DNA from: Sabellastarte sp. h YS-2021
Lineage: Eukaryota; Annelida; Polychaeta; Sabellida; Sabellidae
Direction of reading: 5' to 3'
Length of the DNA stretch: 64,000 bases
Assembly: GCA_964017235.1 (NCBI GenBank)
Contig: OZ024936.1
Location: 52,751,028 to 52,815,027 of the forward strand
Both the position numbers and the translations under genes were made by a program. This document shows positions 1 through 64,000 of this stretch, in pieces. The notes beneath the pieces are model-generated. The model saw only the letters and a program-made list of their open reading frames with translations. It had not been told where the DNA came from and ran no database searches. How positions within the stretch are numbered: position 1 is the first letter of the stretch; each line of letters begins with the position of its first letter.

Positions 1-858
1 AAGTATATAACTTACTACCTCATATATAAGAGCTAGTATCTTGTATATCAGAAAAAATATCTTTCAAAAAAAATTTACATACCCGAGATTCTGTGATATA
101 AATACATAAAAAATAGGGTGTGGCTGTGGTACGGTAAAATCGTTCCTTAGAAAATATGCTGCAGTACGGATTGCCGCACTCCAGAACTTTGTTTGGAGTG
201 CGGTTTCAGTAACAATTATTTTCATATTGGTTAATTACGTTTGCAGACGAAAAATAGATTGGTTGGCTATATCCCCCATTTGTAAAATATGGCCAGAAAT
301 ACCCATCTTAACCTCATATTTCCTTGAGTCTGTGAGTGCAAGTACTAGCGTTTGATATTCTATTTGTAAAATATTGCTAGAAAACTTCAACAGTAGCTGC
401 GGTAAGAGTAAAATATTTGTCTCGAGTGAGGTTTCAGCAACAATTGTTTTCATTGGTTAATTAAATTAATCACGTTTGCAGACGAAAAATAGACTGGTTG
501 GTTAGATTTTCTGTATTTAAAATATAGAAACTCCGTCGTGGTCTCATATTTCCTTCACTCCATGAGATTATTAGGATACCAGCTTGAACCGCACTCTAGT
601 TTATTTACTGGAATACGGCAAATAAATGTTACCGTACTGTAGAATTTCTTCTCGAGTGCGGTGATCTACCGTACTCCAGCCACTTCGTAAAAAATAGGTT
701 TTCATTTAAGAGCTCCGCACAATCTAATCTGATCGATTCCTTTATGTTGCTTAATCTAAGCACTAGGAAATACTAAAGCATGTGTAAAAATAAAATAACC
801 AGTTGCTACTGGAGCTCATGTTTTTAAAAAATTGATTGATAGAAGGTATTGTACTTAC
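1..858 (-). other. Paralogue A intron 12 (partial)
   Basis: No coding exon was found here. It holds a roughly 225-bp unit present twice (from about 204 and 429, each with 'gacgaaaaatagattggttgg' or a one-base variant) and a short perfect hairpin at 175-204 (CCGCACTCCA...TGGAGTGCGG). Confidence 0.55.
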
Positions 859-970
859 ATAACTTCCTGTAATGTACAGGTTGTGATCAGAAGAAGTCTC
901 AGTAGAAACATGGACATTTGTATTGATGGGGTCATCCAGGTCTTCGATGTTCCAAATATAAGTCTTTGTG
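859..970 (-). CDS. Paralogue A exon 12 (last exon in window)
   Basis: 112 nt, acceptor TTTCCAG and donor GTAAGT. It encodes KTYIWNIEDLDDPINTNVHV and SSDHNLYITGSY. A functional donor follows, so coding continues to the left of the window. Confidence 0.92.
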
Positions 971-3900
971 CTGGAAAGAACAACCCCAAGAAATACAGCG
1001 GCCATATGTACCAAAAAGTCTTAGTCAAGTCTGATGCTTAACTTTTGTATACAACTATATCCAACGTAAGCCTAAGATCTGGCTAAGACCTTTTTCTAGA
1101 ATACCGCCCCTGCAATGAATATATATTTCAAAACCTAGGTTACTGAAGCCACTTTGCTGCTAACTGTTTTAAATGGATTTTCTAAATTACTTTTCAGTTG
1201 GCAAAGTTCGCAATCTGGATATTAATCAGTATGTTATTGCAAGCAAAATAGAAGTAATTAAAGAATCTTACTGTGGCTCATAGGAAGTTTAGCATGGGTT
1301 GTCATACATATATGGTATATCTAATGACTTATATACGCCAGAAACCACACAGATCCCTCATCTAACAACCATTTGGTCATCTATTTATAGTAACGGTAGC
1401 ATGGGCCATATGTATACTCCACTTTGTTTGGGATTCTTGGATGACCTAAGAATTTCTCTAATGCAGGGTACGTTAATATGCTTCTGCTTCTCTGCCGTAG
1501 CTTACCATACACCTTAACTTGGCACAAACCTGAAACTAGAATATTTATTGACCTTTGGGTGTCTTTAGCAAGACTCAGATATTTCCGCGGCTGTGTCTTT
1601 ACCAAATAAGGTAGCCTTTGTGACTATGGACATAAATTGAGTGTTCTTTGTTTGTCAGCACTTTTTCACCAAAATCTGAGATTTGCGCTAAGTTTGGGCA
1701 CTGATTTGAAATACAAAATACTTCAATGTGCTCTTAAAAACCTCTGTTTAAGATTGAATAATCTAACATTTTGCGGTTGAAATCTGTTAGCTTGCACTTG
1801 TACCAAAGTATATCTTAGTCAAATATTACTCTTAACAGAGTCAGAAATTAGGATTTTGTTGCCAAGTTATGGCAAGTTATGGCCAAGAGCTGTTATGAAT
1901 TTTTACTCATTTTTGCAAATATACTATTGTTCTGTAATTATGACTTATTGGAAAAAAACAGCTGATTTATACAAGAAAGAAAAACATGTGTTGTAATGTC
2001 AGAATATAAGTATGGACATACTTGGGACTGCCAAATTCATCCAGTTCATCATCAAGGAGGAGGAATCGATTATCTTCTGTGGCCCATCCCTAAATAATTT
2101 ATACATAAAACAAGTAAATAAAGCATTCAGTAAAGTTTCTATCCTGTACTACAGAAAAGCAATGGGGCCATAATGGTGTTTTTTTTCTGGAAGTGTCAGC
2201 TTTAAAAACTTGAAACTCGATAAATAGATTTATTGAGTCCGAAGACTGACTTTTTAATTTGATTGATCAATTTTGCAACTCGACAAATTAGTTTTTAACT
2301 CAATATGGTTATACCTCAGCAAACACCTAACAAGAATATTTTTTTACAATTACACTCAAAAACAACAGTACAGATGTTAGGTCTTGGCAGATGTCTGTGC
2401 TCTCTGGGTACTCCTGTTACATTCTGCAAGATTTGTTTACTACTTTTGGAGTTATCACACAAACAAACACACCTAAAACATAATCTTCTGATGAAGGTTA
2501 GAAGCACTTTGTCTTTGGGCTATGTGAAATGATCATGTCATGTTGATATATGTTGATATATCAGCCAATGTGGCCTAGTGGGTAACACACTGGCCTAGGA
2601 ACACATAGGAGGTGGGTTTAATCCCACGTATAGCAAGATATATAGTGGTTTGGATGACCACTTAAAACGGCGGTCATCTGTCCTTGGGTTCTATCCCCAG
2701 TGGCAGGTTAAAGAACCTCAAGGACATTATAAATTTTGAGCCTCTGTCTGTCAGTTAGGGGAATGTCAGTAATTTCAGAGGTGGACTGTACTTCTACAGT
2801 CGGATGGGTCATATAGTGCTTTAGTACATGGAGCTATAGCGCTAAGTATAATTACAAATACAATACCATAATGTCATAGTCAGGGTCACATTTTTTTGCA
2901 TGTGGTGAAACTTCATCAGATGTCATTTGACATGATGGTTTGTATTTTTGGATGGCACTTTGGTGTGGTGTCTATCATTTACAAAGTGATTCTGCAAAAA
3001 TTACATGACAATTTTGTACATGATCAACATTCCATCCAAAAAATCCCAAAACCCATCCATACATAACTAATGTGACATATTTAGAGTTTGAACATAAACA
3101 AGGCCGAAAGGGATTTCAGTCTACTTGTGTGACCCCCAAAGCCATCAGAGACATGAGTAGTGCACTGAGGCAGTCACCCATCCCAGTGCTGACGTAGCCC
3201 ATTGCTGCCACAATTCATGAAAGTCTGGAGACAAAAAAGTGATCTCTAGAAGTGTGAGCCTCACTAAAGCTCTTGCATAAAAAAACATATTTTTGTACCT
3301 TTTACATAAGATTGATGCTTTATTTTCTTGTCTGGAGGCACCTAAATTAGGTCATTTCTTTTGCACCTAGCGGTAGTGGTAGAACGATTGCCTACAGACA
3401 TCGAACGGTTGGTCAAAATTCACTGTAGTAGCGATGATCGATCCAGAAGTAGTGCACATCGATTTATCATTATCACTGAAAATTTCGTAATATTTAGTTA
3501 CCTTTCTTTATGTATCTATACATCCACGCTTTTTTATAAATATGTTAGGCAGTTTCTTTAATATAAATTGACAGATTTGTCATGAATTTTGGGTTCGTTT
3601 ATATCTGCCGCCATATTTACAGGAAGTGAACGTTTCTGATAGATTCTAAACATCGGAACACCGTTATTCATACTGCATCAACATACATTTCATCCAGGAA
3701 TGTGTCTCATGATATTTATACCATTAATGGAATCGATTATGGCTCGATCTTTGCTCAGAAAAATGGACGATTAATCGACCATGCAACTTGGAGGCGATTC
3801 CCATCACTACCTAGCGGTAGTCTGAAACATGGATAGATCTGCCATCCCCCCCCCCCCCCCCCCCCCCCTAAAGTTAACATCTCAGCAAGTCAGTTCCCAG

Positions 3901-6900
3901 TTCAAAACAAATGATAAAATGCAATTCAATAAGTGTATCTTTGGAGCACTTAATCTCCATCATATGACAGACTCAAGGCTGGCAGACATTTATATATGAA
4001 TAGTATACCAGGTAAGCATATATCATATTAGCACCCCTCAATTGTAACTATAATTCACTGTCGATCAACCATTTCCGAATTGGGTCTGTATTGGGCGCAT
4101 TCGTAAGTCCATCAGGAACATTTACACCAATACTTAATGGTTTGGAATTATCACAAACTGCTCCCGATTTCCATCAGATTTTTTTGTTGTTGTTAAGCTA
4201 TCTTTCTGTTTGTAGTGTCATCTTGTTTTATCTTATAGTGATCTGAAATCCATCTTAAAAATCCTAAGTTGATCTTTAAGGTTCATAAACCAATCAGTTG
4301 GATTGGAAACTATCGCCAATCTATCGAGAGTCAATCAGAAGAGCAATTACAGCATCGATTGGAAAGCAATCTGGAAAAATCTGAAACCTATCTCAAACTA
4401 CACTTATAAGTCATTAACGTTATATATTATTTCCCCAATTGGGAAATAGGTTTACAATCAGAGCGGAATACTGGACCAGCCCTCTCACCTGATGCGAATA
4501 GCTCACTCCATCGTATTCCACTCTGGACAGCATAAGAGAATTTGTTTTATCAGTCACATCAACAATCGTGAAAGAATCCTCATTGAAGCAATAGCAGATC
4601 TCTCTGCCATTATGCCTTTAAAACAGAAAGAAATGGGTTTAAGTCAAGGTGGCGCAAAAAAAAAAAGAAAAAAATTACATTTGTGACTGTACAACTTGAA
4701 ACTGCTACTTCCATTCAGACAACTTAAGAAAATATGGTTTCAAAAAACTCAATACAGTTTAATACTCTTATTACAAATTATTTCAAAATAACTACATGAG
4801 GTGTCATATTTTTACTTGTTTTAAACAAGATGTTAGAAAAAGGAAGTGCTTATCTGGATCAGTGGATCAAACCAATTGCCAAATGATAAAACATAGATGA
4901 AACCTTTACTATAGATTTACTATAGACATAGGAAATGCCTTCTTTCTTCTAAATTTCAGAAAATAAATTATGAATTATTCCAAATAAATCATTACAAAGA
5001 CAATTATAAGCAACTAATTAACACAAATAAAAAGAAATATTTTTTGTATGTGTGTAATACCTTTTGATTTTAAATAAGTTCCCTTTAAAATGATTTCTAA
5101 AAAAGATTTTAATTCAAGTATAGAAGTTATTACTGTTTTTAATTGCTGTAGGATGATAGTTTATAAATTATAAGGATCAATAACTAGCTAAAATATTTTA
5201 CATATTATGTCAAGTATTATGGTAGCAGTAGATAGTACAACTATTTCTAGTTATTCACACAAGCCAACAAATAGGTAGCCTTGCTTAAGGCTCAAATTTG
5301 CATGATATCTTTTCAAGCATGCACACATATATTTGGTATTCATAAAGCACACATACATGTTAAGAGATAGAACTGTATGCTGCTCTCAGAATCAGTACAT
5401 GTATGAGTACATTATAGACACTGAAACTGCATTATCTGAACTGAAAACTTTCTCTAACTACAAAGAAACTTGAGCCTTCAGCAAGGCTAACAAATAGCTT
5501 ATAGTGTCATTCTTACTTTATGGGAACTTATTTCCCCTGTCAATAGAAATGGAAATGTGGGCTATTGACTTTGTGTTGTTGATGACTTCGCCAATACTCA
5601 TGTAAATTAGAGAGAAAATATGAGTTATATTTTTGATAACAAATACTGACTGAAAGGTAAGTGGGGGATGTTTTTTGTCATAGGAATTGTTCAATCATTA
5701 AGGCAAATCACACTTAGAAGTGTCCTATGGTTGAGTCACCTATTTGAGTGGTAACACAATTCTGACCTCTGAGATCGGAGTTCAGCTCACAGTTGAAACT
5801 ATTAAAGTTGGAAAGCTTGCAGATGCTTTGCCACTAGTTAACAGTGCAGAAACTTAGACAAGTGTATCTCATCTAATATAATCTACTACTTAGCAGGCTC
5901 AATATCTTCCTCATGCGAGGAAACTCAATATACTAAACTAAAAAAAAAATAATTGATAAGCACAACAGTAGTTGAGGTAAACAATCCAGGTGTCGAGTTT
6001 GTGTGTGTGTAAATGAGGGGAAGTGTATTAGTTGATTCCTCTCATCTCTTCAACTCGAGCATCCCACTTATTAAGTTACACCTCAGGGTTTTTCTTTTGT
6101 TAAGTGTCCAACATCTTTCCCAATTAGCCACTTTGTGATTTTGACCATACATAGAAATATTTTCAGCACATTTCCAAAGAAACCCTCTTACATTTATTTC
6201 AACTAAAATGATCATAAAAACCGAAAAAAATACATGTTAAACAACATCTAAAAAACTATAAATTACGGAAGAGGTGTAATTTAAATAGGTTAATAGCCTC
6301 ATAAGTGTCCAATATTGGAAAATAATAGACTGCTGACTAGGCCCTTCGGGACCTCATAAACAGTCCATTATTTTCCAATATTGGACACTTCGCCATTAAC
6401 CTTGACATACTTCTCCCTTTTAACCCACAGCCCTGGAGTACTGACCTAGATCTTCCCTTAACTATCCCTTTGACTATCCCTTTGACTATCCCTTTGTCTA
6501 TCTCTTTGACTATCCCTTTGACTATCCCTTTGGACACTTGAGTTCCCCATTGTGGGGAAGATATTGCACCTGCAAAGCAGTAGATTAGATTAGGTTAGAT
6601 TAAATTAGATTCGATTCTAACCTACCCAGCACAGTGCATCTGAAACAAAGGTACTAGGCGTGAAGTAAAACACTGAATAGGCAACAAAACAGTAACCTAC
6701 TCTGTATCAGGTCCGTCATAGAAGAGACACTGGGCATCATGAACATAACCATCATTATCAAAACAACCAGCAAAGGTGGGATTCAGTGGGTCAGATACAT
6801 CAACCATGTGTAGACCTAAATAGAAAATAGATTAAGCATAAAAAATATCGAGATAAAACAGCTAAATCATCGGAATATCTTATAAAACTGTGACCAAAAT

Positions 6901-9900
6901 TCAGATTTATTCAACCCTGACAGTTTCTGAATGTAGATCTACAAATGTATTCAGTTCGATGATGGGGTGCCAAGATTACTACTTGGCATTGTGACTTGTC
7001 ACACCTTTGGCAAAAAAATCCTATAACCCTGTACTTATGTCAAATAGTGCTACGGGTTTGTTCCAGTTCAAAGCAATATATCTTTCTGAAAAAATGGTCC
7101 CAGTAATGAATGGATACAAATAGAGAATATAAATAGAGTGTTTGAATATTTAAGCATCTATTTGGGTGTTCCAATTGCCAAACTAAGTTTTTTTTTAGCT
7201 TAAAAGAGAATTGTTGGATGGTCAGAATATCATTACACTGGTAGTATAGTGAAATTTGTCTGTGTAAGGAAAGTCTCTTTCTATTTCACTGACTTGTGGG
7301 AACTTCTAGAGTAAGGAATCTAAAATTCGCCACATGTGGAATTACTGATAATTAAATGAACTGAGGTGAGATTTGTTGAATGTATAGTAAATTAAGGCTT
7401 TTTGAACAAAAAAAAAAGACAAAGTTTAAGACAAAACATCATTTTCTTCATAGTATTAACAAAGGCTTTTTATAGGTGGCGAATTTTACATTCCTGGAGA
7501 TTCCTTACTATATATGTATAAGAGGTTTTTTTTCACTGCCTTAAGCCTTTCTGATGTCTCCTAAAACACCATGGTGACACCATTCTTGACTAAGTTATCT
7601 TGCTTTTTACTGGTGTACAATGTCAATTATATTCAAGAGTTGCATATATCACATACTGTGGTTCATTTTATATTTAGAACTTCATCGATTTTACATATAT
7701 GTTTAGAAAAATTCATCCGTATACCTCCAAAATGGCAGTCTGGGCCTGGATTTACAGAAATTGTGGAACCCACAAGAAAGACGGTATTAGATGCTGGATT
7801 AGCTACAATGTTATGCGTATTGGATACTCCATCGTAGGTTGCATTGGCGGTGAATTCCCGGCTTGGATCAGCTTCTTTGCCTCTCAATGTGTTGAGATCA
7901 AAGACCTGAAAAATAATATTAGTCACAATTTGTAGGTAATCACAGGCAAAAGTGGAATTCTAAAACACGTAGGTGGAAGCATTAAAGTAAAGATATTTTA
8001 CCTATGTTTTCAAGAGGGAGCTCTAGCAAGGCTCGATCTTCTAGAGATTGCTTTATTTTTTTGTTTCCGGACTTTCACGAATTATGGTGTAGCATAATGC
8101 GTATCTGGCTGCTCATCGATGTAAAGCAGCAATGGGCTTCGTTAGTAATGTGATGGGTGACCGCTTCATTGTACTACTTGTTTCTCTGATTACTTTGCTG
8201 CTGGCCCTAGTAGACCGAAACCTAGCCTTGCTGAAGGCTTAAGTTTCTTTGCAGTTAGGGAAAGTTTTCAGTTCAGATAATGGAGTTTCAGTTTCAATAA
8301 TGTACTCATACATGTACTGACTTTTATAGCAGCATGCAGTTAAGAGAAATGTCTGATTCAGTTCTTTCTCGTAACATGTATGAGTGCTTTATGAATACAA
8401 AATGTCTGTTTACATGTTTGAAAAGATATTATGCAAATTTGAGCCTTAAGCACGGCTAAATAAGTACTTAAACCCCCTGTGGCCTTGTTAATTATACTTT
8501 TGACTATGTTTACTTGTATTTTTGAGCAATGGTTCACTTATATTTTTAATTGCATTTTTGAGCAATATTTTGCCACGAACCAGATGAACATTTGATTATG
8601 TGGTAGAATTGGCAGTACAGACATTAATACTGTATTATTTGAATTTCATTACAGCATATAAAAAAGAAACATGACAGACATCTTAAAACTCCATGACGAA
8701 TATGGGTAAATGATGTACAATTCTTTTATCTACATAAAGGCATATATAGTTACTGTACCTGCATTCCATGATCACGAGCCTCGGAGACAATAAAGGCATA
8801 GTCTCCAACCACTTTCATATCTCTCCAACTGCTAGGACTGGTTCTGTGAGAAGAATTTTAATATTACGTACAGCATGTAATTTATGGTTTCATAATTATG
8901 GTTAATTCTTGGTTTCTGTGTTCCGATATTTAGAACCCATTGTTTAACTAACTAAAACTATGAATGGACTCTCTAATATACTGTGTATAAATGGTGAAAA
9001 AATGGTTCAAATTGTTCTAGAAATAAGGCAGTTCATGTTAAATAGAGGCCTAAGAACCTGCTGAGAATATCTACTACTAAGGTAAAATAACTAATCCCAC
9101 TATTATTTTAAGAATGTTAATGTTTACCATCTTCCAACTTAGCTCTCCTCCACCCTCTATGGCAGTAATCACAGTGCATAGTTTGGAGTTTGAATGACCT
9201 TTTCTCCAACCATTGCATAGTTGTTTTTTTTTGTTGTGTTTTTGGTTCAGGGCTTTGCTCTATATTATTACTTACCTTATGTACTTCCAAGGTCATGCTA
9301 GAAATTTCATGATTTTGGTCAAAAATATTTTGACCTCTTGTTTTCATTTTGGCTTCAACCATTTTAAGGCCGTTCAAACCCCTGACACTTTCAGTGTGGT
9401 CAGAAATAAAATTGTACCAATGACTAAATCATGTGCATATAAAAAAGTAGAAAATAGAAAATATTTTATACCTATTCTTGAGTTTTATTTACTGTGTTGC
9501 ACTCACTGGGGGCTGTGTACTCATATTCCTCGTATTGAACCTCATAATTATCAGTTTACATGGACAAGATATGTCATTGCAGTGACAATTTTTTTTATTG
9601 GCTCAGATCTTAACAGATCCTTTCGTTGTAAGTGCACACAAACCGTTATTTAAGTTTCTGGCTATAAGTTATACAAATTGGTGGTGGACCATATATTAAC
9701 TGTCAACAAGTTAAATGTTTGCAGCAAGATAGAATCCCAGGGAGGAGGACAGTTGATAAGCCTCCCTTGGTCATGGCTTCTAGTTTATGCGTAAAATTAC
9801 CAGAGTACTTAAGACTCACTCAGTTCTCAGTATGCCGATAACCTCTGGGTTCTCTGGGTCAGTTACTCTCACGAAGGAAGTCCCGTGGGTTAATCCCATG

Positions 9901-12900
9901 AGGGCATAATGTTGCTGAGGGTCAGATAGTGTATCATGCCACACCCAAATGTCGTTACCCTCAACACTGAAAACAAATATAATATAAATTAGATGTATGT
10001 AGTCTCTCTAAAAATGTTAACTATTTGTTATCTACAACCAGTCTCAGGCTTAAATTGGTATGCAAACATATAGCCAACTTGCGCCTAAGATGTGGTTAGG
10101 ACTTTTCGTGAATACTGGCCCCAGCTCTCTATTACTTTAAATATAGATCTGATGCAAATCCCCCACCACTTCATTGTCCAGGCATTTATGTAGCTCCGCA
10201 TTACTATTTCATTCTATGCTGCACTTTTATAGCACTTAATCTCTGCCAGGCAGACTCAAAGGCGCAACACCAAATTTTGTGCAATTAGCGACACTGAGCT
10301 TAGGGTGAACGTAGATTGTATACTAACAAAAAGAGGTGATGGTACAGATAAACAAGTGCTCTAAAATGTGACTGTGTCTTTATTAGTGCTACGACGGTGG
10401 GCAGACTGACCCAGCCACTTCTGCATAGATTCATTGGCAACAAAAAGCAGAAGTGGTGTAAGAAGACCTTTCTAATAATATACATAATATAAAATACATA
10501 TTTGTGGGCTACATAGTTTCTGAGATATTGTTGAAGAACCGGGACTTATTGACAGTAACTATCCATGGAAACGGATATCCCCCTATAATTATTTGAATTT
10601 TATAAACGGCGCGTCCTGGATAATAAAAAGCATACTCAATACTGTGGGAATGTTGTTCTAATTTTGCCCATCCAAGGGCCAATTTTAATATATATTAAAA
10701 TGTGACACGACACACACACAAATATCATAAGACATTTTCAAAAGTGCTTGGTTGACCTGTTTATTGTATAAGAATGTTCAGTGATAAGGTAGCAATCACA
10801 AGTTAATTTAAGTGAATTTGTTTTTGCAACTTAGTACCTTTGTATAGCACGGCTATGTAGGAGCCTGGTATGGCAGTTGCTACCTTAAACTTCTAGGTAA
10901 TTTTGTTACACTTAACCTGTTCCACATTTGACCAGTTGCTAGTAGCCATACATGTAGCCATACATAACACCCTCCTTATGTATTTATTTGGGGTTTTACG
11001 TCGCTTTCAACACTGTACAAGTCATATCACGACAGGTAGTTGGAAGGGCAGAGGAAACCAGTACATACAGTTTGTTAGGGTTCTGTACTGTAAACTGCCG
11101 ACCAACGGCAAGCAACTACCAGTTTTCCCACTTGAGGCCATGCCAGGAATAGAACCCCGGCCTCAGAGGTGGGAGGCGAGAGTGTTACCACTCTGCCACT
11201 GTGGCCTCTCCTTATGTAATTTTGGAGGGAAACTCCATATTGAATCTGAAAGCAACCTATCAACAACGTATCACAGTAAATATTCCCACCTCCTCCCCAT
11301 TAGACCACCAGATTAGAAGAGATTCTTCTGAAAGATTGAGTCTGATTAGACTTTCTCAAGGAATTTGTAGTCCTTGAACTAGTTGACTTAACTTGTTCTA
11401 CTTAAGAACTTATGACCTGAAGTTAAGGTAGGCCAGTAGTGTTCAACTACAATTTAGGCAGACCCAGGCTGACCCCGGGTTTCTCCCTCTCAATTGTGAC
11501 CTTGGTTGGGCTTCCAACAATTATCTCAGATGTGGTTAATCCTTTCCTGAGCTTACCCATAATTTGGTACCTATGGGTGTGGGTTGCATACTTTTTCATG
11601 ACCTTCTGTTAGTCTTGACCCCTTGGGTTGTCCCACACAAGGGAGTTCTCCTTTTGGGTTGATATGGACTTCAGAATACTTGGGATGGGCCAGAGTATCT
11701 CCCCCCCCCCCCTTAACTTATTTTGATCCAGACTTGACTGACTTTACACTATTTAGCCTGCTATTGTATTGCCTTTACATTGTATGTCATATTTTATATT
11801 GTATGGTGTTTTAAAATTCCATTCTGTCATTTTAAAATTATCTTCTAGTCATTTTACTTGTCTACTAATATGTAAATAAAATTCCTCAAACGTGTTATTC
11901 ATTGCTTTAAAACATTTATTATTGGATACTTTGTTTAGCATTTCTTCATAAACCTATCTGACCTTATGCAACTATATGGTACTTGAATCTCATTATTTAC
12001 TCTGGCAACTGTACCTGTCTCTGCGATGAAAAAAAAATCGAAAGTGTATATTTATGGTAACTATTACTAGTCTCATTATGAATTTTCATTCAAAATTCAT
12101 TTAGTTTTTTTCTTTTAAGTGACTGATAAAAGTTTTAATTACCATTTAAACATAAACGCTAAATATTACTATCTAATCATATAAATACATACCTGTTTGC
12201 ACACATCACCAACAGGTTTTATAAGATCACAAATTTATGCAATTAAGTTTATCGCATGCTTTACAATAATTAAGGTTACGTCAAGTAAACTAAAATATAT
12301 ATATAAACGTGGATAAGTATACACGCTGCAAGAAAGTTAAGGCCACCTTGACTCAAAGGCCATGAAGGACATAACTGTGGCTTTTGCATCTACAGACTTA
12401 TTTTCACACATTCTGTGACAAACGTAAAACTATAGTATGACAGAAGAAATTCTGACTTGATAAATTAAAAAATATATAGTAAAATATTTAAATAAACTCT
12501 TGGGGTTGGGGGGGGGGGGAGCAGATTAATGAAAAGTCTGCACAAAACTACTCCGATAACGTGTATCAATAAAAAACTATCAATCAAAATCCTGTGAGAT
12601 TATTTCATTACCAGTATGAGGAAGTGAGAAACTTCAGCCTTGTCTTAAACTCAAGACAAAATTGAACGAAAACTCAACCTAAGAGTTTTAGTTGAATCCC
12701 TATTAAGAAAAAAAGAGAGATTCTTGAATTAAGACAGATCTTGAAATCTGAAAAAAGGCTTCAGGTTTGAGAGACTGTTCATGGATCTGGCTACCCTCTA
12801 CTCTATTTTAAGATATATGGATAAACATCTCACGTTGATTCTGTATATCCAAGCTGATCAAAATTCAAAAACGACAGCATGTCAACATTGCTGCAAGGAT

Positions 12901-15900
12901 ACCCTCCTGCATCCCCTGTTGAACAAAACAAAGTCAAAATTTGTTTTTAATGTTGTTTTAATCTCTGGGGCTCATTCAACACAATTCAAAACATAATTCA
13001 TTCTTTGTTTTAAAACAAAATAAAACAAAAGTTTTATTGAACAAAATAATTTAGATTAATTTATAAATCTGATTCAGTAAGTCATGCATTCGACTTAGTA
13101 ACTCGTATGATTGATTTCATAACTACTTTATTTGACTTTGTTATCTTATACATTTGATTTAGGTCTACAATCTACTTACAGTTAGGCAGTCTGTATTCAG
13201 ATACCTAAGATAGTGAGCTGTATACATGACTTTACTAAGTAGACCTATAATGTAAGTAGACTTGATAAGCCATACATATGACTCACCATTTAGTAGAATT
13301 TACAAGATACTGAATTGCATATATGAATTATCAATGACATTGTTTTCCACTGTGGACTAGTGGTTAGCATACTCGCCTAGGAAAACAAAACCCCTGGGTT
13401 CGATCCCAGTCATGAGCAGATGCATATTGTCTTGGATTATCACTTAAAAGCGCGGTCCTCTGTCATTGCCCCCTATGCAATGTGGCGAGAATACCAGAAA
13501 TATTTAGTACTCTGAGTACTATAGTAAAAGATTGCACTGCACTGTGATAAAATATATAATACATAAACATTCGACCTACTAGGTCACATGTAGAAGATAC
13601 TGGGAGGTACATACAAGATATTAAGCCATACATACAACTTCATAAGCTAAATATTCAACCTGGAACAAAATGAATTTTGGCGGCTCAGAACTTCAGTTGT
13701 TGTTGGCCAATGACAGAAGACTTTACTTACCATCAACACAAGGTGTAAATTCTCTCACAGACTTTGGTGGTAAGTTTTCTGGACATGTTCCATCTTCAAT
13801 ACAAGCGACTCTCCTTGCATAACCAGCATTTTTCATTGCTACGATTTTCTTCATAGCTTCCCTGCCTACAATAGATTATAGAAGTAAATACTGTGTTGTA
13901 GTATACCTTCTTGTGACATCGAACATGTGTGTAAACAATTGTTTATGATTGTCCAGTTACACTCTTGTGGGAGGAACTTTGCATGTGGCTTTCCGGCGTT
14001 GTAACTTTGCCTTACAGACTTGTACACACCAAACCAATCCGAGACCACTGGGTTAACACAAGCTGGAGTGAGAGCACTTTCCAAATGAAATATAAAAGGA
14101 ATGTTGAACAAGAAATTCCATATAGTTTCCGATATAAAGACGTTCTGTACGTTTTAACGTGTCTTCTGAATTGTTTGCTGTAATGCAATCAAAATAGAGA
14201 TTTTTTTTAAGGAGAAGTTAATTTGAATCGGCTTCTTGTGCCATTGTTACGTGTGCAAAGAGACCAAATATAACATGTAAGTTCAGACTCGGATGCTATA
14301 CTGATTTTAAATTTTATTTTTGTAAACTAGTTACGTTTTAACTGTCTCAAAAAAGTATAAACATACTTCAAAAAAACTACTAAAATGAAAATTACCAATA
14401 TAGCACTCATGCTACACACTCGTATGTTATTGTTATCTTCATTTTTGATATATTTGTTCGTTATATGCCATTCTGGAAGATTTCCTATTGTATTTACCTT
14501 TTCCCAGAGCTTTCTTCTCATCACTCATTGGTTGACTGCGGGCCACTGGAGGTGTAGCACAAGACTTCATGCCATGACACTCACTCCATTCTCCCCAAGT
14601 TCCAACCACACAGGAGGACGGTGGAGGTACTGTGATTAGATGCAAAAGTGACACAGTTAATTCATTATTGACACTGTGGTTAAAGGCAGAATTGGCACAG
14701 TTGATGCATAACTGACACTGTGGTTAAAGGCAGAAATGACACAGTTATTCCATTATTGACACTGTGGTTAAAGGCAGAAGTGACACAGTTATTGCAATAT
14801 TGACACTTCGGTTAAAGGCAGAAGTGGCGCAATTATTGCATTATCGACACCATATCATGATATGATGAGACACTACAGTATCAGATGACAATAATGCAAT
14901 TATTATATTATTGATAATGCAGTAACATATCAAAATAATGCAATTGATAGCAGAGTATCAGGTGATAATGATCCAATTATTTCATGATTGACACTTCAGT
15001 ATAGGACGAAAATGTCACAATTATTTGATTATTGACACTTCAGTATAGGAAGAAAATAGGACAATTATTTCATTATTGACACTTCAGTATAGGACGAAAA
15101 TGGGACAATTCTTTCATTATTGACTCCATAGTACACAAAAATACATAAAAATAATATAATTGTGGCATTAATAACAGATAACCTACACAAATAAATTAGC
15201 CACAGATATATCTACATAATTATTGTCATTGATTTTAAGAAATGTAATTTTTATGATGTAAAGGATTTAATACATCTTAACATTTTGTGACTTGCCACAT
15301 TCTGTAAGTTACAGCGCCTTTGTGACTATCTCAATTATAACCAATTATCATCAATTAAAGATGAAATTTAATTTCCAAGAAGTTTTAGATCTATTATGAA
15401 ATTAAACTTGAAACTTTGAAACTTACCACTTACAGCAACACAAATCGTGGCTGCAAAAACAGCTATGAATATCTGTGGGAAAACAGAAAACAAATCAACA
15501 GAATTTTTCTTTTACAATGGACATATAAGAAAAATTTTTTACACAGAAAGCATCAATAACAAACTTATTGCTTACAAGTTTAAAGTTTTATGAAAAGTAG
15601 AAAGCTGTATAATTGCAATCAAATGTTTGGATTGACCGAATATATTGTATTTTCATTAAAAACGGCAATGATAGGTAAACTATCATTGATATAAATAGTA
15701 TAGTGGATTCAAAGTGAATTAATCTGTACAATAAGGCTGTGCCAATGTGTAATAAAGTGACGACTAAATGTGCCCGGGGGGATGAAATGTTACATTCAGG
15801 TTTCAGCCCTGTAAACCATTGAATGATTTTGGTTTAATGTTTCAACACATTCTATTGGTCACACCGAGGCAGGAAGTTGAAGGAAGGGGGAAATGAGTGC

Positions 15901-16740
15901 ATACTATTTGATCAAACATTTTGTACAACAAAAACAATGGACCCAGCAAGCAATTACAGACTCTTATGCTTTGGTTTGTGTCAGGAATCAAACCCAAACC
16001 CAGAGATCTGCAAATGTTCTCACCAACTGCTGGGTTCGAGATTCAAACCCATGACTTCAGCGGCAGCAATAAAGTTTGTTACCACCCTTATGCTCCCCCT
16101 CCAACCACACACGCACACAGTATTTATTAACTTAAAATCAATTAATGGCTGGTATTAGATGTGTATGGTTTTGCATGTAGATACTATAACAAATCATTCC
16201 AAAATATTGGTGGTAAATAGTAGTAAAAGTAATTTAAGTAAACAAATAATGCCACCTGACATATGCTATACACTTCAGAACTCATTTGCCTTGTAGCATA
16301 GCCTTGCTTAGGGCTCAAATTTATATGATATCTTTTCAAACATGCACACAGATATTTGGTATCCATAAAACAATCATACATGTTAAGAGATAGAACTGTG
16401 TCAAACAGAGATCTTTCTCTCAGCTGTATGCTGCATTTAAAGTCAGTACATGTATGAGTACATTATAGAAACTGAAACTCCATTATCTGAAATGAAAACT
16501 GTCTCTAACTGCAAAGAAACTTGAGCCTTCAGCAAGGCTACTTGTAGCAATGAATCTGATGAATGAAAATATTTTTATATATAAACATTGCTTAAGTATA
16601 AATTTTTACATTCAAAATCATTGGATAGTTAGATAATTGAATATTGGGAACAGTTTGATAGACTAGCATAGATTTAAGAAGTAACAAAAATGTTTTAATA
16701 AGACTCACCATTTTCTTGGCCGGGTTTGTGAAAATTCGCC
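859..16740 (-). CDS. Paralogue A: secreted TSP1-like + choice-of-anchor-B protein (gene span, 3'-partial)
   Basis: Eleven exons were placed by splice sites and by alignment to paralogue B at 42.9-63.3 kb. The order is start codon, hydrophobic signal peptide, a WGEWSEC thrombospondin-type-1-like module (exons 3-4), then the choice-of-anchor-B fold with family landmarks NDIWVWHD, SFVRVTDPENPEV, HGMQVFDL, HNIVAN, GLHMVDVSDPLNP, HDAQC, GREICYCFNEDSFTIVDVTD, HQGWATED and DHNLY. In bacteria this family (with LVIVD repeats) is secreted or surface-anchored; its biochemical role is not established. The last expected segment (family motif like YQANYxAGLR) is not present down to base 1, so the 3' end lies outside the window. 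Exon 5 (82 nt in B) is absent from the 13,730-9,967 interval. Exon 4 ends in phase 1 and exon 6 needs phase 2, so as seen the gene is frame-broken: a lost exon, an assembly gap or a dying copy. Confidence 0.88.
1010..1107. mobile_element. Degraded palindromic MITE ('cacgaaaggtc' family)
   Basis: Related to the nearly perfect copy at 19,060-19,167: it has gtcttagtcaagtctgatgc on the left and ctggctaagacc on the right around a tttgtatacaactatat centre. The outer ends have decayed. It lies in intron 11 of paralogue A. Confidence 0.6.
2022..2089 (-). CDS. Paralogue A exon 11
   Basis: 68 nt, one codon shorter than B exon 11 (71 nt), acceptor ATTTAG and donor GTATGT. It encodes GWATEDNRFLLLDDELDEFG, the acidic LLDDELDE loop typical of the family. 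Confidence 0.9.
2562..2880 (+). mobile_element. tRNA-headed SINE (family 2)
   Basis: The head has pol III box A-like TGGCCTAGTGGGTAACACAC and box B-like GGTGGGTTTAATCCC. The body (cacttaaaacggcggtc) is shared with the element at 13,345. It lies in intron 10 of paralogue A. This is not a working tRNA gene, because the acceptor stem and anticodon arm do not fold convincingly. Confidence 0.65.
3098..3295 (-). mobile_element. 5S rRNA-derived SINE-like repeat
   Basis: On the minus strand it carries GGGATGGGTGACTGCCTCAG, which resembles the 5S rRNA box C, preceded by a box A-like segment. Its outer part includes TCTAGAGATCAC. Other copies are at 8,005, 18,937, 56,437 and 57,300. Confidence 0.65.
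3847..3868. repeat. poly-C tract
   Basis: A run of about 22 C in intron 10 of paralogue A. Its length is unreliable in most assemblies. Confidence 0.9.
4020..4440. repeat. Interspersed repeat with GTCCATCAGGAACA motif
   Basis: The segment gtccatcaggaaca and the following caatct/taaacc-rich text recur at 31,240-31,500 and 35,713-35,900, the flanks of the Harbinger and LINE insertions. This copy is uninterrupted, so it approximates the pre-insertion repeat. No ORF is present. Confidence 0.5.
4489..4615 (-). CDS. Paralogue A exon 10
   Basis: 127 nt, acceptor TTTAAAG (an AAG acceptor) and donor GTGAGA. It encodes HNGREICYCFNEDSFTIVD, then VTDKTNSLMLSRVEYDG and ending YSHQ. B has the same length but uses a GC donor at the homologous site. 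Confidence 0.92.
5276..5489. mobile_element. hAT-like MITE, copy 1
   Basis: Terminal inverted repeats TAGCCTTGCTTAAGGCTCAA and, at the other end, its near reverse complement. The flanks repeat ACAAATAG, an apparent 8-bp target duplication. Copies 2 and 3 are at 8,223 and 16,299. It has no coding capacity. The hAT assignment rests only on the 8-bp duplication. Confidence 0.65.
6288..6401. repeat. Variable-stem hairpin A
   Basis: Arms 6,288-6,332 and 6,361-6,401 pair almost perfectly (core GTCCAATATTGGAAAATAAT). The loop contains GGCCCTTCGGGACCTCA. The ends (TAATAGCCTCAT / ACTTCGCCATTA) and the loop resemble hairpin B at 47,708, but the stem is unrelated. It lies in intron 9 of paralogue A. 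Confidence 0.8.
6420..6540. repeat. 12-bp tandem repeat
   Basis: About eight imperfect copies of 'actatccctttg'. A minus-strand ORF through it is a low-complexity artefact (repeated GIVK). Confidence 0.85.
6701..6815 (-). CDS. Paralogue A exon 9
   Basis: 115 nt, acceptor ATTTAG and donor GTAGGT. It encodes LHMVDVSDPLNPTFAGCF and YVHDAQCLFYDGPDTE. This is the best-conserved exon between A and B and matches the family core GGLHMVDISDP..HDAQC. Confidence 0.94.
7725..7905 (-). CDS. Paralogue A exon 8
   Basis: 181 nt (187 in B, two codons more), acceptor TTTTTCAG and donor GTATAC. It encodes VFDLNTLRGKEADPS, SNTHNIVANPASNTVFLVG and, near its end, NPGPDCHFGG. The B copy has a different end (KCLEGG), but both keep one cysteine just before the donor. 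Confidence 0.92.
8005..8222 (+). mobile_element. 5S rRNA-derived SINE-like repeat
   Basis: Starts gagctctagcaaggctcga...tctagaga, then ccggactttcacgaatt. It carries TAAAGCAGCAATGGGC and GTGATGGGTGACCGCTTC, corresponding to 5S box A and box C. It ends against the hAT-like MITE at 8,223. It lies in intron 7 of paralogue A. Confidence 0.7.
8223..8459. mobile_element. hAT-like MITE, copy 2
   Basis: Same ends as the copy at 5,276 (TAGCCTTGCTGAAGGCTTAA ... TTTGAGCCTTAAGCACGGC) but in opposite orientation. It shares the internal tgcatgatatcttttcaa-type segment in reverse complement. Confidence 0.65.
8759..8843 (-). CDS. Paralogue A exon 7
   Basis: 85 nt, acceptor CTCACAG and donor GTACAG. It encodes SSWRDMKVVGDYAFIVSEA then DHGMQ. 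The W-R-D-M-K and SEA-x-x-HGMQ pattern matches the family and B exon 7. Confidence 0.92.
9820..9966 (-). CDS. Paralogue A exon 6 (start of propeller domain)
   Basis: 147 nt, acceptor TTTTCAG and donor GTGAGT, identical in length to B exon 6. It encodes EGNDIWVWHDTLSDPQQHYA and then GTSFVRVTDPENPEV, the diagnostic first strands of choice-of-anchor-B proteins. Confidence 0.92.
10020..10280. repeat. MITE fragment and LINE 3'-tail fragment
   Basis: At 10,031-10,125 is half of a 'cacgaaaggtc' palindromic MITE (ends ttcgtgaatactggcccc). At 10,190-10,268 is tttatagcacttaatct...aaggcgcaac, matching the 3' tail of the RT fragment at 58.8 kb. Both are in the intron where exon 5 of paralogue A should lie. 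Confidence 0.5.
10490..10650 (+). repeat. Interspersed repeat shared with 26.4 kb
   Basis: The text ctgagatattgttgaagaac then ttgacagtaactatccatgg recurs diverged at about 26,390-26,440. Nature unknown. Confidence 0.4.
10983..11207 (-). mobile_element. tRNA-headed SINE (family 1)
   Basis: On the minus strand: head GGCCACAGTGGCAGAGTGG, box B-like GGGGTTCTATTCC, body with ctggtagttgcttgccgttg, and tail AAAGCGACGTAAAACCCC. An 11-bp target duplication CTCCTTATGTA flanks it (10,972-10,982 and 11,208-11,218). Confidence 0.85.
13345..13560 (+). mobile_element. tRNA-headed SINE (family 2)
   Basis: Head GGACTAGTGGTTAGCATACT and box B CTGGGTTCGATCCCAG (perfect). The body cacttaaaagcgcggtc is shared with the element at 2,562. 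It lies in the 9,967-13,730 intron. Confidence 0.75.
13731..13865 (-). CDS. Paralogue A exon 4 (TSP1-like module, second half)
   Basis: 135 nt, acceptor TTGTAG and donor GTAAGT. The translation includes RRVACIEDGTCPENLPP and ends in PCVD, keeping the three cysteines that close the module in B (ACLENRTCPEN..PCVD). It ends in phase 1, which exon 6 cannot accept directly. Confidence 0.88.
14498..14629 (-). CDS. Paralogue A exon 3 (TSP1-like module, first half)
   Basis: 132 nt, acceptor ATCACAG and donor GTAAAT. It contains SCVVGTWGEWSECHGMKSC, the W-x2-W-x2-C signature of thrombospondin type 1 repeats. The exon is the same length as in B, and the first tryptophan, second tryptophan and cysteines coincide. 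Confidence 0.9.
14640..15130 (-). repeat. Minisatellite in intron 2 of paralogue A, abutting exon 3
   Basis: About eight units of 55-65 bp. In sense orientation a unit contains TTCTGCCTTTAACCACAG then TGTCAATAATG. The true exon 3 acceptor (TTTTGCATCTAATCACAG) looks like one more copy of the unit's acceptor-like part. The paralogous intron of B has a related array at 43,985-44,258. Confidence 0.8.
15427..15472 (-). CDS. Paralogue A exon 2 (signal peptide)
   Basis: 46 nt, between acceptor CCCACAG and donor GTAAGT. With the ATG it encodes MIFIAVFAATICVAVS, an almost wholly hydrophobic signal sequence ending in small residues. Its length and phase match paralogue B exon 2 (ILVAVLAACICVTAS). Confidence 0.85.
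16299..16540. mobile_element. hAT-like MITE, copy 3
   Basis: The best-bounded copy: an 8-bp duplication TTGTAGCA flanks it (16,291-16,298 and 16,542-16,549), with ends TAGCCTTGCTTAGGGCTCAA and its reverse complement. It lies in intron 1 of paralogue A. A fragment of the same end is at about 18,067. Confidence 0.75.
16709..16740 (-). CDS. Paralogue A exon 1 (5'UTR + ATG only)
   Basis: On the minus strand the sequence reads CCAAGAAAATG followed at once by GTGAGT, a strong donor. The coding part is only the start codon (16,711-16,709). The 5' end near 16,740 is set by distance from the TATA box. The next exon opens in the matching phase with hydrophobic codons, so the split start is plausible. 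Confidence 0.7.
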
Positions 16741-16760
16741 CACTGTGCATGTGCTATCTT

Positions 16761-16768
16761 CTTATATA
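16761..16768 (-). promoter_or_regulatory. TATA box of paralogue A
   Basis: Read on the minus strand the sequence is TATATAAG. It lies about 50 bases upstream of the start codon at 16,711, the usual spacing for a short first exon with transcription starting near 16,735. No transcript data are available, so the start site is inferred. Confidence 0.6.
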
Positions 16769-16769
16769 C

Positions 16770-18248
16770 TCAGTCTTAATCAGCTTGTGAAGGAACACGT
16801 TTATGATATTACATTGCTGTTGCATCATCAATTAAAACACAGCATGTGTACACATGATGCATAAAAATTATTTTTCTGAATGTTAAGTTATATGTTATAT
16901 CTTAAATGTTTTCTTTTAGTTTAAAACAAGGGACCGGTCATAAATTTTCATTTTAAATCAATTTTACTTTTTATTTAGCAAGAGTCAGTCGAATGTTTGA
17001 CAGTTAAGAACGATGAATTTTGTTTTAAATGCTGATTCTAGAGTTCAGTGCAAATAGGTACATGTATTTAAGTACATTGAATAATAAATTTCTTGAAGAG
17101 TGGTTTTTTTTTTTGTTTTTGCAAAATCTTATCTAAGTTCTTCTATGCTATAGTGATAAGCAAGTTGATTGTTGAAAGTGCAAACTCTTCACAGTTTAAC
17201 AGGGGGGTTTCAGTGCTGTCATAAAATAGAAAACTTTGGATAATGCTGGCCAACTGAATACCACCATAACTGATTGAGGGCACAGTTTCCTTCCATTTAT
17301 TTGTTATTGTCTCACATCTGTGAGACTTAAGAAATTAGTCTATAGACTCATTGTAATGTTCCTCTCCACGGAAATCTTTAGTAAAAGGCGAAAGATTTAT
17401 ACGTGGTTTGAAGAGAAACCAGAGTTAGCTGTTCAGTCTGATCGAGGGTATTTGTACTCACAACGCCTGGTATATATTATGGGAGTAATGGTTTGAATAA
17501 AATGATTACATTCGCTAATTTTTATTTATTATATTTTGTATAAATTCAATATTTCATAGTTTATTAATATTGCATAGGAGGAACTGCATTAACTAACTAA
17601 ACGGGTATAGGGCAAACTTTTTATTTGCATAATAATCTGTCGACATCTCAAAGTATTTGAAAAAAATAAATGAGAATACTGAAAACTAAATGATTATTTC
17701 GTTACTCCAAGGTTGCACGGATGTGATGAATATATTTGTGCAGAGCAAAACATGCAGTGTGAGATCCCAATAATTGAATGAGAATGAACAATTTTTTTTT
17801 TTTTTTTTGTCAGAAAATTTTCGAATATACTTTCTGCTGAGGCTTTTTTCAGTAAAATGGACACTGTTTACATGAATAATCACCAATTAATCAGTTTGAG
17901 AAGTAACAAATGTTCAAAATTCGTGCCTTTTGTGCTTGTTAAAAAGTTCAAAAGTAACTGATCCGATTATGTGTCCAGGTTTGCGTCCGAGAGAGCAAGT
18001 CTGATAGAAGCTTTTTTTTTTTAAATCATTAACCTGTAATCTGTAAATATGCATTTAGGAATGCGTTAGCCTTGCTCAAGGCTCGAGCATCTTTGTAAAT
18101 AGTTCAATTTGTACAATAAACTTTTAGTTTGTGTACTCTTATATATATATAGTTTTTTTACCTCAGCATACCGTAAATACAGTCTAGTGAATTTACATCA
18201 CATAGTGTATATGAGCGATATAAGAATACCTAGCCTTTATGAACATGT
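16770..18248. other. Intergenic, upstream of paralogue A
   Basis: AT-rich, without a supportable ORF, with poly-T runs near 17,105, 17,790 and 18,010. No second promoter was recognised. Confidence 0.5.
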
Positions 18249-18265
18249 TTAACATAGGATAAGGG

Positions 18266-18494
18266 GGGGGGGGGGGGGGCACAGTGGCAGAGTGGTAACA
18301 CTCTCGCCTCCCACCTCTGCGGCCGGGGTTCGATCCCCGTCATGGCCGTAAGTGGGAAAGCTGGTAGTTGCTTGCCGTTGGTCGGCAGTTTACAGTACAC
18401 GAACTATATGTACTGGTTTCCTCTGCCCTTCCAACTACCCGTCGTGATATGACCTGTACAGTGTTGAAAGCGACGTAAAACCCCAAATAATTAA
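18266..18494 (+). mobile_element. tRNA-headed SINE (family 1), young-looking
   Basis: Head GGCACAGTGGCAGAGTGG, box B GGGGTTCGATCCCC, tail TGTTGAAAGCGACGTAAAAC. A perfect 17-bp target duplication TTAACATAGGATAAGGG is at 18,249-18,265 and 18,495-18,511. The perfect duplication suggests recent insertion. A poly-G run precedes the head. Confidence 0.93.
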
Positions 18495-18936
18495 TTAACA
18501 TAGGATAAGGGTACCAAGTTGCGGCTTGTGCAAGGCTAGAAATGCATGTAAGTTTTCCAAACCATTCTTCAATCTCCAGTTTATTTATACAGAGGCAAAA
18601 TGCACACAAGTTTGACTTAATACTGTTATGTTGGTGGGAATGAGATCACATATCCTTACAAGAAATTTGAAAAATTTTGATATTGTTGGGCTTCTCTTTC
18701 TCTACTGGTGTGTGGCCAATATAATTTCAGGCAGAATTTCAATAAAGCATCAGGTTCTTATTCATACCTGTATATTGCTTTCTTTTGTACAGTTAAATAC
18801 AGTAAATATACAGGTATATAAAATTACGTACAACTGAACTCACCCTGCTTTTCTCATTTTTCATCAAACAACAAATCAGTCTCTCCATCTCCGTCCCTAT
18901 CTCCTTCTCCCATTTCTAACTGGCTAAACACTTCTC

Positions 18937-19655
18937 ATTTCAAGAGCGAACTCCATCGAGGCTGGTGTTTCTAGAGACTTTTTTTTTGTAAGCACGAGCT
19001 CTAGCGAGTCTTGCGCTTCTAGAGATCACTTTTTCTTGTTTTTTTTTTTTTTTACTCTTGGGCCGTATTCACGAAAGGTCTTAGCCAAGTCTTAAGCTTA
19101 ACTTTTGTATAAAAATATAGCCAAGTTAAGCCTAAGACTTGGCTAAGACCTTTCGTGAATATGGCCCCCGGACTTTCATGAATTGTGGTGTTGCGTGAGG
19201 AGTGCCTGTCTCTTCACAGAAGTTAAGCAGCAATGGGCTGCATTAGTACTGGGATGGGTGACCGTTTCAGTGCACTACTCGTTTCTCTGATGGCTTTGCG
19301 GCTCAGATTATTAGACCGAAACCCCTTCGGACTTTTTTTTTGGTCTCCAGACTTTCATGGATTGTGGTGTAGCGTGATGAGTACCTTTCTCTTCACTAAA
19401 GTTAAGCGGCAATGGGCTACGTTATTACTGGGATGGGTGACCATGTCAGTGCACTACTCATTTTGAAGATGGCTTTGCGGCTTGCACAAGTAGATTGAAA
19501 CCCCTTTCGGCATTGTTTATGTTTGGACTTTCATGAATTGTGGTGTAGCATGATGAGTACCTCTCTCTTCACTGAAGTTAAGCGGCAATAGGCTATGTTA
19601 ATACTGGGATGGATGACCGCTTCAGTGCACTACTCATGTGTTTGATACCCAGCAC
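18937..19655 (+). mobile_element. 5S rRNA-derived repeat: one leader, three tandem 5S-like units
   Basis: A leader (gagctctagcgagtcttgcg, tctagagatcac) is followed by three units starting near 19,169, 19,348 and 19,524. Each has ggactttcatg-aattgtggtg, then GTTAAGCAGCAATGGGCT or a close variant (5S box A), TTAGTACTGGGATGGGTGAC or a close variant (internal element and box C), and cagtgcactactc. Each is about 150-175 bp. They are too diverged from 5S rRNA to be functional genes. Confidence 0.75.
19060..19167. mobile_element. Palindromic MITE, near-perfect copy
   Basis: Inverted repeats of about 40 bp (GGGCCGTATTCACGAAAGGT ... ACCTTTCGTGAATATGGCCC) around a short tataaaaatata centre. It is inserted between the leader and the first 5S-like unit of the element at 18,937-19,655. 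Confidence 0.85.
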
Positions 19656-19739
19656 TAGCAGCCCGGATAAGGACCCTGGAAAAGCCAAATATGGCTCACT
19701 CTAAAGAAGCCCCAAAACAAACTGCATCTATTTTAAACC

Positions 19740-19893
19740 CAGGTCCTCAGTGGCCTAGTGGTTAGCAAGTTTGGCATCTAATCATAGGCTGTCACCTCTG
19801 TGGGTTCGAGTCCCACAAGTGGCAATTCTGAGGACCTGTCCCAATATGACCCTGGCTGTTGAACGGGACGTAAAACCCCAACTTTGACCTTTG
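19740..19893 (+). mobile_element. tRNA-headed SINE (family 3)
   Basis: Head GTGGCCTAGTGGTTAGCAAG, box B GTGGGTTCGAGTCCCAC, tail GGGACGTAAAACCCCAAC. A 13-bp target duplication TCTATTTTAAACC is at 19,727-19,739 and 19,894-19,906. A minus-strand relative is at 26,688. Confidence 0.85.
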
Positions 19894-19906
19894 TCTATTT
19901 TAAACC

Positions 19907-21080
19907 ATTGGGGCCATATGGAGATTTGTGTAGATTGAAAACTGCACCAATATATTTTATCAGATTATTGTATCTCCAAATAAATATGATTGAAACATTT
20001 GTCTACTGCACTAAATTGGAGAGAACATCTTCAAAGGCACTGATGTCCAAGGACGGGGAGTGGGCATTTCAATTGAAAAAGATTGTCAACAAAAATTACA
20101 TCAAAGTAATTTAAGTATCAAGGGAGTCACAAAAACAACAGTATACTTAGAAAACAGTAATTTCTTACAGTGAGACATATTCCTAAAATAAAAATTTCAT
20201 TGAATATGGACCATGGTATTATCTGACAGCTTGTACCATTTCTTCTATATACTGTATAAGGTAGACTTTGTGCAAGGGCCTTCCCTAGTGCACTATGATT
20301 CTCTGAGAGCATTTCCCCCTGGAAGGAAGTTTTACTTCCAGTGATAGTGTAAACTCCTGACTGTTATAAAATGCACTCATTCAATGTCTCAAAAAACAAC
20401 CCCCTAAAGTAAAGACTTGTAAGCAAGTCTATGTATAAGTAGAAATTGTAAAATTTCACTAACTCTACAGTCAGTTTTCACTAATGTCTAGTTTCAACAC
20501 GAGATATTAATACCTGTTTAAAATTTCACTGTCGAAGTTCATTAGCTAAAATAGCTAAATTAATGCCTAGTGAAAATTTGAACATTTTTTTCAGTATTTA
20601 AGGTTAGTACTGGTTGATTGCAGAATAGTGTATAGCATGGGTCCACCCCAGCAATAACCTGCTTTTGTGGTGTGTGTATTAACATTAACAGATTGTGCAA
20701 CCCAGTCTCAGTAATTTCAAAATCTCTTTCCCACAAATTGATCGACAAACACTGGCTTCAACCATGTTGAAATAGCTGTGCATCATAAGTGTTACTAAAA
20801 ATAGGCAAACACGCCAACTGTGTGTAGGTTTAACTTCCTTATAAGGCGGTCGTGTACCTACGTCATTTCTGCTACCAATTACTATATTAGGCTATATGAT
20901 TTCCCCCTCCAATGATTCCAAACAAACGTATTGTCAATATTTCGCAAACTTTAGTACTGATTGGAAATCAAATCCCCCCAGGATTCATTAATCCCATTTG
21001 ACGTCATTACCTACGTTTATTTACATTGCAACATTCATTAGTACTTGAGAAAAAGGATATATTCCACCTGACATACACCT
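19907..21080. other. Intergenic, upstream of the 383-aa gene
   Basis: No supportable ORF or repeat. A short inverted pair, taaatttcacta / tagtgaaaattt, lies around 20,450-20,575. Confidence 0.4.
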
Positions 21081-21090
21081 GTATTTTACA

Positions 21091-21097
21091 TATAAAT
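21091..21097 (+). promoter_or_regulatory. Candidate TATA box of the 383-aa gene
   Basis: TATAAAT about 30 bases upstream of a candidate non-coding first exon that ends TTGTTCAG before a GTTAGC donor at 21,173. Confidence 0.35.
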
Positions 21098-21119
21098 TCG
21101 CTCTCTCGTGTAGAGATCA

Positions 21120-21172
21120 TTCACTGTACAGTAACTTTGCGGAATACAAGAAGACGATTCTAGATTGTTCAG
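21120..21172 (+). other. Candidate 5'UTR exon of the 383-aa gene
   Basis: Bounded by the TATA-like site and a CAG/GTTAGC donor. The matching acceptor TTTGCAG is at 22,697-22,703. Purely predicted. Confidence 0.35.
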
Positions 21173-21654
21173 GTTAGCTTTTAATGTGTACATTTAAAAC
21201 CTAACAGTTTAATTATATGTGAGAATTCGCCTTATTTTATGATGACTAATATGAGCTTAGAAAATGTGGCACCAAGAACATAAAATATTTATATTGTAAC
21301 ATTCATTACAGCACAATGTTCTGATAACACTTATCATTTATTTTTTTAAAGAGATAACAGTAAATGACAGTATGACAAATGTGCCTGGCAAAACAACCAC
21401 TGAAAGTGATGCAGATAGTTTACTTATTTACTTTTAATACACACTTAACAAAACAGTTATTTGTGTTTTTTGATGTGAGGAATTTGTCACACAATTTTCA
21501 ACACTCGCATCCTGTGAGTTTGCCCAGATTTTTTTTGTTATCATTTTTAATGCACTCTCAAGATCACAGATTACGGTGGGTTGATAAAAATGGGTGGAGG
21601 AAGGCAGGGCATACGTATGTGTAAATCGTCTCCACGGTAAATCACTTGGGCTTT

Positions 21655-21765
21655 GAGACTACTGCTGAGTTTCTCTATTTAAGTCAATGGCTTGAGAACC
21701 GAACCCATAGCATGATACGTGGGGAGGTGAGTGTACTACCACAACACCGCCAATCCTCCCTTTTC
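21655..21765 (-). mobile_element. Degraded tRNA-like SINE head
   Basis: Minus-strand GGTGTTGTGGTAGTACACTC and box B-like GGGTTCGGTTCTC. No body was recognised. Confidence 0.4.
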
Positions 21766-22273
21766 TCTTTTCAAAGGAAATGAATCAATGTAGATGAAAC
21801 AAATCTCAGGCTGTTCATCCATGGTTTTTCAATTTCAAAATAGGAAATTGTTAATTATTATTAATCATTAGCAAGTAGTAAGCATAAGGAATCACCTCAA
21901 TTTTTTTCGAATTGTTTAATCACCAGTTTTGAATGACCGATGATAGATCTAGAATGGACGAAACGATAACCCTCTCTGGGGGAGTGTATGTCACTCCATT
22001 AAGAATTTCAGAAGTTTCTTTTACATATTTAACTATATACCATTACACATTTCCCTATTAAAATGGAGAGTACTTAGACAAACCATATCCATTAGTTTAT
22101 TGCATGACAACTGATTTAAAATTGAATCAAACACCTACATCAAAATGAAGCCTAATCAAATTGATTCAACACTTTTTAGTATAGAACACTGTTGGGTTGC
22201 GGGGATGTTCTTCAGTTTGACATGCTGAATCTTGAGTTAGGCTGATAAATATGGATCCTTTATTATTAATTCA

Positions 22274-22481
22274 GGGGACCACGGTGGTGTAGTGGTAACA
22301 CACCCGTCTCCCACCTCTGTGGTTGGTGGTTCAAACCCTGGAGCTTATGTGGGAAAGTTGGTAGTTGCTTAACGATGATCAGCAATTTACAGTACAGTAC
22401 CTTGACCAACTGTATGTACCTGTTTCCTCTGCCCACAAAATTACCAGTCGTGATATGATCTGTACAGTGTTGAAAGCGTTA
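22274..22481 (+). mobile_element. tRNA-headed SINE (family 1), 3'-truncated
   Basis: Head GACCACGGTGGTGTAGTGG, degraded box B GGTGGTTCAAACCC, body through TGTACAGTGTTGAAAGCG. The AAAACCCC tail is missing. It lies in the presumed 5'UTR intron of the 383-aa gene. Confidence 0.75.
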
Positions 22482-22703
22482 ATGTTTTGGTATTTATATA
22501 GTATTATATAAAACTGTCAATCACTGACCGCGATGCTGCACTATCACCAGTGACCGTCTAGTGTACATGGAATCTTTCTGCCACGGGTAGTTCTCGTACC
22601 CTTTTTCACTGCAGTAGACTTGAACATCTGTATGTGTGATTATCCATTACTGTACATTTTTAATAAATATTTATTTATTAGTATTAATTAATAATATTTG
22701 CAG

Positions 22704-24098
22704 ATACTGAACTTTCCTCAGTTATTTGAATGGGATCAATCATCTCTGCACAGAATGGTCAATATACTGAAAACAACACCTTAAACCTTCGCCCTAAGAA
22801 GCAACAAAATCCACTGACACAGGCAGACAAACTGACCTGGTTTGTGGCTGGTGAAAGCACCTCCAGTTCCTTGATGGCTTACACTGGCAACGTGTGGTGC
22901 GATTCTGCAAAAGATGGCGGTTTAAAGCCAGATACCTTCCAAAACGTGACTGGCAGGTTTGGTAGAAGCATGCTGAAACAGAAACTGCAACAACTATGGC
23001 AGAGTAACCACAGTAGACAGTTGACGAATGGTGGTGAAGGAACAATCTGTTTTTATGGCTACAGTTTTAAAGATGGAAAACAAAGCATTACACCTCACTC
23101 CAGACTAGATCTATCAGGTAATGGTTTTCTGTATCCCACATACAAAATTAAGAGCTCTTGTTTGGCCATAACCAAAAGGTGAGTTATAAAGAAGGTCTAG
23201 CTGCTGTTGTGAAATCATCATTGCTTTCCTTGAATGATACATAATTTCAATAATTAAGGCATTTCTGCTTAAAATTATATGTTGGTTAACATGTTTCAAC
23301 TCTGATATTGAATGTGTTTTTGTTGTTGTTTTAGTGCAAAAAGAAATTCTTGGGATAGCCAATTTGCAAGCACCTTTAAGTTGGTATCCAATTGGAAAAA
23401 ATCGAATGGACACAACAGAAGATTGCAATTCTCCACGACTAGTGTTTGCTCTTCCTGAATATGCCATCATCCGTCTGACTATGGACGACATTGAAGTAGG
23501 GAATGCCAGATGCCCCGGGTCTGGTCCACCATGCTTTTTGTCAGTGCCAATCAAAGATTATGATGATCTTCTGCAAGTAAAACAGTTCCCCATATACCTT
23601 ACTCATGTGGACAGAATGAATATTGGACAACCTGAGCCATATGCTAGTACCTGCACTGAATGTTTTAGGGAGGTTTTGAAGGATCTGTCTGCTGGAATAC
23701 ATCAGTGCGAGATGACTCTACAGTTTGCATACAAAACTGCCAAAGTGACAACTGTGAGCCCACAGCAAACAGACACTAATTCTGCCAGTCCTAGACTGAA
23801 AAGAGACAATGGTAAAGTCAAAGATCTATTTGATCTTTCTTCCAAACAATCACTGAGGAATTCATCCTTAGTTCTGAGACACAGTAATCCTAGTAAGTGT
23901 ATTGTGTCACCAGTGTTGTGTTCTGGACAATTCAGCCTCGTACTTCCAGAAAGCTGGCCTTTTGAGAGTTTTGATTACAGTAGTTTTCAGTCTTTCAGCC
24001 TGTCAAACAGTGGCTATATGGACCGGTCTAACAGAGACAACCACGTGGCAAAGAAAAAGAAACAGAAAGCTAAAAGAAGGAGATTTAGCAGTGGATAA
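22704..24098 (+). CDS. Unrecognised 383-aa protein, two coding exons
   Basis: Coding exons 22,730-23,117 and 23,335-24,098 join in phase 1 (CAG/GTAATG donor; TTTTAG acceptor), giving a seamless 383-residue protein. The start is MGSIIS, which fits the N-myristoylation pattern (Gly2, Ser6). Visible features: WFVAGESTSSSLM (37-49), FGRSMLKQKLQQLWQ (about 76-90), a conserved-looking stretch with CNSPRLVFALPEYAIIRL, a CTECF pair and LSAGIHQCEMTLQFAYKTA in the second exon, a Ser-rich linker, and a basic tail KKKKQKAKRRRF that could be a nuclear signal or membrane-binding patch. There are no membrane spans. I do not recognise the family. It lies alone between the two choice-of-anchor-B paralogues. 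A second donor at 23,179 would give a short isoform. Confidence 0.8.
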
Positions 24099-24114
24099 AT
24101 GTTGATACAAATAT

Positions 24115-24420
24115 CCTGTATAAATGGCATACCTGGCTTATTTATTTTTAAAATATGTGTTAATCAGAACTGATGTAGTCTAATTCCCAGGTTATTTATT
24201 TCTAAAAACTGGTCTTCTGGTTTCTGGTTTCTTGAGAACTGGTCTGATTTTAAATGTGGTTTGTTTATTTATTTCTAAAATATATTGATGAGAGCTGATC
24301 GAATATTACACCTGGTTCATTTATTTATTAAAATAATGATAACTGCTCTAATCTAAAACCTGTTTATTTTATAACCCTGTCTAACATGTGATTTATTATT
24401 TCAAAAATATACTACCGAGG
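24115..24420. repeat. Imperfect tandem repeat downstream of the 383-aa gene
   Basis: Four to five units of about 60-75 bp with CCTGGTTTATTTATTT and AAAATAT(A/G)TTGATGAG-like text. A possible ATTAAA poly(A) signal is at 24,328. It may form the 3'UTR. Confidence 0.6.
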
Positions 24421-24512
24421 GGCTAATCCACTTATAAAGTCCTTCATACTATCCGTTAAACAGATAGAAAGGCTCCATGAAATATTTATCAAATTACATG
24501 GCCTTTGCACAA

Positions 24513-24962
24513 GCATGGGGCATTGGGGCAGCCAAGGAGACTAAGATGGGATAGCTCTGTGGAATCAGTAGGTTTTAAGCTTCCATTTAAAAACAGTTAA
24601 GTGATGTCTTCTGGAAAATGTAGGTCAGACATGTGACTCAGCAAATATCCAGGTGTAACTTATGCATGGGACACTGGGGCAGCCAAAGAGAATAAGATGG
24701 AAAAAGCTATGTTGAATGAGTAAGTTTCCAGTCTATATTCAAAACAGCTCAGTGGTGTGGCATGGAAAATATAGGCCAGAAATGTGACTCAGCAAACTGC
24801 AAGCTTAACTGACGCATGGGACACTGGGGCAGCCAAAGAGAATAAGATGGCAAAGGCTCTGTTGAATGAGTAGGTTTCCAGTCTCTGTTTAAAACAGCTC
24901 AGTGATGTGGCATGGAAAATATAGGTCCCGAATGTGACTCAGCAAATTTACACAAGTATAAT
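24513..24962. repeat. Tandem triplication, about 150-bp unit
   Basis: Units start at 24,513, 24,664 and 24,814 with GCATGGGACACTGGGGCAGC. Units 2 and 3 are closer to each other than to unit 1. No ORF runs through it. Confidence 0.9.
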
Positions 24963-26687
24963 GCATGCCTTGATAATGATTAAGATTTATCAAAAAAGCA
25001 TAAATGCAGGAATAAGATAAGAATATAAATAAACCAACAGTAACTCAGGTGTGCTGTGTGAGCTGAAGTAGAGATATATGTTTAGCTAATGTAAACTATT
25101 GTGTTAATTATGCACACAGAGCAACAAAAAAGATACATATCCCTGTATATTGTGTCCTGAACATATGTACACTCCTCTTTCTTACATTTGTCACCTAGTT
25201 ATCAATAATCAATGAAGTGTCATGTAGAGATATCTTATGCACCTGGCATATTACCATGCATTCAAAAATAGAATAATTATCAAAATATCTTTTCTAAGTG
25301 TCACACACAGTTTCACAAAAACACTTCCCAGGTTCTGAACATGTGTTTCTCATGCATCATACAGTGACTGTAGATATTTTCTAAATGGAAACAAATTAAT
25401 TTGCTTAATATATTTTTCGAAAATATATATTTTTTTTTAAATCTGGATGTTTTTTGTATCTAGATGGTGATTCAGATCAGTTTCAAAATTTCATGGGATC
25501 CCAGTTGGACCTAGAGACCCATCCTCTGATTTCTCGTGAACATACAAACATACAGAAAAGAAAACCGACAAACAGTCATGAAAATAATACCTCCTAGGGC
25601 GGAGATAAAGACAATAGCATTGATATTGGACAAGGTCATTATGATCAGTACACCAATTATGGCCAGCCCTTATAGTTTTGTTCCTAATATTTATCACAGC
25701 TATTATATTATTTGTTACATAAATACATGTATTGTCAAGCAATGTGGCTATCAATAACTACTGCTGTGACTATTCCTGCTAGAAAGGCCAGTATAGCCAC
25801 AGACTCTCCCCTTTTTTCCAGAATCTACACCATGGCTTGCCACATGTACCCACTTAACCATGTACTCGCAAATTTTATGCCTGTTCAAATGGATAACATG
25901 GAAACTCAGCATATCCAACCCAAATGCTTTTAGATAACTATTCTTTACAGTTGTGGCAAGTTTCTCTATGAATCACATAATGGCTGTGTGTTTGGAGTTG
26001 AAGTTGGGAGTGTATATGATAGGAAAACTTTCCAAATAACATATACAGAAAAATCTATCACAAATGAAGATAACAATATAATAAGAGTGCACAGCATGAA
26101 TATTACATTGTTAATCTTCATGATTGTTATATTTTTCTGTGTATGTCTAATGAGGGATGTTTTACTTTTTATTATCCACCATATTCAACGATTTCTGAGT
26201 AAAATTAAGCTATATTAAAAGACAAAATGCAAAGAAAGACTGCCATATACATATGTGCACAAATGAATATAAATACTTGAATTTTTAATTTGGGATTTTT
26301 CAGCCATTTTTAGACGAAGTTTTATTAAACACAATGAACAGAATCACTGTAGAAAGATCTTTCCAATACATATTTGCAGGTTCCACATTTTCTGAGTTAT
26401 TAGTGAAAAACTGGAACTTGTTCACAGTAATTATCCATGGTACAGTCACGCCACTGTGTGCAAAGAAAAATATCCCACTCTGTATATCCCTGATATACGT
26501 CATATATGGCTGCGCATGGTGGATAACAAATCTGAATCTATAGCTATTTCTGCTTATAAAAGAACCGATGCCAATGACGGTGTCATAGTTACCATCTGTA
26601 TGGTAATAATAGAGTTGCATATGACTAACGGAATGTAGTCAAACCAAAATATGCATTGAGCTCATTGCTCTCAAAGTTAAGAGTTAG

Positions 26688-26823
26688 GGTTTTACAGCCT
26701 AGTCAACAGCCAGGATTATATTCGGACAGCAGCCCCTCAGTATTACCACTTGTGGGAGTGTCAAACCCACACAGAGGTGACAGCCAGTGCCAACCTTGCT
26801 AGCCCATTAGGCCACCAAGGACC
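26688..26823 (-). mobile_element. tRNA-headed SINE (family 3)
   Basis: On the minus strand it reads GAGGTCCTTGGTGGCCTAATG...TGTGGGTTTGACACTCCCAC, ending in a GGCTGTAAAACCC tail. It is a relative of 19,740-19,893. Confidence 0.65.
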
Positions 26824-28017
26824 TCTTGTTACTGTCAGAGCATAAAATGACACATAACACAGAAGGTAGTTTTATGGAGTTAAGCGGTACCCACCACTAG
26901 CGGATCAATATTTTTACATTGCACAGAATTTGACAATTTCAAGAAACTGAACTGACAGCATTTCCTCTTGTCACCACAATCTAGATTTGAAACCACAACT
27001 ACAGAGGTGGCAGGCGAGACTTCTAGCCATACAAATACACATCATCCTTTTTACAATTTTATACTACCTATGCTCAATACTGTTATTTCACACCACAGAT
27101 CTTACAAAATGTATTGATATCTTATAAAGTAACACATCCGACAAATTCTCACTTAGGTTATGAGAGCAAAACAAGTGTTTCTACAAAGCTGATAAACACA
27201 TATTCTTGGTTACATGTCTTATTTATATATTTACTTTTAATTAACTTTTGCGTTCATTGGCTTGTTTTCAATACTGATGTAGATTAATTATTGGTATGGA
27301 CATACTTGCTAAGCAATGTCGCGAAATGTCTTGCATGGAAATATATTTTATGGATTAAAGTTACTTTTGCACTTTTTCACAATTTCAAAATACTATCATC
27401 ACAAGACCGAGAATTAGATTTATACCTTGGTTTATCCAGCCCAAAATTACATGGAGGCGGGCATTATATCGACAATCACATCTGTTCCTGTGGTAAAATG
27501 TGATTTGGCCTTAAGTGTAATAAATATAACACTAAATGTAATATTTCAGTAAATGTCTTTTTATATATAAATGTCTGACAATATTTATATTTTAACGAAA
27601 AACAAAAACTCAGTGAGTCTCCTATCCCTGTATGGCTTTTTATTTATTAATTTAATTCTTTTTTTGTGCTAATAGACCCCTACTCACTTAGATTTACAAT
27701 AATGATGTGGGTATACGAGGTATACGAGAATACTCAAATTACTTTGACTAATTTCAAGCAGCATTTATAGCTGTCATACAGCCGTTTTTTCACAGTGATA
27801 AATTACCATCAAAATTAAAATCAACATGAAAATTCATCTGTAAAAATATCTCAATTTTAGTAGCTTAGACCTGGCAAAAAAACGATGCTTGCCACCATCA
27901 AACCCTAATTTTACGGTCAATGAACAATTTTGAAGTCAATAGAACAACGAATAGCTGTGGATATAATATCCCCTCATAAAACCCCTGTCACACTAACACT
28001 ACTATTTTGATTACAGA

Positions 28018-28092
28018 CGGTGGGAAAAATCGAGGAACCGAACTCCGATCTCAGAGGGAGAAGCAACCACTCTACCACAGTGGCCCCCTACA
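28018..28092 (-). mobile_element. SINE head fragment
   Basis: Minus-strand GGGGGCCACTGTGGTAGAGTGG and box B-like CGGAGTTCGGTTCCTCG. Only the head remains. Confidence 0.5.
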
Positions 28093-28659
28093 ATAAGAAT
28101 GTGAAATTGATTTTAAATTCACTGGTGAAGAAGCCTTGACTTGTGGGATTTTGAGATTTTTACCTTCACCAAGGAGGTTGTGTGTGTGTTTGTTTGTCTG
28201 TCCATCTGTTTGTTTGTCTGTGTTTTGTGACTACTTGGAAACTAATGAATGCATCTTTACAATACAAAATCCTGAATGTTAAAAAAATACATTTTCACTG
28301 AATGTTTAGTGCTTTTGCCATTGTGTTTAACATTACTCTAGAAACAATCACCCCAACAGTGATAATTGTGATTCAGTTATTTTGGGACAGTCCACATAAT
28401 AGACTCTTCCATATTTGTGTCTCCACTTCCTTTCTTACTTTGGCTTTCAATGTACAAACACTTCTCTTCAGCATTCTAAGCATTATTTATGTTGAACTCT
28501 TAACTGATGATCCACAAAGCAAAGAACATTTTCACTTCCCGCCCAAAGCACTTTCTTTGAGATTGTTGTGCTTTAGTTTTATGGGGTTTTTATTTGGGCT
28601 GTTGCCTCATATGGTGATACTTTATGTTGGATTTTTTAGGACACTGCTGTAATCCTCTT

Positions 28660-30730
28660 GTACATACGTTTTATTACTAATGCACTAAACTTAATAAAAC
28701 TAGTGTTGCCCAATTTGACATTTCTTTATTTTCTCTCTTATGAAAACAATGACTGATGGATCGATTGTTGGGGTGACAAAAGGAAGAAATGATTCCATTT
28801 GGGAAAAGATCTGGATTATATATCGGTATCTCAAAAATATCTGAATATTCCAAAAGTCCCATTTTTGATCGTATTTTTATGGTCATGCTATCCGGGTTAT
28901 GCTATGAGGGTTAAATAAATGAAAAGAGTATTTGGGTGAAATTACAATATGGGGATACTCGTCTGCATTGGCGAGGACTGCGCTGTAGAAAGCTAGCGTA
29001 TGGATTTGTTTGGGTTTGCTATATTTTCAACATTGTATGGTTCTACCACATGATATAACTGCAAAGCAACCATAGATTAAAGACCTTTTCCAAAGGGCTT
29101 TTCCTAAAAAGTGTATTTGTGCACCTTAAATATGACCTGTAACCACTTCTTCATTTGGCCAGGGACTGCCGGCATATAAAACTAATGAAGATACATTCAA
29201 AACCATCTTGGCAGAGATAATTATAAAGTCGGTGGCAATCTGAATTATTCATTATTCAAAATTCTACACAAAAATCCATTGATCATCATTGAGTAACTAT
29301 GAACTTAGTAAGTTATCCTAGAGGTTCAATATTTATTTCCTCTAATTTGATCTATAAACAGAGGTTTCAACTTAATATTAACCATCAGACCCTCATAATT
29401 TACAAGTTGCACGTCAAACCCGCATTAGTTTTGACCTATTTTAAACACCAGATTTTCTGATAATTTTTTCCAACAAGACTGAATTTGGCAGGGCTGTCTC
29501 ATAAACAGATTTCATAGAATACGATTGTTATATTTTACCGCCTGAGGTATTTCAAATTAAAAAATTTCGTAAAATTGCAAGAAATGTGAAAAAAAGGAAA
29601 TTGAGTATTTATGTATGCCAATTACCGGAAAATGACCACATTCAGAGTGACAATATAAAGGCAATGTAATTGTTTATTCATGTTAGTTTTAATGCCACAT
29701 TCTCTGTTTAGAATATATTACTGAATGCCTGCAGTTTTTCTGCAAAATATTTGGAACCCAGTGCTTAGAAAAATGGTGAGAGATATTTTGTAGTTATATT
29801 TTGTTAAGAATTTGGTTATCAAGTGATTATTTTTAAAACTTTGCTAGCCTCATTGTTTTTATAATCGTGAATTAAATATGTAATGCCTTTTTCTTATGGA
29901 TGTTTGATTGCCTGGACATCGTGATGTGGTTGAGGATAGTGAAAAATGAATTAATGGAGAAGTGTGATAAACAAATTCATGTTTTTAGGTAAATGAATTT
30001 TCTACAGCAGCTGCAGGGATTGAGGCAATGTCCAGGGCAGTTGAATTTTTTTACAAAGATTTTTTGTGAAATAATATCTGAGATAATTGAGTGATTTCTG
30101 TAGAGGACTTAACATCAAGGGTAAATATATTTTTTTCAAAACTATTCTTTAGAAAAGAATTGAAGTCACTGAAACAGTTACTGTAAGCGAAGGACTGGAT
30201 TGTCCTTTTTTTCTGCAGAGGTTTTCAGCGACGTAATACTGTCGGGATGGGCAGGCTTTGCGTGGATGTGATTATGAAGTAAGAATCAAGGTTATACAGA
30301 GGTTATCATGAGCTAATGCCCTGAGGAATTGAGTTTTCATCAGCAATTATTTTAATGTAAGATCCTTCTAAACTTAGTGTCTGCAAAGGTTGTGAGACAA
30401 GGGCCAGTGTTTTGCTGAGGTTATCTTGACATTAGAACCAGGGTAACTTAATTGTTTGAAGAGATAAGAGTGTGGTAATTGTTATGGTAATGTGATGTTA
30501 ATCTCAGGGTACAGTGATTTGCTCAATAGGTTCTTGTGAGATAAAGTCTACAATAAATCAAAAGTGTTCACTTCTTTGTGAAAATACAGTAAAGAGATAT
30601 TTCTCTGACAAAGAATGGTCAGTTGGGTAGGTCTGCTTGTAAAGCTGGGCCGATGGAGAGACACCAAGTGAGCAGGAATTGTTATTTAAGTACAAGCCTT
30701 GATGATTACTGTATCAGGTAAATTTAAAGT
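28660..30730. other. Intergenic, nothing recognised
   Basis: AT-rich, no supportable ORF. At 29,773 an ATG is followed directly by GTGAGA. This is a weak candidate for the missing first exon of paralogue B, by analogy with exon 1 of A. Confidence 0.3.
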
Positions 30731-30739
30731 TTGCAGACC

Positions 30740-30990
30740 AGAGATATGCCACAGTCAGTCAAACTCTTTGGAAATAGTTTTGTATTTGGTGTTTCTAAGA
30801 TTTAGAAGGACCTTTGCTACAATGTACGCAATGCAGCCTCTATTGTCTCCTTCAGGATAAAGCTCAAAACTTACCTTTTTGCTAAAACCTATCCGCCATA
30901 GCTTCCCCGCCACCCCTGTGTCTTCTTGAATATGACCTAGTTTTGTCAATGGAACTATGGTTATTCAATACATTTATGTATAGTTGCACC
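30740..30990 (+). pseudogene. Non-LTR retrotransposon RT C-terminus fragment
   Basis: Translation with frame changes gives RNAASIVSFRIKLKTYLFA followed by KTYPP. This is the 'xSxxxFKxxLKTYLF' tail found downstream of RT domains in CR1/Jockey-type LINEs. The same tail is at 45.3 kb. Confidence 0.6.
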
Positions 30991-31239
30991 TTATAGTCTA
31001 CCAATGATTGAGAATAAGTGCTTTAAAAGTCTCAGTTAGATTAGATGCCAGAAATCGGGAAACTTGAAAGGAAGAAGCCTTGTGGGGCTCTTCCATTTCT
31101 GCTATAAATCGTAAAGCCTGCTCCTGATTGTAAAAATTTGAGAATGGGGACCTAAATCTTATACATCTTAAAGCCATCACAAAAATATCCTGTACTTAAA
31201 ATATGGTACTTCCTGATGGGTTGACGAGTATAGAACTCG

Positions 31240-31502
31240 GGAGTCCATCAGGAACAGTTTACCAGAAATTCACACTGTTTGAAATTGTCGTAAACCTTTC
31301 CCGATTCTAATCAGATTTAAGACATCATTTACCCATTGTATTCAACTCTTTCAAATCTTTCAGCAATCTTAAACCTATGTGACACTCGTACTGCAATCTT
31401 TTCCATCCAATAGCCATCGTAAACCCTTTATGACAGTCACAAAGCAAACTTTTCTATCTCATAGGAATCTTAAGTCTATCTTAAGGCTCATAAATTTATC
31501 GC
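31240..31502. repeat. Left flank repeat of the Harbinger insertion
   Basis: GTCCATCAGGAACAGTTTAC followed by gtaaacc/caatctt-rich text. It continues on the other side of the Harbinger element at 35,713 and, after the LINE, probably stops at 42,579. It is related to 4,020-4,440. Confidence 0.5.
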
Positions 31503-31856
31503 TAATACCCCAGTTACACATCCATGGATGTCCTGCCGGATCGTGCCAGATTCCCTAATATGGAAAATGTTGACTGATTTACGGATAATTTTTTTCATCT
31601 GTGAAGACGTCTGTAACATTAGTAATGTCCTTGTGGCATCCATGCGATGTGTCCGTGAGGACGCCACGAAAAAATCAAACTGCTTGATTCCGTAAATGCT
31701 TTGCGGATCTTGTATATAATTGATATCCGTAATCATCCTTTTACAGCATTTAGTGTATATGTACGAGGATATATTTTGCTGGCATATTTACTCAAAAAAT
31801 TTTCAGACTTTTGTTGTTTTTTTCAAAATTGTGATTTTGTTGAATATTTCTTTAAA

Positions 31857-33410
31857 ATGCCACCAAAGAAAAGGTCAAAGAGGAAAGATAGTCAGGAGAG
31901 GGAGAGGATGTTCACACAGGTCCAGGCAAGGAGTCCAGAGCTGGAAGAATTGACTTGTGTACCAGAGACTCAGCAGAGCCAGCAGGCAGCTGGGTTGGAG
32001 GTGAGGGTGGAGGATCCTCTGGAGATACAGAAGAGGGTGACATTGCACTTGAGACACAGCAGGATTGGGATTCAAGTGATGAGCACATTGCTGACACACA
32101 GAAAACACAGGCTGCTAGGGGGACACAGAAGGGCAAGGGTAAAGGCAAATCAACAACAAGGGAGGGGTAATATGTATCGGAAGAGAAGGCTGACAAAAGA
32201 GCCAAGAAAGCCGCTGTTAATTTCAATGCTGAGAAGGAGCAGAAATTGGTGGAGTTTTTGCATGACAAATTCACTAAGACAAACTTTAAAGGACTACAAG
32301 GATTGGTCAAATTGCAAAGAGGGAGGCTGTGTGGGATCAGTTTTGTGAGGAGAACAACTTAGACAAAGATGCCTGCCAAAGAAGGTTCAGAGCCAGCGCA
32401 CACTCTTCAGAAATGTCACTCACATGAAGTTGGTTCTGGGGGAACCACAGCTGACAAAGCGGCAGAAATGGACCAGAGACAATTTTGACTTCCTGAGGGA
32501 CCACATCATGCAGCATCTTAAAGGAAAAAGTGAATTCAGGGCTCCAAAGGGGCCAGCTTCCCAAGCCAGTGCAGCAGCGGGCTCAATTTCCAGACGGGAG
32601 ACTGTGCACATGGAACCATTCCAGGATACTTCTCGTCCAGAGTCCACTTGAGACCCAGCATGTCACACCTGGATACACATACGCCTACTCCTAGATTGTG
32701 TGGGGTCAACGTGACTTCAAGCTTAGCATATTCCGACCTCCAATCAGCTCTCGTGGAATCTCAGAGGAAGGCAACGGAGTTAAGACATTGTGGCCAAAAA
32801 ACTGACTGATGACAAGCCCGATAACCCTAGACTGGGCTTCTGTGACTTTTTAAATGTGGTGGTGACTAACCAGCGACTCTTATAATGAGTTTCAACATTC
32901 AACTTGGTGATGACACTTAAATGGAGGGACAAGCAGCAGCAAAGGTACCACTGTGGAATCGGCACAAGTACCGCCATGTAACAGCAACTGCAGCAACCAA
33001 TACAAACACATCAGTCAATAGAGTAGCAGCACCACCAGCCCATACAACAGCAGCAGCAGCATCATCAACAAACTGTCCCAAGTTCACAGCAGCAGCACAC
33101 ATAAAAAGGCAGCCAACAAACAGCACAACAGCAAGCATCACAGAGCGCCAATTCCTCCCAGCAGTGGATCATGCCGCTACCAGTCACAGGCACTAGGAGC
33201 AAAAGAAGCCCAACACCACTTACCAGCACACCAACTGGATTCACATTCTCACCACCACCAAATCCACCCTCAGTTGACAGCCCGTACTTCACCAATATAC
33301 CCAACACATCACAAGATGTCAGCTTTGGGGCCATCCACATGCCTCAGTTCCAGCCAGTCAATGAAACATCCACCACCCCAACAGGCCAACCAGCCACAGG
33401 GGACCAGTAG
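31857..33410 (+). pseudogene. Harbinger MADF/Myb-like accessory protein, frameshifted
   Basis: It starts MPPKKRSKRKDSQERERM. After frame changes come an acidic stretch with QQDWDSSDEHIADTQ, then the DNA-binding-like domain FNAEKEQKLVEFLHDKF, YKDW, REAVWDQFCEENNLDKDAC and QRRF. A QQ-rich region near 32,930-33,130 and a Pro/Thr-rich end (TPTGFTFSPPPNPPSVDSP) follow. Harbinger elements need such a Myb/SANT-type partner for nuclear import and DNA binding. At least four frame changes make it non-functional. Confidence 0.7.
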
Positions 33411-34376
33411 CCAGCCACCATGAGCTGACATATCAGCGAAAGCTGACAATTTTTAAAGGCTCTTTCAAGGGATGCCAAATCTTCCAAAACAATTATTTGA
33501 GCTATCTTGTTGTTATAAAATGAAAGAAATTAACTTAACAAATGAAATAAACGTTCCCCACACCTCACACCAACCCTTCTCTAAACATAAAACAGCTAAT
33601 AACAATAAACAATGATAAAGTTAGTAATAATATTAGAAGAAATCAACTGTCCCAGCTAAGACAGTTAATTAAATATTTGTTCATCCAGCCCCCTCCACAA
33701 CAAGACCCAGTAGAAAAATTTTAAAAAGCCCCCAAACAAAACATAGCACTTTGCAATACTAGACTTCAAAAACACCTCCTCCTACCCCCCAACCCCCAAA
33801 AATAGGACGTAAAGGGGTGCTTGAACCTGTGTCCAGTTACCTGGAGTTGATGGGGGATCCGTTCAATCTCACACCAATAGACACCTTTATGCTATCAGTT
33901 AATTCTTTCAGGTAGAGGGGACATTTGACCTCAGTAGTGGTGCCTTGGAGGAGGGCTGGTATGCTTAATTCCTTGATTTTCCATGCTTAATTTCTTGATT
34001 GTCCATTGTTTCAAGCCACTGTATGTCCTCCCTTTGAAACCTTCCATTTTGTCACCATACAGTGGGGGTCACACACATTTGTATACATAAGCAGAGGCAA
34101 AGGAATGCATTGTTTGCCATTTCAACAATAGATGTTTGCTTTTCATTTGCTGTTCATTGCTTGACCATTAACAAGTTTCCAATGACCGCAGATCAAAGTT
34201 TGTATGTTAAGCGATTGAACACGTAGTCCATGAGGTAGCACATACATTTTAGCAGTAGGGTCATTCATACATTTTTAATTGGCCCATTTTTATTTGGGTT
34301 ATGTATCAAAGTGTTCCATTGTACTATTTACATTTAGAAAGTCACAGTATCACAGTATTTACATTTTACATTTGTT

Positions 34377-35190
34377 CTAAATTCTGTCCATTTGCCAAGG
34401 GACCTGCCCATCAGTCATGAGATAATCCCTCAGAATATTCCTCTGCATCTTTGCTACCTCTATTTTGTACCTCAAATCAGAGTGCTTGAAAATCTGAGCA
34501 TCGGAGCTCCATACATCAGGGTCAGGAGAACAATAGAATGAAAGCCCTTGTAGTTGTGGTAGAGGCTGCCACCCCTTTGTGGACATCTGATTGGAATGTG
34601 CTTTCCATCCAGGGCACTCAGGGCATCTGGGATGTTCCACCTCCGATGGAAAACAGACTCGACCTCCAACCAGTCTTCTGGGCTTGTGGGGCATGTCATC
34701 ACCTCATCTCGATAGGCCCTGATGATAGTGTTGCAGACCTCAGGCACATACTTATTGATGGTCGACCTTGCCACCCTGAAAGCATACTGCAGGGTTGGGT
34801 AGTTGTCTCCACTGGCCAGGTGTCTTAGGGTTACTGCCAACTTTAGTCCTGGACTCAGGGGCTCTCTCATCCAGGTCCTCTCCCTCTGGATCTCAGGGCC
34901 GAGTCTCCAGTTCTTGAAAGAGCTCGGATGGCATCTGGATGAAGTTTTTGGTATGCCATAGTGTCATCTAACTCGAGCCTTGGCATCAGTCTGGTGTACT
35001 GACCCTCTTCTTCATGCTCTGCCTGGGCTAGCCATGGCCTGACCCAATATCTTCTGTGTCTTTGTTGTCTTCCTTGCAGACCCCATCTCCTTCTCAGCCT
35101 GTCTATCATAGCTGTAATGATGACTAACTGTCTCTCCATTTGTAATATTAAGAGTTGAAGTTGTATAAGATTTCTGTCCTGTCTGTTCAT
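34377..35190 (-). pseudogene. Harbinger DDE transposase, frameshifted and internally deleted
   Basis: On the minus strand: N-terminal MNRQDRNLIQLQLLILQMER, one frameshift near 34,955 (one extra A in a run), then LASGDNYPTLQYAFRVARST, then the first catalytic block ALDGKHIPIRCP followed by GSLYHNYKGFHSIVLL. The middle is lost, and the reading resumes in another frame as SSDAQIFKHSDLRYKIE, then KMQRNILRDYLM. The deleted part normally carries further fold and catalytic residues, so the enzyme is dead. Confidence 0.8.
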
Positions 35191-35715
35191 GTTTGCATCT
35201 AGATTCTATAGGCCTAGTGGCCTGATCTTTACCCCTTTTTATATCCATTGGGATCCAGGTATCCAGTGGTCACTAGCTCCCACCAGGACACCTTTAATGT
35301 TATCATAAAAATCCCTTATTGGTAAGCTGACATCCGCGAGACATCCGTGAGAAAAATAAAGATCCTTAAACCCCATTCGTGAGTGTCCGCAAGGTCCGTA
35401 TACCCATCTGGGGTGTCCTTGAGGCTTCCTGATGCATCCCTATGTTGCCCTGGCGAGTCCTGAGGTGCTTGAGCCACACTGCAGTTGGCCACGGACGTGT
35501 ATCCGGGGGTCATCCGCAAGGAACGTAACGCATCCCTAACATCCTTGGCATCCTTATCATCTGTAGAGTGATCCATGACGTGTCCATAAATCACTCACTT
35601 TTCAAACATTACCCCTCCCCAAACCCCACGATCTGCAAGAGATCCTTGGCAGTTACCATACATGGAACAGTGGCCTATATCCGTGGGGATCCGTGTATGT
35701 GTAACTGGCCCCTAA

Positions 35716-35900
35716 AGCAACTGTAAACTTTTCAAGGAAAATTTGTGACCATCTCTGCCTTAATAGTAAAGCTATCTGAATGATATCTTATAGATCTTAA
35801 ACCCATTGTAAACCTATCGTAAACTATATCCCTAGACAGCTATTTTTTTATTATTTACAATCGTGTACCTATCGTAAACCACACCAGCAAATGGAACAGA
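35716..35900. repeat. Spacer between Harbinger and LINE
   Basis: CTATCGTAAACC-rich sequence of the same older repeat as 31,240-31,502. No gene. Confidence 0.5.
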
Positions 35901-35915
35901 CCTCTTAGACATTTT
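35901..35915. repeat. LINE target-site duplication, copy at element 3' end
   Basis: CCTCTTAGACATTTT, identical to 42,564-42,578. Confidence 0.9.
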
Positions 35916-36127
35916 TTTTTAAATTTATTTTTAACTAGCATACAGTGATGGTGTAACAGGAAGTAAAATGAGACAGTAACATAAGCATTTCATAATAACA
36001 ATACTACAAAAACAGTATAACTAAATTTCTACACAAAGAACTTTACAGGACATGAAATATACTATTACATATTTATTTCATAACAGCAATCTACTAAGAC
36101 ATTCTATCAAGAACTGTTAAAAATTGT

Positions 36128-39100
36128 CTATAGCTTTGCCAGTAGAAAACCATACCTCTCTTGAAAAAGCAAGTGATTACCTTTATCTGATGCAATGCAT
36201 TCTTCAATTTTAAGTTTGTCTTTTAAGCAATACTGAAAATGTGTTAATGACAGTTCTTTCAAATCATCCCTTGACTGTTTAATATAATATTTACCAACAA
36301 CTGTAATAAAGTTTACCAAATAAAAAAGGGGCTCGCTCATGTTTATGAAACCCAGAAGGACCCCTAGGACTGTAAAATCGATTTTAATGTTAAGTTTACT
36401 TGATAGCCAAAGCTTTATTTCTTTCCAGAAAGTAGAAACCTTTTGACAATAGAAGAAGTGCTCTAGGTTATCAATATCTCTACACCTTGCACAATCTGAA
36501 GAGTCTTTGATACCCCATAAAAATAGTTTGTAGTTGCAGTTAAAGATTCGATGAAGTATTTTATATTGGAGAGAAATCAAATGAGAGTCTCTAGTAAGAT
36601 TATAGGTCAGATTATAGATGGATTTCCAATCAGCCTTTTCTAGGATTGGATAGTACTCTATCCATTTATTTTGGCTTTGGGGGATTTGATACAAACGGGT
36701 TATGTAATAGTTGTATACTTCTCGGCTTTTAATGTTGCCAAGCTTTTCAAGACACTGCCGAGGTAATGACCTTTGATGAGTTGAGACCTGTTTGATGTTT
36801 AGTAAACGTTTTTTGGAACAGACAGTACTAATTATTTGGTTATATCTCATATGATCAAATTGAATGCCATATTTTGCTTCCAGATCTGACTTTGACAGAA
36901 AATTTTCATCTTCTGAAACAAGATCTCTCACTTTAGACATACCAGTAGATATCCATTCAGTAAACTTATCTGATATGGGTTTCTTGTCGATTGTTAGTAG
37001 ATCATTATGAAATAAAGGTTCATCCAAAAACTCAGCAAAACTTGAAGGTTCAATCGCCACAAGATTACACCATACTGACAACAGATCCTTATAAAATGGG
37101 GTTTTGATGTGACACGTTGTGTTTTTAAAAGTTCGTTTTCTTAATAGTTCTTCGGTACAAAGCCCCATTAGGTTCTGTGAGAGTATTTTCCAATTTGCAT
37201 CTATACCATTACAAAATCTTTTTAAAAACATTATTTTTGATGCATTGATAAATTCCGAGATTGAAACCACACTCATTCCACCTTGTTCTATTGGTTGGAT
37301 TAAGGTAATTTTCGAGGGGAGAGGTTTCTTCTGATTCCATATAAAGTTGAAAAGCATTTCATCTAAAAGTTTTAACATGTTTTTGCTAAAGGGGATGGCT
37401 GAGACAAGTTGTACAATATGAGGTAAAACAAATGATTTTATCACTGTTACTTTACCTTTTAATGTTAGGCGCCTCAATGACCAGGAGTTTAGAATGCTTT
37501 TGATAATCGAAATTTTGTCATTCTTGTTTAAATTTATCATCTCTTCATTGTCCAGAGAGAACCATGTTCCCAGGGTTTTAAATGGCCTGTTTATCCATTT
37601 AATTCCCAATGACAAATTATGCTCTAGAGTCCCATCATTTTGAATAATTATTGCCTCAGTCTTCCCTTTATTTAATTTGAGACCCGCATATCGGTAAAAC
37701 TCTTCAAACATCCTAAGAGAGTGCCTAACAGAAGAGTTGTCTGTAAGAAACAAAGTCATGTCATCTGCCAGCTGACAAAGCTTTATACATTTTTCATTGA
37801 CTTTAAGGCCTATAATATGAGGGGACATCCAAATTATGTTCGCTATTATTTCAGCAGGCAGTAGAAATAACAAGGCACTGATTGGACAGCCTTGTCTGAT
37901 CCCTCTAAAGAGTTTGAAGAATTGCGACATATAACCATTATTGGTTACACAGCTTTCAATGTCAGTGTAAAGGACAGACATCCATCTTCGAAAGTTTGGA
38001 CCAAAACCAAAATGTGTCAAGCATTTTTGTAGAAAATTCCAGTTTATAGTATCAAATGCTTTTTCGAAGTATGCTAAGAGTATGATACAAGGTTGCAGTG
38101 TATGTTTACAATAATCAATTACATCGGCTATTAATCTAGTATTTTCACCAATAAAGTGGTCTTTCATATACCCAATTTGATCGGGATTAACGATTTTTGT
38201 TAATGTTACCCTTAATCTGTTTGCGAGTAGTTTTGCTAAGATTTTGTAATCACTATTAAGCAGCGATAAAGGACGCCATGACTTCAAGTCTGTTAGATCT
38301 TTATCCTTTTTTGGAATCAAAATAATTGTACCTTGTTTTTGGCTTGGTGTCAAATGACCAGAATCAAAGGATTTACTGTAACTGTTCACTAATATGTCAC
38401 AGATATCTACCCAGAAAGTTTTATAAAACTCGATAGGAATACCATCAGGTCCCGGACTCTTATTATTTTTCAGGTCATTAATAGCCTTGAAAACCTCTTC
38501 TTTTGTAATTGCTTGGTCACAATGTTCTTTCATATCATTTGATACTAACGGCGCGGTGATACTATTGAAATATTCTTCATATTCAAATACATTTGGAATT
38601 TGATTAGATTCACTTGAATATAAATTTTTATAGAAATTTGCTTGAGTGTTTAGTATTTCCTTGGGGTCGTTAATTCTATGCCCACCCACATTCAAAGACC
38701 GTATATGTTTAATATTATGGTTTCTTTTTTCCAGATTTAGAAAGTATCTTGTTGGTCTTTCATACTCATCAACCAGCCTACACCTTGAGCGAATTATACA
38801 TCCCGCTGACTTGGTGTCATATATTTCTTCTATCTTGTGTTTAATAAGATTTGACTCCTCAAACAAAGAGGGACACGGACTGAGGGTAATCTTGTATTCC
38901 AAGTCCTCTAACTGCTCTGTTAGCTTTTCAAGAAGTTTTTCCGACTGTTTTTTCTTTTTTATGGAATAGGTTATAGATTCAGTACGTATCCTGCATTTAA
39001 CGTAATCCCATGCAATGTCTTTATTTGACAAGTTTATAAGGTCAGTTTTTGCATGTTTAATTGTGCTGCTTAGTAGTGATATATATTCATTATCAGACAA

Positions 39101-39874
39101 TAGACTTGTATTCATCTTCCACCAGCCTCTACCTTGCTTTGCAACACCTTCCAACCACAGAGACAATTTTAACAGGCTGTGGTCAGATTTAATGCTTGGT
39201 AAAATTTCAACCGATTTAGTTGTAAAACCTAAGTGACGTGAAATTAAAAAGTAATTGATCCGTGTTTGCTTAATACCAAATCTTGTTTTCTCACGTCTTG
39301 TATATTGTTTTGTAGAAGGATGTCGTATCCTCCAAATATCGGCAATATCTAAAAGTTCGTGTAATTGTGTCAATGAATTTCTAAAAGAAACAGATCGAGT
39401 TGTACCATCACATACATCATCTAGACAAATGTTGAAATCTCCACCTATTATTATGTTTGAACCAGCATAACACTCCAGTTGTTTTAGCATATATTCTCCA
39501 AAACGTTTTTGGTCACCCAATTTATCTATTGTTGGAGCATAAATATTAGATATCACATATCTCTGATCATAAATGATGCAGTCAAGAAGTATGAACCGTC
39601 CCATACTGTCTTTCACAATATCAGAAATGGTTATTGGCAAATCCTTCGAAATTAAAATGGCAACACCACGGGCATTTGATTCTCCATGTGAAAAAATCAC
39701 CCTACCATCCCAGTATTGCAGCCAAAGATGTTCTGCATTTGACACTAAGTGGCATTCTTGAAGCAAGAATAACCCCTTACCCTTTGACTTAAGCCATAGA
39801 AAAACTGCGCATAATTTTTTCCTATCTCCCAGTCCTCTGGTGTTAAAACTAAAAATGTTTAGTATGTCAGGCAT
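36128..39874 (-). CDS. LINE ORF2: endonuclease-reverse transcriptase, 1,248 codons
   Basis: The N-terminal apurinic-type endonuclease spans about residues 1-240: N11, E40, NIYAP (110-114), GGDFN (144-148), SDH (230-232). The RT spans about 455-760: SPGPDGIP, IPKK, SWRPLSLLN, EKAFDTINW, RGIRQGCPISALLF, QLADD. A late C-x2-C...H...C motif is in CARCRDIDNLEHFFYC. The overall pattern and DVIDY/EKAFDTINW text fit the Tx1 branch of L1 elements. There is no stop codon across the reading frame. Two key positions are changed: the usual Asp of the endonuclease RID motif is Asn (TRINYFL, residue 207), and the first catalytic Asp of the RT (normally D before FEKAFD) is Tyr (602). The product is predicted to be inactive. 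Confidence 0.93.
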   Translation of the reverse strand: MPDILNIFSFNTRGLGDRKKLCAVFLWLKSKGKGLFLLQECHLVSNAEHLWLQYWDGRVIFSHGESNARGVAILISKDLPITISDIVKDSMGRFILLDCIIYDQRYVISNIYAPTIDKLGDQKRFGEYMLKQLECYAGSNIIIGGDFNICLDDVCDGTTRSVSFRNSLTQLHELLDIADIWRIRHPSTKQYTRREKTRFGIKQTRINYFLISRHLGFTTKSVEILPSIKSDHSLLKLSLWLEGVAKQGRGWWKMNTSLLSDNEYISLLSSTIKHAKTDLINLSNKDIAWDYVKCRIRTESITYSIKKKKQSEKLLEKLTEQLEDLEYKITLSPCPSLFEESNLIKHKIEEIYDTKSAGCIIRSRCRLVDEYERPTRYFLNLEKRNHNIKHIRSLNVGGHRINDPKEILNTQANFYKNLYSSESNQIPNVFEYEEYFNSITAPLVSNDMKEHCDQAITKEEVFKAINDLKNNKSPGPDGIPIEFYKTFWVDICDILVNSYSKSFDSGHLTPSQKQGTIILIPKKDKDLTDLKSWRPLSLLNSDYKILAKLLANRLRVTLTKIVNPDQIGYMKDHFIGENTRLIADVIDYCKHTLQPCIILLAYFEKAFDTINWNFLQKCLTHFGFGPNFRRWMSVLYTDIESCVTNNGYMSQFFKLFRGIRQGCPISALLFLLPAEIIANIIWMSPHIIGLKVNEKCIKLCQLADDMTLFLTDNSSVRHSLRMFEEFYRYAGLKLNKGKTEAIIIQNDGTLEHNLSLGIKWINRPFKTLGTWFSLDNEEMINLNKNDKISIIKSILNSWSLRRLTLKGKVTVIKSFVLPHIVQLVSAIPFSKNMLKLLDEMLFNFIWNQKKPLPSKITLIQPIEQGGMSVVSISEFINASKIMFLKRFCNGIDANWKILSQNLMGLCTEELLRKRTFKNTTCHIKTPFYKDLLSVWCNLVAIEPSSFAEFLDEPLFHNDLLTIDKKPISDKFTEWISTGMSKVRDLVSEDENFLSKSDLEAKYGIQFDHMRYNQIISTVCSKKRLLNIKQVSTHQRSLPRQCLEKLGNIKSREVYNYYITRLYQIPQSQNKWIEYYPILEKADWKSIYNLTYNLTRDSHLISLQYKILHRIFNCNYKLFLWGIKDSSDCARCRDIDNLEHFFYCQKVSTFWKEIKLWLSSKLNIKIDFTVLGVLLGFINMSEPLFYLVNFITVVGKYYIKQSRDDLKELSLTHFQYCLKDKLKIEECIASDKGNHLLFQERYGFLLAKL

Positions 39875-39899
39875 TCAGTACTAAATAGGTACAAACCTA

Positions 39900-42050
39900 C
39901 AATGTTCACAGAAATATAACAATCGCACTCAGCTTCACAGTGACATAAACAATATTCTCCATGAGCAACAAGAGGCACAAACAAAATACATGTGAAAATT
40001 TGACAAAGCACTAGCAAAGGCATATAATAAATAGTTATTGCTGTATTCTCAAATAAAACACTTATGTTTAGCATAAATATCAACAGAAATGAAACCATAT
40101 GTACAGTTTGATATATATCTATACAGTAAAATAGTGATCCGCTGGATCTGTGAGCGTATTTATTATTTATTTTGTTAACTCTAAAGTAGTATGTATTAAC
40201 ATTTTGGTGAATTGATACTATAGTAAAGGCCTTAGTATTGAAAGTTGCAATAAACTAAGCACATGATGGATGTTTTTGTTTAGGAATACAGAAAGTAGAC
40301 ATCATGTCAAGATTTAAAGGCTACTAGTAAAGAAACTTTAGGTTAAACAAGATGACTTTAATTTGTTCAATAATCAACATAGTGATCATACATATATTTA
40401 GTAATCATTATCATAACTATCGCTTTCATTGATATCTAGAAGGACCATTAACAAGTTGGGAACGATAATGTATTATTAAATATATATATTAAAAAAGAAA
40501 AAACATATATTTAGTAATCATTGTCATAACTACCGCTTTCAATGATACTAGATAGATCAATCACAATATTGTAAAGAGTCTCAAACATTAATTTTATGGT
40601 GTCATATTTTATAATTCGATGTATACATATACAGTATTGTGAAGAATTCTAAGATAAAACGAAATGATTTTTGTTCAATAATCAACATATCTATTTTGTA
40701 TTTTGACTATCATTTGGACTAATTATTTACTACAAAATCCAGAAAGTCACAGTACTAAATATATTAAGGCATCTGAAATAATTGGCCAACTCTGCAACAG
40801 AATATCTAAGAACATGATATAATTAAATGTATGTCTATACACATAGATATATGTGTACATACACACACATACATATACTAGTATACAAAGACATATATTT
40901 AGTAATCATTATCATAACTATTGCTTTCATTGTTACCTAGATGGACCATTCACAAGCAGAGAACAATGTTGTAAGGAGTTTCATACATTGATTTTATACA
41001 GTATTGCGAAGAGTTCTAAGGTAAAACAAAATGGTCTTATGTTCAAAAATCAACGTAGTATTTTTACATTTTTGCCATCATTTGGACTAAATATTTCTTA
41101 TATAACCAAAAAGCCACAGTAGTTGATATATGAAAACGTCTGAAATAATCAGCCAACCCTTTAAGAGAGTATTTAAGAATACTAAAATAATTTTTATTTG
41201 CTATATACCCAAAAAGCCACGGTAGTAGATATATGAAAGTACATGAAATAATCAGCCACCACTTTAATAGAGTATTTAAGAATACAATATTATTACATAT
41301 AATATTAAACATATATTTAACAGTCATTATCATAATTACCACTTTCATTAACACCTAGATGGAACCATGTACTTGTTGTGTAATGGGAGCAGTATTATAT
41401 GGAGTTTGACCCATCATATCTGTAGCTGTATTAAATACCTATATATACATATACATGAAGTCATAAAGTGTCTAACCATTTCCAACAAAATTTTCATTAG
41501 TATCTAAATGAAGCATTTACATGTAAGCAGCAGTATCGTAGGGAGTTTAACTCATTACTTTTAAAGCTTCATAGCTTAAAAATTATAGTTTATAATGTAT
41601 GCATATACATTACTGTAAAGAGTTCAACACATTTTAGTGTAGCTTCAAGACCTATAATACAACACATTTAAGTGTCTATTTTTAAAAGTGTATAAACCTT
41701 GCAAAACCCAAAACAGGCCATGTTACATGTAAGCAGCAGTATTACAAGGAGTTTAACACATTTTTTTAAAGTTTCATAGCTTAAAATTCAAAGTTTATAA
41801 TGAACACATATACACTATTGTAAAGAGTTCAACACATCATAATATAGCTTCGAGCCCAATAATTCAGCACCATTAAGTGTCAGTTTTTAAAAATATATAA
41901 ACCTTTGCAAAAACCAAAGCAGGCCATGTTACCTTATTGTAAAGAGTTCAACACATTGTAATGTAATGTACCTTCAAAATCTATAATGCAACACTTTTAA
42001 GTATCTTTTTTCTTAAATATATAAAAACTTGCAAAATACCAGAAGAGGTC
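39900..42050. repeat. Degenerate internal tandem repeats between LINE ORFs
   Basis: Units of roughly 110-400 bp with recurring blocks: acatatatttagtaatcatt (about 40,390, 40,504, 40,891 and, diverged, 41,308), attgtaaagagttcaacac (41,610, 41,817, 41,937) and caggccatgtta (41,715, 41,920). AT-rich, no coding. A (ca)/(ta) tract lies at 40,850-40,875. Confidence 0.7.
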
Positions 42051-42054
42051 ATGT

Positions 42055-42563
42055 TCATTTTGCTAGTAAGGTGTCTCTAACTTTCATCAAAGCGTATCCC
42101 AACTTGTTTTTACCACGCCAAGCTTTTTTGCACCACAAGTTTGGATTAAACAAGTCTAGCCCAACCCCAAAAACAGTGTCATTAGGGTTTGCCTCTATAA
42201 TAATGCCATTCCCAGTTTTTTCCAGCCTGGCTAGAAGTTCCGGATTTTGTTCAAACTTGGCTGATAAACCTTCAAACAGGCATTCATCCATCTGCTTATT
42301 CCACTTATGTTGATCAAAGTTCTTAACTGATCGACCAAGGCGCTTAATATTCTCAGGGTCATTGTCCACCATGATTTTGGCACTTGATTCACTGTCTCCA
42401 AAGAATGTGGCCTTGCTATACATGAGGAATTGTTCCATACTGCTAAACTGTGTCCCTTTTACAGTAAATGAACTATTGTAGTGGTTCGATAGTTTACTGA
42501 AGCATCGAAAAAAAGCGGTTGTACCATCTTTGGAGGGGGTGAAAAGCTTATCAAGACTCACAT
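42055..42563 (-). CDS. NADAR-domain ORF (LINE ORF1 or its C-terminal part)
   Basis: A 168-codon reading frame that is almost entirely a NADAR (YbiA-like) domain: LSNHY (24-28), E43 and K50 in SSMEQFLMYSK, DPENIKRLGR, W87, LSAKFEQN (99-106), TGNGIIIEA (116-124), FGVG (131-134, usually WGxG), AWRGKNKLGYALM, VRDTLL. NADAR proteins are glycosidases that remove ADP-ribose attached to guanine, and some are antitoxins to DarT-type toxins. No in-frame ATG precedes the domain. The frame opens with GTG at the 5' end of the LINE and has a stop (TAA) just outside it, so the start was probably lost by 5' truncation. The stop codon is followed by the LINE's internal repeats. It lies inside the 15-bp duplication. 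The frame is intact. Confidence 0.88.
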
Positions 42564-42578
42564 CCTCTTAGACATTTT
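42564..42578. repeat. LINE target-site duplication, copy at element 5' end
   Basis: CCTCTTAGACATTTT, identical to 35,901-35,915. The next bases, ATTGG, give the TTTT/A nick context. Confidence 0.9.
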
Positions 42579-42755
42579 ATTGGAATTGAAGTACATTGTA
42601 TATAATTGAAATAATTGTAAAGCACAGTTTTAATCAGAACATCCACTGAGAAGGTGATTTACAAAAAAAATAAAGTCGAAATTCCAAGCTAAAAGATTGT
42701 TTTCAAAAGGATCCAAGAAGTGGAGAGATTAACGAGTGGCACATACTTGTTGGGA

Positions 42756-42770
42756 ATGAAAATTCTTGTG
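42756..42770 (+). CDS. Candidate exon 1 of paralogue B
   Basis: ATGAAAATTCTTGTG followed by a weak GTGACC donor would give MKILV joined in frame to exon 2, a credible signal peptide with a Lys near the start. In A the exon is only ATG before GTGAGT, and no equal was found close by here. An alternative is 29,773-29,775. The true exon could also have been displaced by the LINE. Confidence 0.3.
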
Positions 42771-42925
42771 GTGACCCCTGAACAATATGCTGTGTTTTAT
42801 GACCTAACCATCTGAGTAAGTTTTACAAAAAGAGGGAACAGTGGTGGCAAACATATTTATATTGTAAGTGGGTTTTTTCGATACGTTTATGAGCTCTCCT
42901 TCAATAATTTTGTTTTGATTTTCAG

Positions 42926-42971
42926 ATACTTGTAGCAGTGTTAGCAGCTTGCATCTGCGTCACAGCAAGTG
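42926..42971 (+). CDS. Paralogue B exon 2 (signal peptide)
   Basis: 46 nt, acceptor TTTTCAG and donor GTAGGT. It encodes ILVAVLAACICVTAS, hydrophobic with small residues at the likely cleavage site. Same length and phase as A. Confidence 0.87.
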
Positions 42972-45900
42972 GTAGGTTTTAGCTAAATTATATCAGTATG
43001 CAAGTCTAAAAGTATATCAGCTGGTCAAATGGTAAGACTAAGCTATCAACTAATCCCATCTAAGATGTCCTATTTGCAATTTTAATACAAAACTATGAAA
43101 AAGAGTTATTTCATTTCTCTTATTTATTTTCATATCACTCATTTTATCTTTTGAAAATAGTGTTTTAATGGAAACTTTGTAAGTACATAAGAATGTCCAA
43201 AGACTAATATAGAGAGGTGAGAGGTGTATAATTATTCTTTATTTTTAGGAATTTTAAATTTTAAAGTGAGAAAAATTTATTACGGCCATGTTTAAGTCTT
43301 TGTTTACATAAATTAAGCCCAGGCCACACAGACTTAGCCAAAACTTAGACTTAGCAACTTTTTTAAATTTCTAGATCTAATACCGCTGACTTAGCCTGAG
43401 TTAAAGACAAAAAATCTTAACTTTAAGTCATTTTGTTAAACCTGCCCCTGAAACCTCAATATTAATGCCAAAGACTTTTTTTATTTTTATAAAAGCAAAA
43501 GTCGTCCATTGGTACTTCTGAAACCCCTAGATTACCAGTTATATGTCTTGCTTTAAGATGACCATCACTTACATATTTCTGGTCTAAAGTTGATCTCTTT
43601 TTCCAACAAAAATGTATTCACTTCAATGAGTTGAACTAAAAGATCAATAAAGACCTCATAATCAATCACTTGATTTCATTTGGGTATTTCCAAAGGAAAA
43701 TAGGATTGAAACCCCTAACCAGTCAAATACTCCCATTAAGATGAGTCCTATGAGGCGTTTAAGCTATTGCCATAATAAATCATCCTGCACAACATACTTG
43801 TTCTTTGGATATTCTTTGGCAGCTGGTATAAGATCATATATTGTCTCAAAATGCAATGCATACCATATTTTGTTCCTGAATCACCTTCCATACTTTCTGA
43901 CAATATTTGCAATCTATTGTATTTCTATCCTCCCTTGTGGTCATATTTTGGGGACAAGAGAGTGAATGCTAATAATGCAATTATATTAATTAATATTATA
44001 CTACTTTAATTTTATATAAGTTGCATCGTTTTCATTTGAGATTGAAGTGTCCATAATGTAAGGATTACAAAATTTTCATTTTTGATTTGGAATTGTCAAT
44101 GATATAATGATTGCATCGTTTTCATCTGATATTGAAATATAAATAATGTAATAATTGAATTGTTTTCATCTGGTTTTGAAGTCTCAATAATGTGATAATT
44201 ACTTCAGTTTCATCTGATACTGTTGTCTCAATAATGCAATAATTGTATCACTTTATGTCACACAGTGGCATCTTCACCATCCTGTGTGGTTGGACCTTGG
44301 GGAGAATGGGGAAGATGTCAGAGTCTGAAGTCATGTTCTACTCCTCCAGAATCCAAGAGTCGGGCAGTGAGTAATGACATCAAAGCAATGCATTTAGGTA
44401 AGCAAATGCCACGGTGCTTAACAAGGCAATTCAAGGTTCCGAGATTAAGTCCCTTTAACAGCCATGATCACATCTGGACATTCATTCAGTGCATCCTCTA
44501 TGTTGACATGAGATTGACCCAGTTTCATGATCTATAGAAGGGAGATGCAAGTGATTGAATAGCCCCATCTAGTTGCAACTGGGGAATGTTTTACTTAAAA
44601 GTTAAAATCGCAATCCAACCTACATGTGCAACATAAATTGCCAAATAAAAAAGTTACACAAAAAGTAAACTATTCCAAACTGATTGACAACCGGACTCAT
44701 GGTATGAATGTTCCATACTCGCTTTCAGCCTGTTTATATATCAAAAGTCTTGCCTCAGGAAAATAAGAAAGGTCTCAAAGCAGAAAAAAATAAGTCTAAT
44801 GACCAAAATGAGTTGCAACATGTAACAACTGCCATGATTGAAGAAGATAACTCAATAAAACCAAGTCAGGATCAGACGTGAAACTAGAGGGTGCTTTTGG
44901 GGAGACTTATCTACTCATGAGACAATACACTGATTTCCATTTTACTAGGAACATCAGTGAGGTCATGACAACAGAGGATAAAATAAGACACAAAAAGATA
45001 AGTCTAAGAAGTTGCTTTGACTGCCAGTTGAATATCGTTCATCCTTTAAAACAGCCACATTTTTACAAGTTTCGTTACACTGGTTTTCCAAGTACTATGC
45101 TCCATCTCTTTCTTCCTGGAGTAGTTCTTATAGCACCAGCTGCAGTCACAGTGTTGGTAACTTCCTTGTTGTGTCAAAGTTTCTATCCATTTACTCAAAC
45201 ATCTTGTCAAACGGACTGGTTACAGGTTTGGTTATGATGCTTCCACTATGTGGAGTGCACTTCCTGATGAGATTTGTGTGTCCCCGTCAGCTGCCTCTGT
45301 CAGAGAGAAGCTTAAATCCTACCTTTACACAAAGACATATCCACCTAAGTCTTACCATCCCCTGGTTGTTCTCTGTGTTGTTCGATCTTTTCCTGTCCCC
45401 GTATAATGGTTTTGGTTGACTGTTTTGGTGATGTTGTACCTTACAGCCCCCTTATATAGGCGAGATTTAGCACTTTTATTGTCCAATTAGAATTAAAATT
45501 AGAAATCTAGATAAGCCTAAAATTAATCATGCTTAAAAATGGGAGAGGAGAATACCATCCCAGTGATTAAATGCTCCCTGCCCCTGTAAATGTTTTTCAA
45601 TTTTCTGTGTGTGTTTTCATGCTTGAAAATTGGGAGAGGAGTATACCTTCCAAGTGATTAAATGCTTCTGTAGGTTTCTGTAAATGTTTTTCTGTAAATG
45701 TTTTTCAATTTTCTGTGGGTTTTCATGTTTGAAAAATGGGAGAGGAGTATACATTCCCAGTGATTAAATGCTCCTTTAGGCTTCTGTAAATGTTTTTTTT
45801 TGGAAATGTTTCTTCAATTTTCTTTGTGTTTTCATGTTTAAGAAATGGGAGAGCAGTATACCTTACGAGTGATTAATGCTCTGTAGGCTCCTGTAAATAT

Positions 45901-48900
45901 CTCTGGAAATGTTTTACAATTTTCTGTGTGTTTTCCAGGGAGATTGGTGATGCAGCACACCATGGAAGAGAAGGAAGCTAATTATGAAAGGACACAAGCT
46001 TGTCTTGAGAACCGGACGTGTCCAGAAAATGCCCCCCAACAATCTATTAGGAGAGCTCAACCTTGTGTAGATGGTAAGTATCAGAGTTTTTGCTGGAAAG
46101 AAAACATGTAAAAAATTCTTTTATCCAAGGTCTGAATGGTAAAGTCTGATTAGCTTCTAATGTTTGTTACTCAAAATTTATAGATGTCATGACAGCCAGG
46201 GTACACTCTAAGATGCCAGCCTTGTTACCATGGCAACTGCAATGTCAACAAACGGAAATGCAAAATGTATTATTTGGTAAAGGGGAACAACATCTGCACA
46301 GTACTAGTGGTAACAGACTTGTCAGCCATCTCTGAGATCAAAGATTGCATCCTGACCTGACCTCAAGTTTGAAAGCTCTCAGTTATTTGCTCTTGGCCTA
46401 GAGATTACATTATAGAACCTTGACTGTCTGTATTGGGTACATACACCCTTCTAACTATCTTGAAGTTTTTGTACTTACCATATTGATAAGATATTGCGAT
46501 GCTTCAGACTGTGCCCTTAAATCGCCAACTAAGTACATTCTTGAAGACTTTATTCTTATTATAAAACCCAGACAGGTGACCCTTCCATTGTCTCAACTCT
46601 AGATTATTTTTGCATAATGGAGAGTTAACACTACATTATTATCTAACAGTGGATTGTGGTTTAGTTCAATGGCCAGTCTGCCAAGAACAAAAGGGTATTT
46701 AGTATTTGCCTGACTTTACAATAATTGTCTGTGAACTTAATCAAAGGAGAAGCTAACTTTCAAACAAACTTTCAAAAAACTCACTGTCAAAATCTAACCC
46801 AGCATACTATATTAAAAGGAATGTTTTTAGTGGCTCAAAATTTACTCAAGTAAAATGAGAAAAAAATGTAGTGCAAAAATGCAGTACTGAAATGCATTAC
46901 TGCTGGGTTTAAATTTGATTTAAATTTTCAATTTTTTAAGTTCAAAACAAAGATTTTAATTTACCTTATTACAGTTTGTTATATACTTCTAAAATGATAC
47001 ACTGTTTGCGATTGAAATGAATTTTTTTCTTAAAGTTGTGGATAAATTTTCATAGGAGGTATTACTGAAATACAAACTGTGGAATAAGCATTCTTTCTAT
47101 GAGGCTTTTTTCCAGGAGACAATCTTTCCAGGAGGCATTTTTTCTTTATTCCAAATTAAGAGACAAAGAAGCACACAAAATAAAAATCTTGAGAAACCCA
47201 AAAACTTCAACACAAAATAAAACAAGTAAGTAATTCTCCAGTTTCTAGTACTTTCAATGCCTGAAACACAAAAATAATAGCTTAATGTCTTTAAATAAGC
47301 ACAAATTAATAAAATAACATGAAACTCTCACCACAAGAATTATCTACAGCATTGTTAAATAAGCAGTCTAATTTTTTTCTGGAAAGTGTTTTCTGTATGT
47401 CACAGATCCATATTTTATCGATTATCATTATTCATGGTTAAATTTTGTGGCAGTCAGATTATATTAATACTTTTCAAGCTTTATCCAAAATCATACTTTC
47501 CCATAAAGGAAAACCAGTGGTACACATGGTGAAACAATGTTGATTGTGTATTAAAATAAAAAGCACACCATAGAACTAATTTAGTGACAGCCCCATATGG
47601 TATGCACACCAAAGGAAACATTACAAAGATTGTCTAGGTTGATAATTTGGTACAAGCTGTTAAATTATTGAATTAATAAATTGGTTTTAATTTACAGGGT
47701 TTTATAATAGATAATTGCCTCGTGGCGCTTCCATTATGTAAACTTAATGACACTTCGGCCCTTTCAGGGCCTCAGGCCATTAAGTTTACATAATGGAGCG
47801 CCACTTGGCCATTATCTATATAATAAGGACCAACTATATAGCATATTTTAAAGCAAACAGTCAGATGTTCTTCGCCTTACTAGGGACAATTTTAACCCTA
47901 TTACTTTCTTTTGACAATTTTTCCCCATTGTAGTCAGTCAGTTTTATGTTTGATGCACATTTCCTGTCATCACAACAGTCAACACACACACACACACACA
48001 CACACGCCCTGATCTAGATTAGTTAAACTATTTTTAAAAATAAGATTCACAATAATCTTAATTCAGTGTAAGTGTGCATAATTGTACTAAGAAAGAATAT
48101 GAACAGAGACAGGAAAAATTGTTCAACATGTGATTTTTTTAAATATGATAACATCTTTAAAATACATCTTTTCGCATTTTTAATGTGCAGAGTTCATTTG
48201 CAAGAGAACTGAAAATTTTCCTTCCAGAATTACTGGACAAGTTATTCTTAACTATCCATCTGGTCTTATAGAAATAAAACAAAAATGTTTTGTTGTTTTC
48301 TATTTCTAGGCATGTCGGGTATATTTCCTTGTCAAAATGTGGACCTGTTGGCATTTCTGAATTTTACAGACCTTGGTTATGATGGCCCCCGGTAAGAATG
48401 TTTAGCATTTCTTGTATGATATATAATAATTTTTAGTTTCCTAACAGATTATTCTCTCTCCATCTTATGCAAAAGTAAGTGTTTTTACGTATGAACTTTA
48501 ATTTACATTTTTTTTAAATTTTATACATGTTTGGCTGATATATATGATTTTTGCATATGAAGGAAACATAAATTAATGCTTCAAATACAATGCAAACCTG
48601 ACAAAAGTTTGGGGTTCTCATGAAAGTTGAGCCTAGTTTGTAGCTTTCTAAGCCAGCTTTTTCATTATCAAGGACCACCTAGCAGACCTAGCTATATTAT
48701 CGATAGAGACCTCCCCCAACTTTATCCAGATAAACACCTGCTGTGATCCACAGATGAGGGGAAATAGGAGAAAATGCCAGATTTTTTTAAAATGCTCAAG
48801 GTACATGTGGCACCTTATTTCAGATCTCCTGCAATATCACCGGGTCAGCTTTAATATTGCACCAGTTTTTCCTTCCCAGGTCATGTCCATGGGGAGGTCC

Positions 48901-51900
48901 TTGGGTCCAGGCTATTCTCGATGCTCTGACGGATATCTGTACTTGCCCTCCTGGGCTCACTCTAAGCTCACTCATAGAGACTTTAAGTTCACTGACAATG
49001 AAACACTAGGTCCCTGGCTGTTGGGTGTTTGGTGGTCGATCTTTATGACATAATTAAAATTACTACGCCTTCAGTAAGGACAATATAAAAAGGACAGATT
49101 TTGTGTTGAATCCACAAAGTAGAAAATTTGTCACACAGAAAGCATATCACAGAGGGACAGAAAGAGAGACCAGAGTCTCAATAGTCATGTGTGCTGTGGC
49201 ATTCTTTTAGCTGCACATATGAGGATTAGCTTCGTGGTCATTTTGATAGAGCTGTTGCACATCAGGAGTGGACGCATGGAATCACAGGCCAGAGGTCATG
49301 GTTAAAGTCACTGGAAGCTTAAATAAAAAAGTATGTAGTTTACTCTGCCAGAGACGCAGATGTTTTGTGGTCTAGACTACAGAGGAGATGAACCTGGTAC
49401 TGACCCCCTCCCCATCTCCACCAGATGTGGGGCTAGAGCTGCCACAAGTTTTAAGGTTTCCTGGCCACTTGTGACTCAACTGATGGTCTAGCATTTTACT
49501 TAAGGGTGGGGACTCTCCACTGCGATGAAGATGATTCGCGTCTGTCAGGCGATAGTGAATGAACATGAAGATGTATGGCTAAGTTGCCCTGATACCGTAG
49601 AGAAATGGAAAGAGGCAGAGGGTGTCTTCTAGAGCAGATGAAATGCTCCAAATGCCATGAGAGCAGTTAACAGGAAGCAGTTTGCATCAGATGTCCAAGA
49701 GAAGAGGACTTGATATGTTGCAACCACAAGGCCTTCATTCAATAGTATTATTAGCCCTTGCAGATACAAGTGTGGGGGGATATTTCTCGTGTATTTCAAC
49801 AATGAGGGTACCATATACAAACTGCCCTAACATGAAACAAATCTCACTCATACAATAAACTACATACATCACACAAGTTCCTGGTAAACATGGGGAATTA
49901 TTTTTGTTTACTTGATTGGTTGATCATGGTTTAATTTCGGAGTTGTAACCCTTTGGCTTTTAGATTCTAATTTTTGGGAGAATCTAAGGATTCTAGCCCA
50001 TTGAGATTCAAAATTCAGTTCTTAGAGTCGAGGGTTCTAACCCCTTAACTTCTCATGATTACACAACCTTGGTTGCACCTCTTTTCTGGTTGCTTTGAAA
50101 ACTGAAGAACTTGATGAATCTTGGGCATGGCCACAACCAAATAAGACCATATAAATGGGAAAACTGTAATAAAGTCCAGGTTATTCTTACAAATAAGAGC
50201 ATTAAAGAAAATCAAAGACTGTCCATGTAACCCCCCTCTCTGCTCACCTGCCTTTTTTTCAGTGATTGACCCAAGAGTCGGTCATACAGCCAGTCACTGC
50301 TGAAATCGCTGATGAAACGTGGTTATTAGGGGACAGTTCAATGATATATTAGTTAGAAAGTATCACAGCTTCCTTTTTTGTTGATTTCATTTCAATAGCA
50401 AATATATAGAGAGTATAGGACAGTTTGTCCCATTTCTGTTTTGTTTTTTTTCAGTTTAATATGCAAAGATATTTAGTTATTAATAGTGTCAGTTGGTCTG
50501 TTTGATTAACCTCACTCCCCAAAGGGGATTGGTAAGGATATTGTAAGTCTGTCAGTGTCCATTACTGTAAAAATTTACGTCAGATCTGTGTCATATTAAA
50601 GTAATTTCACCCACCTTGCACTAGTGCTGCTGGTTCTGTTGCCAGCTCTTAGATGAGGTGACTAACTACTGAAACTACTGGACTCAGGTCCCTTCTAACA
50701 TCAGTACACCAACTGTTATGTCACTACTGGACTTCTATAACTCTATATACTATTACTATCAGTGACTACACTGTTGCATATATCAGTCCTACTACTACCA
50801 CTATTAATATCAGTGACTACACTGTTACATATATCAGTCCATCTACTACTTCTAACTGTCCATATAATTCTCCTTTACATTCAGTAATATCGCATGTGCG
50901 TTTCCGTTAAACACCTGTATACAGTTCCAAGTCTTACTCTGAAGTGTCACTTTAAACCCCAGTTCCTGTGCATCTCCCGCGCATGGGCGCTTACTAAACC
51001 TCGGAACTACCGAAACGTCTCCCGGAATATACTACAATATTTTCACCCAAAGTGAGGTCTACCCATAAACTCTGTCCTGCTCCAAGTTAACCTGCTTCTT
51101 GATCTTGATCAATTGTCCAGATTTTTAGTGTGTGGTTTTTTTTCAGCACTACCCAAGGGGTGAGGGCTAGTGTGGTCTCATGTACTACTTGTTTGTGTTT
51201 CTATCTGGCTAGTAGAAATTGACATATATACAGAATGTAAAAAGTGTAAGGTGGTCGGTCTCTTTTCCATTGCTTTAAGGTTAATTGTTAACGACATTTT
51301 AGTCAGAAATTAGTCTGTCTCATCCATGGCTTTGTCAGTGTAATGAGATCCATCATTGAAGTAAGAAAGTATCAGTCTGTCTCCTTTCTGTCACTTTTAG
51401 CTTAACAGGCAATGATACTTCAGTTAGAAAGTATCAGTCTGTCTGATTTCTCCGACTTTCATTTTAATAGGCAATAATATTAGTTAGAAAGTATGAGTGA
51501 GTCTGTCTCATTTCTGTCACTTTACTTAGAAAATATCAGCCATCCTGTCTCATTTCTGTTACTTTACATAGAAAATATCAGTCAGCCTGTCTCATTTCTG
51601 TCAATTTAGTAAGAAAATAACCGTCAGTCTGTCTCATTTCTGTCACTTTAGTTAGGAAATATCACTCAGCCTGTCTCATTTCTATTATTTTCAGTTTAAT
51701 AGGCAATGACCTTTGGGTGTGGCATGATACACAATCAGATCCAGTTCAGCATTATGTCATCATGGGCTTATCCTATGGAACATCGTTTGTCAGAGTAACA
51801 GATCCAGAGAATCCAGAAGTATTAGGAACACTGGACACCCAGTAAGTACTGCAGTATGTTGGTAATATCCTTCCTAATATGGGCAATAATATGCAATAAT

Positions 51901-54900
51901 ATTCCTATTCTGAAAATGTTTCTTAGAAATTGGCTAATGCCGGAATAAGAATGCCATGGAATAATGGTCCAGGACTGGTATTTAATTTATGTTTGACTCA
52001 TTATAGAAGTTAATATCATAACTGGTATATGAGGGAATTGAGTATGACCTTAAATAGTTTGGATCTGTATTACTGGAGCCTTCAATAAATAGAAGGCAAT
52101 GGCTGTTTTCTCTTACTCTCTTTAGCCACAGAAGGATCTGTTGGCTTTATGCATTTGGGTTTTTTAAAAAGAAGTGTTTAATGATCAACAAATCTGAAAA
52201 CATATATTCATTTTATTTATACTTCCAAGCACTTGCTGAAAGCACAGGGCACCGGTTTGACGAACCCTCCTTAAGATAAAGGTCACCTTCAATTCAAGGA
52301 TTTTCTTGAAATTCTCCCGCCTTTAAAAAATCTCAGCTTCACAAAGCCTCCTTCTTTAGAGGAAACCTTGAAGACTCCCTTCAATTTCAAGGAAAGAAAG
52401 AACCTACCTTAAATTTAAGGAAGTGTCCTGGCAGTAATGTTTAATAGCTTTGAAGAACATTTGCTCCCTACTTAAGTTTCAAGGAAGGAGAGTTAAAGGA
52501 GGCTTTGTGAAACTGAATTTTAAAGTGGCCTTCCCAAAGGAAAAAAGTAACCTTCCTTTACTAAAGGAGGTCCTTTCCAAAGGACGCCTCGTGAAACTGG
52601 CCCCAGGTTTGATTTATCAGAGAGCTTTGTTATGCCTCCCTTTCAAACTGTTGGGAAAATATTACATTCCAATATAGCCAGTGTAATATGTAATCATGTA
52701 TAGTTTGTTTAGTCTTGTTTTAGTTTTAGCTCTGTTTGTTTTGTATAGTCGCCTGTGTGTATTTTGGATAAATCCTATAAAACATAAAAAGTATTGTTGG
52801 CATAAACTGCAATGATAAGTTTTTTTGAAAAAAAAAGAAATGAAGCTCTCTCTATCACAAAAATTTAATGAAATCCCATTTATAATTTTTTTTCTAAATA
52901 TTTATTATTATTAAGATATAAGGAAGTTGTAAAACATTAGAACAGATGTCGATAACTGTCCCGTAAGATAGTGCCCTTGTTCCACCAAAAGATTAAGCCC
53001 CGATCCTGTCAGCGACCCTTAATCGTGGACAGTCTGTGAAAAAAAGTCTGTGAAAACAAAGTCTGGGATTAAGTACAGATCATCCTCACGAAGCCTCAGG
53101 ATGCCTCAGGCTGCCCCAGACAGTCCCTAACTGGTCTGGGACTAAGAACCGACTAAGCCATTTTTCTGGTCAGTTTGAACCGCCATCCTGTCATAGACAA
53201 ACCGACTGGGTCCCAGGACGCCTCAGGCCTCCTGGGACTAAGCCCCGACTAACCCACGATTAGGTCCCGACCCCACAAGGTGTCCTGAGGCGTCCCCAGG
53301 CTTCCCCAGACCGAGATGGCCGATTCTTGTTTTGCAATGGGACTAAGGGTCGCAGGAGGCCTGGGACTAAGGTACTAAGGGTCGGGGACTAAGGGTCGGG
53401 GACTAAGGGTCGCAGGCGGCCTGGGACAACATATGACTGTGTAAATTTGGTCTGAGGAGGCCTGAGGAAGCCTGAGACTGGACATTTTGTTTATGGCGGG
53501 AAAAAATAATCGGTTGGGGTCGGGAGAAATATCAAACATGTTTGATTTTTCATACGGCCTCAACCGACCACAACCGACCCTTACAGGACGCCTGGGACTA
53601 AGCAAATTTTTGAAACCGACCCTCAAAAACCCTTAATCGGGAGCCTTAGTTGTGTGGTGGAACACCCACATTAAGGAAACAAATATTGAAATTGACACTT
53701 TTATATCAATATGGAAATTTAGGAAGTAATATCAATCATATTGAAATGTCCAGCCCCACGCTATGTCACTGCTATATTTCCAAAATATGATGGTTGACAT
53801 TTATATAATTTGTAATCCTTTTGCTAACTAGCTATCTATGTTGTGTAAAACTTCACAGACCCACGTCTGGCTTTGTTTACGTCATTGCTTACAAAAAGCC
53901 TATTAACACAAACTACCTTAATTAGGCAAAGCACTCTCACAATAACCTTTTTATATTAAAATATATCCATCAAAGGTTTTTCATGGCAGTAAATATACTT
54001 TTGTTGACACAGCACCACAAGCAACCTCTGGAGAGACATGAAGGTAGTTGATGACTATGCCTTTATAGTATCCGAGGCCAGCGGACATGGGATGCAGGTA
54101 CATTGTATTTATTATATCCACATACAGTATATCATTATATTCACACCGTATAAACCAACACATTACATCTTTAAAATGATACTTATTTCTACATAAGATT
54201 TTGCTTTCCATTTCAATAGACTATATGCTGATGAGGCAAAGTGTGGGACCTCAAGCCACACACCATCAGCTTGATTTCTGCGAGTTTTGTCCACACTATG
54301 TTTAGGTTTAAGAAAAGGTTCAAAATATTTAGGACAACCACTTTGTAGAAAGTTGTACAGCAGGGACCTGCTTCACAAAGCCTCCTTAAGATAAAGATAA
54401 GGTGCATTTTACACCCCGGTAGGCTAAATATACCCACTTCCTTATGTTGGAGTGCACATAAGGAATCTCAGATTAGGCCCTGGGTTATATTTTGGTCTTG
54501 CCTGGCATTACCTAAAAATTATTTTATGAATAAAATGGTGCTGTTTACAATTATACCCCCTGCCAGACTGCCATTATACATAATTAGCTTAGCCAAAAAA
54601 AGAAACCCAATATATATTGTAATTTATTCTTTATAAAAGTTTCACTTCTTTTTGGAATCAGTATATTTTGCCACCGTTTTTATCCAAGCCATGTCCAATA
54701 CAAAAATACTGTTAAGTTTGGCTATGTCATGATAAAAATCAACAATAGTGTTAGATTTCAAGATCTGTACATACCAAACTAACATGATATAATTGTCTGG
54801 CATACAAGCTCTCTTTAAATTCAAGGGAATGGTCAATTTTCAAAATCGCAAAATCATTTCAATTAGAGTTCCACATATTGTATCAGCTATTTGGTCATCC

Positions 54901-57900
54901 TCATTGTATACAGGATCCGATTTCACAAAAGGGTCTCAGACTTGACCACAGTTTCAGGCTGAGCCAATAGTTCAGATCTGATCCTTTCGGCTCAGCTAAT
55001 GTTTTGTCTCAATAGATTTTCACAGAAGGGGTCTTAGTTGGCACCAAGCTTATCAAAATAACCACAGTGGGTTTTTTGGTGTCATGTGACCCTTTATTTC
55101 TAGTCAAAATATTATTATGTATTATTTCTTTCACACATATTATCTCTAACAAAATGCGATTTTGCACTGTGAAGCCTTATATATATAAACACAAGAGTAC
55201 ATCCAAAGGCACCTTTATGGGGTTGTTTTAAATACTTGTACCTTATAAATTTCAGCAATTTCAAAAATCTTGAAGTGGAGGAAAAAGAGTGAGGACTTCC
55301 ATATTTGAGCCTCTGTTTACAAAACTAAAGCCCACTACCTACCTGTCTCAGCATTTGAGCCAGTGGCTAAGCCAAAACTGAAACTGAGACCAATAAAAAA
55401 ATTCATAAATTCTGAGCCCCAACTATGGAGTAAAAAGCCTTAATTGTGATCCCAAGGCCAGGCTATAAGTTCTCTCCCCCCCCCCTCTTTAATATGTCAC
55501 CTCACCATCAGTAATTCATATGTTCCCTGATGTTACAAGATTTGAAAAAAAATAATGGCAAATTTCACAATGTTTCTGACAGTGATTAATCACCGAATCA
55601 CACTACAGGTGGTATTGGCCTTTTATAAGCATTTTGTATGACGTCTCATTCCTCCATATACTGTCACACTTCTGTTAGTAAAGTTTGCATACTGTGGTAT
55701 TCTTTGCTTTCCTTGAACACCCAGACGGGAGCTTTGAAATGCCCAAAATATCAAGACAACCTCTTATAACAAGCCCTATTGTCAGGGTATCATGTAGTTT
55801 CTGTAATTGTTCTGTTGTCATGCCGTATCATACTGTATCTTTCTGTAGCTCTAATACTGTATGTCTGCCATAATGTTACTGTGTGTTTTAAGCTAACTTT
55901 ACTGTACATGTTTACTGTTTCATCAGATTTATTTTATCACTGCAGGTTTTTGATTTGAGTCAACTAAGAGGTTTGGCACCCGACACTAACAGGAAGTTCA
56001 GTGTATCAGCACACTATAGTAATGTATCCAATGCACATAACATTGTGGCAAATGTTGCGACTAAAACTGTGTTTATTGTGGGGGCAAGGTCATTCAGTAA
56101 CCTGGAAAGGAAAAGCAAATGCCTTGAAGGAGGTACTTGTAATGAACAGGCTTAACATATATATACTTTGATGAATAATCTTTCTTATTGGCACCTTATA
56201 TGGAATAACGGAAATATCAGTAAACACGCACTTGGTATAAAAAATAATTGTTTTTATATCAGATAAAAATATAAGGTGGGTATTCACTGGTAGGTGATGT
56301 TCACCAATAGACTACCAGTACTACTACTGGTATACATTTTTGTGTTCGATCTGTATTATAAAGTCGAAGTTTTAGTTTACATTAGTATTCATCCAAACTG
56401 GTAAAATCAGATGAGAACATGGTCGAAATTTATTTTGGTTTACATGGGCAAGCTGCAAAGCAATCAGAAACATGAGCAGTGCACTAGAGTAGTGCATGTT
56501 AGATCATAAATTGTGGGAAAAGCAGCGACAAGACATAAAGTGGTGAAATAACTTTAATTGAGAGAAAGTTAGGAGACAGAGTTGGCAAGTGGCCATAGCG
56601 GCAATGGTCCAAAGTAAGGGGCAATATTGGCGCTCGGGTGAGGACCGAGGGTGTTGGTCAGTAGTGATGATCCAAGGCAAGGGACGAAATACTGCTAAAA
56701 AACCCTCACAATATTCAATGACTTCAATTTTCCAGATTAATATGCATGGGTTGGGTGCTACTATTTGTACAAGCAGTTATGGAATTGGCGATGAAGAGGG
56801 GGAGTTGGCCAGCAGGATGGCCCAAGTCAAGCAGCAATGGCATTATTTTATATATATTTTTAGAAAATATTGCAAGAAATCCCCTTCTGCAAAATGCAAA
56901 TAGAAAGTCTGCTTCAAGTAAACTTTTAAGTCGGAATGAAGTCCTTCTTTTAGGATGTACAATAGTGCACAAATTATGAAAATCAGAAGATAAAAAAGAC
57001 CAAAAGAAACAAAAAAAGTGATCTCTAGATGCATGAGCTTTAGAGAGCTCGTACTTAAATGACCCTCTCAGGTGTGTATCCCATCTGTTGCCACGAGCTG
57101 GATCTGAAACCATGATTACAGAGCAGCAACACCAGTACCATGTCTGAAGCACATTTCATCCAGCTCAGTTATATGTATTTTGAGTAGCCTCTTTGAAAGC
57201 CACAGAGTCCTTTGTGACGCTATTGTTATCAATTTTGCAAATAACCGCACGGTTGTCGCCTCTTCTGTCGCAATTTGCAATGTACATCAAAAATGTATAT
57301 TTCAAACGCAAGCTCTCACACAGGCTTGCTCTTCTAGAGATCACTTTTTTTCTTTTTTTTTATCTCCGGACTTTCATCAATTATGTACTACTGTAGTGCC
57401 CTACTGATGGCTTTTCAGCTCATACCTGTACATTAAAAGACTTTTCGGCCTTATTATATTTTACCCCCACCAGTATATTTTTCGGGTCTAACAGCACTGA
57501 GCAGATTACTTTTAAGTTTTTATTTGGTAGGTCCCCTCCTACAGTGGAGATCTATGAATGTTTTCCCTTTTACTTATATTTTAACAGACAAAAATCTTAC
57601 TGTACATTAAATGCATCTTTTACAGATGCCATTAGACAATTTCCATTACTGATACAAAAAACACCCAAAGAAATTGCAACAGAAAATTAGTGAAATACTC
57701 ATTTATAGCAAACCTACCAAAACCATTTCTTATTAATATGGATCACTACTATATAAGTTGAAATTTAGACGAGGCATTAATCTTAGCTATTAAATCTTAT
57801 GAGCTTGGACAGTGAAATTAATTTCATTGTGAAATTATAAATCACATTAATAGTTCAAGTAGAAAATAGCCATCAGTGAAAAGTAATTCCAACGAATTTT

Positions 57901-60900
57901 TTAAAAATGAAGAATTAGTGAAATTTTGAAATTTTTACCTTGCTAAAATTTCTGCTCATACAGTATTCTACTAACTATGACTAATGTATTAGTTCCTTAG
58001 ACATTTATTGAGATGTTCTAAATTGTTTTAAATAAAGTATGTAAAAAACTTTGAAGCACAATCATTATTACTGTTCTCATAAAGACTTTACACAGCACTA
58101 AATTACACAACAGCCTTTTTTTGAGAAAACAAATTTGCACTTTGCTGAGGACATACTGATAGACATCGCCATTTTCATGTCTTCTGTTTTTATATAAATA
58201 CACATTCATTATTATATATCTTCTACTGTGTAGGTCTACACATGGTTGATGTTTCTGACCCACTGAATCCCACCTTTTCTGGCTGCTTTGATGATGATGG
58301 TTATAGTCATGATGCACAGTGTCTCGTTTATCAAGGACCTGATACCAGGTAGAGTGTCTCAATCTGCATTTATATTTATACCATAGATACAAGTACTTCA
58401 AACACTAAAGAGAGACACTAATAGTAGGTACAATACCCAGTTTTCACTTCTTGGCCTGTGTATCTTCATTTGCGAGGTTGGCCAGTACATTTTGAAGCCT
58501 GTCATTTAATGGCTGGAAGTCAGTCCAAATAAAGGTGCAAAGCTGAGATGACAGGAAGGTTTGACGAACTTTATGCCCTTAAAAGTACGGATGTTATATT
58601 TGAAAAGAATATCATATGAAATGGTGAGCCGGTGGTGTTCTTCAAGATAGGGTGTGACATGACTCATTCTGCCAGTCTGAAAACATTCGGGTATTACCAT
58701 GTATTGCTATAAAATAGCTGATTTAATTCTGTGAGTGATTTGAATAAAAGTGTAAAAATAGGAGTTTTGTGACTTTGTTACATAGTAATAATTCTAATTC
58801 TAATTGGACGTTTATAGCGTTTAATCTCCCCTATTCAAAGGGGACTCTAAGGCGCAACAAAACCAAAACAGTCAACCAATTTCAGTAACCAGGCACAGAA
58901 AAAAAGGCCAAGCACCACAGAGAATACCAGGGGGTGACTAAGACTAAGGTGAGTATGCCTTGGTTACAGGTAGGTTTTGAGCTGCTTTCTGAGAGAGGCT
59001 AAAGAGGGGATGCACGTATCTCATCAGGAATATGATTCCAAAGAATGGGGACATCAAAAGAAAAACTGTTACCAAACTGCTTGACCGATTTATGAATAGA
59101 GAGGTTGGTTCTTTGGAACCACAAGGAAATTATCACCACTTTGACTGCACTTGGTACTGTCAGAACTGCTGTAGTAAGAGATATATGGATCCAAATACTT
59201 GGGAAAACAAGCCTGAAGAAACTTGTAAACAAGAGTGGCTGTTTTAAAGACAGAGCGATGTTCAAAAGGAAGCCAATGCAATTTCTTAAGCACAAGAGTT
59301 ATACTACCGTATCTACTAGTGTTTGACACGATTCTTGCTGCACTATTTTGGATGCATTGTAATTTGTGAAGATTGAACTTAGAGAGACTCCTGACAAAAG
59401 TGAGTTACAGTAATCCAATGGACTTCTAGCAAGAGCAGAAGCATCATGAGTAAGAATTCACCTGACATGTCTAAAGTCATGGAGTTGCACAAAACAATTT
59501 TTGCAGACATTCTGGACATGTTTGGTTATTCCTCTGTCTTTTTGAACCAAATACAATAAACTTAGTCCTATCTGGTTTCAGTTTCAGCTTACTAGTTGAC
59601 ATCCAGTCTTTTACATCATCTAGGCACCTGTTCAACTGTTCAAAGGCAGCAGATGAATACTTCTGGGATAGCATCTCTTATCTGAACTCTGAAAAAAACT
59701 CTTATTTTCTGCCTGTATTTTAGGTACAACGGTCGAGAAATCTGCTACTGTTTCAATGAGGATTCATTCACTATTGTTGATGTCACAGACAGGAAGAACG
59801 GTCAAATGCTGTCCAGAGTAAAGTATAATGGAATGAAATACACTCACCAGGCAAGTGTAACCGAGATATCTGATTCCCAAAGACTCTTAGCCAATATGCA
59901 TTGTAACTCACTTAAGCAGCACCTGTGCTTTAAGATGTAGACTGTAAGTTGCAACAACCAAAAACGGATTCTAATTTTCAAAATCCTCGGAAACTAACTG
60001 ATGGTTATCCATAAACTTTAAGTTTTCAGCTGTTTTTTTCACAAGTTGCCATACACAAATGAAAGAAAAATTAGGACTATGCTAGGCTTAACCCTGCTCC
60101 CTAAAAATTGTCTATTTTTCTTTAGATGATATGTTTGCTGATCTGTATGGATAAACTAACAAAAGAAACGACAAAAGGCAATAATCAAGGGACATTCTAG
60201 GTCCGTAACCCTGGTGCCAGTTTTACAAAGGGTAGTACACTTGCCCGACTTAAACTAGGTCAGGGACTTAAATCTGACCAATGTTTTTGTCTTAGCCATG
60301 TCTTGGGCTTAAATGGATTTCACCGACGGTGACTTAACTTAGTCCAAGCCTATCAAACAACCACAGTTGTTTTCTATGTCATGTGACCTTTTATTTCAAG
60401 TCAAAATGTACTGGTGACATATTTCCTTTTACATATTTTATCATCACCAAATTGTTGTTTTTTCAATGGATATCCTTGAACCACATAAATATCCAAAGAC
60501 TAATTTACGAAGATGTTCTATATGTTTATTCTTTATTTTCAGGCTTTTTAAATTTTGGGGTGGAGAAAAATTTACTGTAGCCATACTTATGTCTTTGTTT
60601 ACACAAGTTAAGCCCACTCCCAGGTAGGATTTACTCTAAATCCAAGACTTAGCCAAAACCTCTCGAGTCTAAGAGCACAGATTTATCCTGAGTTTCAGAT
60701 GAAGTCTTAACTTTATATGCAAGTTCTTGTTAAAGTCCTTTTGTGTTACCGGTCCTGGAGCTGCAAGTATGAATCAGGTCAAAATATTAATTGGGGAAGC
60801 TTCAGCTGGAGAGATGAATCTTGAGATACTTTCTAAAGAGTTCAAAACAGTTGATGCATGAGGATTGAAAGATGTTTGTGGTATTTGTGGACTTTCTATC

Positions 60901-63263
60901 AAACGAAATGTCTAGAAGGAACTGGAATGTTAAACAACCAAGTCTGCCATTTCTAGAGAAGATATATGGATGGAGTTTTTCACTGAAGTATACAGACCAT
61001 CTCAATATCAGTATCTGATCAGCTCAATTTTGAACTGTACCCTACATATTACTAGGAGTTTTTTTCGAATATTTGTTCAGTAGAAACTAGAAGCCTGAGA
61101 ACTCTTCAGTATTTTCACTGATATTGAACATTTTATTTTCGATAAATTTGTTTTTGTCCATAGAAATATTTGTTTAGATGGTTACAACCAGTTAGTGCAT
61201 ACTAAACTTAGAGTACCTGGATATGGGTCAGGTACTGGGAAACACGTGCCCCCAGCCATATTTAGGTTTTGACTCACATAACCTTATGAAAATGAAAATC
61301 AGATTTTATTTTTTTTTACAAAAGGTAGTTTGTTTAGCTCACATAACCTTATGTAAGTAAAAATCAGATTTCATTTTTTTTTTCACAAAAGGTAGTTTGC
61401 TAAGATCACATAACCTTATGAAAATGAAAATCAGATTTCATTTATTTCACAAAAGGTAGTTTTTTTAGCTCACATAACCTTATGAAAATAAAAATCAGAT
61501 TTCATTTTTTTCACAAAAGGTAGTTTGTTTAGCTCATATAACCTTATGAAAATGAAAATCAGATTTCATTTCACCATTTCACAGATTTGATAATTCAGAA
61601 CTTCTGGGGCCGATTTCACAAAGGGACTTAAGTCCAGATTTAGACTTAAATTTAAGACTTTGGTCTTAAATTTTGTCAAAAGAATGTTAAGTCTGTGGTC
61701 TTGACTTAGTGGATTTCACAAAACAGCTAAGTCCATGAAACTGCTAAGTCAGTTGACTTAACTTTAAATCTGGGAGTTAGTTGGCTTAAAGTTTGTAAAG
61801 AGGACTTAAATATGGCCGCCATAAACTTTTCTCCACTTCAAAATTTGAAATGGCCGTAAATAAAGTATAATTACACAGAACACCTCACTAAAGTAGCCTT
61901 TGGGAAGTTTATATGTGGCAACAAGGTTTACCATTTCAAAACAGCCTTTATCTTTAGATAAAATACATCAATTGAAGGATATGTGGCACCAACATTATAT
62001 TTTGAATATATATAAAAGGTCACATGACACAGAAAACCACTGTGGTTATTTGATAAGCTTGGACTTAGCTAAGTCACCTTTGTGAAATCTGTTTTAAGTC
62101 TCAGACCTAACTAAGACCAAAGTCTTATATTTAAGTCCCTGACTTAGCCAATAAAGGGACTTAGTTTAAGTCCTTTAGTGAAATCGGCCGGAGCATTTAG
62201 AATCACCCAAACCATGCCGAGATTCAGAGAATGGGCTTTTCATTTTCAGGGCTGGGCCACAGAGGACAACCACTACCTCTATATGGATGATGAACAGGAT
62301 GAAGTTTACTCTGATGCTTGGTATGTTTATGGTGTTCCATTAGCTTATCTGAAATGTACTATTTCAAAATGAGATGTATCACAATCTAACCTGTAAAACA
62401 GTTCATATTAACTGCTAAGTTGATTGTAAAACCTGTAAAATGGTATCATATTTGTTTTGTTCTTTTTGTTTGAGTCTATAATGTGACTATATCTATTACA
62501 TGTGCTTTAAATGTGACATATTAATAAAATATCAATTTTACTAGGCTATGTAATAGATCATTAGTTTATAGGAGAAATATCAAAATACTTTTTGAAAGCA
62601 ATTACCAAGGCTGTATTTGTCTTGAATTATATACCTATACATGATCAAAGTAAAAAGCTACATCGTTGGGTCTTGAATACATTTTGAAGTTTCAATGTAT
62701 ACAAAGGGAGTAATTCAGTAGATCACAAACTCAATACATCAAACATCCAGTATGCGACAGAGCTGATGAGCCAGATACTTGGTGTCAAATATTTGACGCA
62801 CCACACATTCTATGTGTCACATTGTTTAAACATTGCATGTTTAGTACATCGCATACATTATAAATCACACTCAGGGTGTCACAGGTTTTATACATCATAC
62901 ATTCAGTACATGATAGATTTTATACATCACACATTCTATATGTTACAGACTTCAGAAATCACACATTCAGTTCATAATAGATTTGATGCATGACACATTC
63001 AGCATGTCACAGATTTATGCATCACACACATTTTGTGTACAATAGATCAGAATCATGACACATTCAGCATGCCACATCACACATTTTTGTGTACAATAGA
63101 TCAGAATCATAACACATTCCGTGTACAATAGATGTCACACTTTATTTTTAGGACAAAGACATATGTGTGGGATATTAGTAATCTGACCAATCCTGTGAAT
63201 CATTACACCCATCTTTCAACTGAAACCGCTATTGACCATAATCTCTACATTGATGGTGACATT
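42926..63263 (+). CDS. Paralogue B: secreted TSP1-like + choice-of-anchor-B protein (gene span, 3'-partial)
   Basis: Exons 2-12 join in frame to about 414 codons (counting the start codon). Approximate layout: signal peptide 1-16; TSP1-like module 17-110 (CVVGPWGEWGRC, ACLENRTCPEN, PCVD); then choice-of-anchor-B from PCQNVDLLAFLNFTDLG onward with NDLWVWHD, SFVRVTDPENPEV, GHGMQVFDL, SNAHNIVAN, GLHMVDVSDPLNP, HDAQC, GREICYCFNEDSFTIVDVTD, THQGWATED, AIDHNLY. The product should be secreted or extracellular; its ligand is unknown. About 100 C-terminal residues are expected beyond the right edge. Exon 1 is not settled. The gene lies head to head with paralogue A, and exon phases agree throughout, so the pair arose by inverted duplication. 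Confidence 0.92.
43250..43455. mobile_element. MITE fragment ('GGCCGATTTCACAAAGG' family)
   Basis: Shares the interior ggccatgtttaagtctttgt and gacttagcc/aaagttaagtc-rich text with the copies at 54.9, 60.2 and 61.6 kb. Its ends are missing. It lies in intron 2 of paralogue B. Confidence 0.5.
43985..44258 (+). repeat. Minisatellite in intron 2 of paralogue B, near exon 3
   Basis: Five or so units of about 45-60 bp with CGTTTTCATCTGATATTGAA and TCAATAATGTAATAATTG. It is related to the array in the same intron of paralogue A, so the repeat predates the duplication or spread between copies. Confidence 0.75.
44266..44397 (+). CDS. Paralogue B exon 3 (TSP1-like, first half)
   Basis: 132 nt, acceptor CACACAG and donor GTAAGC. 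It encodes SCVVGPWGEWGRCQSLKSC. Both tryptophans and the cysteines of the W-x2-W-x2-C motif are present. Confidence 0.92.
44990..45480 (+). pseudogene. Non-LTR retrotransposon RT C-terminus fragment
   Basis: With frame changes it gives GYDASTMWSALPDEICVSP then SAASVREKLKSYLYTKTYPP. These are the 'LWNSLPxxIR...LKxxLF' landmarks at the end of CR1/Jockey-type ORF2. It lies in intron 3 of paralogue B. Confidence 0.7.
45527..45935 (+). repeat. Minisatellite abutting exon 4 of paralogue B
   Basis: Four units of about 97-107 bp starting at 45,529, 45,628, 45,724 and 45,831 (tgggagaggag, tgattaaatgctcc, tgtaaatgtttttcaatttt, ctgtgtgttttcat). The exon 4 acceptor's polypyrimidine tract, TTTTCTGTGTGTTTTCCAG, is the start of a fifth unit. 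Confidence 0.85.
45939..46073 (+). CDS. Paralogue B exon 4 (TSP1-like, second half)
   Basis: 135 nt, acceptor TTTTCCAG and donor GTAAGT. It encodes MEEKEANYERTQACLENRTC then PENAPQQSIRRAQPCVD. Confidence 0.9.
46074..48309 (+). other. Paralogue B intron 4
   Basis: AT-rich, with the hairpin at 47,708 and a (CA)n tract at 47,984-48,005. A degraded SINE head may lie at 46,300-46,380. No ORF of note. Confidence 0.5.
47708..47818. repeat. Variable-stem hairpin B
   Basis: Arms 47,708-47,749 and 47,777-47,818 pair with few mismatches (CATTATGTAAACTTAATG core). The loop contains GGCCCTTTCAGGGCCTCA. The ends (GATAATTGCCTCGTG / CACTTGGCCATTATC) and loop match hairpin A at 6,288, but the stem differs. 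It lies in intron 4 of paralogue B. Confidence 0.85.
48310..48391 (+). CDS. Paralogue B exon 5
   Basis: 82 nt, acceptor TTTCTAG and donor GTAAGA. It encodes MSGIFPCQNVDLLAFLNFTD then LGYDGPR. The CxNVDLL opening is the start of the choice-of-anchor-B domain. No counterpart was found in paralogue A. Confidence 0.9.
48392..51270 (+). other. Paralogue B intron 5, main part
   Basis: No exon or recognised element. At 50,455 is a TTTTCAGTTTAATATGCAAA block, an outlying copy of the exon 6 start. Short tandem text (ctactac/tatcagtgactacactgtt) lies at 50,700-50,860. Confidence 0.45.
51270..51694 (+). repeat. Minisatellite abutting exon 6 of paralogue B
   Basis: Seven or eight units of about 45-65 bp built from GTCTGTCTCATTTCTGTCAC and TTAGTTAGAAAGTATCAG. 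Some units carry CTTAACAGGCAATGATA or TTTAATAGGCAATAATA, near-copies of the first bases of exon 6 (TTTAATAGGCAATGACC). Confidence 0.85.
51695..51841 (+). CDS. Paralogue B exon 6
   Basis: 147 nt, acceptor TTTTCAG and donor GTAAGT. It encodes IGNDLWVWHDTQSDPVQHYV and GTSFVRVTDPENPEVLGTL. Confidence 0.93.
52246..52607. mobile_element. MITE with CACGA-type ends
   Basis: The left end CACCGGTTTGACGAACCCTC and the right end reading inward GGCCAGTTTCACGAGGCGTC are imperfect inverted repeats. The interior is full of 'aaggaag/ttccttt' palindromes. A fragment lies at 54,365-54,412. It lies in intron 6 of paralogue B. Confidence 0.6.
52972..53669. mobile_element. GC-rich non-autonomous element with inverted ends
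   Basis: The left end TGCCCTTGTTCCACC and the right end inward GGGTGTTCCACCACACAACT are inverted relatives. The interior repeats GGGACTAAGGGTCG and GCCTGGGACTAAG. Its base composition is much richer in G+C than the flanks. No intact ORF. It lies in intron 6 of paralogue B. Confidence 0.55.
54013..54097 (+). CDS. Paralogue B exon 7
   Basis: 85 nt, acceptor GACACAG and donor GTACAT. It encodes TSNLWRDMKVVDDYAFIVSE then ASGHGMQ. Confidence 0.93.
54911..55463. mobile_element. MITE, 'GGCCGATTTCACAAAGG' family, diverged copy
   Basis: The left end is ATCCGATTTCACAAAAGGGT. The interior aaccacagt...ggtgtcatgtgaccc is shared with 60.4 and 62.0 kb. It lies in intron 7 of paralogue B. Confidence 0.6.
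55946..56132 (+). CDS. Paralogue B exon 8
   Basis: 187 nt, acceptor CTGCAG and donor GTACTT. It encodes VFDLSQLRGLAPDTNRKFSV, SNVSNAHNIVANVATKTVFI and, at the end, ERKSKCLEGG. Confidence 0.92.
56437..57455. repeat. Degraded 5S-derived repeat fragments
   Basis: A minus-strand 3' part is at 56,437-56,540 (gagcagtgcactagag, ataaattgtggg). Leaders are at 57,010-57,055 and 57,310-57,350 (TCTAGAGATCAC). A plus-strand 3' part with ggactttcatcaatta, gatggcttttcagctcat and the cttttcgg end is at 57,365-57,455. The box C region is lost. It lies in intron 8 of paralogue B; ORFs here are not supported. Confidence 0.5.
58234..58348 (+). CDS. Paralogue B exon 9
   Basis: 115 nt, acceptor TGTGTAG and donor GTAGAG. 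It encodes LHMVDVSDPLNPTFSGCF and YSHDAQCLVYQGPDTR. Confidence 0.94.
58786..59680 (-). pseudogene. Non-LTR retrotransposon ORF2 3' part (CR1/Jockey-like)
   Basis: On the minus strand, with frameshifts: LNRCLDDVKDWMSTSKLKLK, IVFGSKRQR, LDYCNSLLSGVSLSKFNLHK, LQCIQNSAARIVSNTSR, LKKLHWLPFEHRSVFKTA, VYKFLQACFPKYL, NHIPDEIRAS, LRKQLKTYL. The 3' tail reads aggcgcaac-to-attctaattctaatt. The catalytic RT core is absent (5' truncated). It lies in intron 9 of paralogue B. Confidence 0.85.
59724..59850 (+). CDS. Paralogue B exon 10, with GC donor
   Basis: 127 nt, acceptor TTTTAG. The donor is CAG/GCAAGT, a standard GC-AG intron signal. No GT donor keeps the frame and the THQ/GWATED junction. It encodes YNGREICYCFNEDSFTIVDV, then TDRKNGQMLSRVKYNGMKYT ending HQ. 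Confidence 0.92.
60212..60757. mobile_element. MITE, 'GGCCGATTTCACAAAGG' family, copy
   Basis: The left end is TGCCAGTTTTACAAAGGGTA. The interior includes caaccacagttg, atgtcatgtgacctttta and gacttagccaaaacc. It ends tgttaccggtcctgg. It lies in intron 10 of paralogue B. Confidence 0.6.
61262..61590 (+). repeat. Minisatellite in intron 10 of paralogue B
   Basis: Five units of about 60-66 bp: TCACATAACCTTATGAAAAT, GAAAATCAGATTTCATTT, CACAAAAGGTAGTTTGTTTA. Highly similar to each other, so likely young. Confidence 0.92.
61606..62191. mobile_element. MITE, 'GGCCGATTTCACAAAGG' family, best copy
   Basis: The left end GGCCGATTTCACAAAGGGAC and the right end inward GGCCGATTTCACTAAAGGAC are near-perfect inverted repeats of about 28 bp. 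The sub-terminal parts are dense in 'gacttaagtc' palindromes. Length about 585 bp. It ends 58 bp before exon 11 of paralogue B. Confidence 0.8.
62250..62320 (+). CDS. Paralogue B exon 11
   Basis: 71 nt, acceptor TTTTCAG and donor GTATGT. It encodes GWATEDNHYLYMDDEQDEVY then SDA. The acidic DDExDE loop is kept. Confidence 0.92.
62690..63130 (+). repeat. Minisatellite in intron 11, just before exon 12
   Basis: A dozen or so units of about 30-37 bp: CATCACACATTCAGTATGTC, CACAGATTTTATA. It ends 20 bp before the exon 12 acceptor. Units carry ATTCAG/GTCACAG acceptor-like strings. Confidence 0.85.
63152..63263 (+). CDS. Paralogue B exon 12 (last exon in window)
   Basis: 112 nt, acceptor TTTTTAG and donor GTAAGT. 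It encodes KTYVWDISNLTNPVNHYTHL then AIDHNLYIDGDI. The frame continues past the window. Confidence 0.93.
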
Positions 63264-63319
63264 GTAAGTACCATAATTTTTTCCAGTTTAAAATTAATGC
63301 CAGCTTCAAAGAAATGATA

Positions 63320-63554
63320 GGGGCCACGGTGGCAGAGTGGTAACACTCTCGCCTCCCACCTCTGAGGCCAGGGTTCGGTTCCCAGCATGGCCTGAAGTGG
63401 GAAAGCTGGTAGTTGGTCAGCAGTTTGCAGTACTGAAACCCTGACAAACTGTATGTACTGGTTTCCTCTGCCCTTCCAACTACCCGTCATGATATGACCT
63501 GTACAGTGTTAAAAGCGATGTAAAACCCCAAATAAATAAATAAATAAAAATAAA
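63320..63554 (+). mobile_element. tRNA-headed SINE (family 1)
   Basis: Head GGGGCCACGGTGGCAGAGTG, box B AGGGTTCGGTTCCC, tail AAAAGCGATGTAAAACCCC then (AAAT)n. A 14-bp duplication TCAAAGAAATGATA / TCAAAGAAACGATA (one mismatch) is at 63,306-63,319 and 63,555-63,568. It sits 57 bp past exon 12 of paralogue B. Confidence 0.9.
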
Positions 63555-63739
63555 TCAAAGAAACGATAAGTCTTTGGGTATTTCCATATAATCATTTCTC
63601 ATACCATATTTGTGGTCTAGCTTTTACACCAACTTCATTGTGGAACTCGTACCTTTGGTTATTTATTTATGTATTTATTTGGGGTTTTATTTTTGGTTCT
63701 AATCTTGGTACCAAGCTAAAGATGTTAAACCTTTGTTGT

Positions 63740-64000
63740 AACTATTTATTGTTCAGGCTACCAATTGCATAGCAACACTTAGTAATAGTTTTACAATGTT
63801 CTAGTTCCTTAATACTGGCACACTGTTCTAGTTACATTGTAATACCCGGTAATAAAGGCACTCTATTCTTCCTTGTTGTACTGCAGATTCTGAGTTCATG
63901 GTAATATTTTGTAATAAAAAAAAACTCTGTTCTTCATCATTATCCTGCAGATATGGTATGCTAATTATATGGTAACACATGATAAATTAGTATCATCTTA
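63740..64000 (+). repeat. Tandem repeat at the right edge
   Basis: Imperfect units of about 70-75 bp: CATGGTAATATTTTGTAATA, CACTCTATTCTTC and TTATCCTGCAG or TTGTACTGCAG. The CTGCAG strings are acceptor-like. It lies in intron 12 of paralogue B and may lead up to exon 13 outside the window. Confidence 0.7.

Follow-up and report, generated by a model that had tools for sequence, protein, structure and literature searches.

A C-terminal NADAR domain in the ORF1 protein of a 5′-truncated L1/Tx1-group LINE

Introduction

The window analysed here, a stretch of 64 kb of DNA, contains a NADAR reading frame on the same strand as, and upstream of, the endonuclease–reverse transcriptase ORF (ORF2) of a LINE. 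This arrangement raises the question of whether the domain belongs to the retrotransposon or is a host gene caught in it, and what it would do there. The activity demonstrated for NADARs takes ADP-ribose off guanine in DNA (PMC11543638). NADARs also occur as stand-alone proteins, such as those of Phytophthora nicotianae (8bau) and E. coli (YbiA, 2b3w), and as antitoxins encoded beside DarT1, unlike the fusion to a LINE ORF1 protein (ORF1p) described below.

The original prediction took NADAR to be undescribed as a component of LINE ORF1, and this has to be corrected. Several Tx1 LINE families of Crassostrea gigas have ORF1 proteins with an apparent YbiA-family NADAR (PMC12477816; Genome Biol 2025;26:320). 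They surfaced there as matches of the NADAR domains of Ectocarpus Gypsy elements, and the role suggested for retroelement NADARs is the processing of RNA intermediates. In the open-access literature searched, PMC12477816 is the only paper that joins Tx1, Crassostrea and NADAR, or YbiA and retrotransposon; other open-access co-mentions of NADAR and LINE retrotransposons concern, by title, unrelated subjects. Since that report exists, a NADAR-bearing LINE ORF1 is already in print, and the element in the window is a further member of the published kind, described more fully. The oyster LINEs (Repbase) appear in PMC12477816 as a short mention of divergent matches and are compared here by description; they share with the window element the L1/Tx1 group and a YbiA-family NADAR in the ORF1 protein. 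New here are the domain order of ORF1, the conservation of the active site, the truncated insertion with its duplication and its truncation point, and a testable proposal for the role of the domain.

Organization of the insertion

The element is a minus-strand LINE insertion of about 6.65 kb that carries both the NADAR frame and ORF2 (Table 1). It is flanked by a perfect 15-bp target duplication, CCTCTTAGACATTTT, and this 15-mer is found exactly twice on both strands of the 64-kb window, once at each end of the element. Reading of the sequence shows an A-rich tail preceding the 3′ copy of the duplication and a TTTT/A context at the target site on the opposite strand, which is the preference of the L1 endonuclease. 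The hallmarks of a LINE, a target-site duplication and an A-rich 3′ end, are present, and the predicted duplication and nick context are confirmed in the sequence. Because the NADAR frame and ORF2 both lie between the only two copies of the 15-mer, they were placed together by one retrotransposition event, as had been proposed. An origin of the two repeats from different insertions is unsupported, given that these copies fit both element ends. At the cut-offs applied, neither tblastn nor blastn finds a further copy of the element inside the window.

Table 1. Features of the LINE insertion, listed from the 5′ to the 3′ end of the element.
Feature	Position	Strand	Basis and remarks
Target-site duplication, 5′ copy	42564..42578	-	AAAATGTCTAAGAGG in element orientation; exact 15-mer, twice in the window
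C-terminal NADAR of 5′-truncated L1-type ORF1	42055..42567	-	170 codons plus stop; Pfam, identity to P0001
ORF1–ORF2 spacer	39875..42054	-	28% GC; 62% diverged direct repeats
ORF2, APE-type endonuclease and reverse transcriptase, 1248 aa	36128..39874	-	Open; D207N, D602Y
3′ UTR and A-rich tail	35916..36127	-	Sequence; end uncertain by up to 4 nt because the duplication starts with A's
Target-site duplication, 3′ copy	35901..35915	-	Exact 15-mer

The spacer that separates the stop codon of NADAR from the start of ORF2 is 2180 bp long and rich in diverged direct repeats, which are absent (0) from 20 first-order Markov resamples and from ORF2. The repeats consist of 205-bp and 103-bp units plus shorter ones, and their onset is directly after the NADAR stop codon. 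By eye, neither a second target duplication nor an internal poly-A end is seen between NADAR and ORF2.

Two features lie elsewhere in the window. The minus strand carries a full-length U5 spliceosomal RNA at 17309–17427 (Rfam RF00020, 89.7 bits), and overlapping minus-strand frames at 34377–35205 resemble, by eye, a broken DDE transposase of the PIF/Harbinger type (HARBI1-like; LDGKHIPIRCP...NYKGFHSIVLL). The two frames of the latter have no Pfam match at E 0.001, and none of the four frames from three other places in the window that were compared with Pfam, these two included, was matched.

ORF2 and classification of the element

ORF2 matches Exo_endo_phos (2.6e-7) and RVT_1 (3.4e-32) in Pfam. 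A profile built from the window ORF2 and ten of the best 120 relatives listed (429 matches in all) was compared with solved structures, a set that includes L1 and R2 and no Tx1 reference sequences. Within this set, it matches human LINE-1 ORF2p (8uw3) over its length at 7.1e-188, and R2 at best at 6.1e-43. The profile is far closer to L1 ORF2p than to R2, and the element is therefore placed in the L1/Tx1 group, which bears out the predicted Tx1/L1 type at the level of this group.

In the alignment with the ten relatives, 8 of 152 otherwise invariant ORF2 columns are altered in the window copy. The same measure gives 2–8 in the eight nearer relatives and rises to 18 and 23 in the most distant pair; the deviations of the window ORF2 are not many for its alignment set. 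D207 of the endonuclease and D602 of reverse transcriptase motif A, which correspond to catalytic residues of human L1, are aspartate in 10/10 relatives, and the window copy has D207N and D602Y. Owing to these two substitutions, the window copy itself is probably inactive; ORF2 is otherwise intact over its 1248 codons. Scans of IMG/VR viral contigs gave no relatives of ORF2 (with ORF2 alone and with the ORF2 alignment) or of ORF1 (with the ORF1 alignment), and no contig with an ORF1 and an ORF2 of this kind together was seen outside the window.

The NADAR frame and the truncation point

The stop-free NADAR frame (170 aa, ending in a stop) matches Pfam NADAR with 139.6 bits, above the cut-off, and an E value of 1.4e-40, which rules out a chance open frame. 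Across all 170 residues, it is 97% identical to residues 154–323 of P0001, a protein of 323 aa with eight member sequences. P0001 continues for 153 residues N-terminally with ORF1 sequence, and ORF1 sequence also precedes NADAR in P0002, another nearest relative. The window frame is thus what 5′ truncation has left of a larger ORF1, as had been suspected.

The alignment to P0001 also defines the truncation point. Homology starts at codon 42567–42565, with its first 4 nt still within the 5′ copy of the duplication, and the preceding codon is a stop that has no match to P0001. GAGG, the first 4 nt of the ORF1-homologous part, is also the end of the target duplication, which indicates microhomology at the junction, a usual feature of 5′-truncated L1 copies. 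The proposal that the frame opens at the 5′ boundary as a result of truncation is borne out, with the refinement that ORF1 sequence begins 4 nt within the duplication. The cut falls at the CTD/NADAR junction, with loss of the coiled coil, RRM and CTD, and the frame opens at the element boundary because truncation left essentially NADAR alone.

Domain architecture of the ORF1 relatives

A search with the NADAR gave 36 matches among 222 candidates. By alignment, 11 are LINE-type (P0001–P0010 and P0018; P0002, P0005, P0006 and P0018 are partial), and the remaining 25 are for the most part stand-alone NADARs, a number of them named as bacterial. One of the 25, P0011 (347 aa), is a predicted protein in which NADAR is linked to a type I restriction specificity domain (Methylase_S); the linkage may be genuine or may have arisen in gene prediction.

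The N-terminus of the full-length ORF1 can be read in the relatives of 394–451 aa, which run from a coiled coil through an L1-type RRM and an L1-type CTD to a C-terminal NADAR. In the longer relatives, a stretch resembling FQRKNNLRIVGL...HRLG...ARFANFKDK lies between the coiled coil and the CTD-like part. Pfam gives no clear family for the RRM/CTD part, although the fold and the PDB profile do match: a structure model of P0004 matches human LINE-1 ORF1p (2yko/2ykp/2ykq) and the oomycete NADAR 8bau, and the ORF1 profile matches the human L1 ORF1p sequence at 1.9e-7. From sequence and model, the ORF1p of the relatives is predicted to be an L1-type coiled coil/RRM/CTD RNA-binding protein with a C-terminal NADAR. 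Human LINE-1 shares the first three parts but differs in having no NADAR; its ORF1p ends after the CTD.

We used an ORF1 profile built from seven longer relatives, NADAR included, to find at least 27 matches among 7995 scored candidates. As expected from the original prediction, NADAR recurs in the ORF1 of related elements, with a Pfam NADAR in 24/27 of these matches, in a search that favours NADAR-bearing ORF1s because the domain is part of the profile. The remaining three are P0053, which breaks off inside NADAR, P0054, which stops before it, and P0055, which ends after the CTD-like part. Some clusters hold many member sequences (25 in P0009, 17 in P0050, 12 in P0007 and 11 in P0037); such sizes would fit repeats, with one contig listed for each, which leaves the copy number unproven. 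In prokaryote genomes, the ORF1 alignment gave 29 loci out of 77 pattern matches; all 29 cover the NADAR end only, with the first matched query residue at 248 or later, and the ORF1 core is found in none.

Conservation of the NADAR active site

Residues E45 and K52 of the window NADAR align to 8bau, and E125 aligns to both 8bau and YbiA; YbiA does not align cleanly at K52. The catalytic roles of the corresponding E88 and K95 are described for the E. coli C7 NADAR (PMC11543638), where the E88A mutation by itself changed little in vitro. In the 31-row ORF1 alignment, every row that has letters at the equivalents of E88 and K95 shows glutamate and lysine there (29/29 for each), and the superfamily glutamate of the last strand is kept in 26/26. 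According to the criterion in PMC11125620, this last-strand glutamate marks the YbiA type, as against aspartate (BC4488) or histidine (phage), and the LINE NADAR is therefore YbiA-type; in the C7 NADAR, the last-strand glutamate is dispensable and an aspartate serves instead (PMC11543638). The three active-site positions are retained even in proteins that share as little as about 28–31% identity with P0004.

Across the 20 rows that are nearly complete, conservation within ORF1 is highest in NADAR, with a mean pairwise identity of 0.45, compared with 0.42 for the RRM, 0.36 for the CTD and 0.25 for the coiled coil. Distances in RRM+CTD and in NADAR correlate with an r of 0.861, a value matched by 0/5000 permutations. 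Because of this correlation, the simplest reading would be one old fusion, after which NADAR was inherited with the ORF1 core, in a sample that favours NADAR-bearing ORF1s. Some deeper joins differ between the NADAR-only and RRM+CTD trees (P0001, P0038, P0045 and P0048), and these are weakly supported.

Relationships of the LINE NADARs

The LINE NADARs were compared with free ones in trees with and without YbiA. The trees contain no animal host NADARs, and they bear on LINE versus free NADARs and not on the donor. First, a 53-row tree with a fragment of E. coli YbiA separates 26 LINE and 25 free proteins at 98/89 and places YbiA among the LINE proteins, where it forms a long branch adjoining P0052. 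A constraint that keeps every LINE row on one side and the other 27 rows, YbiA included, on the opposite side is worse by 11.4 lnL (p-AU 0.099); once P0052 and P0048 are removed, two changes are needed in the quick tree (p-AU 0.379). With YbiA included, a single LINE clade is not rejected, and the LINE NADARs do not appear to be cleanly one group.

Second, in a 58-row tree from which YbiA was removed after two trees had put it with the LINE proteins, the 26 LINE NADARs fall on one side and 32 free NADARs on the other at 97/94. The LINE-linked clade that the original prediction asked about is thus recovered without YbiA and is not clean with it. The rows are the 26 LINE NADARs, 22/29 prokaryote loci (L017, L019, L023–L026 and L028 were left out), 9/25 free proteins and an oomycete fragment; the free NADARs comprise 31 prokaryote or unnamed records and the one oomycete. 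P0018, P0050, P0053, P0054 and P0055, five of the 31 ORF1 rows, were too short for the trees and were omitted. L007 (one stop) and L029 (ten stops) were kept with X at the stops; L029 is probably out of frame, as its coordinates are not a multiple of three.

The Ectocarpus Gypsy LTR elements are likewise retroelements with a YbiA-family NADAR, but the domain lies in Pol, and its blastp matches outside Ectocarpus are almost exclusively bacterial in the account of PMC12477816. The Ectocarpus NADAR is possibly a separate acquisition.

Discussion

The window element is almost certainly a 5′-truncated copy of an L1/Tx1-group LINE whose ORF1p bears a C-terminal YbiA-type NADAR. Human L1 ORF1p coats the element RNA. 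It is a trimer in the structure 2yko, and the NADAR-bearing ORF1p would similarly oligomerise on the element RNA through its coiled coil, RRM and CTD. The C-terminal NADAR would thereby put many active sites on the RNP, where they would remove ADP-ribose from guanine in the element RNA or cDNA; if not removed, this modification would block reverse transcription or mark the RNP. The most likely writers would be host ADP-ribosyltransferases, for example guanine-N2 enzymes like clam CARP-1 or pierisin. We favour removal of ADP-ribose from element RNA or cDNA because of the known activity of NADARs, the existence of clam writers and the restriction of L1 by PARP13/ZAP. Guanine N2 ADP-ribosylating activity on DNA is reported in six edible clams, which include Meretrix lamarckii (CARP-1), Ruditapes philippinarum and Corbicula japonica (review PMC11209040), and PARP13/ZAP restricts human L1, although a section heading in PMC4441479 states that the zinc finger domain suffices. 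Several points weigh against this explanation. Erasure of CARP-1 and pierisin products by NADAR is an assumption in PMC11543638, not experimentally confirmed, and in E. coli not all NADARs that are active in vitro protect against DarT1 (PMC11125620). The unclean LINE grouping in the presence of YbiA, the profile that favours NADAR-bearing ORF1s and the failure to see such an ORF1 and ORF2 on one contig outside the window count against it as well.

Taken as a whole, the best explanation, with a probability of roughly 0.6, is a probably inactive, truncated copy of an element whose RNP-borne NADAR would clear guanine ADP-ribose. Its parts differ in strength. The LINE NADAR is probably an active guanine-ADP-ribose hydrolase. 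That it protects the element's own nucleic acid is a tentative proposal, to which we give somewhat less than even odds. The fullest version, an old animal LINE lineage with a built-in antidote, in which NADAR-coated RNA would have guanine marks of host CARP-1-like or PARP-family enzymes erased, is rather unlikely.

Other roles of the domain have to be weighed against clearance of guanine ADP-ribose. The foremost, itself unlikely, is that NADAR is no hydrolase but a module for binding ADP-ribose, ADP-ribosylated proteins or capped RNA ends, or a domain for RNP assembly. Among eukaryotes, nematode SNA-3 offers a precedent: spliced-leader trans-splicing requires its NADAR domains, and it counts the cap-binding complex among its partners; however, mutation of glycosidase-homologous residues impairs SNA-3 (both from PMC9303266). 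The location of NADAR on an RNA-binding protein, as in the P0004 model, would suit a binding module, whereas no row with letters there departs from the three active-site residues, which a pure binder could lose. L1 ORF1p is known for its cis-preference, and fusion of NADAR to an RNA-binding ORF1p of this kind points to a substrate bound to nucleic acid. This argues against action on small molecules, such as the riboflavin intermediates of YbiA, or on NAD-derived host signals in place of the element's nucleic acid, a role that we regard as distinctly improbable even though the LINE NADARs have the YbiA-type last-strand glutamate and YbiA enzymes act as N-glycosidases on riboflavin intermediates (PMC9303266). 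Lastly, we give hardly any credence to a one-off capture of a host NADAR gene, by 5′ transduction or nested insertion, in a LINE family without the domain: the 2.2-kb repetitive spacer before ORF2 is unusual and would speak for it, but the nearest relatives of the window NADAR are the C-termini of L1-type ORF1 proteins and not free NADARs, and P0001, at 97% identity, has the ORF1 core N-terminal to NADAR.

With hydrolysis of guanine ADP-ribose as the preferred reading, the element touches two open questions, namely the role of NADAR in animals and the reason that clams contain DNA-guanine ADP-ribosyltransferases. A retrotransposon family that keeps the NADAR active-site residues through large divergence offers a concrete assay for both, and it indicates that an L1-type ORF1p can carry an added C-terminal enzyme domain over long times. 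If the host is a bivalve, as the original prediction assumes and as it is for the oyster Tx1 LINEs, the writer and the eraser of guanine ADP-ribose would meet in one lineage. Should the antidote version hold true, guanine ADP-ribosylation would be a genome defence against retrotransposons in molluscs.
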